A stretch of DNA of 64,000 bases from Endomicrobium sp. GTDB taxonomy: Bacteria > Elusimicrobiota > Endomicrobiia > Endomicrobiales > Endomicrobiaceae. The stretch's first letter is position 1; each line of letters begins with the position of its first letter. This document shows, piece after piece, positions 1 to 64,000 of this stretch. The translations under genes and the position numbers were made by a program. The stretch lies in assembly GCA_031264325.1 (NCBI GenBank), contig JAISEE010000033.1:1-64000 (forward strand), in the 5' to 3' direction. The notes under the pieces are model-generated. The model ran no database searches, was not told the DNA's origin, and saw only the letters and a list, made by a program, of their open reading frames with translations.

Positions 1-144
1 GATGGTTTAGGTTTTATGTTTGGAAGAAAGAGAAGATGGAAGAGAGGTAAAAAATATAAATACTGAGCTTATAAAGAATTTTTTGCTTCTATAGCTGTTC
101 AGCTTTTTCTATCTTTCCTTGTGAACATTGTTTATTAAAAAGTA

Positions 145-468
145 TTAATTGCAGTATTGATTTATCCATTTAAGGTAATCTTTGTTTGCACTAGATATTG
201 ATACAGAAATTATTTGTGGAACTTTATATGGATGTAGCAATTTTATTCGTTCTTTAATGATTTTAAAATTTTTTTTAAGTGTTGTCATTGTTATAAGGTT
301 TTCAGTTTTTTTTTCTATTTTATTGTTCCACCAATAATAAGACTTTATACTTTGCGATATTTGTGCACTTGATATAATTTTTTCTTTAAGAAACGTTTTG
401 AGAATTTTTTGAGTCGTTTTTGCGTCAGGGCTTGTTACAAATATGAGCAAGTATTTAGAAGATTTCAT
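145..468 (-). CDS. cutA: Divalent-cation tolerance protein CutA
   Basis: 107-aa ORF with CutA-like pattern (FVTSPDAKTTQKILKTFLKEKIISSAQI...SYYWWNNKIEKKTE...HPYKVPQIISVSI...YLKWI). Confidence 0.85.
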   Translation of the reverse strand: MKSSKYLLIFVTSPDAKTTQKILKTFLKEKIISSAQISQSIKSYYWWNNKIEKKTENLITMTTLKKNFKIIKERIKLLHPYKVPQIISVSISSANKDYLKWINQYCN

Positions 469-1257
469 TTTTTCTCCGAATAATCAACAAGTTTTATATA
501 TATTTATAGCAAGCATTTTAGAGTGTATATATTTTTTACTTCGTATTTTTTATGAAAGTGTTAACTTTTTTATATTTTGTAGATCTAGCATCATGACTTT
601 AGTTGAAATGAATGTTGTTTATTATTTTATATCTATATATTAGTTATTACTGTCCAATTATTTTGTTATTTTTGATTTATCAAATGTGACATCTAGTTGT
701 TTACCTGTAATATATAAAGGATTTATTTTCATCAAAATATTTATAATATAGAGAAAATTAAAGGTATCTAGATAAGAATTTTCTTTGTTATTACATATTT
801 TTACCTCCATAACTTTTGTAATTTTTGTATAAGTAGATACATGGGACGCCGAGGTCACCCTCTCTCTATTCAAAATAACTCAAAAAGTCAACTATATACT
901 AACATATTATTGATTGAATGAAAACTTTGTGATAATATAAAATGATTTGGTATGAAAAGGATAAAGAAACCTAAAACTAAACAGTTTGTATAAGTTGATT
1001 GTTGCGTTAAAATAACTTAAGACGTATGTTTTGGATGGGGTGGATATGTAACTTGGCGTGGTAGGTAGCATTTAAGTAATCGAAGTCTGTGGAAAGAGAG
1101 CTGTTATGGTTATTTTAACTTGAGACAAAAAGATTAGTTTGACTATGTGAGAAATTGAGATACGGAGTTTGTTAAGTTTAAAGTTTGAGTATCTCATAGC
1201 TTCATAATTCAGACTTTGTATTTATAGGATCTATTTTTATTGGAAAGGTTTTTTTGT

Positions 1258-2142
1258 ATGTTTGATTATAAAAAACTGTTAAAAGATTTTATTTTATATA
1301 TAACTATTGAAAAGGGATTATCTAAGAATACGGTTTTAGCGTATAGAGCTGATATTTTGAAATTTATTGCATTTACAGAAAAAAAACAGATTTTCCTTGA
1401 AAACTGTCAACATCAAGATATTACAGATTTTTTGTGCGCGATAAAACTTGACGGTTTTAAACCAAAATCTCTTTATAGATTTGTAGGATCTTTGAGGCAG
1501 TTTTATAAATTTTTAAATTATGAAGGTATAATTAAAAATAACCCAACTCTTTATTTAATATCTCCAAAAATTCCAGAAAATTTACCAACTATGCTTACAT
1601 TTGACGAGGTTATGCTTTTGTTAAATACTGTTACTGATGAAGATGAAATAAGTATAAGAAACAGAGCCATGCTTGAGCTCTTGTATGCTACTGGACTGAG
1701 AGTTTCTGAGCTTATAAACCTTAAATTTTCAAATATAAATTTACATGATAATTTTTTGAGAATTATAGGTAAAGGGTTTAAAGAAAGATTGGTGCCGTTT
1801 GGAGAAAAAGCTAAGAGTTTTATCAATATTTACCTTTTAAAGAGAAAACGTTATGTGAGCCCTGAAGACAATATTTTTATTTCAAGGCTAGGAAAGAAGC
1901 TTTCCAGGGTTGAGTTTTGGAGGCAGTTAAAGAATGTAGTCAAAAAGACCGGTATAAACAAAAATATTACACCTCATATATTAAGACATTCTTTTGCAAC
2001 TCATCTTTTAGCCGGCGGAGCCGATATTCGCTTCGTTCAAGAAATGCTGGGGCATGCTTCAATAGCTACTACACAGATTTACACTCATCTTGATAAAGAT
2101 AAAATCATACAGCAACATAAAATTTTTCATCCAAGAGGGTAA
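1258..2142 (+). CDS. Tyrosine recombinase XerC/XerD family
   Basis: Core-binding plus catalytic domain; ATGLRVSEL, HILRHSFATHLLAGGADIRFVQEMLGHASIATTQIYTH motifs; ATG at 1258 preferred over the ORF-track start. Confidence 0.93.
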   Translation: MFDYKKLLKDFILYITIEKGLSKNTVLAYRADILKFIAFTEKKQIFLENCQHQDITDFLCAIKLDGFKPKSLYRFVGSLRQFYKFLNYEGIIKNNPTLYLISPKIPENLPTMLTFDEVMLLLNTVTDEDEISIRNRAMLELLYATGLRVSELINLKFSNINLHDNFLRIIGKGFKERLVPFGEKAKSFINIYLLKRKRYVSPEDNIFISRLGKKLSRVEFWRQLKNVVKKTGINKNITPHILRHSFATHLLAGGADIRFVQEMLGHASIATTQIYTHLDKDKIIQQHKIFHPRG

Positions 2143-2761
2143 TCGTAGCTTTATTTATACTGCTCTGTATTGTTGTAGTCTAAAAGATTTATTGAAATAT
2201 AAGCATAATAAACATACCTTATTTTTGTAATTTTTTTCTCCATTAGAGCTTCAAGCCTGGTTTTGTAAGTTCAAATTTTTGCTAGATTGTTTTTATAACT
2301 TGGTTTATCTTATATCGAGAAGCATTTGTTTAGCCTTGCCCATCATAGATAAAAACCTTCTTATAAAAAAGTTTATAAAATATGAAAGTCATGCTATTAA
2401 AATACTTGCTTTAATAAACGTTTGAGCTTCGCAGCCTAAGAAAAATAAAAACTGTGTAATAATTATGAACCTATTATTATTTATTATATGCAGTCAAGAA
2501 TGTCGTCTAAACTCCATCTTATTGGAAATGTTTGTTGATATTTTTTTGAAATTCAAATAATGGTTGCGAGTCTATGTTTGCTTTTTTAAATTATTTCTAC
2601 AATAACTGTTATAGCTATTAATATTTTATTTAGACAAACACATGGTATATGTCTAAAGTTTCAATAAACAATTTTCTTGTCAAACTATTTTGTTTAAAAA
2701 TCCATCTGGTATAAAAATATCATTTTTCAATTTAAAAAGTAAGATGCACGATAAAATATAA

Positions 2762-3844
2762 TTATTTTTTCACTTTGATTAGTAAATAAACGCCTATACT
2801 CAAAAATATAAAGCTTGGCATCCATGTCGCTATAAATGGCGATAGTATTAAATTTTTACCAAAAGAAGTTGTTACAGCCTGAATCGCCCAATACATAAAT
2901 GTTGCAGATAATGCAATAGTAAAATTAAATATCATGCTTATTCTTCTTCCAAACCCTATAGCAAAAGGTATTCCTATCATCATAACTATAATATGTGAAA
3001 AAATAGAAGAAAATCTTGCATTTAACGCAATTTTTGCTTTTATTGCCGATTGCCCAAAAATTTTTAATTGGCTTATATATTTATTAAAATCAATTATATT
3101 CATGCTATTGTACGGAGGACTTTTAAGCGCTATATCTTTAGGGGTAACATTTATGTTGGAATTATATTTTTTAAAGTAAACTTCGTTTAAAAAGTTGCTT
3201 TCAGAGTCTCTTATAACGCCATTTTTAAGTACCCAAGATCCATTTTCCCAATCTGCTTTCTCGGCTAAAACAAGCCTTTTTAATTCAAAGTTTTTATTGT
3301 ATTTTTCAAATACAATGTTTTTCATTGTATTTATTTTTATATCAAGGTGTCCAACTGTTAATCTTACGTTATTTTTTAACGTTATTATTTGATTATAAAA
3401 GTCCGTATGTACTGATATTTTTTCTTTTTTTATTTTTTCAATATTTATTCTTCTGTTGTAAACTGTTGTTTTAGTTACAATAAATTCCCTGCAGGCAAGA
3501 TCCGCAATTCCTATAATAAATCCTATTGTAATGAAAAGTGAGATAATGCACCACATATTTATTCCAGCAGCTTTCATTGCTGTAATTTCATTTTTTTTTG
3601 CAAGATTCCCGAGAGAAAACAATAAAGCCAAAAGAGTAGCTATAGGCAAAGCTTGCACAAACCATTCTGGAGCATTTGTAAGTATGTGAATAATTATTAT
3701 GTTAAAAGTTGTTTTGTTTTCCATGTAAAAATTTATTTTGCCAAGTAATTGCGATATTGTGACCACAACAGAAAAAATTGTTGTTGTAAATATAAAAATT
3801 TTAATAAAATTTTTGAAAATATATTTGTAAAAAATTTTTATCAT
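2762..3844 (-). CDS. lptG: LPS export ABC transporter permease LptG-like (YjgP/YjgQ family)
   Basis: NEITAMKAAGI motif, six-TM YjgP/YjgQ layout; overlaps the upstream paralogue by 4 bp. Confidence 0.82.
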   Translation of the reverse strand: MIKIFYKYIFKNFIKIFIFTTTIFSVVVTISQLLGKINFYMENKTTFNIIIIHILTNAPEWFVQALPIATLLALLFSLGNLAKKNEITAMKAAGINMWCIISLFITIGFIIGIADLACREFIVTKTTVYNRRINIEKIKKEKISVHTDFYNQIITLKNNVRLTVGHLDIKINTMKNIVFEKYNKNFELKRLVLAEKADWENGSWVLKNGVIRDSESNFLNEVYFKKYNSNINVTPKDIALKSPPYNSMNIIDFNKYISQLKIFGQSAIKAKIALNARFSSIFSHIIVMMIGIPFAIGFGRRISMIFNFTIALSATFMYWAIQAVTTSFGKNLILSPFIATWMPSFIFLSIGVYLLIKVKK

Positions 3845-4977
3845 TTTTTTACCATCTTTCTGAATAAATAAATTCCTACTGTACCTATAACTAAATTAGG
3901 TAGCCATATTATTATTCCTAGAGGAAGATATTTTTTTTCACCTAAATTAATTGAAATTACAAACAATGTATAATAAATAATTACTATACCAAGACTTAAA
4001 CCAAATCCAAGAGCTTTGCCTCCTCTATTAGTACGGACTCCTACAGGTAAAGCTACGATAATAAAAACAATAGGAGCGACAGCAAATATCCATCTAATCC
4101 AATAGTCTAGTAAATAAGGCATAAGTTCAAGTTTTTGTTTTTTATATTCCTTTATTGTTTCAATTAGCTTTGTAGAAGATAACTCTGACGGTCCTATATT
4201 ATAGTTTTTAACAGTGTCGAGCAGTGGTATAAAGATAGAGTATGTTTTAAAAGTTGCGTGAGTTATACTTGTCATATCGGAATGAGAAATTTTTTGCCAA
4301 TACCCTTTGTAAAGGATCAGTTGCGCCCCTGTGGTATAAGCTTTTACAGTAGCTGAAGATGCTGTTATGCGACATACTTCTTTATCATTTTGTAGTAAGT
4401 CATTTTTACTACTATTTGCGGTATAATCATTTTTAAATTTATATATACTTACTCCACTCAAAGTATTTTTAGTGTTATCAACTTTATTGCTGTATATTTT
4501 ATGGTCACCGAGTTTTGTTATAGATTTTTCGTTAAACTTAATAAGAGGTTTTTTTGTTATAATTTGTTCAAAATAAACTTTTAAATTAGAATTTAATTTT
4601 GGGGCAAAAAAGTGATTAAAAAACATTAAAAAAAAAGAAACGCTCAATACAAAAATTATTATTGGCATTGTGAGTGTTTTGTAATCAACTCCAGCAGCTT
4701 TCATTGCTGTAATTTCGTTGTCTGATGACAGTCGTCCATAAGAAAGTAGTGTTCCAAAAAGCACAGCCATAGGTATTGACAATGTTAAGGAACTTGGAAT
4801 ATAGAAAGCAAACATTTTGATAATTATCCAAAGAGTTACACCTTTTTCAATTAAGATATCCATAAGTTCAAATGCAAAACTTAATATTATAAGAAATGAA
4901 AAAATAACAATACCAAAAATAAAAAAATGTAAAAATTCTTTAAAAATGTAAAAATGTATTTTTTTTATCATGACCAT
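3841..4977 (-). CDS. lptF: LPS export ABC transporter permease LptF-like (YjgP/YjgQ family)
   Basis: NEITAMKAAGVDY motif; paired with the adjacent paralogue. Confidence 0.82.
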   Translation of the reverse strand: MVMIKKIHFYIFKEFLHFFIFGIVIFSFLIILSFAFELMDILIEKGVTLWIIIKMFAFYIPSSLTLSIPMAVLFGTLLSYGRLSSDNEITAMKAAGVDYKTLTMPIIIFVLSVSFFLMFFNHFFAPKLNSNLKVYFEQIITKKPLIKFNEKSITKLGDHKIYSNKVDNTKNTLSGVSIYKFKNDYTANSSKNDLLQNDKEVCRITASSATVKAYTTGAQLILYKGYWQKISHSDMTSITHATFKTYSIFIPLLDTVKNYNIGPSELSSTKLIETIKEYKKQKLELMPYLLDYWIRWIFAVAPIVFIIVALPVGVRTNRGGKALGFGLSLGIVIIYYTLFVISINLGEKKYLPLGIIIWLPNLVIGTVGIYLFRKMVKK

Positions 4978-5919
4978 GTTTTATTTGAGGAAGCTTCGTT
5001 TAAAAATTATCCTATATGTACAATTATATAAAATTTGTTTTTGTGTAAAGTTTGAAAGAATATTATGATTTGAATTTTAAAAATATTTATTAATAAAAAT
5101 TCTAATTATATATTTTGCATGTTGTTGTAAAATATAGTTATTTTGCTAAAAAGCATGACTTTTTTGATGACAATAAGCAAAATCTATAACCAAGTGATGT
5201 TAAAATATGACTGTTAAGATCTATAGTTTACGCAAAATCTGAAGACAGATTTGTCCATGCTTAGATAGATAAGTTATAATACTCAACATAACAACTGGCA
5301 ATAATTATTGATATAGGAATTATGGTAATTGATGTTATGGCATTAATATGATTGAAATTGATTGTGCAATAAAACAAAGCGACGTTTGCTGAATGAGTTG
5401 TGGGTCAATTGTGGTTTAGTGTTGAAAATCACATGTTTGGCAATCCTTAATTAGCAGAGTATCTTAGTTTGTTGTAGATATATGATGGGTTTCTATACAT
5501 GGAGCAAGTGTCAATTTTGGTTTAACGAGATGTGCTATTTATATGTTATAGGAAGCAGATTTTAAAAGTGGTTGTTTGAAAAATTTGGAAAAGCTTACAG
5601 CTGAGAGATGGTTAGATGTTAGGTATGTGATAACACAATTTATATTTTCTATTTCTAGTTAGTTTAGTATAGTATATATTATATATTATGTAATTTACGA
5701 TAGATATAAAAATTTCAAAATTTTATTTTAAAGCTTTAAAGTTTACTTGAATATTTCTGCGTGAGAGTCAAAGTAGTTTTTAGGTATGGGGATAAAGTAA
5801 GAAAATACTTTGGATATTTATTTTGACTGTACTGTATTATTAAAAAATAGTATAATTTTTTTAAGATAAAACTAAACTATTAAAATTTAAAATAATATTC
5901 AATAAAAAAAGTGCGGTAA

Positions 5920-7389
5920 ATGGAAAAGAAAAAACAGCAATATGTGGCAACTCCCATAGAACAAATAATTCAACAGAGAAAACAAAAAGTAAAAGATTTT
6001 GTTGCTGTTGGAGTAAACCCTTATCCATCTAAATATTTTTTGGATAAAAACATTGCCGATATACAAAGAGAGTTTGAATCTCTTGAAAAAGAACAAGTTT
6101 TGGGTGTAAAAGTTAAAGCTGCAGGAAGAGTAATGACTTGTAGAAATATGGGTAAGTCCATTTTTCTTGACATAAGAGACGGATATTCTAAGATTCAGAT
6201 ATATGTTAGAGCAGATAAAGTTGGAGTGGAAAAATATAAATTTTTCAAAAATATGGTTGATACTTCTGATTTTATCGCAGTTGAGGGTATTCTTTTTAGA
6301 ACAAAAACAAATGAACTGAGTGTAATGGTAGAAAAATGGACAATGCTTACAAAGGCATTTAGGCCTCTTCCTGAGAAGTGGCATGGTCTTAAAGATATAG
6401 AGACAAGATACAGGCAAAGATATTTGGATTTGATAGCCAACACTGAAGCTAAAAATGTTTTTGTTAAAAGAAGTATGATTATTTCAGCTATAAGGCATAA
6501 ACTTGAAGAGTTAGGTTTTATAGAGGTTGAAACTCCAATTTTGCAATCTTTAGCAGGTGGAGCTAATGCACGACCTTTTATAACTTTTCATAATGCTTTG
6601 GGTGTTGACTTATTCTTAAGAATCGCGCCAGAGCTTTTTTTGAAACGTTTAGTTGTTGGCGGAATGGATAGAGTTTTTGAAATAGGTAGAAGCTTTAGAA
6701 ATGAAGGGATTGATAAAAATCATAGCCCGGAGTTTACAATGATGGAGCTTTATCAAGCGTATGCCGATTACAATGATATGATGGACTTGGCTGAAACATT
6801 GATTAAGTCTGCTGCAGAGGAAGTAAATTCTAAACTGAAGTTGGATTTTAAAAGAGTGAAAATGTTTGATTTGATAAAAGAATATACTGGACTTGACTTA
6901 TTGCCATATATTGAAAGCGGAAAAATGTTCAAACAAGTAAAACACTTTAATTTGGATTTACCTAAGAACGCTACAGACAAAAAGATTTTAGATCAAATTT
7001 TTGATGAAAAAGTTATACCAAACTTAAAAAATCCAACTTTTGTTATAGACTATCCAGCTGTTTATTCTCCTCTCTCAAAGGTTAAGTTTGATCAACCAGA
7101 AATAGCCGAGCGTTTTGAGCTTTATATAAACGGAATGGAAATAGGGAATGCATGCTCTGAGCTTAATGATCCTCAATTACAGAGGGTAAGATTTTCTCAA
7201 CAAATGGAAGCCAAAAAGAGAGGCAATGATGATGTTATGCCTTATGATGAAGATTTTATTTTTGCTTTAGAGCAAGGGCTTCCGCCAACTGGAGGTTTGG
7301 GCATAGGAATAGACAGGCTTGTTATGGCACTGATCGGTGTGGGGTCTATAAGAGAAGTTATAACTTTTCCAATCATGAGACCAGAGTAA
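5920..7389 (+). CDS. lysS: Lysyl-tRNA synthetase, class II
   Basis: [49 protein letters not shown] motifs. Confidence 0.97.
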
Positions 7390-7395
7390 AGCTTT

Positions 7396-8625
7396 ATGAG
7401 TGTAATGTCAGTTGAGCTTTTTATAGCGATAAGATATTTAAGGGCAAGAAGAAAAACTTTTTTTTCTTTATTTACTGTTTTTATTGCCGTAGGAGGCATA
7501 ACATTGGGCGTTGGCTCTCTTGTTATAACACTTGCGGTTATGAGTGGTTTTCAAAATGATATAAGAAATAAAATTTTAGGTATACAGCCACATATATTGA
7601 TAACAAGAAGCGGTGGAGAGTCTTTTGAAGATTATGTTTCCGTGGAGGATAAAGTAAAAGCTAATAAAAATGTTACAAGTGTGTTACCGTTTATATATCA
7701 GCAGGGTATTGTAAGGGGTATTAATTCTTCATCTGCTTCAGGCATAATAATAAAAGCTGTGGATTACTCCAAAGAAGATAAAATTTTAAACCTTTCAAAA
7801 CAGATTGTTGTTTCAGATGCTAAATTTAGTGGTGAAAATATTGGAAAGAGATCAATAATATTGGGTTGCGAGCTTGCAAGAAATATTTCTGTGGATGCAG
7901 GTGGCGAAGTTGTTTTAATGTTTCCTGCAAGTTTGGGGAGTATTCCTATAATGTATAAATTTAATGTTTCAGCAATAATAGAGTCTGGGATGTATGACTT
8001 TGATTCTTCTTTGGGGTTTATAGATTTAAAAGAGGCGCAAAGTTTATTTTCAATGCCTGATTCTATTACTGGACTTGATATACATACGAATAATTTTGAT
8101 AAAGCGTCAGCAATTGCGTTTGAACTTCAAAAAAATTTGCCTTATCCGTACAAAGTAAAAACATGGTTTGATATGAATAAAAATCTTTTTTCAGCGTTGA
8201 AGCTTGAAAAAATAATGATGTTTCTTATTTTGGGGCTTATAATAACTGTCGCGGCTTTTAATATTATTTCTAACCTTTTGCTTCTAAGTGCTCAGAAGTT
8301 AAAAGAAATAGGGATAATGTCTGCTATGGGGTTTTCAAATTACTCTATTTCAAAAATATTTTTTTATGAAGGACTTATTATTGGCTCGTTAGGAACAGCG
8401 TTTGGGGTAATTTTTGGAGTTTCTGCAAGTTTTGCATTAAAATATTTTGATATATTTAAACTTCCAAAAGGTGTTTATTATGTTGATAAACTTCCAGTTT
8501 CTATAGTCCCTTTGGATATATTAACAGTAGCCCTAAGTGCTTTTGTTATATCTGTACTGGCAGGTCTTTATCCTGCGTGGCGGGTTGCAAAGTTAGATCC
8601 TCTTGAAGCTATAAGGTGTGGCTAG
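7396..8625 (+). CDS. Lipoprotein-releasing ABC transporter permease (LolC/LolE family)
   Basis: MSVELFIAIRYLRARRKTFFSLFTVFIAVGGITLGV N-terminus, C-terminal FtsX-like domain, followed by a LolD-like ATPase. Confidence 0.9.
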   Translation: MSVMSVELFIAIRYLRARRKTFFSLFTVFIAVGGITLGVGSLVITLAVMSGFQNDIRNKILGIQPHILITRSGGESFEDYVSVEDKVKANKNVTSVLPFIYQQGIVRGINSSSASGIIIKAVDYSKEDKILNLSKQIVVSDAKFSGENIGKRSIILGCELARNISVDAGGEVVLMFPASLGSIPIMYKFNVSAIIESGMYDFDSSLGFIDLKEAQSLFSMPDSITGLDIHTNNFDKASAIAFELQKNLPYPYKVKTWFDMNKNLFSALKLEKIMMFLILGLIITVAAFNIISNLLLLSAQKLKEIGIMSAMGFSNYSISKIFFYEGLIIGSLGTAFGVIFGVSASFALKYFDIFKLPKGVYYVDKLPVSIVPLDILTVALSAFVISVLAGLYPAWRVAKLDPLEAIRCG

Positions 8626-8645
8626 ATATTTTATTAGAATTAACT

Positions 8646-9305
8646 ATGAATATAAAAGTTGAAAATTTAAACAAACAGTATACTAAAAAAAATTCTGTTG
8701 ATGTTAAAATATTAAAAAATATAAATTTGGAAATAAAGTCTGGACAAAAAGTCGTTTTAATAGGTCCGTCAGGAGTTGGCAAAAGCACATTGATACATAT
8801 TTTAGGATTGATGGATAGACCTACTTCTGGAAAGGTTTATATAGACGGAATTGATTGTTTTGACAAAGACGATAAATATTTGCGTGTCATCAGAAGAAAT
8901 TATATAGGTTTTGTTTTTCAGTTTCATTATCTTATGCCAGACTTTACAGTTTTGGAGAATATCCTCATCCCTGTTTGGAAAAATAAAGAGTTAAAATTAA
9001 AACAAGCACAAGGTATTTTAAACAAAGCCGGACTTTTACACAGGCAAGCTCATTATCCTTCAGAGCTTTCTGGTGGTGAACAACAAAGAGTGGCTATTGC
9101 GAGAGCTTTAATAAATAACCCTCGTGTAATTTTTGCGGATGAGCCTACTGGTAATTTGGACAGACGGACAGGTCTTGAGATAGAAAATTTGCTATTTGAC
9201 GTATCAACAAATACAGGGGCTGCTCTGGTTCTTGTAACGCATGATGAAGATCTTGTCAAAAAAGCTTATAGAGTAATTAAAATTATTGATGGATGCATAT
9301 TATAA
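8646..9305 (+). CDS. lolD: Lipoprotein-releasing ABC transporter ATP-binding protein LolD
   Basis: Walker [10 protein letters not shown], signature [15 protein letters not shown], Walker [16 protein letters not shown] 8646 more likely than the track start 8616. Confidence 0.92.
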
Positions 9306-9345
9306 GCATAGCTTGTATTTTGCATATTAAGAGGAGAACATGTAG

Positions 9346-10221
9346 ATGAGAATTTTTCTTGACGGGAAGTTAGTTGAAAAAATTGATGCTAAAATTTCTG
9401 TGTTTGATCATGGTTTTCTTTATGGCGATGGTATTTTTGAAGGTATAAGAGCTTATAACGGGAGAGTCTTTAGGTTAAAGGAGCACTTGGAAAGACTTTG
9501 GTCTTCGGCTAAGGCTATTAATTTAGAAATTCCTATACATAAAAAAGAAATGGAAAAAGCGTTAATAAAAACCATTTTAGCAAATAAGCTCAATGATGCT
9601 TATATAAGGCTTATCGTTACAAGAGGGTGTGGTGACTTGGGTCTTGATTTTAGAAATTGTACAAAGCCTTCTTCTGTAATAATAATAGCAGATCAGGTTA
9701 AAATGTATTTGGAAGAATTTTACGAAAAAGGCATAGGAGTTGTAACAGTTTCTACTAGAAGAATAAGACAAGATTCTCTAAGCCCAAATATCAAATCGCT
9801 CAACTATTTAAATAACATTCTTGCGAAAATGCAGGCCGTAAGAAGCGGTGCTGCTGAGGCTATTATGTTAAATGCCGAAGGGTATGTTGTGGAATGCCCT
9901 GGAGATAATATATTTATAGTAAAAAACGGTATTCTTTGTACTCCGGCAGGTTCTGAGGGTGCATTGGTAGGCATAACGAGAGACGCAGTTATAGAGCTTG
10001 CAAAAAACAAATCGGGTGTTCCTGTAAAAGAAGTACGCTTAAGTTTGTATGATGTTTACACTGCCGATGAGTGTTTTTTAACTGGGACGGCTGCTGAAAT
10101 AGTTCCTGTTGTTGTAGTTGATTCAAGAATTATTGGTGACGGAAAAATCGGCAAAATAACATCTAAACTTATAAAAGAGTTTAAAGCGTTAGCTCGTTCG
10201 TCAGGAACCCCGATTAAATAG
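9346..10221 (+). CDS. ilvE: Branched-chain amino acid aminotransferase (class IV)
   Basis: [58 protein letters not shown]. Confidence 0.92.
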
Positions 10222-10275
10222 TTTTGTTTATGTTAAAATTTATCTGCTGAAAATTTTATATTTTTTAAGGCGTAT

Positions 10276-13200
10276 ATGCGAAAGATTATAATATTTTTTA
10301 TTGTACTAGTTTTGTCTATTTTCGTATATTGTGCAAGAGATTTTTTTTTAGTTCCTTATTTGCAAAAATATGTAAGCACTAAAACTGGACATAACATATC
10401 TATAGGTAGATTTTCATTATCTCCGTTTAAATTATCTCTTAAAGATCTTGATGTTGATAGCATTATAAAAGTCCGAAAGACTACTTTAAAATTAAATCCA
10501 TTTAAATTTTTTTTTAACTTTTTTACCCATCGAGGAATAATACAAGTTGAAGTATATAACGTTGAGATTGATTTAAAAGAAAATCAATATGCTTCAGTTC
10601 TAAAGCCAAATGGTAAAAAAGCTGTTTTAAAGCTCCCGAAGATTGGTATTGATGTTCATATTAATGAAGTTTTAATCAAACAAGGAACGGCACTTTTTAA
10701 TATAACCGACACTTATATATATGTTGATACAAATACGATAAAATTAGACTCAGTTTTACATGCAGCTGGCAACTCAATTAAACTTGAAGCTTTATTGAAA
10801 CAGAAAGAAGGGTATCTTTTTGATGTATCAGTTGCTCTTAAGTCTAAAAATAAGATTAATATGTTTATAAATTCTAACGGGGTTATTGATTTGTTATCTT
10901 TTAATTCTGATTGGAATATATATATTGTAAAGCTAAATTATAAAGGTTTTGATTTTGGAGGAACATTGGGTGGGGTATTAAAAAGTGAAAAAGATACTAA
11001 TATTGAATTTGCTGGTAAGTTTGGAAAATTTAAAACAAACGGTTTCTTTAGTAATACAATAAATGCAGAAGCATTTATTGACTTTTCTCAAACAAACAAG
11101 TCTGTATCCGGAAAACTTAATATGAGCTTTAAAAAACGAAAAGGTTTAAAAGAATTAAATCTCAAGGTTTCAAAATTGAATGCTTTTGATTTTAATATAG
11201 AAAATTTTGAATTGTTAAGCAGTGAAAATAATAACGGTACATATAAAATTGTTTGCAACTATGGTTTGAGAAAACGCTTGGAAGTTATTTATTTACAAAG
11301 CGGAGATTATAAGGGTGATTTAATTATAAGAGATAAAAAGGTAGGGTATATAAAAGGAAATATCAAAAAAGGGACAATTATTGTTGATGCTAAAAATATA
11401 AATATAACTGATATGCCTTTAATCCCTGTTGTGGTAAAAAATGTTAATGGAAGGGGAAGTATTTTTGGCAATATAAATGAAACTTCAGGTAAGGTTGATT
11501 TTTCTTTTATATCTGATACAAACATGGTTGACACCAAAGGGACTATAATTCGCGATAAAGATAGATATACTTTTGATTTTTATAAATGCGACGGTTCTAT
11601 TTTATTAAAACATGTTGTTTCAGGTGGCAGTGTAATATTTACAGATTTTAAATTTAAAGAAATTAATATTATGAACGTTTTGCATGTTATAGGACATTCA
11701 AAAATAGATATTTCAGGAATGGCAAGCGGTAATATAAGTTATAAAGAAAAAGATGTATGTATAAAATTTGATCTTAAGGCTTTTGAAGGAGTGCTTTATG
11801 ATAATAATTTTAAGGAACTTGAAGTAAAAGGAGCAGTGGATTTAAATTTAAATAAGGTAAAGATTGAACACTTTGTTATCAAAAATGCATCAAATACTGA
11901 TGCTATAGTTGATATAAAAGGACTGATAGGTTTTACAAATGAAAACCCTGAGTCCTCCATATATATTGATTTAAAGGATATTATTGTACGAGGTGTTAAA
12001 GTAAACTGTCATAGTGAATTTCATGGTTATTTAGGCACTGGAAAAGTGATAAAAGGCGTATTAAAGAGTATTGGAGTAAAGATAGGTGGCATTTTTTTGG
12101 GAAACATGGAAACTGATGTAAGTATTTCAACAAAAAAATTTAAATTATCAAATTTAAAAGCTGATAATGGTTTGAGTATGATAGTGTCGGCAAATTTAAA
12201 AAGGAACGAGATATCTGGTATTATTGATTTTAAAAATACGAATATAGAAGGAATATATCCTGGAATTGTTGGATTTTTAGATGCTTCTGTAAAATTTTCA
12301 GGGAAACTAAATAATCCTTATATTAAAGTTTCCTTTTTGTTTAAAAAAAGCGCTTATCTATCTCAACCCTTTTCTTTATCATCTGTAATTTTTTATAAAG
12401 ATGGGATCGTAAATATAAATAAAATGAATATTATATCAGGCAGGACGAAAGTTTTCCTTTCAGGAAAATATTCAAACGTAGGACGTCTTCAGGTAACTGT
12501 AAGTAATTTAAGCGATAGTATTATAAATAATATATTGACAGGAGGACTTACATTGCCTTTTAAGGGTGAACTTTGTGGAAAAGGTGAGATTTATTTTCGT
12601 GATAAAAAACCTGAACTTAAGATGCTCCTAGAGACTAAAGACGCTTATGTAGGTTCTTTAAAATTAAAAGATTTTAAAACCGAAATTGAAGTTGTCAATA
12701 AAAATATTATAATAAAGTCCACTTCTGCAAAAATTTCTAATGGCGAAATAAGGATTGATGAAGGTTTTTGTGATCTAAATAACAATAAATACTTTTTAGA
12801 TTTATTTTTTATAAATATCCATGCCGGACAGATGGATTTGTTCGGGAACGTCAAACTTTATGGTGATATAGTAGAAGAGAATAGGATTTTTATATTTAGT
12901 GGAATTGTTGATTTAAATAATTTATGGATGAATAAATATAAATTAAATCATTATTTTTTTAATTATTCATTTAAAGATGGCATATTAAAACTTTTTCAAA
13001 AACCAATAGATAAAAATAATGATTTTAGTTTATTCTGTGAAATTATTTTTGGTGACATTCTGACAGTGAAGAAATTGAATGTTGTAGGAAAATCGTCACA
13101 TTTTGATATGTCTGGGAATTTTTCAAAAGATTGCGTAAATTTTGAAGTCACAGGTTTTGGTATTGATTTGAAACTTATGTCAAATTTTTTTGATTTACCT

Positions 13201-14877
13201 GTAGGATTAGAAGGCGACACTGATGTATACATTAAATTCAAAAGCGATGCGAGTTCTTTTAATGGTAATATGTCAATCGTTTCAATAAGTGGGGCTTTGA
13301 TGAATATTCCATTTGATAAGTTATGTGTTTATATGGACTTTTATGATAACCGTATTTATATAAAAGAGGCATTTGTTTCAAAAAAAAATGATATAAAAAT
13401 TGTCGCAAAGGGGAGTTTTCCTATTTGCTTAAGCGAAAAAGTATCTAAAGAAGTTGTAGATATTTCTTATGAGATTGAAGATAATAAACTTGGTATCTTA
13501 AAATATCTTTCAGACGGTTTTTTGAATCCTTTAAGCGGTAAATTATTATTGAAAGGTACCATAAACGGAAGTTATAAAAGTCTCAAAAACAGTGGAACGC
13601 TTTCAGTTTTTGATGGAATATTCCATTTTAATGGCTATTTTGGTAAAATAAAAAATGTAGTAGCTGAAATATTTCTTACTGACAATTTGATTAAAGTTAA
13701 TAAGTTTACCTTTAGTTCAGGAGCAGGTAAAGTAAACATTTCAGGATTAATAAAACTTAAGAATTTTATTATAAAAAATTTTGATATTAGAGCTGTTACT
13801 GAAGGGAAGAAAGGAATTCCCATATCTGTACATCAGCTGCCTATTTCAAAGTTTATGAGATCAAAGTCTGTGCTGAAAGATTATTCTTCAGGAAAACCTT
13901 TGTTTGATATTAAAATCGAAGGAAAACCAAAAAATTTTTTGGTTTCTGGACATATTGTTTTGGAAGACACAAGGTTTACTTTCCCTGGAGAAAAAGATAG
14001 TGAGGGTTTCAACAACATTTCGTTTTTAGAAAATGCTAAATTCGATTTGGATTTATACACTGGCAAAAAGACAAAATTTGAAAATTCAATTGTTTCATCT
14101 TTAATAAATGGGACTTTGCACATAAGCGGAAGTCTCAACAGTTTGAAATCTGAAGGAGTTATTGAATCAACAAGTGGAAGACTGAACTATTTTGGGATAG
14201 GTTTTTTTGATATATTAAGTGCCAGATTAGAAATAATTGACAATAATCAAATTTATGTGACTGTAGAAGGTGAAACTGTGATTCCTTCAAAAGCAGGACG
14301 AGGATCTGAAACAGTAAAATTATTTGTAAAAAGGTGTAAATTATCTGAACTTTCAAAAGGTAATGCAATAAAATTTAGTTCAAAAGATGAACTGAATATG
14401 GATCCTCAAAAAGGCTTGGCTAAAATTATGGGTATGGATCAAGACAAAGAAACAAACTATTTAAGATTTGCATTAAGTGGTTTTGAGCAGGAATTTTCAA
14501 CTCCTCTCGCAATATTGTTATTGCATAAAATAGGTATTGCTGATAATTTTAGAATTTCTTATGTCAATACTGACGATGATACTGTTGCTATAGATAAAAG
14601 CCTAAGGCTTGTTAATTTACTACCAGGGACAAGATGTACAGTGGAAAAGGGTATAAATAAAAACATTCTATTTGGATATAGCTTAACTTTTTCTGAGTTT
14701 AACAGAAAACTTGATTTGACCCACAGTATGGAACTGCGATATAAATTAGCACCAAATTTATTTTTAAAATGCAATTATGAGTTTAATCATGAAGAGTGTT
14801 TTAGAGAACGGGATAAATCAATAAAACTTCAACAGCAATTTAAATTTGGACAGTCAAAAAAACATAAAAATAAATGA
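10276..14877 (+). CDS. tamB: AsmA/TamB-family inner-membrane-anchored protein (translocation/assembly module TamB-like)
   Basis: 1533-aa protein with an N-terminal TM, repetitive beta-rich body and C-terminal DUF490-like region. Confidence 0.75.
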   Translation: MRKIIIFFIVLVLSIFVYCARDFFLVPYLQKYVSTKTGHNISIGRFSLSPFKLSLKDLDVDSIIKVRKTTLKLNPFKFFFNFFTHRGIIQVEVYNVEIDLKENQYASVLKPNGKKAVLKLPKIGIDVHINEVLIKQGTALFNITDTYIYVDTNTIKLDSVLHAAGNSIKLEALLKQKEGYLFDVSVALKSKNKINMFINSNGVIDLLSFNSDWNIYIVKLNYKGFDFGGTLGGVLKSEKDTNIEFAGKFGKFKTNGFFSNTINAEAFIDFSQTNKSVSGKLNMSFKKRKGLKELNLKVSKLNAFDFNIENFELLSSENNNGTYKIVCNYGLRKRLEVIYLQSGDYKGDLIIRDKKVGYIKGNIKKGTIIVDAKNINITDMPLIPVVVKNVNGRGSIFGNINETSGKVDFSFISDTNMVDTKGTIIRDKDRYTFDFYKCDGSILLKHVVSGGSVIFTDFKFKEINIMNVLHVIGHSKIDISGMASGNISYKEKDVCIKFDLKAFEGVLYDNNFKELEVKGAVDLNLNKVKIEHFVIKNASNTDAIVDIKGLIGFTNENPESSIYIDLKDIIVRGVKVNCHSEFHGYLGTGKVIKGVLKSIGVKIGGIFLGNMETDVSISTKKFKLSNLKADNGLSMIVSANLKRNEISGIIDFKNTNIEGIYPGIVGFLDASVKFSGKLNNPYIKVSFLFKKSAYLSQPFSLSSVIFYKDGIVNINKMNIISGRTKVFLSGKYSNVGRLQVTVSNLSDSIINNILTGGLTLPFKGELCGKGEIYFRDKKPELKMLLETKDAYVGSLKLKDFKTEIEVVNKNIIIKSTSAKISNGEIRIDEGFCDLNNNKYFLDLFFINIHAGQMDLFGNVKLYGDIVEENRIFIFSGIVDLNNLWMNKYKLNHYFFNYSFKDGILKLFQKPIDKNNDFSLFCEIIFGDILTVKKLNVVGKSSHFDMSGNFSKDCVNFEVTGFGIDLKLMSNFFDLPVGLEGDTDVYIKFKSDASSFNGNMSIVSISGALMNIPFDKLCVYMDFYDNRIYIKEAFVSKKNDIKIVAKGSFPICLSEKVSKEVVDISYEIEDNKLGILKYLSDGFLNPLSGKLLLKGTINGSYKSLKNSGTLSVFDGIFHFNGYFGKIKNVVAEIFLTDNLIKVNKFTFSSGAGKVNISGLIKLKNFIIKNFDIRAVTEGKKGIPISVHQLPISKFMRSKSVLKDYSSGKPLFDIKIEGKPKNFLVSGHIVLEDTRFTFPGEKDSEGFNNISFLENAKFDLDLYTGKKTKFENSIVSSLINGTLHISGSLNSLKSEGVIESTSGRLNYFGIGFFDILSARLEIIDNNQIYVTVEGETVIPSKAGRGSETVKLFVKRCKLSELSKGNAIKFSSKDELNMDPQKGLAKIMGMDQDKETNYLRFALSGFEQEFSTPLAILLLHKIGIADNFRISYVNTDDDTVAIDKSLRLVNLLPGTRCTVEKGINKNILFGYSLTFSEFNRKLDLTHSMELRYKLAPNLFLKCNYEFNHEECFRERDKSIKLQQQFKFGQSKKHKNK

Positions 14878-15458
14878 AAAAATTAAAATATTAAAATGAA
14901 GTTTAATATAAAATAAATACAAAGTCCTTTTAAAAGATTTTGAAAATTTTACTAAGATAATGTTATTGATATGTCGTTAAGCATTACATAGGAGGTAACA
15001 TTTGAAAAATAGTTTATTTGATAGATAATAAAATACATCTAATGTGATTTTAGATGACTTTGGTTTTATTAATCTTTTCATAGTTTTAAAAGAAAAAATT
15101 GTAAAAGAATCTTATTTGGGGACGTTGTCGTTTTTTTTAGTTTGCAGTTGGCTGTGACTGTTATATTAATAAATAGTGGTTGATTATAGTAGTTCTAAAT
15201 ACTAAAATAATAAAGTGACTGTTGATAAGTTACAGTGGTTAGGGTAGGATATTTGAAAAATATATGTAATAAAAAACAAATAATTATCTGTGTTTTGACT
15301 GAAAAAGTTAACAAAATAAATAAGACGAAAGTCTATGTTAATAACATTTATATATTTCTAGTTATATTTTATGTTATATGTCTCATACTTCGTACGCACT
15401 TTGGATCTCAATGTAATTCTCTTTTTGTACTATATTAACATACCTTGCCATTGTTGCT

Positions 15459-15809
15459 CTATATTTGCTCTATAGATTTTTCAATGTCAATTTTCAATTC
15501 TCTATATTTTTTTTCTATGCTTTCTATTGTCATAACTATTTCATTTTCTACACTTAATATATTCCAAAGTCGTTTTAAATACAGATCTTTTATGCCTATC
15601 AAGTAAAGTTTAATATCATTATATACTTTTTCCTATATATTAGCATCACTGTAGATATTAACAAGCCTATTTGCCTCTTCTTTCTTTTTAGTTTTTTTGT
15701 AGCGGTTAAGTCACCTTGTATCTACTTTATTGTATCAGCTGCTAAGTGTTTTTTTTGTATTCACTATTTTGATTTTATTATTTTTTTCATATATCTTCTT
15801 GTAGAACAT
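15459..15809 (-). pseudogene. Decayed gene of unknown function: one 117-codon frame with three internal stops
   Basis: Minus-strand frame reads MFYKKIYEKNNKIKIVNTKKTLSS*YNKVDTR*LNRYKKTKKKEEANRLVNIYSDANI*EKVYNDIKLYLIGIKDLYLKRLWNILSVENEIVMTIESIEKKYRELKIDIEKSIEQI*; a coding-like frame also lies upstream in another phase across an A7 run. Confidence 0.5.
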
Positions 15810-15876
15810 AAATTCTGTTAAAATTTTTTTGAATTTGTTGCATTATTAGTGTCATTTACGCTGATTACACCATACT

Positions 15877-15910
15877 TTTTATTACGTTTATATATATAAA
15901 CGTAATAAAA
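15877..15910. repeat. Perfect 34-bp palindrome (ttttattacgtttatatatataaacgtaataaaa)
   Basis: Sequence equals its own reverse complement; no loop. Confidence 0.95.
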
Positions 15911-16168
15911 CTTATGATTTAATTAGACTTGTTATTTTGGCAAGGATTTAACTTATTTTATACAGCTACTAATTAAACTAACTTTTTACTTTCTCATACT
16001 TTGCATTTTTCATTAAACAAAAACAATAAACGACTCTTAAAGAATATTTTTATTGATTCTCTTTTTTATATTCCTTTTAACTTGGAATTATCATTTTTTT
16101 ATTTTATTACTCGTTATTTTTATTTTTTTTTAAAAGCATTTTTTCATTTTTTCTAAAATCTTATTAAT

Positions 16169-18295
16169 TCACTCTTTCAATTTTTTTCTAAATATTGTAA
16201 CTATTGCGTATGCAGAAAAGACTCCTATCAATGCTCCAGCAAGAACATCTGAAGGAAAATGATTTCCTGTATAAATTCTATAAAATCCTGAAGAAAAAGC
16301 AAATAATATGTATAAATACCAATACTTTTTAACCATTACAAACATGAAAATGCATAAAGAAAACGCAAGTTCTGTATGCCCTGAAGGGAAAGAAAGTGTG
16401 TATATTTTTTCAAAGAGTATGTTTGTATTTTTTCCAAATACTTTTAGAGGGCGAGGTCTTTCAAAATAATATTTTAGAAAATGAATTATTACAGCGCCTA
16501 CTGCCATTATGCTTGTCAATAGGGCGAGCTTTGTCAAAAAGTGTTCTTTTTTATTTTTCCATAGGATAGATATGCATATTGTAAGTATTATAAAAAAACT
16601 TAAGTTAAAATTTTTGGAGTCACAATATGAAATAGGTATCATAAAAAAGTCTAAAAATTTAGACTTTAAGTTTGAATTTATAAATTTGAAAACAAAATGG
16701 TCAAATTTTAAAAATTTTTGCTTGAGGTCTTTTTTTGTTTCCAAATTTAGAGCGGCATAAGACTGCTGAAGTTTAGTCGGATTGAAAGACTTGCAAAATG
16801 TAAAATAGAAATTTTTAATTTTTTTGCCATTTCTATATACAGGGAACTCTTCAATTTCAGTATATGATGAAAATACACCAGTTTCATATCTGCTTTTAGG
16901 CTCTGAAAAGAAGTAATTGTTGTATATGTATAATCCATTTTTATTTTTTAATTTTTTTAAGTCTCTCTGCCAAAAATCGTAAGCATTTATTTTGTCGCTT
17001 ATGCAAAATACTCTAAGTTCTGGAACGCATGCTGAAAGTTCACTTGCTAAATAGCTTTTGTATGTAAATATAAAAGGTCTTTCTTTTTTTGAATAAGTGG
17101 TTACTATTCGTCTTATTTCGTTCCCTACTTCTTTCCAGCCATAAACTTCATTTGTTAAATCAATTTTTTCGCTTTCGGGTATACCGTGTTCTATTTTTTC
17201 AAGTTTACCCTTTGGTATTAATTTTTTCATTGGTATAATTCCGTACAAAGTATGTAGGAAAATCATGATAACCATAAGCAAAGTTAAGCTCCAAGCTGTA
17301 TAAGAATAAAATTTGAACCATTTTATATGCCAAAATTTTAATGTTAAATGAGTTGTATATATTGATAAAACTAGATATCCCATAGCAGGCCAGTGGGGAA
17401 GTATTTCATTAAATGTTGCCACTGTGTTAAAAATGAGCAAGGTAGGTAACGAGAAACAAGAAATAATAAGAGCTGTTCTATTCTCTCTTTTATAAGCTTC
17501 TTTAACACATAAGAACGCAGCGATTATAAACATTAAAAATAGTAAAGGAGAAATATATCCGGCTTGTGCTCCTATGGATCTGCCAAAAAGTGTTAAAGAA
17601 AATTTAGGCAAAGAATGTCCAACTCCATGTCCTAATTGAAATCTGAAAGATGCCCAGTTGTTTTCTGTATTCCATATTAGAACAGGTAAAAAGGTTATGA
17701 CAGACAGGATAAGCCCAATGTATGGTTCTTTATTTTTAAACCAAAATCTGTGTTTTGACGAAAAAATAAGAAATAAAAACACTGAAAAAGGTATCAAAAT
17801 TCCGTTATATTTAGAAAGCATTGCAAATCCTGTTGTAATACCTAGCAAATACCAATATTTTTTATTATTTGTTTCAATTATTATGATAAATATAAGAAGC
17901 GATAGGAGCCAAAACAAAGCAAGTGGAGAGTCTGGAACGGTTATTACAGAACCTAAAAAAGAAAATACTGGAAGAATATTTAATAGCAATATACCGGCAA
18001 AAGCCGTTTTTTCATTGTAAAGTTTTTTAACACATATAAAAAATATCCAAATTGCAAAAAAGAAAATTAATACTGCGGGACATCTTACTGCAAATTTAGT
18101 GTCATTGAAAATTAATGTTGATGCTTTAATTATATAACCAATTAGAGGTGGATGGTCAAAATATGAAAAATTTAGAAATTTAGAATATACCCAATAGTGA
18201 GCTTCGTCTATAGTTAGCCCTATTTTGTCTATTATTAACAGTCGCAATAGTGTTGTGGCAATATTTACAACCCAAAACCATAACCTGTAGTTCAT
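16169..18295 (-). CDS. GT39/ArnT-like glycosyltransferase fused to a C-terminal PAP2 phosphatase domain
   Basis: N-term TIDEAHYWVYSKFLNFSYFDHPPLIGYIIK (PMT/GT39); C-term KYYFERPRP...SFPSGHTE...SGFYRIYTGNHFPSDVLAG (PAP2 motifs). Confidence 0.88.
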   Translation of the reverse strand: MNYRLWFWVVNIATTLLRLLIIDKIGLTIDEAHYWVYSKFLNFSYFDHPPLIGYIIKASTLIFNDTKFAVRCPAVLIFFFAIWIFFICVKKLYNEKTAFAGILLLNILPVFSFLGSVITVPDSPLALFWLLSLLIFIIIIETNNKKYWYLLGITTGFAMLSKYNGILIPFSVFLFLIFSSKHRFWFKNKEPYIGLILSVITFLPVLIWNTENNWASFRFQLGHGVGHSLPKFSLTLFGRSIGAQAGYISPLLFLMFIIAAFLCVKEAYKRENRTALIISCFSLPTLLIFNTVATFNEILPHWPAMGYLVLSIYTTHLTLKFWHIKWFKFYSYTAWSLTLLMVIMIFLHTLYGIIPMKKLIPKGKLEKIEHGIPESEKIDLTNEVYGWKEVGNEIRRIVTTYSKKERPFIFTYKSYLASELSACVPELRVFCISDKINAYDFWQRDLKKLKNKNGLYIYNNYFFSEPKSRYETGVFSSYTEIEEFPVYRNGKKIKNFYFTFCKSFNPTKLQQSYAALNLETKKDLKQKFLKFDHFVFKFINSNLKSKFLDFFMIPISYCDSKNFNLSFFIILTICISILWKNKKEHFLTKLALLTSIMAVGAVIIHFLKYYFERPRPLKVFGKNTNILFEKIYTLSFPSGHTELAFSLCIFMFVMVKKYWYLYILFAFSSGFYRIYTGNHFPSDVLAGALIGVFSAYAIVTIFRKKLKE

Positions 18296-18994
18296 TTATC
18301 TCCCTGTTAATTTTAGCTTTAAAGCTTTGAATAAATATGTTATTAAAGTTTTTAGGTGAAGCTTTGATTTACCTGAAAATCTGGCAAGAAATATTATTGG
18401 ATATTCTTTGACTTTTAAATTATTTTTTTTAACTTTATATAGAACTTCGGTAATTATGAAAGGATCGCTTGCCGTTAACTCAGTTGCGAATTTAGCTAGA
18501 GCGGCTCTTTTAAACATTCTATAACCGGAGGTAGGGTCTTGTATTTTAACTTTTAACACAAAAGATAAGTATCGCCTTGAAAAGTTGCTTATTATTTGTC
18601 TAATTATTGGTCTCTCTTTATCTTTTCTTCCATTGATATAGCGTGATCCTATAACAACATCATAACTTTCTATTGTTTTTAAAAATTCTGGGATATATTT
18701 AGGGGAATGAGAACCATCCCCATCCATTTCAACTATATAATCGGCTTTCATATCAAGAGCTTTTAAGAATCCATCTTTCCCGGCATACCCGCGACCTCTG
18801 TTTTCTTTTCTTAATAGAAGGTGTACTTTATTATTTGTTTTTGATATTTCTTCAACTATTTTGTACGTTTTGTCAGGAGACATATCATCTACAATCAAAA
18901 CGTCTGCACTGACACCACAATTTAAAATTTTATCAATTATCATCTTTATATTTGAAGCTTCGTTGTATGTCGGCACTATTACGACAGTTTTCAT
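18296..18994 (-). CDS. Polyprenol (dolichol-phosphate mannosyltransferase, DPM1-like) glycosyltransferase family 2
   Basis: VIVPTYNEASNIKMIIDKIL, DVLIVDDMSPD, YIVEMDGDGSHSPKYIPEF, DPTSGYRMFKR. Confidence 0.9.
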   Translation of the reverse strand: MKTVVIVPTYNEASNIKMIIDKILNCGVSADVLIVDDMSPDKTYKIVEEISKTNNKVHLLLRKENRGRGYAGKDGFLKALDMKADYIVEMDGDGSHSPKYIPEFLKTIESYDVVIGSRYINGRKDKERPIIRQIISNFSRRYLSFVLKVKIQDPTSGYRMFKRAALAKFATELTASDPFIITEVLYKVKKNNLKVKEYPIIFLARFSGKSKLHLKTLITYLFKALKLKLTGR

Positions 18995-19032
18995 TAAAAC
19001 CTCTATTTGAACTGTGTTAAGGTAGGAACAAA

Positions 19033-20193
19033 TTATAAATACTGCTTAACTGCTTTTATAACGTCTTTTGCTGTTATTGCCTCCATACAGGTATCAGCTA
19101 AATTGCATTCCTGTTTATAGCAGACTACGCAATTTTTATTAGATTGTATTTTTACGCCTTTGGAATATATTTCTATTTCATTGATTGAAGTTGGACCAAA
19201 AAGAGCTACGATATTTTTTTTAAGTCCGGCAGCGGCATGTAAAGCCATAGTATCTCCGCATAAAACTACGTTGCATAGATTTATCTTTGCAAAAAAATCT
19301 GGAATAGTATTGTTAATTCCTGTTGATATAACATTTGACATATTTTCTTTTAAAATCAAGTCAATTTCATTTTTATCATGAGTACTTCCGAGCAATAAAA
19401 CGAAATATCCTTTTTGCGAAAAGTATTTTGCAGTTTCAATAAACCCCTTTGGTGTCCATTTTTTTAATTTCCACATATTCCCTGCACCTGGGTTTATTCC
19501 TATAATTTTTTTATTGTTATTTATATTGTTGTCTTTTAAAAATTTTTCAGCCTTTTCTATTGATTTTTTTTGCAAAGGAACAATTATTTCATAGTTGTCT
19601 TTTGGTAGTTCGGTTATTTTAGACATCCAATATTGATATGTAAAAGTATTGGCTTTCTTAAGTTTATCATAAGCACTTGCTTTAAGCCATTCTTTAGCAT
19701 AGTTGTTTGATGTTATAATGTTTCTACGATCATCTAAAGTAAACCCTAAGACTTTTTTTTTATTTGAGAGTTTTGTAAGAGATAAGCTTTCAAAAGCTAA
19801 ATCTAAGTTGATGACAATGTCAAAAAATTCGTTTGCAAGATATTTTATGACATTGTCATAATTATTATGTATTACTCTATCTATCAGATTGTTACCTTTA
19901 AGAACAGCTGCATTTTTTATATCAACAATCCAAGATATTTCACTTTTAGAGTAAATTTCTTTTAAGCCGTTTAAAATAAAAGTAGTTCTTAAAACATCAC
20001 CCATGGCTCCAAGTTTAACAATTAGAATGCGTTTGTTATTTTTGTTAGCTGAGTTAGCTGAAAGTTTTGAATAATTTTTACATTTTTTACAAGTGACATT
20101 ATTATATTTTTGGTAAACACACGGCCTATCTAACTTAAATTTAGAACAATCTGTGAAAACTTCAAAAGAATCAGTATTTTTTATTATAATCAT
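19033..20193 (-). CDS. Glycosyltransferase family 9 (heptosyltransferase-like)
   Basis: RILIVKLGAMGDVLRTTFIL, IGINPGAGNMWKLKKW, VLCGDTMALHAAAGLKKNIVALFGPTS, C-terminal Cys motif ending in CMEAIT. Confidence 0.88.
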   Translation of the reverse strand: MIIIKNTDSFEVFTDCSKFKLDRPCVYQKYNNVTCKKCKNYSKLSANSANKNNKRILIVKLGAMGDVLRTTFILNGLKEIYSKSEISWIVDIKNAAVLKGNNLIDRVIHNNYDNVIKYLANEFFDIVINLDLAFESLSLTKLSNKKKVLGFTLDDRRNIITSNNYAKEWLKASAYDKLKKANTFTYQYWMSKITELPKDNYEIIVPLQKKSIEKAEKFLKDNNINNNKKIIGINPGAGNMWKLKKWTPKGFIETAKYFSQKGYFVLLLGSTHDKNEIDLILKENMSNVISTGINNTIPDFFAKINLCNVVLCGDTMALHAAAGLKKNIVALFGPTSINEIEIYSKGVKIQSNKNCVVCYKQECNLADTCMEAITAKDVIKAVKQYL

Positions 20194-20285
20194 AACTTAT
20201 AAAGTTAGCAAATTTTACCTGAGATTGCAATATCACGTGTAAATTAGTAAAATTGTAGATTAATGAGTTTATTTAGTTGGAGTTT

Positions 20286-21710
20286 ATGGATAAGTTATTT
20301 TGTAGAAAAAATGCTTTTTTTATTGTTTGTTTTGTTGTTTTGTTTAAAATATTTTTATCTGCTTCTATAGAGCTTCACCCAGATGAGGCGTATTATTGGC
20401 TTTGGTCTCAGCATTTAGCTCTAGGATACTTTGATCACTCTCCAATGGTGGCGTGGTTTATAAAAACAACTACATTGTTTTTTAATTCTGCAGTGGCAGT
20501 AAGATTTTCTTCTATAATAGTAACCATAGTACTCAGTTTTTTGATATGGAATTTGACTAAAGAGATTTTTAGTGAAACTATAGCTGCGGCATCTGTTATC
20601 GTATTAAATACTTTACCTGAAACGATGACAGCTTCTATAATAATAACACCTGACACACCTGTGTTTTTATTTTTCTCTTTGAGCGTTTATTATTTGTGGC
20701 GTTTAATTGAAAGTGGCAAAACAAGGTATTGGTATATAACAGGTTTATTTTTTGGGTTTGCTTTATTGTCAAAATATACAGCCACATTGTTTGGATTAAG
20801 CATTTTTGTGTACATGATTGCAGACAGAAAGTGGTATTGGTTTAAAAATAAACATTTTTATTTTATGTTTATTGTCTCTTTCATTGTTTTTTTGCCTGTT
20901 ATTATTTGGAATTTACAACATGGATGGGTGTCTTTCGCATTTCAATTTCGCCATGGCTTGATAAGTAATAAAATTCATTTTGATTATATTTTTGATTATT
21001 TGGGTTCTCAGTGTCTTGTTGCAGGTCCTATTATTTTTATTTCTGGTATTATTGCGGCAATCTATTATTTTTGCTCAAAGAATTCAAAAAAGATTTTTAT
21101 TGTATCTTTTTCTATACCAATAATAATGTTTTTTTTGTTTACAGCTTTAAAAAGAAGTCCAGGAGCAAATTGGCCTGCCTTTGCCTATTTTACTTTTAGT
21201 ATTATGTGCTGTGCTTATTTACTTGAAAATAACTCAAAAATAAAAAGAAAGATTTTAGTCTATGGAACAATGTTTAATTTTATCATATCTTTTCTTTTAG
21301 GTTTGCATGTTAAGTATACGATTGTTCCTTTAAAGCTTTTTTCACATCATGCCGCAGTCGCTGATGCCACTAATTATTTCTACGGTTGGAGTAAACTTGG
21401 AGATAATCTTGTAAAAAGAGATGTTAAATATGCTGTAACAAATACTCAGCAATGGGGTGGTGCCATAGCTTATTACACAAAGAACAAAATACAAGTATTA
21501 ACTGGACCAGTGCCTGTAAAACAGTTTAAATATTGGCCCATTCCTGACGATTTGTCTTATTCAAAAGTTGCAGTTGTAAATGTGGATAAAAATATGGATG
21601 CCGATTTTAGTAAAATTAAAAATGCAGATATTATGATTGTTTTAAGGAGCGGAATTCCTATTCGTCAATACGCAATTGTTGAAAGCAACGGTTATGAAAT
21701 GAAAAAATAG
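20286..21710 (+). CDS. GT39/ArnT-like membrane glycosyltransferase (no PAP2 domain)
   Basis: ELHPDEAYYWLWSQHLALGYFDHSPMVAWFIK; ATG at 20286. Confidence 0.85.
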   Translation: MDKLFCRKNAFFIVCFVVLFKIFLSASIELHPDEAYYWLWSQHLALGYFDHSPMVAWFIKTTTLFFNSAVAVRFSSIIVTIVLSFLIWNLTKEIFSETIAAASVIVLNTLPETMTASIIITPDTPVFLFFSLSVYYLWRLIESGKTRYWYITGLFFGFALLSKYTATLFGLSIFVYMIADRKWYWFKNKHFYFMFIVSFIVFLPVIIWNLQHGWVSFAFQFRHGLISNKIHFDYIFDYLGSQCLVAGPIIFISGIIAAIYYFCSKNSKKIFIVSFSIPIIMFFLFTALKRSPGANWPAFAYFTFSIMCCAYLLENNSKIKRKILVYGTMFNFIISFLLGLHVKYTIVPLKLFSHHAAVADATNYFYGWSKLGDNLVKRDVKYAVTNTQQWGGAIAYYTKNKIQVLTGPVPVKQFKYWPIPDDLSYSKVAVVNVDKNMDADFSKIKNADIMIVLRSGIPIRQYAIVESNGYEMKK

Positions 21711-22378
21711 AAAAAGTAAAAAAATAATTGAATTGCGAAAGATAAAATAGCACAAATCTCAATTCATGAGATACGCATTTGTGGCTTTAATATATCTGCT
21801 TATGGCATCTTTTCGTTTTGAAGATCAGTCTGATTTGGTAAACGTGTCTGTTATTGCCAACAATTTTTTGTTTTAGATTACGACTTACATTTTGATTAGC
21901 AAAAGACTTTCGAATATAAATTAATATGCCAGCAAGAGTGTAAGTTTGTAGATTTTTTCAATATTTATTTATAATGTGGTAGAGGAAAATTTGACAAAAA
22001 ATAAAGTGTCTAGAAAACTGAGACAAAGACTTTGTATTTTTAGAAACAGTTTTTTAAATTTAGACTTGATTGGACCATGACCTGAAAAGAATTTTTTATA
22101 TAATATTATACTATTTATATTATTGCAACATTGCAAACAAATACACATAATACATAATTATATTTAATATACATGTCATACCATATAATAATTATTTATA
22201 TTGATTAATATGAATAAGTATGGAAATAAAAATTTCATTATGACAGCGAGCTTATAGAGTGAACAGCTATAATATATATGTATATATTTGCTTGGAGATG
22301 AAGCAATAGTTGAGTTTATAATTTTTATATTTTTATTGTGCATTACTGTGCATATATTTAAATTTTTAGGAGAAATAA

Positions 22379-22669
22379 GTGACTGTAAAAGAATTTTTAT
22401 TAAACGGTAAAAAGTATTGTGGATTTGAAGGGGAAATATGTTCTGGCAATAATTTGATTTTTATAAAAGGCAACAAAGGGTTTATAATGTGTGGTTATTT
22501 AAATCTTGAAACGGCAGAGAAAATGAATAATGTCGCAGCTGTTGTGGTAGGAGTTAAAACAATTGATGATATGTTAAATAAGACTGTAGTAAACTCTACG
22601 ACAAACGCTCAAAAATTAGGTATTGTGCCTGGTATTTCAGTCTTGAAAGCTCTTGATAAAATATGTTAA
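22379..22669 (+). CDS. DUF1805 (YunC-like) small protein
   Basis: 96 aa, GTG start with upstream aggag; FIKGNKGFIMCGYLNLETAEKMNNVAAVVVGVKTIDDML pattern. Confidence 0.7.
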   Translation: MTVKEFLLNGKKYCGFEGEICSGNNLIFIKGNKGFIMCGYLNLETAEKMNNVAAVVVGVKTIDDMLNKTVVNSTTNAQKLGIVPGISVLKALDKIC

Positions 22670-22749
22670 TAAGTTGTAGTTAGTAAGCTGTGAGCTGATA
22701 GATTTGACAAGGATAAATAAAATGTGTATAATTTTTCATATTCATAATC

Positions 22750-22823
22750 CGCGGGGTGGAGCAGTCTGGTAGCTCGTCAGGCTCATAACCTGAAGGACGC
22801 AGGTTCAAATCCTGCCCCCGCAA
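22750..22823 (+). tRNA. Initiator tRNA-fMet (anticodon CAT)
   Basis: cgcggggtggagcagtctggtagctcgtcaggctcataacctgaaggacgcaggttcaaatcctgcccccgcaa; full cloverleaf, C1xA72 mismatch typical of initiators, no encoded CCA. Confidence 0.95.
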
Positions 22824-22837
22824 TTTATAAGATTTAG

Positions 22838-22866
22838 TACGACCTAATATAAGGTCGTATTTTTTT
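22838..22866 (+). terminator. Rho-independent terminator
   Basis: tacgacc-taatataa-ggtcgta followed by ttttttt, directly after the tRNA. Confidence 0.9.
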
Positions 22867-23336
22867 GTAAAACTGTTTTTTTATTTATTATAATCGCGAA
22901 ATGATAGTTAATAATTTAAAAAATATAGATTTTTATTCAAATTTTAATAGTTTTAGCTAAGTTGATGTTGTATTTTGTAAAAGAGGTGTATTATGAAATA
23001 AACAAAATATTTATGCCACGATAGAAACATTTTTTTTCTAGAGCTCTAAAGCAATAAAAATTGAACGCCTAAATATTATTGATGTTTAAGTATATAGTAA
23101 TAATGATGACGGTATGATAGGGTTTTATGAACTTGTTGGATCGTTATCAAATACATAAAGATTACGAAGTAAAAGATATAGAGTTTTCAATAATAGACAA
23201 TCATGATTTAGCATTATTTTTTATAGCTATGATTCAAGCACGCTATATTAGGAAAGAATATGTAAAAAGTGTAAAGTGTATATAAGTTTTGACATAAAAC
23301 ACAATTTTTTAGTAAATAAATATACATAGGTATAAA

Positions 23337-23909
23337 ATGGTTATAGGGTTGACTGGTTTTTACTGTTCCGGGAAAGATACAGTTGCAAATTATATATCGC
23401 AAAAATATGGATATAAACATCTCTCTTTGTCTGATGTTATAAGAGAGATAATGAAAGAATTTGGATTTGAGCCTACAAGAGAAAATCTTATCACGTTTGG
23501 TACAAAACTTCGCGAAGAAAATAGCAATGAAGTTTTAGTAAAGAAAGCTTTGGAAAAAATAAAAGATGAAGACAAGTACTGCATAACTTCAATAAGGCAC
23601 TCAGAAGAGGTAAACGAGCTTAGAAAAAGAAAAGATTTTGTATTGATAAATGTTGACGCACGTCAGGATGTTCGTTTTGAAAGAATGCAGAAAAGAAAAA
23701 GACCCGGGGATCCTCAAGTGTTGGAAAAGTTTATAGAGCTTGAAAAAAATGAATCTCAGACTTCAGGTTCAGGGCAACAACTTAGAAAAGTAGTCAATAT
23801 GGCAGACATTATTTTTATAAATGATTCTAATGATATGGCAACTCTTAAAGCGACAGTTGATAATTTTTTAGAAGATTTAAAAATGAAAAAGGAAATTTTA
23901 ATGTTATAG
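23337..23909 (+). CDS. P-loop nucleotide kinase (UPF0200/dephospho-CoA kinase-like)
   Basis: MVIGLTGFYCSGKDTVANYISQKYGY Walker A; MQKRKRPGDPQ...FIELEKNE typical of UPF0200-like kinases. Confidence 0.7.
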   Translation: MVIGLTGFYCSGKDTVANYISQKYGYKHLSLSDVIREIMKEFGFEPTRENLITFGTKLREENSNEVLVKKALEKIKDEDKYCITSIRHSEEVNELRKRKDFVLINVDARQDVRFERMQKRKRPGDPQVLEKFIELEKNESQTSGSGQQLRKVVNMADIIFINDSNDMATLKATVDNFLEDLKMKKEILML

Positions 23910-24002
23910 TGTTATCAAGGTTGTGGTATTTTTTGAGTGATGATAGCCATGATATCTGGAGGTATGGTTTAAAAACTGTAGTTTTGGAGAAAAAGTCGTG
24001 TC

Positions 24003-24164
24003 ATGGTTGTAAGTTTTGAAAGCTTAGAAGTTTTGTGTGAGCTTGAAAGGAGTGAAAGATATTTTATTACAAATGATAAAGATCAAGGTGCGATTGGCAT
24101 TCTTGTAAAAGAAGCTAAAAGTTTTCTAAAATATTTACTGCGTAAAAGCGTGACAGAAAAATAA
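24003..24164 (+). CDS. Small ORF of unknown function or gene remnant (53 aa)
   Basis: ATG-start frame MVVSFESLEVLCELERSERYFITNDKDQGAIGILVKEAKSFLKYLLRKSVTEK* below the track length cutoff; not hydrophobic junk like most chance ORFs here. Confidence 0.3.
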   Translation: MVVSFESLEVLCELERSERYFITNDKDQGAIGILVKEAKSFLKYLLRKSVTEK

Positions 24165-24848
24165 TGGCTTTATGTTTATTAGTTTCGCTATAAAAAATTA
24201 ATAAAATCAATAAACTAAAAAAAATTAGATATTGGCTTGCGACAGATTTTTATACCATGCTTTTTTTATTTGACATGCATGGACAGTTCATGGTATGTTA
24301 TTAAAAATATTTGCTTTATGCATGTACTATAAATATTATGTCCAGTATTTTGCTCCCTATAATAGTGCTGTTATATATAAAGAATATTTAAAAAAATTTA
24401 GTATTTAAAATTAAGAAACACTGAAATCCATTATTCCATCAGATAAGATTCTTTTTAAAGAGTTCGACAAGGTGGAAAGATGAAGTGTGGGCGAATTGAT
24501 TTTATATTTAATATAAATAACATAAACTAAAACTAAAGACTTTAAATTTTCTTAAAGAATTAATAGTTGCACAATGTAGTGCTATTTATTGATGAAATAA
24601 AGCAAAAAAACAATGAAGTTAAAATTCTAATGTTTGATTGCTGAGAAACTATAAGACATAAGATGTACTTAACACCTATGAGATAGATGATTTTAATTTG
24701 CAGGTGGTGTTTTCACTGATTATTTAGTAGAAAGTTAAATAGAAAGTTAAATGATTATTTTTTTGAAACTTTTATGCGGTATGTTTTGGCACAGCTTGAT
24801 TTTTTTCAGTTTTTTAGTATTTTCAACATGTCAGTTATTAAGTATATA

Positions 24849-24878
24849 TATTAAATTTTAATATATTAAAATTTAATA
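24849..24878. repeat. Perfect 30-bp palindrome (tattaaattttaatatattaaaatttaata)
   Basis: Self reverse-complementary, but composed only of A/T. Confidence 0.9.
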
Positions 24879-26504
24879 AATTAAGAGCTAATAAAGAAAA
24901 GAGTTTAGTATTTTTTTTGATTTTTACAATGATTAAATAGGTTCTTAATTTGTATTTTAAGAAGAAACATCTTGATAATAAAAAGTAGAGTCGTATTTAA
25001 AATTTGAGTATTTAAGTATATTTTAATATAGGATTTCCTGTAAAAAGAGAAAATATTTATACGTACTGTGTGTTTACTTAAATCTATACGTTCAGATGTT
25101 TGATGATCGGTGAATATAATAAACGTTTTATGTTTGTTATATTTGACTTTTGTGTGTATTTTAAGTATACTTAATGAAATAAAAACTGAAAAAATTGAGA
25201 AATAAAATGGGTTATGAAAACAACCCGTCTCTGTGTATGTCCTAAAAAAACTCCAACGAGGGTTATTTAGGGCGTTTTATTTGTAGATATTATGTAATAT
25301 GCATGAATTTGTGTTTTATTTGAATGATCTAATGCTAATTTGTATGTGTGTGATGATAAAGACACTATAAATAAAAGAGACAAAAGATTTAGTGGTTGGG
25401 AAGGCATTATTAGATTTATATTTGTTAATGTGTGAGAGATCAAATAGTTTGAGCGGTGGTTCTGTTGTTTATGGTATTTTTCAGTATTAAAAATTTATAT
25501 GTTCAAAGGAGCAGCTTTATAAATGAAGATGAATTTATTTCACGTGATAAAGTAAATAAAGAATATAATAAATTAAGAGTGTATATTTCAAATGGTAAAA
25601 ATATGTGAGATTTTAAAGGTTTTGGTATTTCTTAATAGTATAAGTAATTTTTTATGTTAGACAGTTGAAGTATGCATGTTTTGGTTATTCATAGAAGATC
25701 TTATGCAAATACTCTCGTATTGGTTGGGTGTATTTTGCAATGCTTAATTGATCTTCTCTGGTTTATTAATAGAGAGATATTTTATGATGTTAATTAGCAT
25801 GTGGTGCTTTGTTAAGAGCTTTTGATATAAATGTATTTTACAAATTGACACTGAAATAAAATGTATTTAATATATTTTTTTTGATTTATCTGTAAGAGCA
25901 ACTTGCAGAGTACCAAATGGTAAGGCATAATAAAAGTAGTGGTAGTTTTTTTACAATTTCGCTATGGCAAAAAGGGGATGGGGATAACGTTAAGCGACAA
26001 GATAAAGTTTTTTTGGGTGGGGTATGTGGGATGTTATGCTGTTGTTGCAGAAAAATGAGACAGAGCTTATGTCATATGAAAAATTAACATTTGTTGCAGT
26101 ATAGGCGTGAAGGTGATTAAATAAAGATTTTTAAACATGTGAAAAACTGTTATTTAAGTAGTGTTGGAAAAAATTTGGTATTTGGTAGTCATGAGAAATA
26201 CTTAGATGATCTTGGTTGTTGCAATAAAAATTAAGATATAACAAAGGATATAGAGTAAAACATTGATTTTGGGAATATTTTTCTGAATATATCTGAATAT
26301 AATAAATAACATGGAAGGTATTTCTGTTGCAAGAGTAAAATACTATGTGGTGCTGGAGTATTTTCAGAATAAAGTTTGTTGGCTAATGGAAAAAAAGGAT
26401 AAGAAATATTTTTTTAAATAAAGAAGGTATTATTTTTTAAAATACATATTTTGCTTGTATTCAACAAATTTTTCAAAGTATATATGTGTGTTAACAAAAA
26501 TCTG

Positions 26505-26545
26505 TATGCTAATAGTGTATTATGCTAATAGTGTATTATGCTAAT
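26505..26545. repeat. Tandem repeat, about 2.6 copies of 16-bp unit tatgctaatagtgtat
   Basis: Two exact consecutive copies (26505-26520, 26521-26536) plus partial tatgctaat, just upstream of carA. Confidence 0.95.
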
Positions 26546-26575
26546 TAGTTTAAATATATGTAAGAGGTTTAAGAG

Positions 26576-27718
26576 ATGAAAAATGAGAGTTTTTTTGGCA
26601 GGCAATACAGTAAGAAAGCTTATCTTGAGCTTTCAAACGGAATAAAGCTTGAAGGTAAGGCTATTGGTGCAGATATTTCGATAAGCGGTGAAATGGTATT
26701 TAATACTGGTATGCTTGGATACAGCGAGGCAATGACAGATCCTTCATATTTGGGACAGATTTTAGTGTTTAGTTTTTGTTTAATTGGCAATTATGGAATA
26801 CCTTTTCCAAAAAATGGTGATTTTTTTTCGTCTCAAGGACATGAAAGTTCTTCAATAACAACGCAAGGTATAATAGTTTCGGATATTTACGATGGATGTC
26901 ATCATCACAACGGAGGGATATCTCTTGAAGATTGGATGAAAAAACAAGACGTGCCTGGTCTTGCTGGAATAGATACAAGGTATTTAGTGCAGATAATAAG
27001 AGAAAGCGAAAATCTTTGGGGAAGAATTGTTTCTGAAGGGGCAAAATATCAAAATAAAAATAAATTTGAATTTTTAAAGCATTTTGAAGATGGAGAATAT
27101 GTCGATCCATCAAAATTTAACTTAATGCCGTCAGTATCAACAAAAAAAAGGCAAGTAATGAGTAGAGGTTTAAAAAAAGTTGCGATCATTGATTGCGGTG
27201 CAAAGTGGAATATTATGAGAATGTTTATAGAAAGAGACTGCAAGGTGGAAGTGCTGCCTTGGGATACAGACTTTTCAACAGTTAAATGTGATGGATGGGT
27301 TATAAGCAATGGACCCGGAGACCCTAAAAATACAGCAGATTTAGTTGAGAGAATAAAAAAAGACGTATTAATTTTAAATAAACCTATTTTGGGAATATGC
27401 TTAGGACATCAACTTTTAGCGTTGGCTTCTGGTGCTGAAACCAAAAGACTAAGTCATGGACATAGAAGCCATAACCAGCCTGTTTTTTCTATTCCAGATA
27501 AAAAAGCTTATATGTCTAGTCAAAACCACAGGTATGCTGTTGAAAAAAGCTCAATACCAGTCGATTGGGAATTATGGTTTGAAAATGCTAATGATAACTC
27601 TGTTGAAGGTTTAAAACACAAAACAAGCCCGTTCATGTCAGTGCAATTTCATCCAGAGGCATCAAGCGGGCCTAATGATACGTCTTGGATTATAGATAAA
27701 TTTGTTGGGTTGTTATAA
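26576..27718 (+). CDS. carA: Carbamoyl-phosphate synthase small subunit
   Basis: FNTGMLGYSEAMTDPSYLGQI, GLAGIDTRYLVQIIRE, GICLGHQLLALASGAETKRLSHGHRSHNQPV, VQFHPEASSGPNDT. Confidence 0.97.
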   Translation: MKNESFFGRQYSKKAYLELSNGIKLEGKAIGADISISGEMVFNTGMLGYSEAMTDPSYLGQILVFSFCLIGNYGIPFPKNGDFFSSQGHESSSITTQGIIVSDIYDGCHHHNGGISLEDWMKKQDVPGLAGIDTRYLVQIIRESENLWGRIVSEGAKYQNKNKFEFLKHFEDGEYVDPSKFNLMPSVSTKKRQVMSRGLKKVAIIDCGAKWNIMRMFIERDCKVEVLPWDTDFSTVKCDGWVISNGPGDPKNTADLVERIKKDVLILNKPILGICLGHQLLALASGAETKRLSHGHRSHNQPVFSIPDKKAYMSSQNHRYAVEKSSIPVDWELWFENANDNSVEGLKHKTSPFMSVQFHPEASSGPNDTSWIIDKFVGLL

Positions 27719-28947
27719 CACAGTTTGGAAAATGTAAAAAAAGAGTGTTTATAGTATTTAATAGAAAGAAATTAAGAACGACATGTAAGCTTAATTGTTA
27801 TAAGTAGTGAGGCTCTCAGCAGATATTAGGGTGTTTTTTTCATCTTTGACAAAATTGTTATGCTTTGTTATTGTCTTAAACAACGCGTGTTTATTTATCT
27901 TAGGAACGTTGGATATGATGTTACGGCCGAATATTCTCAATGGCAGAGTTTTAGACAAAACTTTTTTTCTATGCACAGCAAGCTTATAAATCATTTTGCG
28001 GTTTTGCAATAGGAGTGAGTGAATTTTTTGGTGGCTGGGGGGTATATGTTTTGTATGTTTAAATCAATTCCTATGGACATATTATTGTATATTGTATTTT
28101 GACGAAAATATATCTCATTTTATTAATGGACTTAGGTGTTGATTTTTGGTTTAGTTGACTTCAATAAATTTTTAACATTAAGATTTTTTTGGTTTGTTAT
28201 ATAGAAGTTGTGATTATTTTATAGTATTTGAATATAGTAAATGGGCGAAAAGCAACTGGGACTTCTAAATTTGTATAAGCTCAAAGATGGTTTTGTTCCT
28301 TTTGGTTTTTATGAATTTAGCGACTCTTGTTTTATAATTTTATAATGTTTTTTTTGTTGGTTTGGTATTTAAGTTTGTAAACATAATTGCGTGGTGAAAT
28401 AAAAGCAATTAAAAAACTACTTGCAGTAATAAATATAAAGTTTTGTTATGTCACTTTTTGTTTTATATGGAGAAGGGCATTTTTGTGATTATATCTTAAT
28501 CTATGATTAAGTTTGCAAGAAGCCTGGGTTAGGAAAGTATTTTGTTATCGCATTTACGAGTCTTGAAATAAAAAAATTGTCTTATGCTAAAATGTTGCAA
28601 TTTTAGTTTATTTGTTTTTTTTGACTTGGAGTAATTAGAATTATATTCACCAATGGAAGAGTGCTCTATGTTTGACGTTATATAATCAAATTTTTAATTT
28701 TTGGCAAGCTTTATAGTTCGAGCAAGATTTTTTCAGTTAATGCTTTTTGTTTTTATCTTTATATGTAGTTATATGTCGTTGATGTGGTGGTCTTAAGTTA
28801 ATTTGCACCTTAATATTCTTTAATTATGCGTTTTGAAGAAACAGTATAATTTCTATAGCTTTGTTAATTAGAGCAGTAAAACCATATTCAAATGTATGCA
28901 AGCGTTCTATGTATGATATGATGATATTGGAAAATGTTTCAAATTTA

Positions 28948-28983
28948 AAATATTTTATACTGGTTTATCCATATAAAATATTT
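28948..28983. repeat. Quasi-palindrome: 12 bp + 3 bp stem with one bulged base and 5-nt loop
   Basis: aaatattttata-c-tgg-tttat-cca-tataaaatattt. Confidence 0.85.
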
Positions 28984-29116
28984 CAGCTTTTGGATCTTTG
29001 ATTTTTATATTTGCAATGCCTGTCCACATTGATAAACTTAATAGATTTTTTATATTTTTTTGTCCGTTTTGATTGTTTTATATACGATTTATAAACCCGG
29101 CTTGTTAAAGAAAATA

Positions 29117-29146
29117 ATATGAAAAGATATATATATCTTTTCATAT
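29117..29146. repeat. Perfect 30-bp palindrome (atatgaaaagatatatatatcttttcatat)
   Basis: Self reverse-complementary; 67 bp upstream of carB, followed by tandem taatactata x2 (29151-29170). Confidence 0.95.
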
Positions 29147-29212
29147 ATATTAATACTATATAATACTATATTAATATTAATGATATAAAAGAATATAAGA
29201 AAGAGGTAAAAT

Positions 29213-32200
29213 ATGCCAATTTTAGATTTTTTATCACCCAAAAATGGAAAAAGACAAAAAATTATTCTTCTTGGTTCTGGGGCGTTGTCTATAGGACAGG
29301 CAGGGGAATTTGATTATTCAGGCTCTCAAGCTGTAAAAGCGTTGGAAGAAGAAGGTTTAGAGGTAATAATTATCAATCCGAATATTGCTTCGGTTCAAAC
29401 TAACAAGGGTCCAAGCAAGAACGTTTATCTGTACCCTATTACTCCTTTTTGGGTTGAAAAAATTATCAAAATAGAAAAACCTGTTGCTATTATTTCAAGT
29501 TTTGGTGGTCAGACGTCGTTAAACTGTGTTATAGATCTTGAAAAAAACGGTGTTTTGAAAAAATATAATGTAAAGGTTTTGGGAACGCAGGTTAATGCAC
29601 TTGAATTATCTGAAGACAGAGAACTTTTTGCGGAAAAAATGAAGTCTATAAAGGTTCCCATAGCTAAAAGTCATGCAGTTTCCACGGTAAATGAAGCTTT
29701 AAAAACGGCCGAACAAATAGGCTATCCTGTTATTACGCGTTCAGCTTTTGCTTTGGGAGGGATGGGCAGTGGACTTGCAAAAAATTTTACAGAGTTAAAA
29801 AAGCTTACGCAAGTGGCGTTAATGGTTTATCCTCAAGTTTTAATTGAAAAATCTCTTTACGGTTGGAAAGAAATAGAATATGAGGTAATGAGAGACAAAA
29901 ATGGAAATACTGTAACAATATGTAATATGGAAAATTTTGATCCTATGGGAATACACACAGGGGATTCTATAGTCATAGCTCCGTGTCAGACAATAAATAA
30001 CACAGAAAATAATATGCTTAGAGACACAGCCATTAAAATTGCCCAAAACATTGGCATAGTTGGCGAATGTAATGTACAGTATGCTTTAAACCCTGAAGGC
30101 TACGGTTTTTATGTTATAGAAATTAATGCAAGACTTTCTCGTTCCAGTGCTTTGGCAAGCAAAGCGACAGGCTATCCTATAGCTTATATAGCGACAAAAA
30201 TCGTTATAGGTTTTGATTTATTGGAACTAAAAAATCCTGTTACTGGTACAACGTCTGCATTTTATGAGCCTTCACTTGATTACGTTACTTTAAAAGTTCC
30301 TCGCTGGGATTTAAATAAGTTTACTGGAGTTTCTAAAAACTTAGGCACTCAAATGAAGTCTGTCGGAGAAGTTATGGCAATAGGCAGAAATTTTTGTGAA
30401 GTTATGCAAAAGGCTCTTAGAATGGTTAATGAGAGTGAAAATGGCATAACTGTAAATATTTTTAAAGAGGCTTCGGATGAAGATCTTGATAAAGAGCTTT
30501 TGTCACCGACAAATTTAAGAATTTTTTCAATTTATGAAACTTTTAAAAGAGGAAAGTCTATCGAATATGTTTATGAAAAAACGAAGATAAATTATTGGTT
30601 TTTGTCTCATATTTTGTATTTGGCAAATGTTGAATCTGAATTATTTAATTTTTTTGTAACCCATGTTGAAAAAAAATTTTTGTTTACAACTCGAGATGTA
30701 TATAATGCTTATAAAAAAATTCCAAAAGAACATTTGCGTTGTCTAAAATCAAAAGGGTTTTCTGATTTTCAGCTTACGAAAATTTTCCTTTTGGCGTGTT
30801 TGTCTAGTCAAGCAAAGTTGAGCATAAAGCAAATACGAACTTTATCTTTTGGTATAAGAAAATTGAGAAAAAAATTAGGTGTTCTTCCTGTTGTAAAGCA
30901 AATAGATACAACGTCTTCTGAGTACCCAACAAAATCTAATTATTTATATCTTACATATGATGGCATTCATAGCGATATATCTCCTAGAAAGAACGCAAAG
31001 AGTGTTATTATTTTGGGTAGTGGAAGTTACCGTATAGGCAGTAGCTTGGAGTTTGACTGGTGTTCTGTTATGACAAGTAGTTATTTCAAAAATAAAAAAA
31101 ATGATAGCGTTATTATAAACTGTAATCCAGAAACAGTTTCTACAGATTATAGCGTTTCTGACAGACTTTATTTTGAAGAATTATCTTCAGAAAGAGTTTT
31201 GGATATTATAGATATTGAAAACACAAAAGGCGTCGTGGCGTGCATGGGCGGACAGAATCCTAATAATTTAATTCAATCTTTAAACGAGGCCAAAGTAAAT
31301 ATTTTGGGACACAGTCAAAAGAGTGTTGATGGGGCTGAAGATAGAGAGAAATTCTCAGCAATGCTTGATAAACTTGGCATAGATCAGCCAGATTGGATCT
31401 CAGCTATTTCCAGAGACGAAATAGAAAAATTTATAGAAAAAGTTGGATTTCCTGTACTTATACGTCCGAGTTTTGTATTGTCTGGAACACTCATGAATGT
31501 TGCTAATGACAAAGAAAGTTTGGAACATTATATGTCATTAACCAAAGATATTTCAACTGATTTTCCAGTAGTTATTTCAAAATTTATACTTGATGCAAAA
31601 GAAATAGAGTGCGATGGAGTAGCTAAAGCTGGAGAAGTTATATTATCGCTCGTTACTGAACATATAGAAAATGCTGGCGTTCACAGCGGTGATGCCACTA
31701 TGGTCTTTCCATCGCAAAAAATATATACCCGTACAGTAAATATTATTAAAGACATAGTTAGAAAAATAGTGAAAGGCCTTAATTTGAATGGACCTTTCAA
31801 TATACAGTTTATAGCTAAAGAAAATGATGTAAAGGTAATAGAATGTAATGCAAGAGCTTCAAGATCATTTCCTTTTATTTCAAAAGTTTCTGGCATAAAT
31901 TTAGCAGAGCTTTCTTGTAAAGTTATGAATAATGAGATAGTGAAAAAGATTTTGATTGACGAAAGCGAGATACCATATGTTGGTGTTAAAGCATCTATGT
32001 TTAGTTTTCAAAGACTTGACGGTGCGGATCCTGTAATAGGTGTTGAAATGGCATCAACTGGTGAAGTTGGTTGTTTGGGCAATAAGTTTGATCATGCGAT
32101 GCTTTTATCAATGGAAGCTACGCAAATAAGAAAGCCAAAAAAGGGAATTTTAATAAGCACAGGTAGAGAAAAAGATAAAATTAAATTTATGGAAGTTGTT

Positions 32201-32527
32201 GATAATCTTTATAAACTCGGTATTCCTGTTTATGCTACAAGAGGGACCACAAAATTTCTTGAGGGTAAAGGGTACAAGGCTGAGGTTGTTCACTGGAATC
32301 GCAATCCAAGGGCAGTGGATATAATAATAGAAGGAAAAGTTGACTTTGTAATCAACATAAACAAAAATTTAAGCATTGACGAACTACACAATAATTCAGA
32401 AATAAGAAAAATAGCTGTTAAGTGTGGTTGCTCGTTGCTTACAAATCTTGAGAAGACAATAGCTTACTTAAGAGCCTATGATTCTTATTGTGAGCTACAA
32501 AGTATAGATCATTGCATAAGTTTGTAG
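29213..32527 (+). CDS. carB: Carbamoyl-phosphate synthase large subunit
   Basis: GSGALSIGQAGEFDYSGSQAVKALEEEG, GECNVQYALNPEGYGFYVIEINARLSRSSALASKATGYPIA, MGS-like C-terminal domain. Confidence 0.96.
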   Translation: MPILDFLSPKNGKRQKIILLGSGALSIGQAGEFDYSGSQAVKALEEEGLEVIIINPNIASVQTNKGPSKNVYLYPITPFWVEKIIKIEKPVAIISSFGGQTSLNCVIDLEKNGVLKKYNVKVLGTQVNALELSEDRELFAEKMKSIKVPIAKSHAVSTVNEALKTAEQIGYPVITRSAFALGGMGSGLAKNFTELKKLTQVALMVYPQVLIEKSLYGWKEIEYEVMRDKNGNTVTICNMENFDPMGIHTGDSIVIAPCQTINNTENNMLRDTAIKIAQNIGIVGECNVQYALNPEGYGFYVIEINARLSRSSALASKATGYPIAYIATKIVIGFDLLELKNPVTGTTSAFYEPSLDYVTLKVPRWDLNKFTGVSKNLGTQMKSVGEVMAIGRNFCEVMQKALRMVNESENGITVNIFKEASDEDLDKELLSPTNLRIFSIYETFKRGKSIEYVYEKTKINYWFLSHILYLANVESELFNFFVTHVEKKFLFTTRDVYNAYKKIPKEHLRCLKSKGFSDFQLTKIFLLACLSSQAKLSIKQIRTLSFGIRKLRKKLGVLPVVKQIDTTSSEYPTKSNYLYLTYDGIHSDISPRKNAKSVIILGSGSYRIGSSLEFDWCSVMTSSYFKNKKNDSVIINCNPETVSTDYSVSDRLYFEELSSERVLDIIDIENTKGVVACMGGQNPNNLIQSLNEAKVNILGHSQKSVDGAEDREKFSAMLDKLGIDQPDWISAISRDEIEKFIEKVGFPVLIRPSFVLSGTLMNVANDKESLEHYMSLTKDISTDFPVVISKFILDAKEIECDGVAKAGEVILSLVTEHIENAGVHSGDATMVFPSQKIYTRTVNIIKDIVRKIVKGLNLNGPFNIQFIAKENDVKVIECNARASRSFPFISKVSGINLAELSCKVMNNEIVKKILIDESEIPYVGVKASMFSFQRLDGADPVIGVEMASTGEVGCLGNKFDHAMLLSMEATQIRKPKKGILISTGREKDKIKFMEVVDNLYKLGIPVYATRGTTKFLEGKGYKAEVVHWNRNPRAVDIIIEGKVDFVININKNLSIDELHNNSEIRKIAVKCGCSLLTNLEKTIAYLRAYDSYCELQSIDHCISL

Positions 32528-32717
32528 TTTTTACTTGAATAAACATTATTTTAAATGTAATATAAATAAATTGTATCTTGTTAACGAATTAATATAATTA
32601 ACTAATCTGAAAAAGTTGATAAAAGTGTGGAATGGATATAAATTTATAAAAACATAACAATCAATTTAATACAGTTTTGTATTAGTTGGGTTTTCTTTAT
32701 TTAAAAGGATTTTATTT

Positions 32718-34097
32718 ATGTGTGGAATTATTGGTGTAGAAAATAATGAAAATGCAGCTGTACTTGCTTCGGCTGGTCTTATAACTCTTCAACACAGAGG
32801 AGAAGAATCTGTAGGCATAACAATTAGCGGTAAAGAAAAAATGAAAACTTTTAAATCCATGGGACTTGTTTCAACTTTATTTAATGAGGATACTTTGTTG
32901 AATAGACTTTCAGGAACAACAGCTATTGGCCATGTACGTTACACAACTTCTTCTAAAAGTTCTTTAATAAACGCTCAGCCTTTTCAGATAAACTGTATTC
33001 ATGGAAATGTAGCTGTAGCTCATAATGGAAATATAACAAATTTTTTTAAAATAAGAGAAATGCTTCTTAAAAAAGGGGCTATATTTAGCCATACTTCAGA
33101 TACGGAAATTTTATTACACCTTATAGCTATGTCTAAGGGAAATCTTGCTGATGTTGTGGCAAAATCTTTGTATAAACTTAAAGGTGCCTTTTCTCTTGTT
33201 ATTCTTAAAGACAAAACTCTTATAGGAGCAAGAGATGAAAATGGTTTTAGGCCTTTGGTTTTGGGGAAGATAAACGATTCTTACGTAATATCTTCGGAAA
33301 CATCTGCAATTGAAGTTATAGGCGGCACGTATATAAGAGATATAATGCCAGGAGAAATCGTTGTTATAGAAAATGGTCAAATAAAAAAATCATTTTTTTA
33401 TAAAAAATCTAAGCAACAACATACATGTATTTTTGAACAGGTTTATTTTTCAAGACCTGATAGTATAATGTTTGGTAAAACTGTAAAAGAAGCTAGAGTA
33501 AAAATGGGGGAACTTCTTGCTAAGCAGGCAAAAGACGTAAAAGCGGACATTGTTATGCCTGTTCCAGACACTGGTTATTACGCAGCTTTAGGTTTTGCAA
33601 GAGCTTCAAATATACTTTTTGAAAACGGTTTTGTAAGAAATCATTATGTAGGTAGATCTTTTATAAAACCTTCCCAAAATTTGAGAGATGTTACGGCGAG
33701 ACTTAAATTATGGCCCATGAAAGAAGTTATAAATGGTAAAGATATTGTGCTTCTTGACGATTCTATAGTGAGAGGAACAACATCAAAAAGGCTTCTTGGT
33801 GTTTTAAAAGAAGCCGGGGCGAAGAAAATTCATTTTGTTTTGTCTTGTCCGCCTATAATAGACTCTTGCTATTATGGAATAGATACGCCAACAAAATTTC
33901 ATTTAATAGCTGCTAATAATTCTGTTGAAGAAATGAGAAAATATTTAGATGTGGATAGTTTGACATTTTTAAGTTTAGAAAATCTTGTAAAAGCTTGTTC
34001 TTTTTCAGCTGAAAAAGAACAAGCTTTTTGTACTGCGTGCTTTACTGGAAGATATCCTACAAAAATCTCAAAGAATACATATAAGGAAGGCCATTAA
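32718..34097 (+). CDS. purF: Amidophosphoribosyltransferase
   Basis: MCGIIGVENNENAAVLASAGLITLQHRGEESVGI; IVLLDDSIVRGTTSKRLL; FCTACFTGRYP. Confidence 0.97.
   Translation: MCGIIGVENNENAAVLASAGLITLQHRGEESVGITISGKEKMKTFKSMGLVSTLFNEDTLLNRLSGTTAIGHVRYTTSSKSSLINAQPFQINCIHGNVAVAHNGNITNFFKIREMLLKKGAIFSHTSDTEILLHLIAMSKGNLADVVAKSLYKLKGAFSLVILKDKTLIGARDENGFRPLVLGKINDSYVISSETSAIEVIGGTYIRDIMPGEIVVIENGQIKKSFFYKKSKQQHTCIFEQVYFSRPDSIMFGKTVKEARVKMGELLAKQAKDVKADIVMPVPDTGYYAALGFARASNILFENGFVRNHYVGRSFIKPSQNLRDVTARLKLWPMKEVINGKDIVLLDDSIVRGTTSKRLLGVLKEAGAKKIHFVLSCPPIIDSCYYGIDTPTKFHLIAANNSVEEMRKYLDVDSLTFLSLENLVKACSFSAEKEQAFCTACFTGRYPTKISKNTYKEGH
33989..34028. repeat. Perfect 40-bp palindrome inside the purF CDS
   Basis: aaaagcttgttctttttcagctgaaaaagaacaagctttt, centred on cagctg; self reverse-complementary. 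Confidence 0.97.
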
Positions 34098-34099
34098 AT

Positions 34100-35689
34100 A
34101 TGGCAAAGTATATTTTTATTACGGGTGGGGTTGTGAGCTCTTTAGGAAAGGGAATTTCTGGAGCCAGCATAGGAAAGCTTTTACAGCTTCATGGTTTTAA
34201 AGTTAACATGATTAAATTCGATCCATATATAAATGTTGATCCTGGAACTATGAATCCATATCAACATGGTGAGGTTTTTGTAACTATTGACGGAGCAGAG
34301 ACTGATTTAGATTTAGGAACATACGAGAGATTTTTGGATGTTTATACAAGCAAAGCAAACACAAATACTTCTGGTGATATTTATCGCGTAGTAATAGATA
34401 GAGAGAGAAGAGGAGATTACGGTGGAGCAACAGTACAGGTTATACCGCACATAACTGACGAAATAAAAAGACGTTTTTCAGCGTTGAAAGATGAGTGTGA
34501 TATTTCTATTATTGAAATAGGTGGCACTGTTGGGGATATTGAGGGTCTTCCATTTATGGAAGCTGTTAGGCAGTTTCAACTTGAAAATAGAAAAGAAGAT
34601 ATTTTTAGCATACATGTCACACTTGTTCCTTATATAGCCGGTGCCCGTGAACTTAAAACAAAACCTACACAGCATTCCGTTAATAAGTTAAGGGAAATAG
34701 GTATTTCTCCAGATATGATTATATCTAGAACAGAACATCATCTTGATAAATTTTTAAAAAGAAAGATAGCCTTGTTTTGTAATATGAAAGAAAATTATGT
34801 TGTGGAAGCCATAGACGCATCTTCAATTTATTATATACCCGAAGCGTTTTATAGTCAAAAAGTTGATACTCTTGTAATGAAAAAACTTAAGATAAAGCCA
34901 AAGAAGAAATTTGATAAATCTTGGTTTGTAAAGATAAAGTCTTTTAGTGAGTTTTCTAGAACTGTTAAAGTTGCTGTTGTTGGAAAATATGCTGATTTGA
35001 AGGATGCTTATAAATCTATTGACGAATCTTTAAATATTGCCGCTGCTGCTCTAAAAGCAAAAGTTAGAGTAGATTATTTGGGGGCTGAAGATAAAGGTTT
35101 ATTAAAAAAAATAAAGAATTACGATGCTATTTTAGTTCCTGGAGGTTTTGGAAATAGGGGAGTTGAAGGAAAAATAAGAGCTATAACTTATGCTAGAGAG
35201 AATAAAATTCCTTTTTTAGGAATATGTCTAGGCATGCAGTGTAGTGTTATAGAGATAGCAAGGAATCTTGCTAATCTTAAAGATGCAAATTCAACGGAGT
35301 TTTGTAAAGCTACAAAATATCCCGTAATTAAAATTCTTGATGAGCAAAAAAATATTAAATACATGGGAGGTACAATGAGACTTGGCAGTTATAAGTCTAA
35401 GTTAAAAAAAAATACTTTAGCTTATAAGTTATATAAATCTTCAGAAATAGAAGAGCGTCATAGGCACAGATATGAAATGAATCCTGAATTTGTTGAAATC
35501 TTAAAAAAAGTCGGATTGTATATCTCTGCATACCATAAAGATGTATTGCCTGAGATCATTGAAATGAAAAACCATCCATTCTTTATAGGAGTACAATTTC
35601 ATCCTGAGTTTGCTTCAAGACCTATGAAACCTCATCCACTTTTTGAAGGGTTTATTAATGTGGCATTGTTAAATAAAAAGAAACAATAA
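34100..35689 (+). CDS. pyrG: CTP synthase
   Basis: MAKYIFITGGVVSSLGKGISGASIGKLLQ, DPYINVDPGTMNPYQHGEVFVT..ETDLDLGTYERF, GQ-type GATase domain FLGICLGMQCSVIE, VQFHPEFASRP. Confidence 0.98.
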   Translation: MAKYIFITGGVVSSLGKGISGASIGKLLQLHGFKVNMIKFDPYINVDPGTMNPYQHGEVFVTIDGAETDLDLGTYERFLDVYTSKANTNTSGDIYRVVIDRERRGDYGGATVQVIPHITDEIKRRFSALKDECDISIIEIGGTVGDIEGLPFMEAVRQFQLENRKEDIFSIHVTLVPYIAGARELKTKPTQHSVNKLREIGISPDMIISRTEHHLDKFLKRKIALFCNMKENYVVEAIDASSIYYIPEAFYSQKVDTLVMKKLKIKPKKKFDKSWFVKIKSFSEFSRTVKVAVVGKYADLKDAYKSIDESLNIAAAALKAKVRVDYLGAEDKGLLKKIKNYDAILVPGGFGNRGVEGKIRAITYARENKIPFLGICLGMQCSVIEIARNLANLKDANSTEFCKATKYPVIKILDEQKNIKYMGGTMRLGSYKSKLKKNTLAYKLYKSSEIEERHRHRYEMNPEFVEILKKVGLYISAYHKDVLPEIIEMKNHPFFIGVQFHPEFASRPMKPHPLFEGFINVALLNKKKQ

Positions 35690-37363
35690 AGTAGTAGATT
35701 TTTTTAAAATGATTTTAAAATTCAATTGATAAAAATAGAAAAATTTTGAATGCAAAAGACGCTTTAGTTGGTAAATTATCAATTAAGGAATAGTAAAGTT
35801 AAATTTTTCAATAGATTGTTAAACGGAAATTGTCTCTATGAAATAAGTATTTTGGAGTCAATAAGAGCGTCCCTGAAGCTACTTCGGTTCATGGTGGTAC
35901 ACACAAAGATCCTATAGATCAAGAATGGAGTAAAACAATAAAAGATAGATTTCGATAAATGATCGAGAGTGTTTTTTAGAAAACATCTATTAACATGAGT
36001 TTATGTGCATTTAATTTTTTTTGTTTTTTTTATTTTCCAAACATATTGTTCTTTTTAATGTAAAATTATAAAAAGTATTGTTTTCACTTATAAAAAAACA
36101 TCAAAAAAATAAAAAACTTGGCCTGATTTAATTTTAAGGACTCTAATAAGAGACCTATCAAGCTCCTATATGTTTTGCTGGTAGTGGAGCGCAAGTAAGA
36201 AAGAAGATATCGCATTCGATTTTATACATAATATAATTTTGTGCCACTTTTACAAAAAACAGATTAGAACAAAAGAAGTGGCTATTATATCATGATGCTG
36301 ATTGTGAACTAATAAAATGACACATCCCACTCAATATGCTGATATTTATAACTTATTGGAGCAGTTATGTTTTTAAAGATAGCATGTTATATGAGTATCA
36401 AATTTTATGTGTAATGTAAAACAGTATGTTAATCTATGATACATTTTCCGACAAATCTTAATATCTCACAATTTATACTGCTTTATAATATGTTCTCGTT
36501 TTACAACAATAGGCTTTTTATATTTGGCAATGGTTTTTTTATCCATTTTAAAAAATTTAATAATATGAACTTATTCCTTATAAAGAACATTTGGCGCAAA
36601 TGCCTTATTTTGTCAGATGTCATCTTAGTAATTATTTTTTTAAATACTTTTATTACTTTATAATATATAAATTAAAGTTTTACTTATGAAATGTTGAAAT
36701 AAATAATTGTAAAATAAGAAAGTGTAAAATAAATACTTACAAAGTTTTAAGCAAGATTTTATCTTGGTGTAGTTAAAATATACTCTGGAAAGAATTAAAT
36801 GCCATATACATTATATTTTGGCATGTTGCCCATATATACGCGTCAAAAAATTGTGTTATATATTTGGTGGCTAAGATATTTTATCCATGAAATATTATTA
36901 TTTTTTATTATTTCTAATTAAAATTAGTATTTTCCAGTTTTTTAAAATTTATTTCAGCGTCTGAAAGTTTTTTACATTTTACACATAATACATAAAAGAT
37001 TTTGATGTAGAACGTCATTTAAATCAGCATTTATTTGAAGTATAGTTAAGTATAATCAGCTGTTAATTGCAAGTAAAATATTTGTTCTGTTTCTTTTGAT
37101 CAGCTTCGCTTTTACTAAAAATTCATCATAATATTTGTTAATAATTTGTATTATAATATATAGTAATTCCCATAAATTATTTTACAACAACGACATAAAA
37201 ATTTTTACTATTGCCAATTTATTTGATAAAGAAAATTTTTAATTTTTTCACTACCGAGGTGTCAAGTATGTTTAAATGCGTTTTGTTTTTGTGGCAGGCA
37301 TAAGTATACGCCAGAAGCTATTGTCTACAAAGAATTTAGTTCAAAAATATTTTAATTTCACGA

Positions 37364-37403
37364 TTATATATTTTATAATCTTTAAAGATTATAAAATATA
37401 TAA
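37364..37403. repeat. Perfect 40-bp palindrome
   Basis: ttatatattttataatctttaaagattataaaatatataa; self reverse-complementary. Confidence 0.95.
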
Positions 37404-37640
37404 AAAGCTAACTGTTGTTTATATTTTTATTAAAGAGTATGTTTAGTTTAACTTCATATTCATATATGCTTTGGAAAGTAATAACTTTGTCTGTATTTTA
37501 TCTTTTTTTAGTTGCATCAATAAGCTCCGGTATTAAGTAAAGGCATATTTACTATTTGGATTCAAGAAAAATGTTTGTATTGTCTGCTATTTGAAGTGCA
37601 AGTTTGAAAAAAAATTTAGATTTGACAAAGTATAAATCTA

Positions 37641-37683
37641 AACACATTATACAAAGCTAATAAATTACCTTGTATAATGTGTT
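37641..37683. repeat. Inverted repeat, 14-bp perfect arms and 15-nt loop
   Basis: aacacattatacaa ... ttgtataatgtgtt. Confidence 0.9.
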
Positions 37684-38981
37684 ATAATATCAAGAAAATA
37701 ATGATGAAAGAAATCGAAGTGTTCATCTTTTAGGAAAGCTTGGCGATTTAAGATAAAAAGAAAAATTTTCCGGTGATATACCTAAAAGGTTTGCTTGGTA
37801 TTAAGGCTAATAAAGTAAATTTTTATGAAATTGAGTTGTTCGTTGATTTATGGAGCAAAAATCGGATGACCAAATATTGTCAATTTCAATTATTTTAGGT
37901 TTTAAACAGAAAGACGAAAAAATAATGTTATTTATAGCAAAGACATAAATTTAAAAATTAAGTCTAAAATTTTAAATATAAAAATTTTTGAGATTATAAA
38001 AATTTAAAGTTAAAGTTGATGATCTATGATACAAATTGAAGAGAAGTATTCGTATAAGGGTTTATCTAAGTGAGTTTATAATAAAAAGATGTGATTGTCT
38101 GGTTTTAGGAGTGCTTGGTATAAATATTTTTGTAGAAAAAGTTTTGATGTCATTTTTTCAAAACAGTGTCTGGTGTTAAAATTTTTTTGTTTTTTTGAAT
38201 ATGATTTGCAAAAAGTTACAAAAAAATACTTTTGCAGGTTTTATATAGAAATATCTATAATTCTCAAATGGTGTGATATTGGATTTATTAAGTATTAATG
38301 ATGAAAAATTCAATGTTTGAATGGGAGTCCTCCTATAAATGATAATTTTGAATTTAATGGATAAAGAATACAATATTTCGATTTAAAAGTTGAAGGTAGA
38401 ATATATAAAATAGTTTTGGCTTGGATGATTTCTATCAGATTGACAATCATACACTATATTTTGATGTATCTTAAACAGTTTATACGTATTTAGTTGAAAG
38501 ATTTAAAGGACAGAGAAGTAATTCGATTGCGTAATGTTTTCAAAAAGCGAAAGAAGTGTTTTTTTACTGCGTTGATGTCTAGATTTGTTTTTTTTGATAA
38601 AAATATACAGTGTAAATATTTATTATAGGTATTTGTACATATACATACGTCTTGTTCAAGTGTCGTCTTTAAAGTAAACAGTTGAGTATGTTTGTTGATA
38701 AAGTTGATACAAAGGCCCATAAAGATAGGCATAAGACAGATAGTTAGTGATTTTATATAGAGGAGATAATATGTGGGCTGGACTTAGGGATGAAATTTTG
38801 GATTATCTTTTACCAAAAGCGTTTTATTTATTATTTTAACATTTGAGTTGCTTTTACGAGTTGAATCAATGTAGGGTTATATAGGGAAGAAAGTTTTACT
38901 ATGGGAAAGATAAAAAATTATTTATTCTTTATTAATTGATAAATTTAAAAAAGCAAGAGAGTTTTTTGCAAAAATTGATTT

Positions 38982-40433
38982 ATGAAATATATAAACAAAA
39001 CAGTTTTTCTTAATTATTTAAATTGTCATACTTTAGGCTGGAAGACAAAAAAAGATATGCTTCCAAAACTTTCAGGCTTTAATAATGAACTCTTAGCTTT
39101 TGAAGGAAGAAATATATACAAAGAGGCCTTAAAGCTATTTCCACATAGTGTGAATGGGAAGAAATTTAAACTAGAAAATTCTGGTGCTTTTTATAAAAAT
39201 TTGATCGCAGATTTGGAAATAAATAAATCTGTTTACGCTATATCTTTTGTCACAGATAATTTTTATGCAAAAGTTGATATATTGAAGAAATTAGAGGATA
39301 GTTCTTGGCATTTGTTTGAAGTTAAATCAGGAAGCAGATATAAAATTAAATATACAAATGATATTTCTTTTAATATGATGGTTTTGTCTAAATTTGGCAT
39401 GAGAATAAGCAAAACAAGCGCGTTGTATTTATCTAGTGATTACTGTATCGGAGTGGATTCTTCTAAATTATTTACTGAAGTTGACTGTTCTGAAAAGGTT
39501 GAAATAAAAGTTCAGGAGTTTTTAGACATTGCAGATAAAGCTTCTAAAGATTTGCAGTCAGAAATTATGCCACAGCCTGTTTTAAAAAGACGTTGCAAAA
39601 ATTGTCATATATTTGATGCTTGTATAGGGAAAGACGCAAAAAAACATATATTTGATTTACCGAGGCTGTCTATACTTCAGACGGATCAGCTGATAGCAAT
39701 GGGCGTATGTACGATTGATAAGATTCCTGATGATTTTGAACTCACTGAGAGGCAGGAGATAGTTAAAAATTGTGTTTTGACTGGTACAAGATATGTTTCT
39801 GATGATTTAAAGGTTGAGTTGGAAAATATACAACAACCTTTTTATTATCTTGACTTTGAGTCTGTAACAACAATAATGCCTTTATATCCAAATATATATC
39901 CTCATACTCAAATTTTAACGCAGTTTTCTTTGGATAAAGCAGACGAATATGGAAATATTTTAAAACATTATGAATATATTGCTGACCAAACAAGAGATTG
40001 TCGCAAAGATATTGCTGAAAAGTTAATAGAGTATTTAGGTAAAGAAGGGAGCATAATAACCTATGCCAATGCGGAACGTATAATAATTTCCAAACTGGCT
40101 TTGCTTTTTCCTGGCTTATCTGAAAAACTTAACAAAATGATTGAAAGAGTTGTTGACTTAGAATTTATAATCAGAAAAAATTATTATGATATAAACTTTC
40201 ACGGCAGAACGTCTATAAAAAAAATTCTTCCTGTTTTAATACCTGATATGAGTTATGATAGCTTGGACATTGGCGATGGCGGCGAGGCTTCGGCAGTGTT
40301 TGCATTTATGGCTATGGGGTTATATGATGAAATGAAGATAAAAAAAACTAAAGATAATTTGTTTAAATATTGTGCTCAAGATACGCTTGCCATGATACGT
40401 ATTCATCAGTTTTTAATAAATGCTACAAAATGA
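38982..40433 (+). CDS. DUF2779-type protein: Cas4-like PD-(D/E)XK nuclease region plus DEDD exonuclease-like C-terminal domain
   Basis: FYAKVDILKK...HLFEVKSGSR (PD-D/ExK-like), RCKNCHIFDAC (CxxCx5C), FYYLDFES ... YANAE ... YCAQDTLAMIRI (DEDD-like). Confidence 0.75.
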   Translation: MKYINKTVFLNYLNCHTLGWKTKKDMLPKLSGFNNELLAFEGRNIYKEALKLFPHSVNGKKFKLENSGAFYKNLIADLEINKSVYAISFVTDNFYAKVDILKKLEDSSWHLFEVKSGSRYKIKYTNDISFNMMVLSKFGMRISKTSALYLSSDYCIGVDSSKLFTEVDCSEKVEIKVQEFLDIADKASKDLQSEIMPQPVLKRRCKNCHIFDACIGKDAKKHIFDLPRLSILQTDQLIAMGVCTIDKIPDDFELTERQEIVKNCVLTGTRYVSDDLKVELENIQQPFYYLDFESVTTIMPLYPNIYPHTQILTQFSLDKADEYGNILKHYEYIADQTRDCRKDIAEKLIEYLGKEGSIITYANAERIIISKLALLFPGLSEKLNKMIERVVDLEFIIRKNYYDINFHGRTSIKKILPVLIPDMSYDSLDIGDGGEASAVFAFMAMGLYDEMKIKKTKDNLFKYCAQDTLAMIRIHQFLINATK

Positions 40434-40495
40434 TAAAATACTTATATCATGCTTTTATAACTGACAGTGATTAAGGCTGGGAGGAGTGATTATAT

Positions 40496-41572
40496 ATGAT
40501 AGTAAAAGATGAGAAATTTAAAGCATTAAGTTTGGCTCTTTCGCAAATAGAAAAAGATTTTGGTAAAGAAGCTATAATGCGCTTAGGAGAAAAGCATTTA
40601 AAAGAAAAAATTGATTTTATACCAACTGGGGCTCTTCCTCTTGATATAGCTATAGGTATTGGTGGAATTCCAAAGGGAAGGATAATTGAAATTTACGGCC
40701 CCGAGTCTTCAGGAAAAACAACTTTGGCTTTATGTATGATTACAGAAGCCCAAAAACTTGGTGGAATTGCTGCATATATTGATGCTGAACATGTGATGGA
40801 TCCTGAATACGCTGAAAAATTAGGCGTGGACATAGATAATCTTTTAATATCTCAACCCGACTCTGGAGAACAAGGTTTAGAAATTGCAGATAAGCTTATA
40901 CGTTCAGGAGCAGTTGATATTATAATTGTTGATTCGGTAGCGGCTCTTGTGCCTAAAGCAGAAATTGAAGGTGAGATGGGAGATTCTTTTGTAGGGCTTC
41001 AGGCAAGACTCATGAGTCAAGCTCTAAGAAAGCTTACTTCAAACATATCTAAATCAAAAGCTTCGATTATATTTATTAATCAATTGAGGCAAAAAATAGG
41101 TGTAATGTGGGGAAATCCTGAGACCACTCCAGGTGGTCTTGCGCTTAAATTTTATTCTTCGGTAAGGCTTGATATAAGGAGAATAGAGTCAGTTAAAAAA
41201 GGTGATGATATTTTAGGAAACAGAGTTAGAGTAAAAGTTGTAAAGAATAAAGTTGCTGCTCCGTTTAAACAGGCTGAATTTGAAATAATATTTGGACAAG
41301 GCATAGATAGACTAGGGTATATTATAGATATGGGCGTAAATGATGGAATAATTGAAAAGGCAGGGGCATTTTTTAGTTATAGCGGTGAAAGAATAGGCCA
41401 AGGCAGAGATAATGTTAAATTATATTTGTCCAATAGCCCTCATATTGCAGATGAAATAGAGTTCAAAGTAAGAGTAAAAGCTTTTGGCGATGAACGATAT
41501 GCTAAAGATGAAGATAAAAAAAAGAGTCAGACAAAGAAAAACAGATTAGATTTACAAAAAAATAATTTGTAA
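40496..41572 (+). CDS. recA: Recombinase RecA
   Basis: [86 protein letters not shown]. Confidence 0.98.
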
Positions 41573-42594
41573 ATGAAATGATATGAAAAAGTATTTATTA
41601 CAGGTTGAGAGTTGGATTTACGATGGTTAGATATAATAGGCGTTTTGTAAACGAAGAATGCGTTTTATTATTTTTGATAATTTATCTTTGTTCAAAAAAG
41701 AAAAAAAGAAAATGTAGTCAAAAAAGCTAAATTTTATAAAGTGAATATTTATTAAAAAAGAGATGAAAAGTTGTTTAAAAAAGTTTCTAAATATAAATAA
41801 AACAAAAATTGTGTTTTACCTTAGAATTTTTTAATATAGAGCAAGGAGTAAAGTTAAATATTTACTTATTTTAAAGAGAAAATATAAATAATAAAAATAT
41901 TTGTTTTAGTTATAAAAGTGGAAGAAAGTAAGGAACAAGATTTAGCTTAACGTTGAATATTTTAAAGACAGAATTTTTTAATAACAATCAGAAATCAGAG
42001 TGGGGTTATTGCTATAAAGAAAAAAGAATGTTTTTTTTGTAGCTATTTTTGTTGTAATACCATATGACGATTTGAGTAATGTGATTTAAAAAAATGTTGA
42101 TTTTTTTCAGAGCGAGATGTTTTTAATGATAAAATAAATATTGGGATTTATGTATTTTAACTGAAAATTTTACCTATATTCCAAGCAATATTTTTTTGAT
42201 TTTTGAAATGGATTTATTTCATTTTTTTGGTGAAAAAGTGTGAGAAAGTTGATTATTTGATATAGATATATAAGTATTGGGTGAGGCAGGTGGGGGGGGG
42301 GTGAATGAAGATTGGTAATATTTTGAGTATAAAAAGACGCTTTGGTGCCTTGCGTTGTATGGAAAATTAAAACTTGACAAGTCTAAACTACAATGGTAAA
42401 TATATAAGCAAAATTGATGAAAAAATTGCTAAAATTGACAAGAGTGGCAGTTATAGAAAGAACTATAATTTGAAAAAATTTAATAGTAGGTGTAGATATC
42501 TATATAGAAATAAATTGTTATAAGTTTCAGTGTGTCATTTGCAGAAGTGTTGTTGTTTGACTTATAAGGAAAGTGGAAGAAAAAGGGTAAGTTC

Positions 42595-43770
42595 ATGTCA
42601 ATCGAACAAGGGTATTTTTTTACATCTGAATCTGTTACTGAAGGGCATCCTGATAAAGTGTGCGATATAGTTTCTGATACTATTTTAGATGCAATTTTAA
42701 AACAAGATATAAAAGCAAGGGTTGCCTGTGAGACGTTTATTTCCAAAGGCGTGCTTATAGTTGGTGGGGAAATTACCACAACTGCTAAAATAAATGTAAG
42801 AGAAGTTATAAAAAGAGCTATTAAAAAGATAGGTTATGATAAATCTTCACTTGGTTTTGATTATAATACATGTGCTATAATGGACACAATAAATACGCAG
42901 TCTCCCGATATTGCAATGGGCGTTGATACAGGAGGAGCAGGCGATCAAGGATTGATGATAGGATTTGCCTGCAAGGAGACTCCTGAATTTATGCCTTTGC
43001 CTATAACTCTTGCCCACAAACTTTCAAGGAGGCTTGCAGAAGTAAGAAAAAAAAATATATTGCCGTATTTATGCCCTGATGGAAAAACACAAGTAACTGT
43101 TGAATATGTTAACTGGAAGCCGAAAAGAATAGCCACAGTCGTTTTATCTACACAACACACGGAAGATATATTAAATAAAATCGGAGATCATATAACAAAT
43201 AAGTCAAAAAAAGAAATTTTTGACAATATTATTTCGCATGTTCTTGGTAACTTGATTGACAAGAATACAAAAATATATATAAACCCTACTGGAAAGTTTT
43301 TATATGGAGGACCTTCTGCAGATACAGGTCTTACAGGAAGAAAAATAATAGTTGATACTTATGGAGGAATGGCGGCTCATGGCGGTGGAGCGTTTTCAGG
43401 TAAAGACTATACCAAAGTGGATAGAAGTGCTTGTTATATGGCAAGACACATTGCCAAAAATATAGTTGCTGCTGGGTTAGCTGAGAAATGCACTGTTCAA
43501 CTCGCTTACGCTATAGGGGTTGCTGATCCTGTTTCGGTAATGGTTGACACTCATCATTCCGGCAAAGTTCCAGGTACTGTTTTAGAGACAGTTGTTAAAG
43601 AGATATTTCCTTTGACGCCAAAAAGTATTGCGGAGTATTTGCAACTTCGTAAGCCTATTTATGCCCAGACAGCTGCTTATGGACATTTTGGAAGAAGGGA
43701 AAAAGATTTTACTTGGGAAGATATAAATAAGGTTTCTGAACTTCAAAAAGAAATAAAAAATCTAAAATAG
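42595..43770 (+). CDS. metK: S-adenosylmethionine synthetase
   Basis: [85 protein letters not shown]. Confidence 0.98.
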
Positions 43771-43868
43771 TTAAATCTTTGAAAGTTTTTAACTGTATAA
43801 AATATATTTTATTTATATATTTTAAGAATACAAAACTATGTGATTTTTTTGAAGTTTGGTAATTAAGT

Positions 43869-44624
43869 TTATAAAGGTTTCTTTTCAGGCACTCCAGATT
43901 TGCGAGGGAAATGTGCCTGGGTGTCTTTATATTTTTTAAAAACTAAAATACAATAATCAAGCTTTTGTTCAGGAAGGTTGTAAGAAATAACTTGTTCTAA
44001 TTTTGTTTCAAGATGTTTCAGTGCATTTTCAACCGACGGCAATCCATTTTCTGCACTTTCAGTTGATTTTTTTGTTTTATGTACTATAAAATACCCACCT
44101 ACTTTTAAAAGAGGGATAGAAATCTCAAGGTTTGGAGAAAGTTTACTTACAGCTCTGGACAAAACAAAATCATACTGTTGTCTATATTTGGCTTTTTGCC
44201 CTATCTCTTCAGCCCTTGAATTTAATATCTCCATATAAAGGCCAAGTTTTCTGTTTACATTTTCAAGAAATTTACATTTCTTAGTTATAGATTCTATTAG
44301 TGTCATTTTGATGCTAGGCAAAACGATTTTTACGGGTATTCCAGGCATTCCAGAACCTGTACCAATGTCGATTGTTTTTAAAACAGTGTCCTTGTTGCCA
44401 GTTATATCACTTATGATCTTAGCGCTGTACAAACTGTCACAAAAATGTCTGTAAATTAAATTTTTTTCGTTTTTAAATGAAATAAGGTTTAAAAATTTAT
44501 TCCATTCTATAAGCTCATAAAAATATACTTCAAATTTTTCTTTCATTTTTTGAGAAATGAAGTTTATAATATTATCTGAGACGTATTTTTGAAATTCATT
44601 AAAAAACAATTTTTCTTTTTTCAT
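43869..44624 (-). CDS. rsmG: 16S rRNA (guanine527-N7)-methyltransferase RsmG
   Basis: DIGTGSGMPGIPVKIVLPSIKMTLIESITKKCKFLENV; FVLSRAVSKL. Confidence 0.92.
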   Translation of the reverse strand: MKKEKLFFNEFQKYVSDNIINFISQKMKEKFEVYFYELIEWNKFLNLISFKNEKNLIYRHFCDSLYSAKIISDITGNKDTVLKTIDIGTGSGMPGIPVKIVLPSIKMTLIESITKKCKFLENVNRKLGLYMEILNSRAEEIGQKAKYRQQYDFVLSRAVSKLSPNLEISIPLLKVGGYFIVHKTKKSTESAENGLPSVENALKHLETKLEQVISYNLPEQKLDYCILVFKKYKDTQAHFPRKSGVPEKKPL

Positions 44625-45019
44625 GTCATTAATTTTTTTATCTCTTCTTTTATACCTTTTTGATTTTTTTAGACTTTATGTTTACTTTTTGCTTTTTAAT
44701 GATGATTAGATCCGTTTTGGCAAACAAATGAACATGCCAATACTGACATAAAATAAAACACACATTGTAGTCAGTTCTGCTGTTTTTCATTTATGTTTTT
44801 TTGAACAAGTGTATCCATTTGGGTGATAGGTTTATCAGTATAAGCTCATTTTGCAACATAGGAATAAAGCCGTATATAGCCAAAGAGTGGTGTTTATTGC
44901 GCAAATGATAAACGTTTGTGTTGGATATACCTTTTTGATGATTTATTTATAAACCTTGCAAACTTGCGAAATAAAAAGTAAATAACTATTGAAAAAATCG
45001 CGATAGGTCTTAAGTCATT

Positions 45020-45847
45020 TTAGTTACTCCATTTTTTTATTTCATCAATTGATAATGCAGTATAAGTTTTATGCAGTAAAAAAGATTTTATTGCGTGTGT
45101 TGGACAGTAAGAAATACATCTCATACATAGTTGACATTTCATTTCTTTAAAAATAGGATAATCGTTTTTAATTTGAATATTTTTTACTGGACATATTTCA
45201 AAACAAAGTTTGCATTTTATACATTTGTCTTTATTTAAGTCAAATTTTATAATTTTTTGAAAAATTTTTATTCTCCATCTATTTGTTATAAAATTTGTTA
45301 TTGTAAAAAAAAATTTAAAAAATAAATTAGTTTTACAAGATTTTGCATTTCCATCAATCAATTGTTTAGCGAAGATTTCAATTTTTTTGTATGCTTTTTC
45401 TATTTTAAAAATGTTTTTTTCTTTTTTTTGTATAGCTATAAAATTATTAGGCATTAAAAAGTCTTTTGCTCCTATAACATCATACCCTTTATTTTTAAGA
45501 ATACATCCGAAGTTTGTTGCGGCGTTTAGAGAAAAATCTCCCATTGTTGTAAAAACAAAAATTTCAGTGTTGTTGCCCTGAGGCAAACTGTTTATAAAGT
45601 CTTTCACAACAGGAAATGTATTCCAAAACACAACTGTAAAGCCTATTCCTATAGTATGCGATAAATCTATTTTTTGAGGCTCAAATTTTGTCATGTTTTT
45701 AACATTAGTTAAATACCCGTTATCTTGCAAATCATTTGCAATTTTTTTTGCTACAAGATAGGTGTTTCCTGTTCCAGTAAAGCAATAAATATCAACAGTT
45801 TTACTTTTCAAGTTTTTTCTGCTTTTTTTCTTTTTTTTGTTTCTCAA
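45020..45847 (-). CDS. Flavodoxin-ferredoxin fusion (EFR1-type, 2x[4Fe-4S])
   Basis: YCFTGTGNTYLVAKKIANDL flavodoxin motif; two Cx2Cx2Cx3C(P) clusters CIKCKLCFEICP and CQLCMRCISYCP; the true start may be internal. Confidence 0.85.
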   Translation of the reverse strand: MRNKKKKKSRKNLKSKTVDIYCFTGTGNTYLVAKKIANDLQDNGYLTNVKNMTKFEPQKIDLSHTIGIGFTVVFWNTFPVVKDFINSLPQGNNTEIFVFTTMGDFSLNAATNFGCILKNKGYDVIGAKDFLMPNNFIAIQKKEKNIFKIEKAYKKIEIFAKQLIDGNAKSCKTNLFFKFFFTITNFITNRWRIKIFQKIIKFDLNKDKCIKCKLCFEICPVKNIQIKNDYPIFKEMKCQLCMRCISYCPTHAIKSFLLHKTYTALSIDEIKKWSN

Positions 45848-47588
45848 GATAAATTGTAAGTATTGCTATATCTGACGGTTTTATTGCGTGAATTCTTGAA
45901 GCCTGTCCAATAGTTTGCGGATGAACTTTTTTTAATCTTTGTTTTGTTTCAGATGAAAAAGAATCAACTTTATCGTAATTAAAATCTTGAGGAATTTGTC
46001 GGTTTTCATTTTCCTTCATTTTATTTGTTATCTTATTTTGGATTTCTATATATCTTTCGTATTTTTTATGTATATAAACTTCCTCTTTAGCTTTTTCTAA
46101 TGACCAAGGAGACAGATCCTCATTCGAAGGCAGATCGTTTATTTTGCCTTCATGAATATTTGACAATGCCTGTCTGTAAAGATTAAATTTTTTGTATGTT
46201 TTATCTGAAATAAGTCCCAATGAATGACCGATATCCATAAGTCTCAGGTCTGTATTATCGTTTCTTATTGAAAGTCTGTATTCGGCTCTTGATGTAAACA
46301 TTCTATATGGTTCATCTATCCCTTTTGTTGTTATGTCATCTATAAGTACGCCTATATAAGATTCGTTTCTTTTAAGCATAAGAGGGTCTCTGTCTAAAAT
46401 TTTCAATGCGGCGTTAATGCCTGCAATAAAGCCTTGAGAAGCGGCTTCTTCGTAGCCTGTGGTGCCGTTTATCTGCCCACTCAAAAAAAGATTTTCAATT
46501 GTTTTTGTTTCTAAAGTTTTTTTTAGTTGAAGAGGATTAGAATAATCGTATTCAATGGCATAGCCGTATCTTATGACTTTTGCGTTCTCAAGTCCTGCAA
46601 TTGAGTTTATCATTTTTTGTTGTAAATTGAAGAGCAATCCTGTATAGAGACCATTTAGGTAAACTTCGTTAGTATTGTAGCCTTCTGGTTCTACAAATAC
46701 ATGATGACTAACTTTCTCGGGGTAACGCTCTATCTTTTCTTCTATTGCTGGGCAATATCTAGGACTTTTGCTGTTTACTTTTCCTATTGATATAGAAGAT
46801 AATTCTAGGTTATCACTAACTATTTTGTGCGTTATAGAGTTTGTATAAGTTAGCCAACAAGAAAGTTGTTTTAAATTTTTTCTCCATTGCTCTATTTCGG
46901 TAAAATGTGAGAAAGGCTTAGGTTTTTCATCACCTAATTGTTCAGTCATTTTTGAATAATTTATAGAGCGAGAGTTAATCCTTGGAGTGGTTGTTGTTTT
47001 AAATCTGTCTAGGACAAGTCCACAGTCTTCGTTTAATGATTTTGATAGATAGATTGCCGGTTTTTCATTAAACCTTCCACCGTCAAAGTGCATTTTTCCA
47101 AGATGTATAGTACCTTTTAGGAATGTTCCTGTGGTTACTATTACAACGCTGGTGTCAATGGTTTCTCCTGTAAGTATTTTTACCCCACATATTTTTCCAT
47201 TTTTTGCTATCAAAGACGTAACCTCAGATTGTAATATTTCAAGATTAGGCTGGCTTTGGAGAGATTTTGACATTAAAAGAGAATAAAGCTCTTTATCACA
47301 CTGTGCTCTTGGTGACCATACAGCTGGACCTCTTGAACTGTTCAGTATTTTAAATTGAAGTCCGGCATGATCTGTAATTTTTCCCATTTCCCCTCCCATG
47401 GCGTCTATTTCTCTTACCATTTGGCCTTTTGCAATCCCGCCTATGGCGGGATTGCATGACATTCTGGCTATCGAATCAACATTTAAGGTAATTATTAATG
47501 TTTTGAGTCCCATTTTAGCACATGCCAATGCAGCTTCGCATCCTGCATGTCCAGCTCCAATAATCACAATTTGATATTTTTTTTCCAT
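45801..47588 (-). CDS. mnmG: tRNA uridine 5-carboxymethylaminomethyl modification enzyme MnmG (GidA)
   Basis: IVIIGAGHAGCEAALACAKMG; SCNPAIGGIAKGQMVREIDAMGGEMG; GQINGTTGYEEAASQGFIAGINA. Confidence 0.97.
   Translation of the reverse strand: MEKKYQIVIIGAGHAGCEAALACAKMGLKTLIITLNVDSIARMSCNPAIGGIAKGQMVREIDAMGGEMGKITDHAGLQFKILNSSRGPAVWSPRAQCDKELYSLLMSKSLQSQPNLEILQSEVTSLIAKNGKICGVKILTGETIDTSVVIVTTGTFLKGTIHLGKMHFDGGRFNEKPAIYLSKSLNEDCGLVLDRFKTTTTPRINSRSINYSKMTEQLGDEKPKPFSHFTEIEQWRKNLKQLSCWLTYTNSITHKIVSDNLELSSISIGKVNSKSPRYCPAIEEKIERYPEKVSHHVFVEPEGYNTNEVYLNGLYTGLLFNLQQKMINSIAGLENAKVIRYGYAIEYDYSNPLQLKKTLETKTIENLFLSGQINGTTGYEEAASQGFIAGINAALKILDRDPLMLKRNESYIGVLIDDITTKGIDEPYRMFTSRAEYRLSIRNDNTDLRLMDIGHSLGLISDKTYKKFNLYRQALSNIHEGKINDLPSNEDLSPWSLEKAKEEVYIHKKYERYIEIQNKITNKMKENENRQIPQDFNYDKVDSFSSETKQRLKKVHPQTIGQASRIHAIKPSDIAILTIYLEKQKKEKKQKKLEK
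47430..47456. repeat. Inverted repeat, 12-bp arms with 3-nt loop inside mnmG
   Basis: tgcaatcccgcc-tat-ggcgggattgca encoding the conserved CNPAIGGIA motif. Confidence 0.95.
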
Positions 47589-47931
47589 TTTAACTAATCC
47601 TATCCTATAATCTTAATCTAAAATTATAAATAATTTAGAGAAAATTTTAGCTTTTTGTATGACAAGAAACAAACTTGGTTTTATATTTTGTTGTTTTTTT
47701 ATTTTACATACCAAGTAAAATAAAACTGAAAAAATTTGTTTTAGATTTAGGAAGTTTTTAGTGTTGTAAAATTCAATATTTGACATGGAAAAGGATAAAG
47801 TAATAAAATGATAAATATTTATTGATGCTAATTTTTAGTAAAAAAATAGTAAGAGTTAGTAAAAAAATGCATAGTGTTAAGTATTAGAAGTATGTTAGTT
47901 ATATTATCATATGTTAAGTTAAGGAGAAAAA

Positions 47932-48417
47932 ATGAAGAAGATGATAACGTTTGGCTTAGTGGGACTGTTTATTTTTGCAATAGGATGTAAGAAGCATATT
48001 ATAAAGCCTGATGTTGTAGGCTCTATAGGAACAGCTACTTTTAGTGATGAGCCTTCTGTAAGAGGTGATTTTGATATAGGCAATAATCTTAAAATTGTAT
48101 ATTTTGATTTTGATAAGAGTGATTTGGTCAATGATTCTTTTAAAGCTTTGAAGGAAAATGCAAATTATTTATCTAAAAAGTCTTTTCTAAAAATTGCTAT
48201 TGAGGGTCATACAGATAATAGAGGAACAGCAGAATACAATCTTTCATTAGGCCAGCGTCGAGCTTTAAAAGTTAAAGATTATTATGTAAAGTTTGGGATT
48301 GCGGCTGATAGAATAGCTACAATTTCTTATGGTAGCGAAAAGCCAGCTATTGATGAAAATAGTGAGTTTGCTTGGTCAAGAAATAGAAGATCCGAAACAA
48401 AAACGATTAAGAGGTAA
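47932..48417 (+). CDS. pal: Peptidoglycan-associated lipoprotein (Pal/OmpA-like)
   Basis: Lipobox-like FIFAIGC; VYFDFDKSDL...IEGHTDNRGTAEYNLSLGQRRA. Confidence 0.92.
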   Translation: MKKMITFGLVGLFIFAIGCKKHIIKPDVVGSIGTATFSDEPSVRGDFDIGNNLKIVYFDFDKSDLVNDSFKALKENANYLSKKSFLKIAIEGHTDNRGTAEYNLSLGQRRALKVKDYYVKFGIAADRIATISYGSEKPAIDENSEFAWSRNRRSETKTIKR

Positions 48418-48751
48418 CGTGAAATAAGAGTTATTTTTGTTGATTTGCTTTTTTAATTGTAGTTTGCTCTTGGATGTGCTCTACATTCATTTAACCGTTA
48501 ACCGTAGGATGTTACAGATTTAAATGAAGGTGGAAAAGTAAGTGTTTTTGTTTGCAAAGAAAATGCAAAAGAGTTAAATAAGATTGTGTAGACTCATGTA
48601 TAAAAATTGACTTAATTGGAAATTTTTTAGAATTTCTAGAGTTTTTTAATGCTTTGGTTCATGAGTTTGTAGAATAAAATTTTTTATTTCTTTTTATTTC
48701 TATTAATCTTTATTAAAAAATCAAACAGTAAAAGATTTTAAGTTAGATTTG

Positions 48752-48806
48752 ATAAATAGTAAGACAAAAAAGACAAAATAGTATTGTGTTTTGTCTTACT
48801 ATTTAT
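48752..48806. repeat. Inverted repeat, 18-bp perfect arms and 19-nt loop
   Basis: ataaatagtaagacaaaa ... ttttgtcttactatttat in the pal-tonB gap. Confidence 0.93.
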
Positions 48807-49171
48807 TTATCAAGCATTTTGTACAGATGGATTATGAGTTTATCTGCAATGGTTTCCAGTCTTTAAATATTCTAATACGGAATGTGCCTAAATACAGTTT
48901 TTATATTAGGTGAGTGTTTTTATTTTTACAAAAATGTTGATTAAACATCATAAAAGATTACGAAAAAGTTGAATGATTTGATTATTATTTGGTTATAAAG
49001 CAAATAATAAACTTGTGTAGTTTCAGCTCAGTTTAAGGTTGATCGTTTTATGTTATAAAAATTTTAGAATGAAACAAGAATTTTAAAGTCGTTTTTTAAA
49101 ATAGTTTATAATTTCTCTAAGAGTCCTGAGGTTTTAACAGCACTTTAACGGTGAAAGAAAAGATATACTAA

Positions 49172-49936
49172 ATGTTAAAAGTAAATATTTTTTTTTCGTG
49201 TTTTATTGTTTCAATATCGTTGCACGTATTGCTTTTTTTCTTTATTTTTTGTGGAAAAAAACCATCAGTCTATTTTTTTACACCGATAGAAGTTATGTTT
49301 TTTTCTCAAAACCAAAATATATCGTCAACTGAAGAAATTTATGTCAATAATGCCAAAAATGCGAGCGACATTAAAGAATCGGATGAAAGTATTAAAGAAC
49401 AAGTAAAAGAAATTGTTAAAACAAAAGATAGTGTTTTTGCAAAAAAAAATACTTTTAAAAAAGAAAAATATGTATATGTAGAAAAAAATAATAAGGATAA
49501 AAGTATAAAAAATACAAAAAAAACTGAATTTGTGAAAAAAGTCTCATCTAAATCATCTGCCTTGACTGAAGTTGCACAATCTTTGAAATCTGACGTTTTA
49601 TCTAGTGCTAACGGTGGTTCTTCTCTATATACAGGAACTTTTTTTGATAATAATAGCTTTAAGTATCCTTATTACAAAAAGCAAATAATAAGAAAAGTGG
49701 AAGCTCAATGTCGCTGGGTTGAAAGTTATGATGACGGTTTAAGAGTTTTGTTTTATTTTAAAATAAATAGAGATGGTTCCGTTGGTGATATATTGGTAAA
49801 AGAATCTTCAGGTAATGAAGGTTATGATAAAAATGCTTTATATGCAATACGTAGAGCATCTCCATTTTTAGAACTTCCGGAAGGGTATGAATGTGAGACT
49901 TTGGGAGTTTTTTTTGAATTTAACATTAAACATTAA
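49172..49936 (+). CDS. TonB/TolA-like energy-transduction protein
   Basis: N-terminal TM, Lys-rich linker, C-terminal TonB-type domain FYFKINRDGSVGDILVKESSGNEGYDKNALYAIRRASPF. Confidence 0.85.
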   Translation: MLKVNIFFSCFIVSISLHVLLFFFIFCGKKPSVYFFTPIEVMFFSQNQNISSTEEIYVNNAKNASDIKESDESIKEQVKEIVKTKDSVFAKKNTFKKEKYVYVEKNNKDKSIKNTKKTEFVKKVSSKSSALTEVAQSLKSDVLSSANGGSSLYTGTFFDNNSFKYPYYKKQIIRKVEAQCRWVESYDDGLRVLFYFKINRDGSVGDILVKESSGNEGYDKNALYAIRRASPFLELPEGYECETLGVFFEFNIKH

Positions 49937-49960
49937 GATTGAAAAAGTTGGATAATAATA

Positions 49961-51265
49961 ATGAAAAAATATATTTTTTCTTTTTTTACGCTTTTGTGTT
50001 GTTTTTCATTAGTCTATGCTCAAAATGATGTATATTTATCTCTATCCTGTCCAAGTAAAAGAAGAACAGATATTGCTATAGATACTTTTATCCCTTTAGA
50101 TAAAAGTATAAATTCAGTAAAATATGCAAAACTCTTTAAAGACATAATACAAAATGATCTCATTCTTTCAAGATATTTTAATATAATACAAGAAGCTCCG
50201 GAGAATTCTGACACTAATATAAGTGAAAAGTTGTCATATTTTGCAAAATTGTGTGCATTAGTTTTTCTTAATGCTACGGTATTTTCAAATGGCGACAGCA
50301 TAGCTATTGAACTGAAAATGTTTGACGTTGAGTCTGGTGAAGTAATTTGGAGCGGTAGTTATAAAGGAGAAAGTTTTAATTATAGATATATGGCTCATAA
50401 GGTAAGCGATGAAATAGTAAAAAAAATTATCGGAGATACGGGTGTGGCTTGTACAAAAATAGTTTTTGCAAACAACAGCACAAAGCACAAAGAACTTTAC
50501 ATTATAGATTACGATGGTTATAATATTCGCAGACTTACAAGTGATAATAAAATAAATATCCTTCCTAGGTGGTCTCCAAACGGAGAGATGATAATTTATA
50601 CAAGTTATTTGTACAATAATCCTGATTTATTTTATTTAAATATTACAAAAAACAGGCGTGGAATTATTTCAAAATATCAAGGCTTGAATGCGACGGGTGT
50701 TTTTTCTCCAGATGGCAGTAAAATATTGCTTACTTTATCAAGGGGAAATTTTCCGAACTTATATCTTATAAACACTGCAGGGGAAATTCTTCAGAAATTA
50801 ACTGCAGGTGCTTGTATAGATACAAGTCCGTCTTTTGCCCCAAATGGACATGAAATAGTTTTTATTTCAGACAGAGAAGGATATCCTCAACTTTACATAA
50901 TGAGTTTGGATGATGGAAGTGTTAGAAAACTTACCACAAATGGTTTTTGCGATTCCCCTGCATGGTCACCGCGGGGCGATAAAATTGTTTTTACGATGAG
51001 GCGTGGCGGAAGTGATTATAATTTATATATCTATGATTTGTCTGTGGCTAAAATAACAAGACTTACTGGCAATCAGGGAAAAAATGAAAACCCATCATGG
51101 TCTCCAGATGGCAGATTTGTAACGTTTTGTTCAAACAGATCTGGAAAAAACGAAATTTATGTTATGGCTATAGATGGTTCGGGCACGAGGAAGCTTATGG
51201 AAATACCTGAAAATTCTTACACTCCATCATGGTCTCCTATTTTAGATAAGCAAAAGAGGCTATAG
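49961..51265 (+). CDS. tolB: Tol-Pal system beta-propeller protein TolB
   Basis: Repeated PxWSPDG / IVFxSDRxG propeller motifs after an N-terminal TolB domain. Confidence 0.93.
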   Translation: MKKYIFSFFTLLCCFSLVYAQNDVYLSLSCPSKRRTDIAIDTFIPLDKSINSVKYAKLFKDIIQNDLILSRYFNIIQEAPENSDTNISEKLSYFAKLCALVFLNATVFSNGDSIAIELKMFDVESGEVIWSGSYKGESFNYRYMAHKVSDEIVKKIIGDTGVACTKIVFANNSTKHKELYIIDYDGYNIRRLTSDNKINILPRWSPNGEMIIYTSYLYNNPDLFYLNITKNRRGIISKYQGLNATGVFSPDGSKILLTLSRGNFPNLYLINTAGEILQKLTAGACIDTSPSFAPNGHEIVFISDREGYPQLYIMSLDDGSVRKLTTNGFCDSPAWSPRGDKIVFTMRRGGSDYNLYIYDLSVAKITRLTGNQGKNENPSWSPDGRFVTFCSNRSGKNEIYVMAIDGSGTRKLMEIPENSYTPSWSPILDKQKRL

Positions 51266-51310
51266 ATAAAATTTTTAAGTTCATTTAAATCTTTAACGAT
51301 TATTCTTTTC

Positions 51311-52615
51311 TTGATAATAATATCTAGTTTTATTTTTCATTATCCTATACATCTTTATGATTTAGCGACAGGTTTTAAAACTCCAGAGTTTTCAATATCA
51401 TGGCCTGTTATAAGGATTTTTACAGAACCATTTTATTCTTTTTCTTTTTATGTTTTAACTTTAAATAAACTTTTCTATAAACCTGTAATAGTTTCTTGGT
51501 TTTTATGGATATTGTGCATAGTTTTAACCTATTGTTTTTTTATTAAGAAAACTGCTTATAAAATCGTATATAATATTATCTATTCGTTGGCTTTTTTTAT
51601 AGCATTACTTTCTTTTATTATTCTAATACCTATCCCTGGTCCAAAGCTTTTAAAACCTAAAGGCTATATTTCTATTGATACTCATTCTCACACAATAAGC
51701 TCTCATGATGGCGTAGCTTCTACAATGATAAGTTTAAAAACTCATTTACTGCAAGGTATTGATGTGTTTTTTAACACAGAGCATAACCATACAATGGGAT
51801 TTGCCAAATTTCCTGAATACGCAAAGCTTAAGACTGTCTATCCTGGTATGCAAATTCAAACAAGAGATGACATTTCAATTGTTTTGTTATCGTCAAAAGA
51901 ATTTGACGGCCGATATTATAAAAATTTGAGCTTAGTTGATATAGTAAAAAAAGCTCATGACAACAATATATTTGTTATAATGCCTCATTGGTGGAAATGG
52001 CATAAATATACATTTGAAGAACTCAAAAATTTTGGAATAGATGGTTTTGAAATTTATAATTGTGGATATAGAAATTTTGATAAAAATGAACAAAAAGTCT
52101 TAATAAGCTTTGCGAAAGAAAATAATTTAATAATGCTGGGTGTTACGGATTGGCATGGATGGGGATATATGTCTGATGTTTGGACTATTATGGAAGGTAC
52201 ATCATTAGAAAGTATTGAAAATCTGTTTACAAAAAAATTTAATACTAAAGTTATTTTGTACAGAAGAGAACAGTCAGGCTCTCTTATAAGGTTTATTTTT
52301 GAACCTTTTTCCTTTTTTTATTACTATATAAATGATATAGATTTTAAGTATTTAGTATCTCTTATTGTTTGGATTATCGCACTATTTTTAATTTTTAGAA
52401 GCTATTTTTTAAAATACTTAATGAGGTTTTTTGCTTTATTTATGACCATTGCCTATGCTTGTGGAGTGATTTATTTTTACGTAATTACAAGAAGTGTTAT
52501 CAATACAAACACAATTGTAATGAAGTTAGTTGTGCCGGTTATGGTATGTTTGTGCGTTTTATGGTTTATTTTGTGGAGAGTTAGTGGAGAACAAAAATCT
52601 GTAAAATTTTTTTAA
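51311..52615 (+). CDS. PHP-domain metal-dependent hydrolase with flanking transmembrane segments
   Basis: YISIDTHSHTISSHDGVAS...FFNTEHNHT...FVIMPHWW...LGVTDWHGWG; TM helices at both ends; TTG start is only one possibility. Confidence 0.75.
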   Translation: MIIISSFIFHYPIHLYDLATGFKTPEFSISWPVIRIFTEPFYSFSFYVLTLNKLFYKPVIVSWFLWILCIVLTYCFFIKKTAYKIVYNIIYSLAFFIALLSFIILIPIPGPKLLKPKGYISIDTHSHTISSHDGVASTMISLKTHLLQGIDVFFNTEHNHTMGFAKFPEYAKLKTVYPGMQIQTRDDISIVLLSSKEFDGRYYKNLSLVDIVKKAHDNNIFVIMPHWWKWHKYTFEELKNFGIDGFEIYNCGYRNFDKNEQKVLISFAKENNLIMLGVTDWHGWGYMSDVWTIMEGTSLESIENLFTKKFNTKVILYRREQSGSLIRFIFEPFSFFYYYINDIDFKYLVSLIVWIIALFLIFRSYFLKYLMRFFALFMTIAYACGVIYFYVITRSVINTNTIVMKLVVPVMVCLCVLWFILWRVSGEQKSVKFF

Positions 52616-52738
52616 ATAAGGTTTTATCGCTTGGTTGATATAATTTTAATTATTCAACAAAAAGTGCTTTTTAACTAGTGTGCCTTGTGTATGTTTGGTT
52701 AAATTTTTATAAGCAAAAAAGGGATGGGGGGGGGATTT

Positions 52739-53701
52739 ATGGCAAAAAGATTAGGCATTATAACTTCCGGTGGTGATGCTCCAGGTATGAACGCTGCTCT
52801 TAGAGCCGTAGTCAGACATGGGATTGCTTTAGGGTATTCAATAATAGGCATAAAGAGAGGATTTAAAGGACTTCTTGATAATGAATACATAAATCTTACT
52901 GCCCGTTCTGTTAGTGGCATAATAAATTCAGGCGGGACAATACTTCATACTGGAAGATGTTTCGAGATGAAAACAAAAGCAGGCATGAACAGATCTATTA
53001 AAGCTATAAAAGATCTTGAGTTAAGCGGTTTAATAATTATTGGCGGCGATGGATCTTTGGCTGCAGGTGACATTTTATCAAAAAAAGGCATAAAGATTAT
53101 GAATATAGCGGCTTCAATAGATAATGATATTTATGGAACTGATGAAACAATAGGTTATGACACAGCTTTAAATATTGCAGTTGAATCTATAGATAAAATA
53201 AGGGATACGGCTACAAGTCACGAAAGAATTTTTATTGTTGAAATTATGGGCAGAGAGCATGGCTTTTTAACGGCTGATGTAGGTCTTGCTGCAGGCTGTG
53301 AGTTTATAATAGTGCCAGAGATGGAAACGGACTTACGTAAACTTGTAAAAGAACTTAAAGAGGGAAAAGAAAAAGGAAAAACTTCAGAAATTATAGCTTA
53401 TGCTGAAGGTTGTGGTTCTTCTTACACGTTTGCAAGCAAAATTGAGAAGCTTACTGGGCTTGAGGTAAGAGTGAGTGCATTGGGATATATACAGCGTGGT
53501 GGGCGACCTACGGCAAGGACAAGAATACTTGCTTCAAGATTTGGTTATATGGCAGTAGATTTGTTTCATAAAGGAGAAAAAAATAAGCTTGTTGGAATAA
53601 CAAAAGGAGCTGTTTCTGTTATACCAATAAGCCTGGCTGTAAGCAAAGAAAAAAAGTTTAATGATAAGACGTTTAAAGTCTTAAAAACCTTGTCAGGTTA
53701 G
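52739..53701 (+). CDS. pfkA: 6-phosphofructokinase
   Basis: LGIITSGGDAPGMNAALRAVVRHG; IIIGGDGSLAAGDIL; SIDNDIYGTDETIGYDTALNIAVESIDKIRDTATSHERIFIVEIMGREHG; ATG 52739 likely start. Confidence 0.94.
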   Translation: MAKRLGIITSGGDAPGMNAALRAVVRHGIALGYSIIGIKRGFKGLLDNEYINLTARSVSGIINSGGTILHTGRCFEMKTKAGMNRSIKAIKDLELSGLIIIGGDGSLAAGDILSKKGIKIMNIAASIDNDIYGTDETIGYDTALNIAVESIDKIRDTATSHERIFIVEIMGREHGFLTADVGLAAGCEFIIVPEMETDLRKLVKELKEGKEKGKTSEIIAYAEGCGSSYTFASKIEKLTGLEVRVSALGYIQRGGRPTARTRILASRFGYMAVDLFHKGEKNKLVGITKGAVSVIPISLAVSKEKKFNDKTFKVLKTLSG

Positions 53702-53808
53702 TCAGTAATATATAAAATTGTTATACTAAGTGAAGTAAATTATGCTTTATATGGTTTTTACTTTAAATTATTTTGTTTTGCGATTTGAATATTTTAAAGG
53801 AAGAAAAG

Positions 53809-54972
53809 ATGAATGATGTTTTTGAAAAGATCAAACGTGGAACAAGCGAAATTATTTCTATTGAAGAATTTAAAAAAAAGCTTTTTTTAGAAAGAAAATT
53901 GAGAATAAAATTTGGTGTTGATCCGACTGTTTCTGATTTGCATTTAGGTCATACTGTAGTTATTAATAAATTAAAAACTTTTCAAGATTTAGGTCATCAA
54001 GTAATATTTTTGATAGGTGATTTTACCGCAAGAATTGGTGATCCTTCTGGTAGATCTGAAACTCGTCCTATTATCACCGAAGAACAGATTCAAAATAATA
54101 TCAAAACATATACTGACCAGGTTTTTAAAATTTTAAATAAAGAAAAAACTGAAATCGCTTACAACAATAGTTGGCTGGGGACGCTTGGAGTAAATGGACT
54201 TTTTAATCTTGTTGCAAAAAGCACGGTGTCACAAATGCTTGCTAGGGACGATTTTGAAAAGCGTTATAAGGAAGATAGATCTATAAGCGTAACAGAATTT
54301 TTGTATCCTTTGCTTCAGGCATATGATTCTGTAGTGTTAAAGGCTGATGTTGAACTTGGCGGAACTGATCAAAAATTTAATTTGCTCTTAGGAAGACAGA
54401 TTCAAAGGGATTATGGAATAAAAGAGCCTCAAGTAGTAATTACTATGCCTCTTTTGGAAGGTATAGATGGAGTCAGAAAAATGTCAAAGTCTTATAATAA
54501 TTATATAGCATTAAACGATACTCCAAGAAACATGTTTGGAAAGATAATGTCAATTTCAGATAAGCTTATGTATAAGTATTACAATCTTCTTACTCAAGAT
54601 GATTTAAATCTTGTTAAAGCTATGCATCCTAAAGAGGCAAAAATTGTTTTGGCTGGTAAAATTGTTGAAAAATATCATGGCAAAGAGGTTGGTTTAAAAG
54701 AGAAAAAAGAGTTCAATAAAGTGTTTGCCAAGAAAGGCACTCCTGAAAATATAGAAAAATATTTAATTTGTAACATGACATTATCAAAAGTGTCAGAACT
54801 TCTTTTTAAAAGTGGCATGGTTTCAAGTAAAAATGAAGCAAGGCGATTTATAGAGCAAGGTGGAGTAAAAATAAATTCTCAAAAAGTTGAAAGAGATTTA
54901 ATAGTTGATTTTTCCAAGCCATTTATATTACAAGCTGGTAAGAGAAGATTTAAGAAAATAGTAAAGAAATAA
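53809..54972 (+). CDS. tyrS: Tyrosyl-tRNA synthetase
   Basis: [57 protein letters not shown]-terminal S4 domain. Confidence 0.96.
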
Positions 54973-56850
54973 GAAATAATTTTTCAAATTAAATTGAATT
55001 AATTTGTTGAACAGAATTAATATTATTTTCGCATTGTCGTTGTCTCTGGGTTTAGTTAAAGACTTTTTTACTATTCGTTAACACGTATCTCATGGTAGAG
55101 AGTCTCGCCGTTAGGAGTTTGTTATGTTATCATTGTTAAGTGGAGATCGCAAGAGGCGTTTGTGAAGAAAACGTGCATTCTGTAAAAAGATAAAAATTAT
55201 GTTGTAAAATTAGGATATTTAAAAATCGTTTATTTAAATTTTTTAAATCAGAAGTAGTTTTTTTTGGAAAAAAGATGGTTAACACATTTTTGAGCTGACT
55301 AAAAAAATCAAAAAAAACAGAACATTATTATATATTGTTTGAATTTTTAAAGTTGAAGTTATGATTATTTTAGATACAGCATCTTCAAAAGAAAAGGTAA
55401 TAAATTAAGAGAACGTTGAATTATGTAAAAAATTTATATGCCATCTAGAAACAAAGAAGAAGTATTTACTTTGCATTGTGTAATGGAAGGGGTGGGTGGC
55501 TTTGCAATATTATGAAGCATTTTTATACAGGTAAGTTCTATTTATATTTTAATAATTTTTAATATTGAGGATATATGTAAGAACCGAGATAAGTCAGTTG
55601 TGGTTTTTGTAAATAAAAAGTTGTAATGTGATGGTTAAATTATAAAAAATTTAAGTAAACCATAGGAGTGATAAAGTATCTTGATTTTTTTAGATTAAAA
55701 AGATAAGCGAAACAAGGAAAGATATTAAACGTTTATAAATGAAAAATTATTGAGAATACATACATTTACTAAAGATTATGATATAAGTTTAAAAATGTTT
55801 GAATTAGCGAAAGGAAAGTTCCATAAATATCAACAAAGAGCATAACTACGGATATTGTCAAAACAATACTTGTCAGTGATAATATAATGCCGTATTATGT
55901 GGCAAGGATTTTGAAAGAATTTTTTTGAAGTATTGGATTATGCTTTATCTGGACGATATGATGGCGTTACTGTAGAGACTGTCAACTAGACTTCTTTTTA
56001 AGAATTTTGCTGTTAACTCTAAATATAAAAATTTTTACAAAGATGACGAATTGTAAGATATTTTGCAGTCTTATTACATAACGTATGTTATTACGATGCA
56101 TATATTTTAAAGGTTTTAAAAACTTATAAAATGAGATTGTCACTATTTCGTTTTTGAAGACTTATTGACGATGTTTATACTTTTGCATTATTGCTTGAGA
56201 TATTTGACAAGAGACTAGTGAATTTAAAATAAATTTTCTCAAGCAAAAAAAGCGGATTATTCCCGAAAATTATGGCGAGTGTATAGTGTTAACTATAATG
56301 GCAACGGTTTTATTTCTCAAAAAATTGAAATTGTTTTAAAATTTGCTTTGACGTGATCGTGGATTTATCTAAACGTTGTTAATTTAGACAGTTTAGATAA
56401 TAAAAATATGGAAAGATATGATTGATTTCGATAAAACAAATTTTAAATACATGTCTGCATTTGCAAAAGATTACACTAAAGTTGCATTTTAGGATATAAA
56501 GATTTTGATAATAAAATAGTTTCTTTTAGAGTTAAATCAGGAAGTCGTGAAGAAAAAAAGATTTTTAGTTCAAGATTTGGGTAAAATTTCATGGGTAAAA
56601 TTTCAAAGGCATGTTTGAAATACGAGATAACTAAAGTTTATGCTAAAATTTTGACAAGAGTCATTGTTTAAGTATGCTATTTGTAAGTCTGTTCCTAAAG
56701 AGATTGAAAAATAAAATGGATCTATTGTTGAGTGGTTTTTTTCAAGGACCTTTGAATATGTTCAACATAGCAAACATCTCCAGTTGATATGAGACATGGA
56801 ATACTACTCGATAGAGTCCTTATGTTGAGATTTTATTTACATGAAGGTGT

Positions 56851-56880
56851 TGTGTATACATTGAATGTGTATACATTGAA
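56851..56880. repeat. Tandem duplication 2 x 15 bp (tgtgtatacattgaa)
   Basis: Two exact adjacent copies in a decayed gap. Confidence 0.95.
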
Positions 56881-57037
56881 ATTGATTTTAGATGCAAAAA
56901 GATAAAGTTGTAGACTCGAAAGATATTGGACTTGACATTAAACGAAAGTTGGAAAAAAAGTTTACATTATATAAGGAGTTCAAGCGTATAAGCATTAAGT
57001 ATATTTATTATATATATTAAAAAAGGTGAGGGAGAAA

Positions 57038-57883
57038 ATGTACAAAATTGTACGAAAGAAAGAAATTGGAAGTAAAGTTCATAATCTTGAAATTTATGCC
57101 CCTGAAATTGCAAAAAATGCAAAAGCAGGACAATTTGTAATATTTAGAATTGATGAAAAAGGGGAAAGAGTTCCTCTGACAATTGTGGAAACAAGCCTAC
57201 AAGAAGGCTTGGTAAGGGTAATATTTCAAGAAGTTGGCAAAAGCACAACTCACTTGGCATCCCTTTGTGAGGGTGATTCTATTATGGATTTTGTAGGACC
57301 ATTGGGACATCCAACTGTCATAAAATATTATGGTACAGTTGTAGCTGTTGCCGGTGGGGTAGGGGTAGCAGAGCTTTTGCCTGTTATAAAAGGGCTAAGA
57401 ATAGCAGGAAATAAAGTTATTACAATAGTAGGCGCGAGATGTAAAGATTTAATTATACTTGAAGATGAGCTTAAACAAGAAAGCAATGCTTTATTTTTTA
57501 CTACAAATGATGGGAGCTGTGGGGTTAAAGGTTTTGTAACTGATGTTTTAAAAGAAGTTATTGACATGCAAAAAGTAAATATAGTTTATGCCATAGGACC
57601 TGTTTCTATGATGAAAGCAGTATCGGAACTTACTAGAGAAAAATATATAGAAACTGTAGTTTCTCTGAACCCAATTATGCTAGATGGCACCGGTATGTGT
57701 GGGGCTTGTAGGGTTACCGTGAATGGTAAGACAAAGTTTGCTTGTGTAAGCGGGCCTGAATTTGACGCACACTCTATTCATTGGGATGAACTTTCTTCAC
57801 GTTTAAATTCTTTTAAAGATTTAGAGAAAATTTCATGTGATAATTTTACTATTCGGAGGGAATGCAAATGTCGCAAAAGGTAA
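57038..57883 (+). CDS. nfnA: Ferredoxin-NADP reductase-like subunit (NfnA / sulfide dehydrogenase-type FAD/NAD subunit)
   Basis: KAGQFVIFRIDEKGERVPLTI; VAGGVGVAELLPVIKGL; MLDGTGMCGACRVTVNGKTKFACVSGPEFDAH. Confidence 0.9.
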   Translation: MYKIVRKKEIGSKVHNLEIYAPEIAKNAKAGQFVIFRIDEKGERVPLTIVETSLQEGLVRVIFQEVGKSTTHLASLCEGDSIMDFVGPLGHPTVIKYYGTVVAVAGGVGVAELLPVIKGLRIAGNKVITIVGARCKDLIILEDELKQESNALFFTTNDGSCGVKGFVTDVLKEVIDMQKVNIVYAIGPVSMMKAVSELTREKYIETVVSLNPIMLDGTGMCGACRVTVNGKTKFACVSGPEFDAHSIHWDELSSRLNSFKDLEKISCDNFTIRRECKCRKR

Positions 57884-59235
57884 ATATGCCAGAAAGAGAT
57901 CCTCAAACAAGAAAAAAAGATTTTGAGCAGGTTAATACAGGTTATTCTAAGGAAGAAATGCTTGCTGAGGCAAAAAGATGTTTACAATGCAAGAGTCCTA
58001 TGTGTGCAAAAGGCTGTCCTGTTGAAATAACTATTCCTGTATTTATTAAATATCTTGTTGAAGATAATATATCGGAAGCAATGAAAGTTTTAAAACAGAA
58101 GACCAACCTCCCAGCTGTTTGTGGCAGAGTTTGTCCTCAAGAAAATCAGTGTGAAAAATTTTGTATTTTATCAAAAAAAGGCGAGGCTGTTTCTATTGGA
58201 AATTTAGAACGTTATGTTGCAGATGCTACATTAAGTATTGAAGATAATATTACAATTAAAAAAAATGGTATAAAAGTTGCAGTCGTAGGATCTGGGCCTG
58301 CGGGTTTAACATGTGGGGGAGATTTGTTAAAACTTGGATACGATGTTACTGTTTACGAGTCTCTTCATGACAATGGTGGTGTTTTGCGTTACGGAATACC
58401 TGAATTTAGACTTCCTAAAAAAGTTTTAAATATAGAAATAGAAAAATTAAAAAAGATAGGTATGAAAATAATTCTCAATACCCTTATTGGTAGAACAAAG
58501 ACGATACAGGATTTATTTGACGAAGAGTTCAAAGCAATTTTTGTAGCTGTTGGAGCAGGACTTCCTGTATTTCCAAAAATTCCAGGGGAAAATTTGAATC
58601 ATATTTACTGTTCCAATGAGTTTTTGGTACGTGTTAATTTAATGCGTGCATTTGATTTTCCGCATTATGATACACCTGTGTACAATGGTAAAAATATTGT
58701 CATTATTGGAGGTGGCAATACAGCTATGGATTCTGCCAGGATAGCTATTCGCATTGGCGCAAGTAACGTGAAGCTTATTTATAGAAGATCTGAAGAGGAA
58801 ATGCCGGCAAGACGCGAAGAACGCAGGCATGCCAAAGAAGAGGGTGTAGAGTTTGTAATGCTCACTAATCCTGTAAATTTTTTTGGCGATGAGAAGAAAG
58901 CTGTTAAGGCTGTAGAGTGCGTTAAAATACTGTTAGGTGAGCCTGACGAATCTGGCAGAAGACGTCCGTATGAAATAAAAGGGTCGAATTATACAATAGA
59001 TGCTGATATGATTATTCTTGCTTTGGGATTGCATCCAAATCCTATCTTGCCTTCGCTTACTAAAGGGTTGAATATAAATTCTCATGGGCATATTGTAATT
59101 GACAGTAATTATATGACTTCAATACCTGGAATTTTTGCAGGAGGAGATATTATTGGAGGCGACACAGTTATTTCAGCAATGGGTATGGGTAAAAAAGCTG
59201 CTAAAGCTATAGATATGTATCTTAAAAAAAAATAA
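57862..59235 (+). CDS. nfnB: NADPH-dependent glutamate synthase small-chain homologue (NfnB)
   Basis: EAKRCLQCKSPMCAKGCPVEITIPVFI; VAVVGSGPAGLTCGGDLLKLGYDVTVYESLHDNGGVLRYGIPEFRLPK; GGGNTAMDSARIAIRIGA; overlaps nfnA by 22 bp. Confidence 0.92.
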   Translation: MQMSQKVNMPERDPQTRKKDFEQVNTGYSKEEMLAEAKRCLQCKSPMCAKGCPVEITIPVFIKYLVEDNISEAMKVLKQKTNLPAVCGRVCPQENQCEKFCILSKKGEAVSIGNLERYVADATLSIEDNITIKKNGIKVAVVGSGPAGLTCGGDLLKLGYDVTVYESLHDNGGVLRYGIPEFRLPKKVLNIEIEKLKKIGMKIILNTLIGRTKTIQDLFDEEFKAIFVAVGAGLPVFPKIPGENLNHIYCSNEFLVRVNLMRAFDFPHYDTPVYNGKNIVIIGGGNTAMDSARIAIRIGASNVKLIYRRSEEEMPARREERRHAKEEGVEFVMLTNPVNFFGDEKKAVKAVECVKILLGEPDESGRRRPYEIKGSNYTIDADMIILALGLHPNPILPSLTKGLNINSHGHIVIDSNYMTSIPGIFAGGDIIGGDTVISAMGMGKKAAKAIDMYLKKK

Positions 59236-59245
59236 TACTGCGAGA

Positions 59246-61135
59246 TTGAATGTGCGATATAAAAAATTTAAAGAATATATTTTAAAATTATGTTTTGTTA
59301 ATTTTTTATTTTTGTTGTTTATGTCAGCGTATAGATTTATATTTTTTGTACATTTCGGAAAAGGTGCTGGTTTACATGGTTTTGGATTTGATATTTTTAA
59401 AATGTTTTTCATGGGCATTCGGTTGGATTTGTCTGTTATAGCTTTGATTAATGTTCCTACTGCTCTTATATTTGTTATCGTTTTTATCTTAAAAAAATTT
59501 CTCTATTTAAATCATTTTTTTATTTTTAAAATATTACTATTGTATTTTAGTCGGTCTAATTTTTACTATACTTTACTTTGATTTTAATTTTTATTCCGTA
59601 TTTCGTGATCATCTAAATATTTTAGTTTTTGGATTGTTTGAAGATGATACAATGGCTCTAATTCAAACTTTTTATAAAAACTATAATCTGTTATTAATAG
59701 GAGCTTGTATAATTTTTTTCTTTGTAGTAACTTTTTTTTATAAGTAAGTTTGTATTAAAGTTTAAAGAATATAATTTTAAATTTCCAAATATATTTGTAA
59801 GAATTTTGATTTCGCTGTTGACCCTTATGTTTATTGCTATAGCTATAAGGGGGACTTTTGCAATATATTCTATTGGGGTATATTCTGATGTTTCATAAAA
59901 TGTGTTTATTAACAAAACAACTATCAATTGCTTTTATACTTTACAAAAAGCTTTTGAACATAAAAAGATGGGAAGAGAGATTTTGATTATGTGGAAAAAG
60001 CCGGGTATAAAGAAAATATCAGATATGCTTTTGCTGATTTTTAGGAAAAAATATTAATGAGATTTCACAGAATAACCCTGAAGCATCTCTTATTTTTAAA
60101 ACTCAGTATAATCCACAATTAGAAAAACTAAAGCCGAATGTTATTTTATTTTAATGGAAAGTTTTGGTAGCGATTTAATTAAATACAATTCTTCAAAATT
60201 TAATGTTTTTTGGGTGGAGGGGGGGGTAAAAAAACATTTTGATGATGATATGGTTTTCTATAACTTTATATCTGAGGGAAGGATTATGATAGAGGCTATA
60301 GAAGCTTTATTTTTAAATATTGTTTTTAAGCCAAGTACATCTTTTGTGCGTATACCTCAATCTAAGTATGTATTTAGGGAATATCCTTTCGCTTCGGTAG
60401 TTCCATATAAAATAAAAAAGGATATGGCACATTATTTATATATGGTGGTAGTTCTAGTTGGAGAAATGTCGGGACGTTTGCATCGAGCTTAGGCTTTAAT
60501 AAAGTTCTAGGAGATGGATGTTTAAAATCAAGCAGGAATAAGGGGCCTTGTGGTATTTATGATGAATATTTGTTTGATGCAATTTTTGAAAATTTAATAT
60601 CTGAAGGCGGTAGTAAATTTATTTTTGCTTTGACTACTTCAAATCACAGCCCTTATGTTCTTCCGAAAGATTATGAAGTTATGTCTTTAGAAGTACCGGA
60701 ATCTCTTAATAAAAAAGTATACAATATGAATGAGGCTGGAAAAATATTTGCAACATGTCAGTATGCAAATGAGATGCTTGCTCGTTTTATTGATAGAGTC
60801 AAAAATTCAAAGTATTCAGACAATACTATAATTGTCGTCACTGGTGATCATAGTTTTAATTTTTATCAAATAGATAGCTTGCTAGATAGAGTTAAAGTTC
60901 CGCAAAGCCAAAAAATATAGACACATCTGTTTTTGGTTCCCATTTGGATATAATGCCTACGCTTTATAACCTTTCTCTTTCAAATGAAAGGTTATATATC
61001 TGAAGGTATAAATTTGCTTTCAAGTAGAGCTAAAGATAACTCAATAGTCTATCAAGAGTTTATTATGGATAAGTCTTACGCTGTAGAATTGAGATTTTTA
61101 GATAATAAAGCCTTATATTATCATATGGGACAATA
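59246..61135 (+). pseudogene. LtaS/MdoB-type membrane sulfatase (alkaline phosphatase superfamily), multiply frameshifted
   Basis: Collinear fragments in different frames: N-terminal TM part (59246-59581), MESFGSDLIKYNSSKFNVF...(60154-60492), YDEYLFDAIFENL...TSNHSPYVLPKDYEV...IIVVTGDHSFN (60570-60920), then TLYNLSLSNE...; boundaries approximate. Confidence 0.9.
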
Positions 61136-61256
61136 GTTATATTTTTAGAGATTCTCAAAAAACAGATAATCATAAAATACTTGAAAAACATTTTTTGTCT
61201 ATGGTCGCAATTTCAGATTATTTAATTAAAAACACGGGAGATTGTCGGAGGTAGAC

Positions 61257-62492
61257 GTGAAAGCTCTTACTGTCCAAATAGGAATTTTCGGTAGAACAAA
61301 TGTCGGAAAATCATCTTTGATGAATTTTATAACAAATCAAAAAGTTTCTATTGTTTCAGAAATTGCAGGTACTACAACTGATGTTGTTTGGAAACAAATG
61401 GAACTTAATCCTCTGGGGCCTATAACTCTTTTTGATACTGCTGGAATTGACGATACTTCTTTGCTTGGCTCTGAACGAATAGAAAAAACTAAAAGAGTGT
61501 TTGATTCTTCTGACATTGTTATTTTAATGTGCGAATCTGGAAAGTTTGAAGATTTTGAAGAAGATATAATAAAAGAAGCAGAAAAAATGAAAACCCCGTA
61601 TGTTATAGTGATAAGTAAAATTGATTTAAAACAACCTGACGATGCGTTCCTTAAAAGTTTAAAAAGGTTTACGCAGCATATATTATTATTTTCAAGTGTT
61701 ACGGGAAATCGCGATGGTTTTCTTAATTTTTTAAAGAAGGTTTTTCTTGAAGTTTTACCTGATAATTATATAGAAGATTATTCATCTTTAAGAAAGATAG
61801 TCAAAAAAAATGACACCGTGATCCTTGTTATGCCAATAGATTTAGGCACCCCTAGAGGTAAAATAATAATGCCTCAAGTTCAGATGATAAGGTATATATT
61901 AGATTTACATGCGGTTTCTTATATTGTTCAAGATATAGAATATGAAATGGCGTTAAAAAATTTAAAAGAACCACCTGTGCTTGTGATAGCTGACTCACAA
62001 GTAGTTAGGCAAATATCTGCAAAGACTCCAAAGGGTATAAGAATTACTACTTTTTCAATAATTTATGCTGCTGATAAATCTGACATAGTTGAAATGGTAA
62101 AAGGTGCAGCTGCTTTGAATAACATAAAAGATGGCGATAAAGTTTTAATTGCTGAGGCGTGTACTCACCATGCCACTGCAGATGATATAGGTAGAATTAA
62201 ACTTCCTAAATGGATAGCAGAGTATTCAAAAAAAAATGTAGAAATAGAATATGTGTCAGGACAAGATTATCCTAAAGATTTGAAAGACTATAAAGTCATA
62301 ATACATTGTGGTGGATGTACTTTAAATAGAAAAAGTATGTTTTCACGTTTAAACAAAGCCTTAGAAGCAGGCGTTCCTATAACAAATTACGGTATTTCTA
62401 TATCTGTTTTTAATAGCGTTATAGAAAAAGTTTTGGAGGTTTTTCCAGAAGCACTATCTGTTTATAAGACTACGTTGAAAAATATTAGGTAA
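61257..62492 (+). CDS. hydF: [FeFe]-hydrogenase H-cluster maturation GTPase HydF
   Basis: IGIFGRTNVGKSSLMNFIT; DTAGID; C-terminal EACTHHATADDIGRIKLPKW ... HCGGCTLNRKSMFSRL Fe-S ligands; GTG 61257 has a gga-gg SD. Confidence 0.95.
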   Translation: MKALTVQIGIFGRTNVGKSSLMNFITNQKVSIVSEIAGTTTDVVWKQMELNPLGPITLFDTAGIDDTSLLGSERIEKTKRVFDSSDIVILMCESGKFEDFEEDIIKEAEKMKTPYVIVISKIDLKQPDDAFLKSLKRFTQHILLFSSVTGNRDGFLNFLKKVFLEVLPDNYIEDYSSLRKIVKKNDTVILVMPIDLGTPRGKIIMPQVQMIRYILDLHAVSYIVQDIEYEMALKNLKEPPVLVIADSQVVRQISAKTPKGIRITTFSIIYAADKSDIVEMVKGAAALNNIKDGDKVLIAEACTHHATADDIGRIKLPKWIAEYSKKNVEIEYVSGQDYPKDLKDYKVIIHCGGCTLNRKSMFSRLNKALEAGVPITNYGISISVFNSVIEKVLEVFPEALSVYKTTLKNIR

Positions 62493-62555
62493 ACCTGTAT
62501 AATTTAGATAGATAACAAATATAAATTTTTTAAGAAGTAAGAAAGGAGTTTTTAT

Positions 62556-63311
62556 ATGAGAAAGCCGTTGATGGCAGGAAATTGGAAGATGAACAAAACG
62601 GTTACAGAAGCTGTTAGTGTTGTAAAAGTACTGAAAAGTTCAATTTTTGACGTTACGGATGTAGAAGTTTTGATTTGTCCTGCTTTTACGGCTCTTTATG
62701 TTGTAAATAGCGAAGTTAATGGTTCAAATATTAACATTGGTGCTCAGAATTTATTTTGGGAGCCTAAAGGTGCGTTCACTGGCGAGATTTCTTCTGTTAT
62801 GTTAAAAGATATTGGCTGTTCTTATGTTTTAATAGGGCATTCTGAGCGTAGACAATATTTTAACGAAACAGATAAAAGTGTAAATAAAAAAACAAAAGCT
62901 GCTCTTGTTGCAGGATTAATTCCAGTGATATGCATAGGAGAAACGTTTAAAGAAAAAGAGCAAAGTATTACATTTGAAGCTGTAGAAAAACAAATAAAAG
63001 AAGGACTTGTTGGGCTTACCCCTCAGCAAGCCACAATTATAGTTATAGCTTATGAGCCTGTATGGGCCATTGGAACAGGCAAAATTGCAACTCCTGATCA
63101 GACGCAGAAGTTGCATATTTTTATAAGAAAAGTATATAGCCAAATGTATGGTTATGGTGTATCTCAAAAAATAAGAATTCTTTATGGTGGTTCTGTGAAT
63201 CCGACAAATGTTTCAGATTTTATGAGACAGCCTGATATAGATGGATGTCTTGCGGGAGGAGCAAGTTTAGAAGTGGAATCTTTTATAAAACTCGTAAAAT
63301 ACTCTAAATAA
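62556..63311 (+). CDS. tpiA: Triosephosphate isomerase
   Basis: MAGNWKMNKT; GHSERRQYFNETD; AYEPVWAIGTG; YGGSVNPTN. Confidence 0.98.
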   Translation: MRKPLMAGNWKMNKTVTEAVSVVKVLKSSIFDVTDVEVLICPAFTALYVVNSEVNGSNINIGAQNLFWEPKGAFTGEISSVMLKDIGCSYVLIGHSERRQYFNETDKSVNKKTKAALVAGLIPVICIGETFKEKEQSITFEAVEKQIKEGLVGLTPQQATIIVIAYEPVWAIGTGKIATPDQTQKLHIFIRKVYSQMYGYGVSQKIRILYGGSVNPTNVSDFMRQPDIDGCLAGGASLEVESFIKLVKYSK

Positions 63312-63329
63312 AAATATTTGAGAATACAA

Positions 63330-63794
63330 ATGGGAAATATAAAAAAACTTGCGTTCGGTACTGATCATGCTGCAACAGAAATAAGAGAGGCAGTAAAAAA
63401 ATATTTATATGATATTGGATATGAAGTTGAAGATTTTGGTTTTTGCGGGCAAGATAGCTGCGATTACCCTGACTTTGCTGTACAAGTTGCAGAAGCTGTT
63501 GCTAATAAAAAAGCAGACAAGGGAATTCTTATATGTGGTACGGGAATAGGTATGTCTGTTGTAGCAAATAAAGTGAAAGGTATAATAGCAGCTGTTTGTT
63601 GGGATGAAGATACCGCAAGATTTGCCTCTCAACATAATTGTGCTAATATTTTGTGTTTAGGTTCCAGAACAGCGACCCTAATAGAGATTTGTCACAGAAT
63701 AAAAAATTTTTTGAACACGGCTTTTGAAGAAAGACATCAAAAGAGAATAGATAAAATAAAAAAAATTGAAAAGCAACAACATCGTTGTCAATAA
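63330..63794 (+). CDS. rpiB: Ribose-5-phosphate isomerase B (RpiB/LacAB family)
   Basis: FGTDHAATEIREAVKKYL; DYPDFAVQVAEAVANKKADKGILICGTGIGMSVVANKVKGI. Confidence 0.94.
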   Translation: MGNIKKLAFGTDHAATEIREAVKKYLYDIGYEVEDFGFCGQDSCDYPDFAVQVAEAVANKKADKGILICGTGIGMSVVANKVKGIIAAVCWDEDTARFASQHNCANILCLGSRTATLIEICHRIKNFLNTAFEERHQKRIDKIKKIEKQQHRCQ

Positions 63795-64000
63795 AATATT
63801 TTATCTGCATTTTATTTTATTTTTTCATTGTTGTCATAAACAACATTGTTATGAAGTCTGACTACGACTTTATAAAGATAATACTAAAAAATGAAAACTG
63901 TTTTTTTTGTAAAAAATATAGAAGGAGATATTAGCTATATTGTTCAAAATGCATTTATACAAGATCTATTTAGTCGATGGTGGCAGACAGTATTTTATAA

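Follow-up and report, generated by a model that had tools for sequence, protein, structure and literature searches.

The window, a stretch of 64,000 nucleotides from an 802-kb, 75%-complete genome of an endosymbiotic Endomicrobium/Endomicrobiellum (Elusimicrobiota), carries on its minus strand a GT9-GT2-fusion operon in which the last gene joins a GT39 transferase to a PAP2 phosphatase. The nearest kin of this genome are Endomicrobium/Candidatus Endomicrobiellum metagenome-assembled genomes (MAGs) from termite guts. The initial annotation had placed a GT9, a DPM1-like GT2 and a GT39-PAP2 protein here, together with a second, divergent GT39, and the open reading frames and Pfam matches agree:

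16169..18295, minus strand: GT39 (ArnT/PMT_2)-PAP2 fusion, 708 aa (Pfam, AlphaFold, Foldseek)
16796..18295, minus strand: GT39 part of the fusion, residues 1-500; multi-TM GT-C core plus an extracytoplasmic C-terminal region
16172..16795, minus strand: PAP2 part of the fusion, residues 501-708; catalytic signature, Pfam
18296..18994, minus strand: DPM1-like GT2, 232 aa; its stop abuts the start of the fusion
19033..20193, minus strand: GT9, heptosyltransferase-like, 386 aa; first gene of the operon
20286..21710, plus strand: second GT39 without PAP2, divergent; start at ATG 20286 or at the in-frame TTG 20277

The gap between the GT2 stop and the ATG of the fusion is 0 bp, and 38 bp separate GT2 from GT9. 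The second GT39 gene adjoins the operon in close relatives and is absent at the corresponding site in Endomicrobium proavitum. Promoter and terminator scans returned matches at chance level only. The region had been called eroding, which is fair, given that the listed ORFs cover approximately 70% of the window and that 1.3 kb without long ORFs (14878-16168) lie downstream of the fusion. Contigs of several relatives stop within 0.2-0.8 kb of the end of PAP2, hinting at a repeat there. Envelope transport genes elsewhere in the window have been kept despite genome reduction: an LptF/LptG pair (2762-4977) and an FtsX-like permease with an ABC ATPase (LolC/LolD-like, 7396-9305), near which lies a TamB-like gene (10276-14877).

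Domains and fold of the fusion protein

Pfam profiles place PMT_2 at residues 47-208 of the 708-residue ORF (E 8e-37; 127.4 bits against a gathering score of 26.1) and PAP2 at residues 591-705 (E 1.5e-22; 80.1 bits against a cut-off of 27.2), so that the protein belongs to both the GT39/PMT_2 family and the PAP2 superfamily. The neighbouring proteins match Glycos_transf_2 (GT2, E 2.9e-27), Glyco_transf_9 (GT9, E 2e-23) and PMT_2 alone (second GT39, E 3.1e-36). The AlphaFold model of the fusion has a pLDDT of 86.4 and a pTM of 0.74. In Foldseek searches its N-terminal part retrieved ArnT (5f15 and 5ezm; 5f15 with E 2.6e-9 and TMt 0.61), demonstrating an ArnT-type GT-C fold, and its C-terminal part retrieved LpxE (6ebu, TM 0.78, 31% identity); a search against viral models gave nothing relevant. 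A sequence profile search with PAP2 likewise matched LpxE (E 5.5e-26), followed by YodM (5jki, E 5.5e-14). Profiles, model and fold thus confirm that GT39 and PAP2 reside in one polypeptide.

We also checked for loss of catalytic residues, and the motifs are intact in both domains, so that neither half of the fusion is broken in the window organism. In the alignment, the GT39 residues D30-E31, H33-Y34, H48-P49-P50 and P121-D122 are invariant among intact relatives, with the D-E motif (D30-E31) in the first loop. The PAP2 signature (K608-x6-R615-P616, P637-S638-G639-H640 and R673-x5-H679-x3-D683) is invariant across the 32 relatives aligned and intact in 59 of 59 relatives.

Assignment to a characterised enzyme is a different matter. 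The fusion scores 33.5 bits against the ArnT L-Ara4N transferase equivalog (NF009784), for which the cut-off is 567. The NCBIfam models nearest to its PAP2 part are the undecaprenyl-diphosphatases SepP and PRK11837, with scores far under the cut-offs (SepP, 51.8 of 250), and PgpB scores 18.6 of 261. The LpxE model does not match the window protein, and gives 23.4 of 177 for a PAP2-only relative.

Spread and domain erosion

We followed the fusion and its neighbourhood through 295 Elusimicrobiota genomes and, outside the phylum, through plasmid records. The fusion is present throughout the family of the window organism and in the order's other families; families f7 and f9-f14 yielded no copy, and in the plasmid records GT39 and PAP2 proteins occur only separately. 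Homologues 61-85% identical to the window protein are present in many independent assemblies, and the finished genome of the cultivated, free-living E. proavitum (G075, 1,588,979 bp) encodes one at 57% identity, which argues against a chance or assembly join. The GT9-GT2-fusion order is kept in E. proavitum (L145) and in family f5 (L148). In the sister family f8, a single ORF of 921-938 aa (G044, G047, G050, G052 and G054; L028-L032) contains Glycos_transf_2, PMT_2 and PAP2 domains, equalling the GT2 and the fusion of the window joined together. This triple fusion indicates that the 3 activities belong together. No sugar-nucleotide pathway is present among the annotated neighbours in E. proavitum and families f5 and f8. 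The architecture had been put forward as undescribed, and we found no description of it in the literature.

Within the genus, 35 of 42 genomes have exactly one PAP2 domain above the cut-off, always in a fusion-derived protein. GT39 motifs are intact in 16 of these 35 (counting G025, which carries D47G), and in the other 19 GT39 is dead or deleted with PAP2 intact, in the following states:

GT39 motif-broken, nearly full-length or shortened: G012, G032, G110, G069, G144
In-frame GT39 deletion with the original start kept: G020
N-terminally shortened to PAP2 only: G010, G008, G137, G027, G001, G014, G028, G007, G024, G029, G031, G017, G034

In several independent cases, in-frame deletions leave the PAP2 frame open. 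Many of the PAP2-only genes have as a neighbour the convergent ABC-ATPase homologue that also flanks the intact loci, and are therefore probably the same locus. GT2 is intact in 14 of 15 genomes with an intact GT39 versus 0 of 15 without, in a test that ignores shared ancestry. Changes in GT39 state number at least 4 on the MraY tree and at least 6 on the PAP2 tree; GT2 and GT39 have been lost together repeatedly in the genus, at least 4 to 6 times. The DPM1-like GT2 is probably a polyprenyl-phosphate sugar synthase, judging from its Glycos_transf_2 domain and its coupling to GT39 in the triple fusion and in co-loss. Both observations strengthen the pathway logic of the initial annotation, in which GT2 supplies GT39.

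Selection differs between the two halves. For GT39, dN/dS is 0.05-0.25 in intact clades, including that of the window, and mostly 0.33-0.70 for remnants when broken genomes are compared within one lineage; the lower values between distant broken genomes (0.12-0.22) arise because they are averaged over an intact past. For PAP2, dN/dS is mostly 0.2-0.4 in intact and broken groups alike, the G069/G144 pair (0.53) standing apart. PAP2 is under purifying selection, its frame open and its motifs intact, while GT39 and GT2 decay. The PAP2 frame of G024 (L080) has no ATG, GTG or TTG before codon 84, yet its dN/dS is 0.2-0.3, which suggests a non-standard start or early decay.

Retention had also been taken to argue for importance at the host interface. 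The data lend this no support: the operon is present in free-living E. proavitum as well, and host-restricted endosymbionts discard GT2 and GT39 and keep PAP2 alone.

A proposed role of the PAP2 half in wall lipid-carrier recycling

BacA is the usual undecaprenyl-pyrophosphate (C55-PP) phosphatase. None of the 42 genus genomes encodes it, nor do E. proavitum, G078 and G060 (99-100% complete), whereas 28 of 35 other family members have it, as do 23 of 24 genomes from outside the family. Among BacA-less family genomes at least 80% complete, 31 of 33 have PAP2, and the single PAP2 domain of the finished E. proavitum genome lies within the fusion. Neither enzyme was found in G004 (94% complete) and G011 (87%). 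G004 has no GT2 either, and its sister genomes have the island on short contigs, making an assembly gap plausible, though unproven, for this genome. Since the genus is represented mostly by incomplete MAGs, single absences carry little weight. Two further genomes show other arrangements, the first of them the reciprocal case: G132, which has BacA, encodes an intact GT39 homologue (L144) that stops before the PAP2 domain and has none attached, and in G060, without BacA and 99% complete, GT39 and PAP2 are separate genes on different contigs (L106, L141).

MraY was found in most genus genomes (G018, with 4% contamination, has two MraY-like genes, L124 and L125), and a published analysis found peptidoglycan synthesis conserved in most of the family. 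C55-PP must therefore be dephosphorylated in these bacteria. In the endosymbionts of termite-gut protists, the phosphatase half of the fusion appears, from gene content, to be the only enzyme remaining for wall lipid-carrier recycling. We consider it probable that the fusion is bifunctional, with PAP2 the sole recognisable C55-PP phosphatase after the loss of BacA and GT39 an expendable transferase. With somewhat less confidence, we favour the view that C55-PP recycling has moved wholly into the phosphatase domain of the fusion, in free-living E. proavitum and endosymbionts alike, and that reduction then carved PAP2 out.

The active sites of GT39/ArnT and PAP2 enzymes face the periplasm, and the fusion would be an inner-membrane enzyme with two such sites, both presumably on that side. 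The neighbouring GT2 would make a polyprenyl-phosphate sugar, from which GT39 would take the sugar and place it on an envelope acceptor; because of the GT9 partner, LPS core or lipid A is the most plausible one. PAP2 would strip phosphate from lipid phosphates, presumably converting C55-PP to C55-P for the wall cycle. In the Endomicrobium/Endomicrobiellum lineage, once BacA had been lost, it would carry the carrier-recycling step of peptidoglycan synthesis, a probably essential role that would explain the repeated trimming of the fusion to PAP2 during reductive evolution. There is precedent for this: LpxE takes lipid A, C55-PP and PGP as substrates, and LpxE enzymes complement an E. coli mutant in C55-PP phosphatase (PMC6581854). 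The initial annotation had proposed that PAP2 could either recycle the carrier used by GT39 or remove a lipid phosphate. ArnT-type transfer already releases the carrier as undecaprenyl monophosphate (PMC12826051), so that PAP2 is not needed for this by-product, and we set the first of these options aside; C55-PP from other pathways is the likelier substrate.

Could PAP2 serve lipid A instead? Rhizobia, Caulobacter and Aquifex modify their lipid A by removing a phosphate and placing a sugar at or near the same spot. By analogy, an LpxE/LpxF-like PAP2 might remove a lipid A phosphate and an RgtD/ArnT-like GT39 add a sugar at or near the site, with no essential C55 role. LpxE is indeed the closest solved structure to the PAP2 part, the GT9-GT2-GT39-PAP2 operon and the triple fusion would fit, and LpxC and LpxB are kept by most relatives. 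However, many genomes keep PAP2 without GT39 and GT2, and no other recognisable C55-PP phosphatase is left once BacA is lost. Moreover, PAP2, MraY and PgpA have been kept in G007, G027 and G031, three genomes that have neither LpxB nor an intact LpxC, so that, as far as their completeness (76-83%) permits, lipid A dephosphorylation is not the reason for PAP2 retention there. We thus regard lipid A remodelling as an unlikely account of the present state. It possibly holds for the ancestral, BacA-containing one, and stripping of lipid A may be what originally brought the two domains together.

It is quite improbable that the pattern is coincidental, the PAP2-only frames being decaying remnants and an unrecognised enzyme handling C55-PP. 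The start-codon problem in G024, the dN/dS of 0.53 in G069/G144 and the missing PAP2 in BacA-less G004 and G011 could be read in this way, but fully intact motifs, PAP2 dN/dS values that stay low in most of the broken lineages, and the independent in-frame deletions speak against it. Least probable by our estimate is retention of PAP2 as a PgpB/YodM-like phosphatidylglycerophosphate phosphatase, a role that would suit the profile match to YodM and the 5 genomes without detected PgpA (G002, G004, G005, G012 and G032), but that is made unlikely by the presence of PgpA in nearly all PAP2-only genomes (G001, G007, G014, G017, G024, G027, G028, G029 and G031).

Assignment of C55-PP recycling to PAP2 would name a candidate for a step left open in symbiont genome papers, which describe a retained peptidoglycan pathway; the genomes themselves lack BacA. 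In the main text of a 2024 mBio paper on these symbionts, the word "undecaprenyl" does not occur. The double fusion, the triple fusion and a graded series of natural deletions separate the half that is kept from the half that is dispensable and, if the proposal is correct, genome reduction has drawn a natural domain-essentiality map of the fusion.

Comparison with known systems

With ArnT and other GT39 enzymes (PMT_2, PF13231; 5ezm, 5f15), the fusion shares the GT-C fold, an acidic D-E in the first periplasmic loop and a DPM1/ArnC-like partner gene. It differs in its C-terminal PAP2 domain, in its identity to ArnT of only approximately 13-14%, in having no adjoining sugar-nucleotide genes at the loci read, and in scoring far under the NCBIfam ArnT cut-off. 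The K-x6-RP / PSGH / R-x5-H-x3-D signature is common to PAP2 and to LpxE (Aquifex, 6ebu), PgpB, YbjG, YodM and SepP; unlike these, PAP2 here is fused behind GT39 or reduced from such a fusion, and its scores reach none of the curated equivalog cut-offs. BacA/UppP (PF02673) does the physiological job that is proposed here for PAP2, but is of an unrelated family and is absent across the genus in which PAP2 is the only candidate. The rhizobial RgtE-RgtD-LpxE/LpxF lipid A pathway offers the same combination of a DPM1-like donor synthase, a GT39-type transferase and a PAP2 phosphatase; in rhizobia these are separate genes, whereas here they are joined in two- or three-domain fusions with a putative envelope target.
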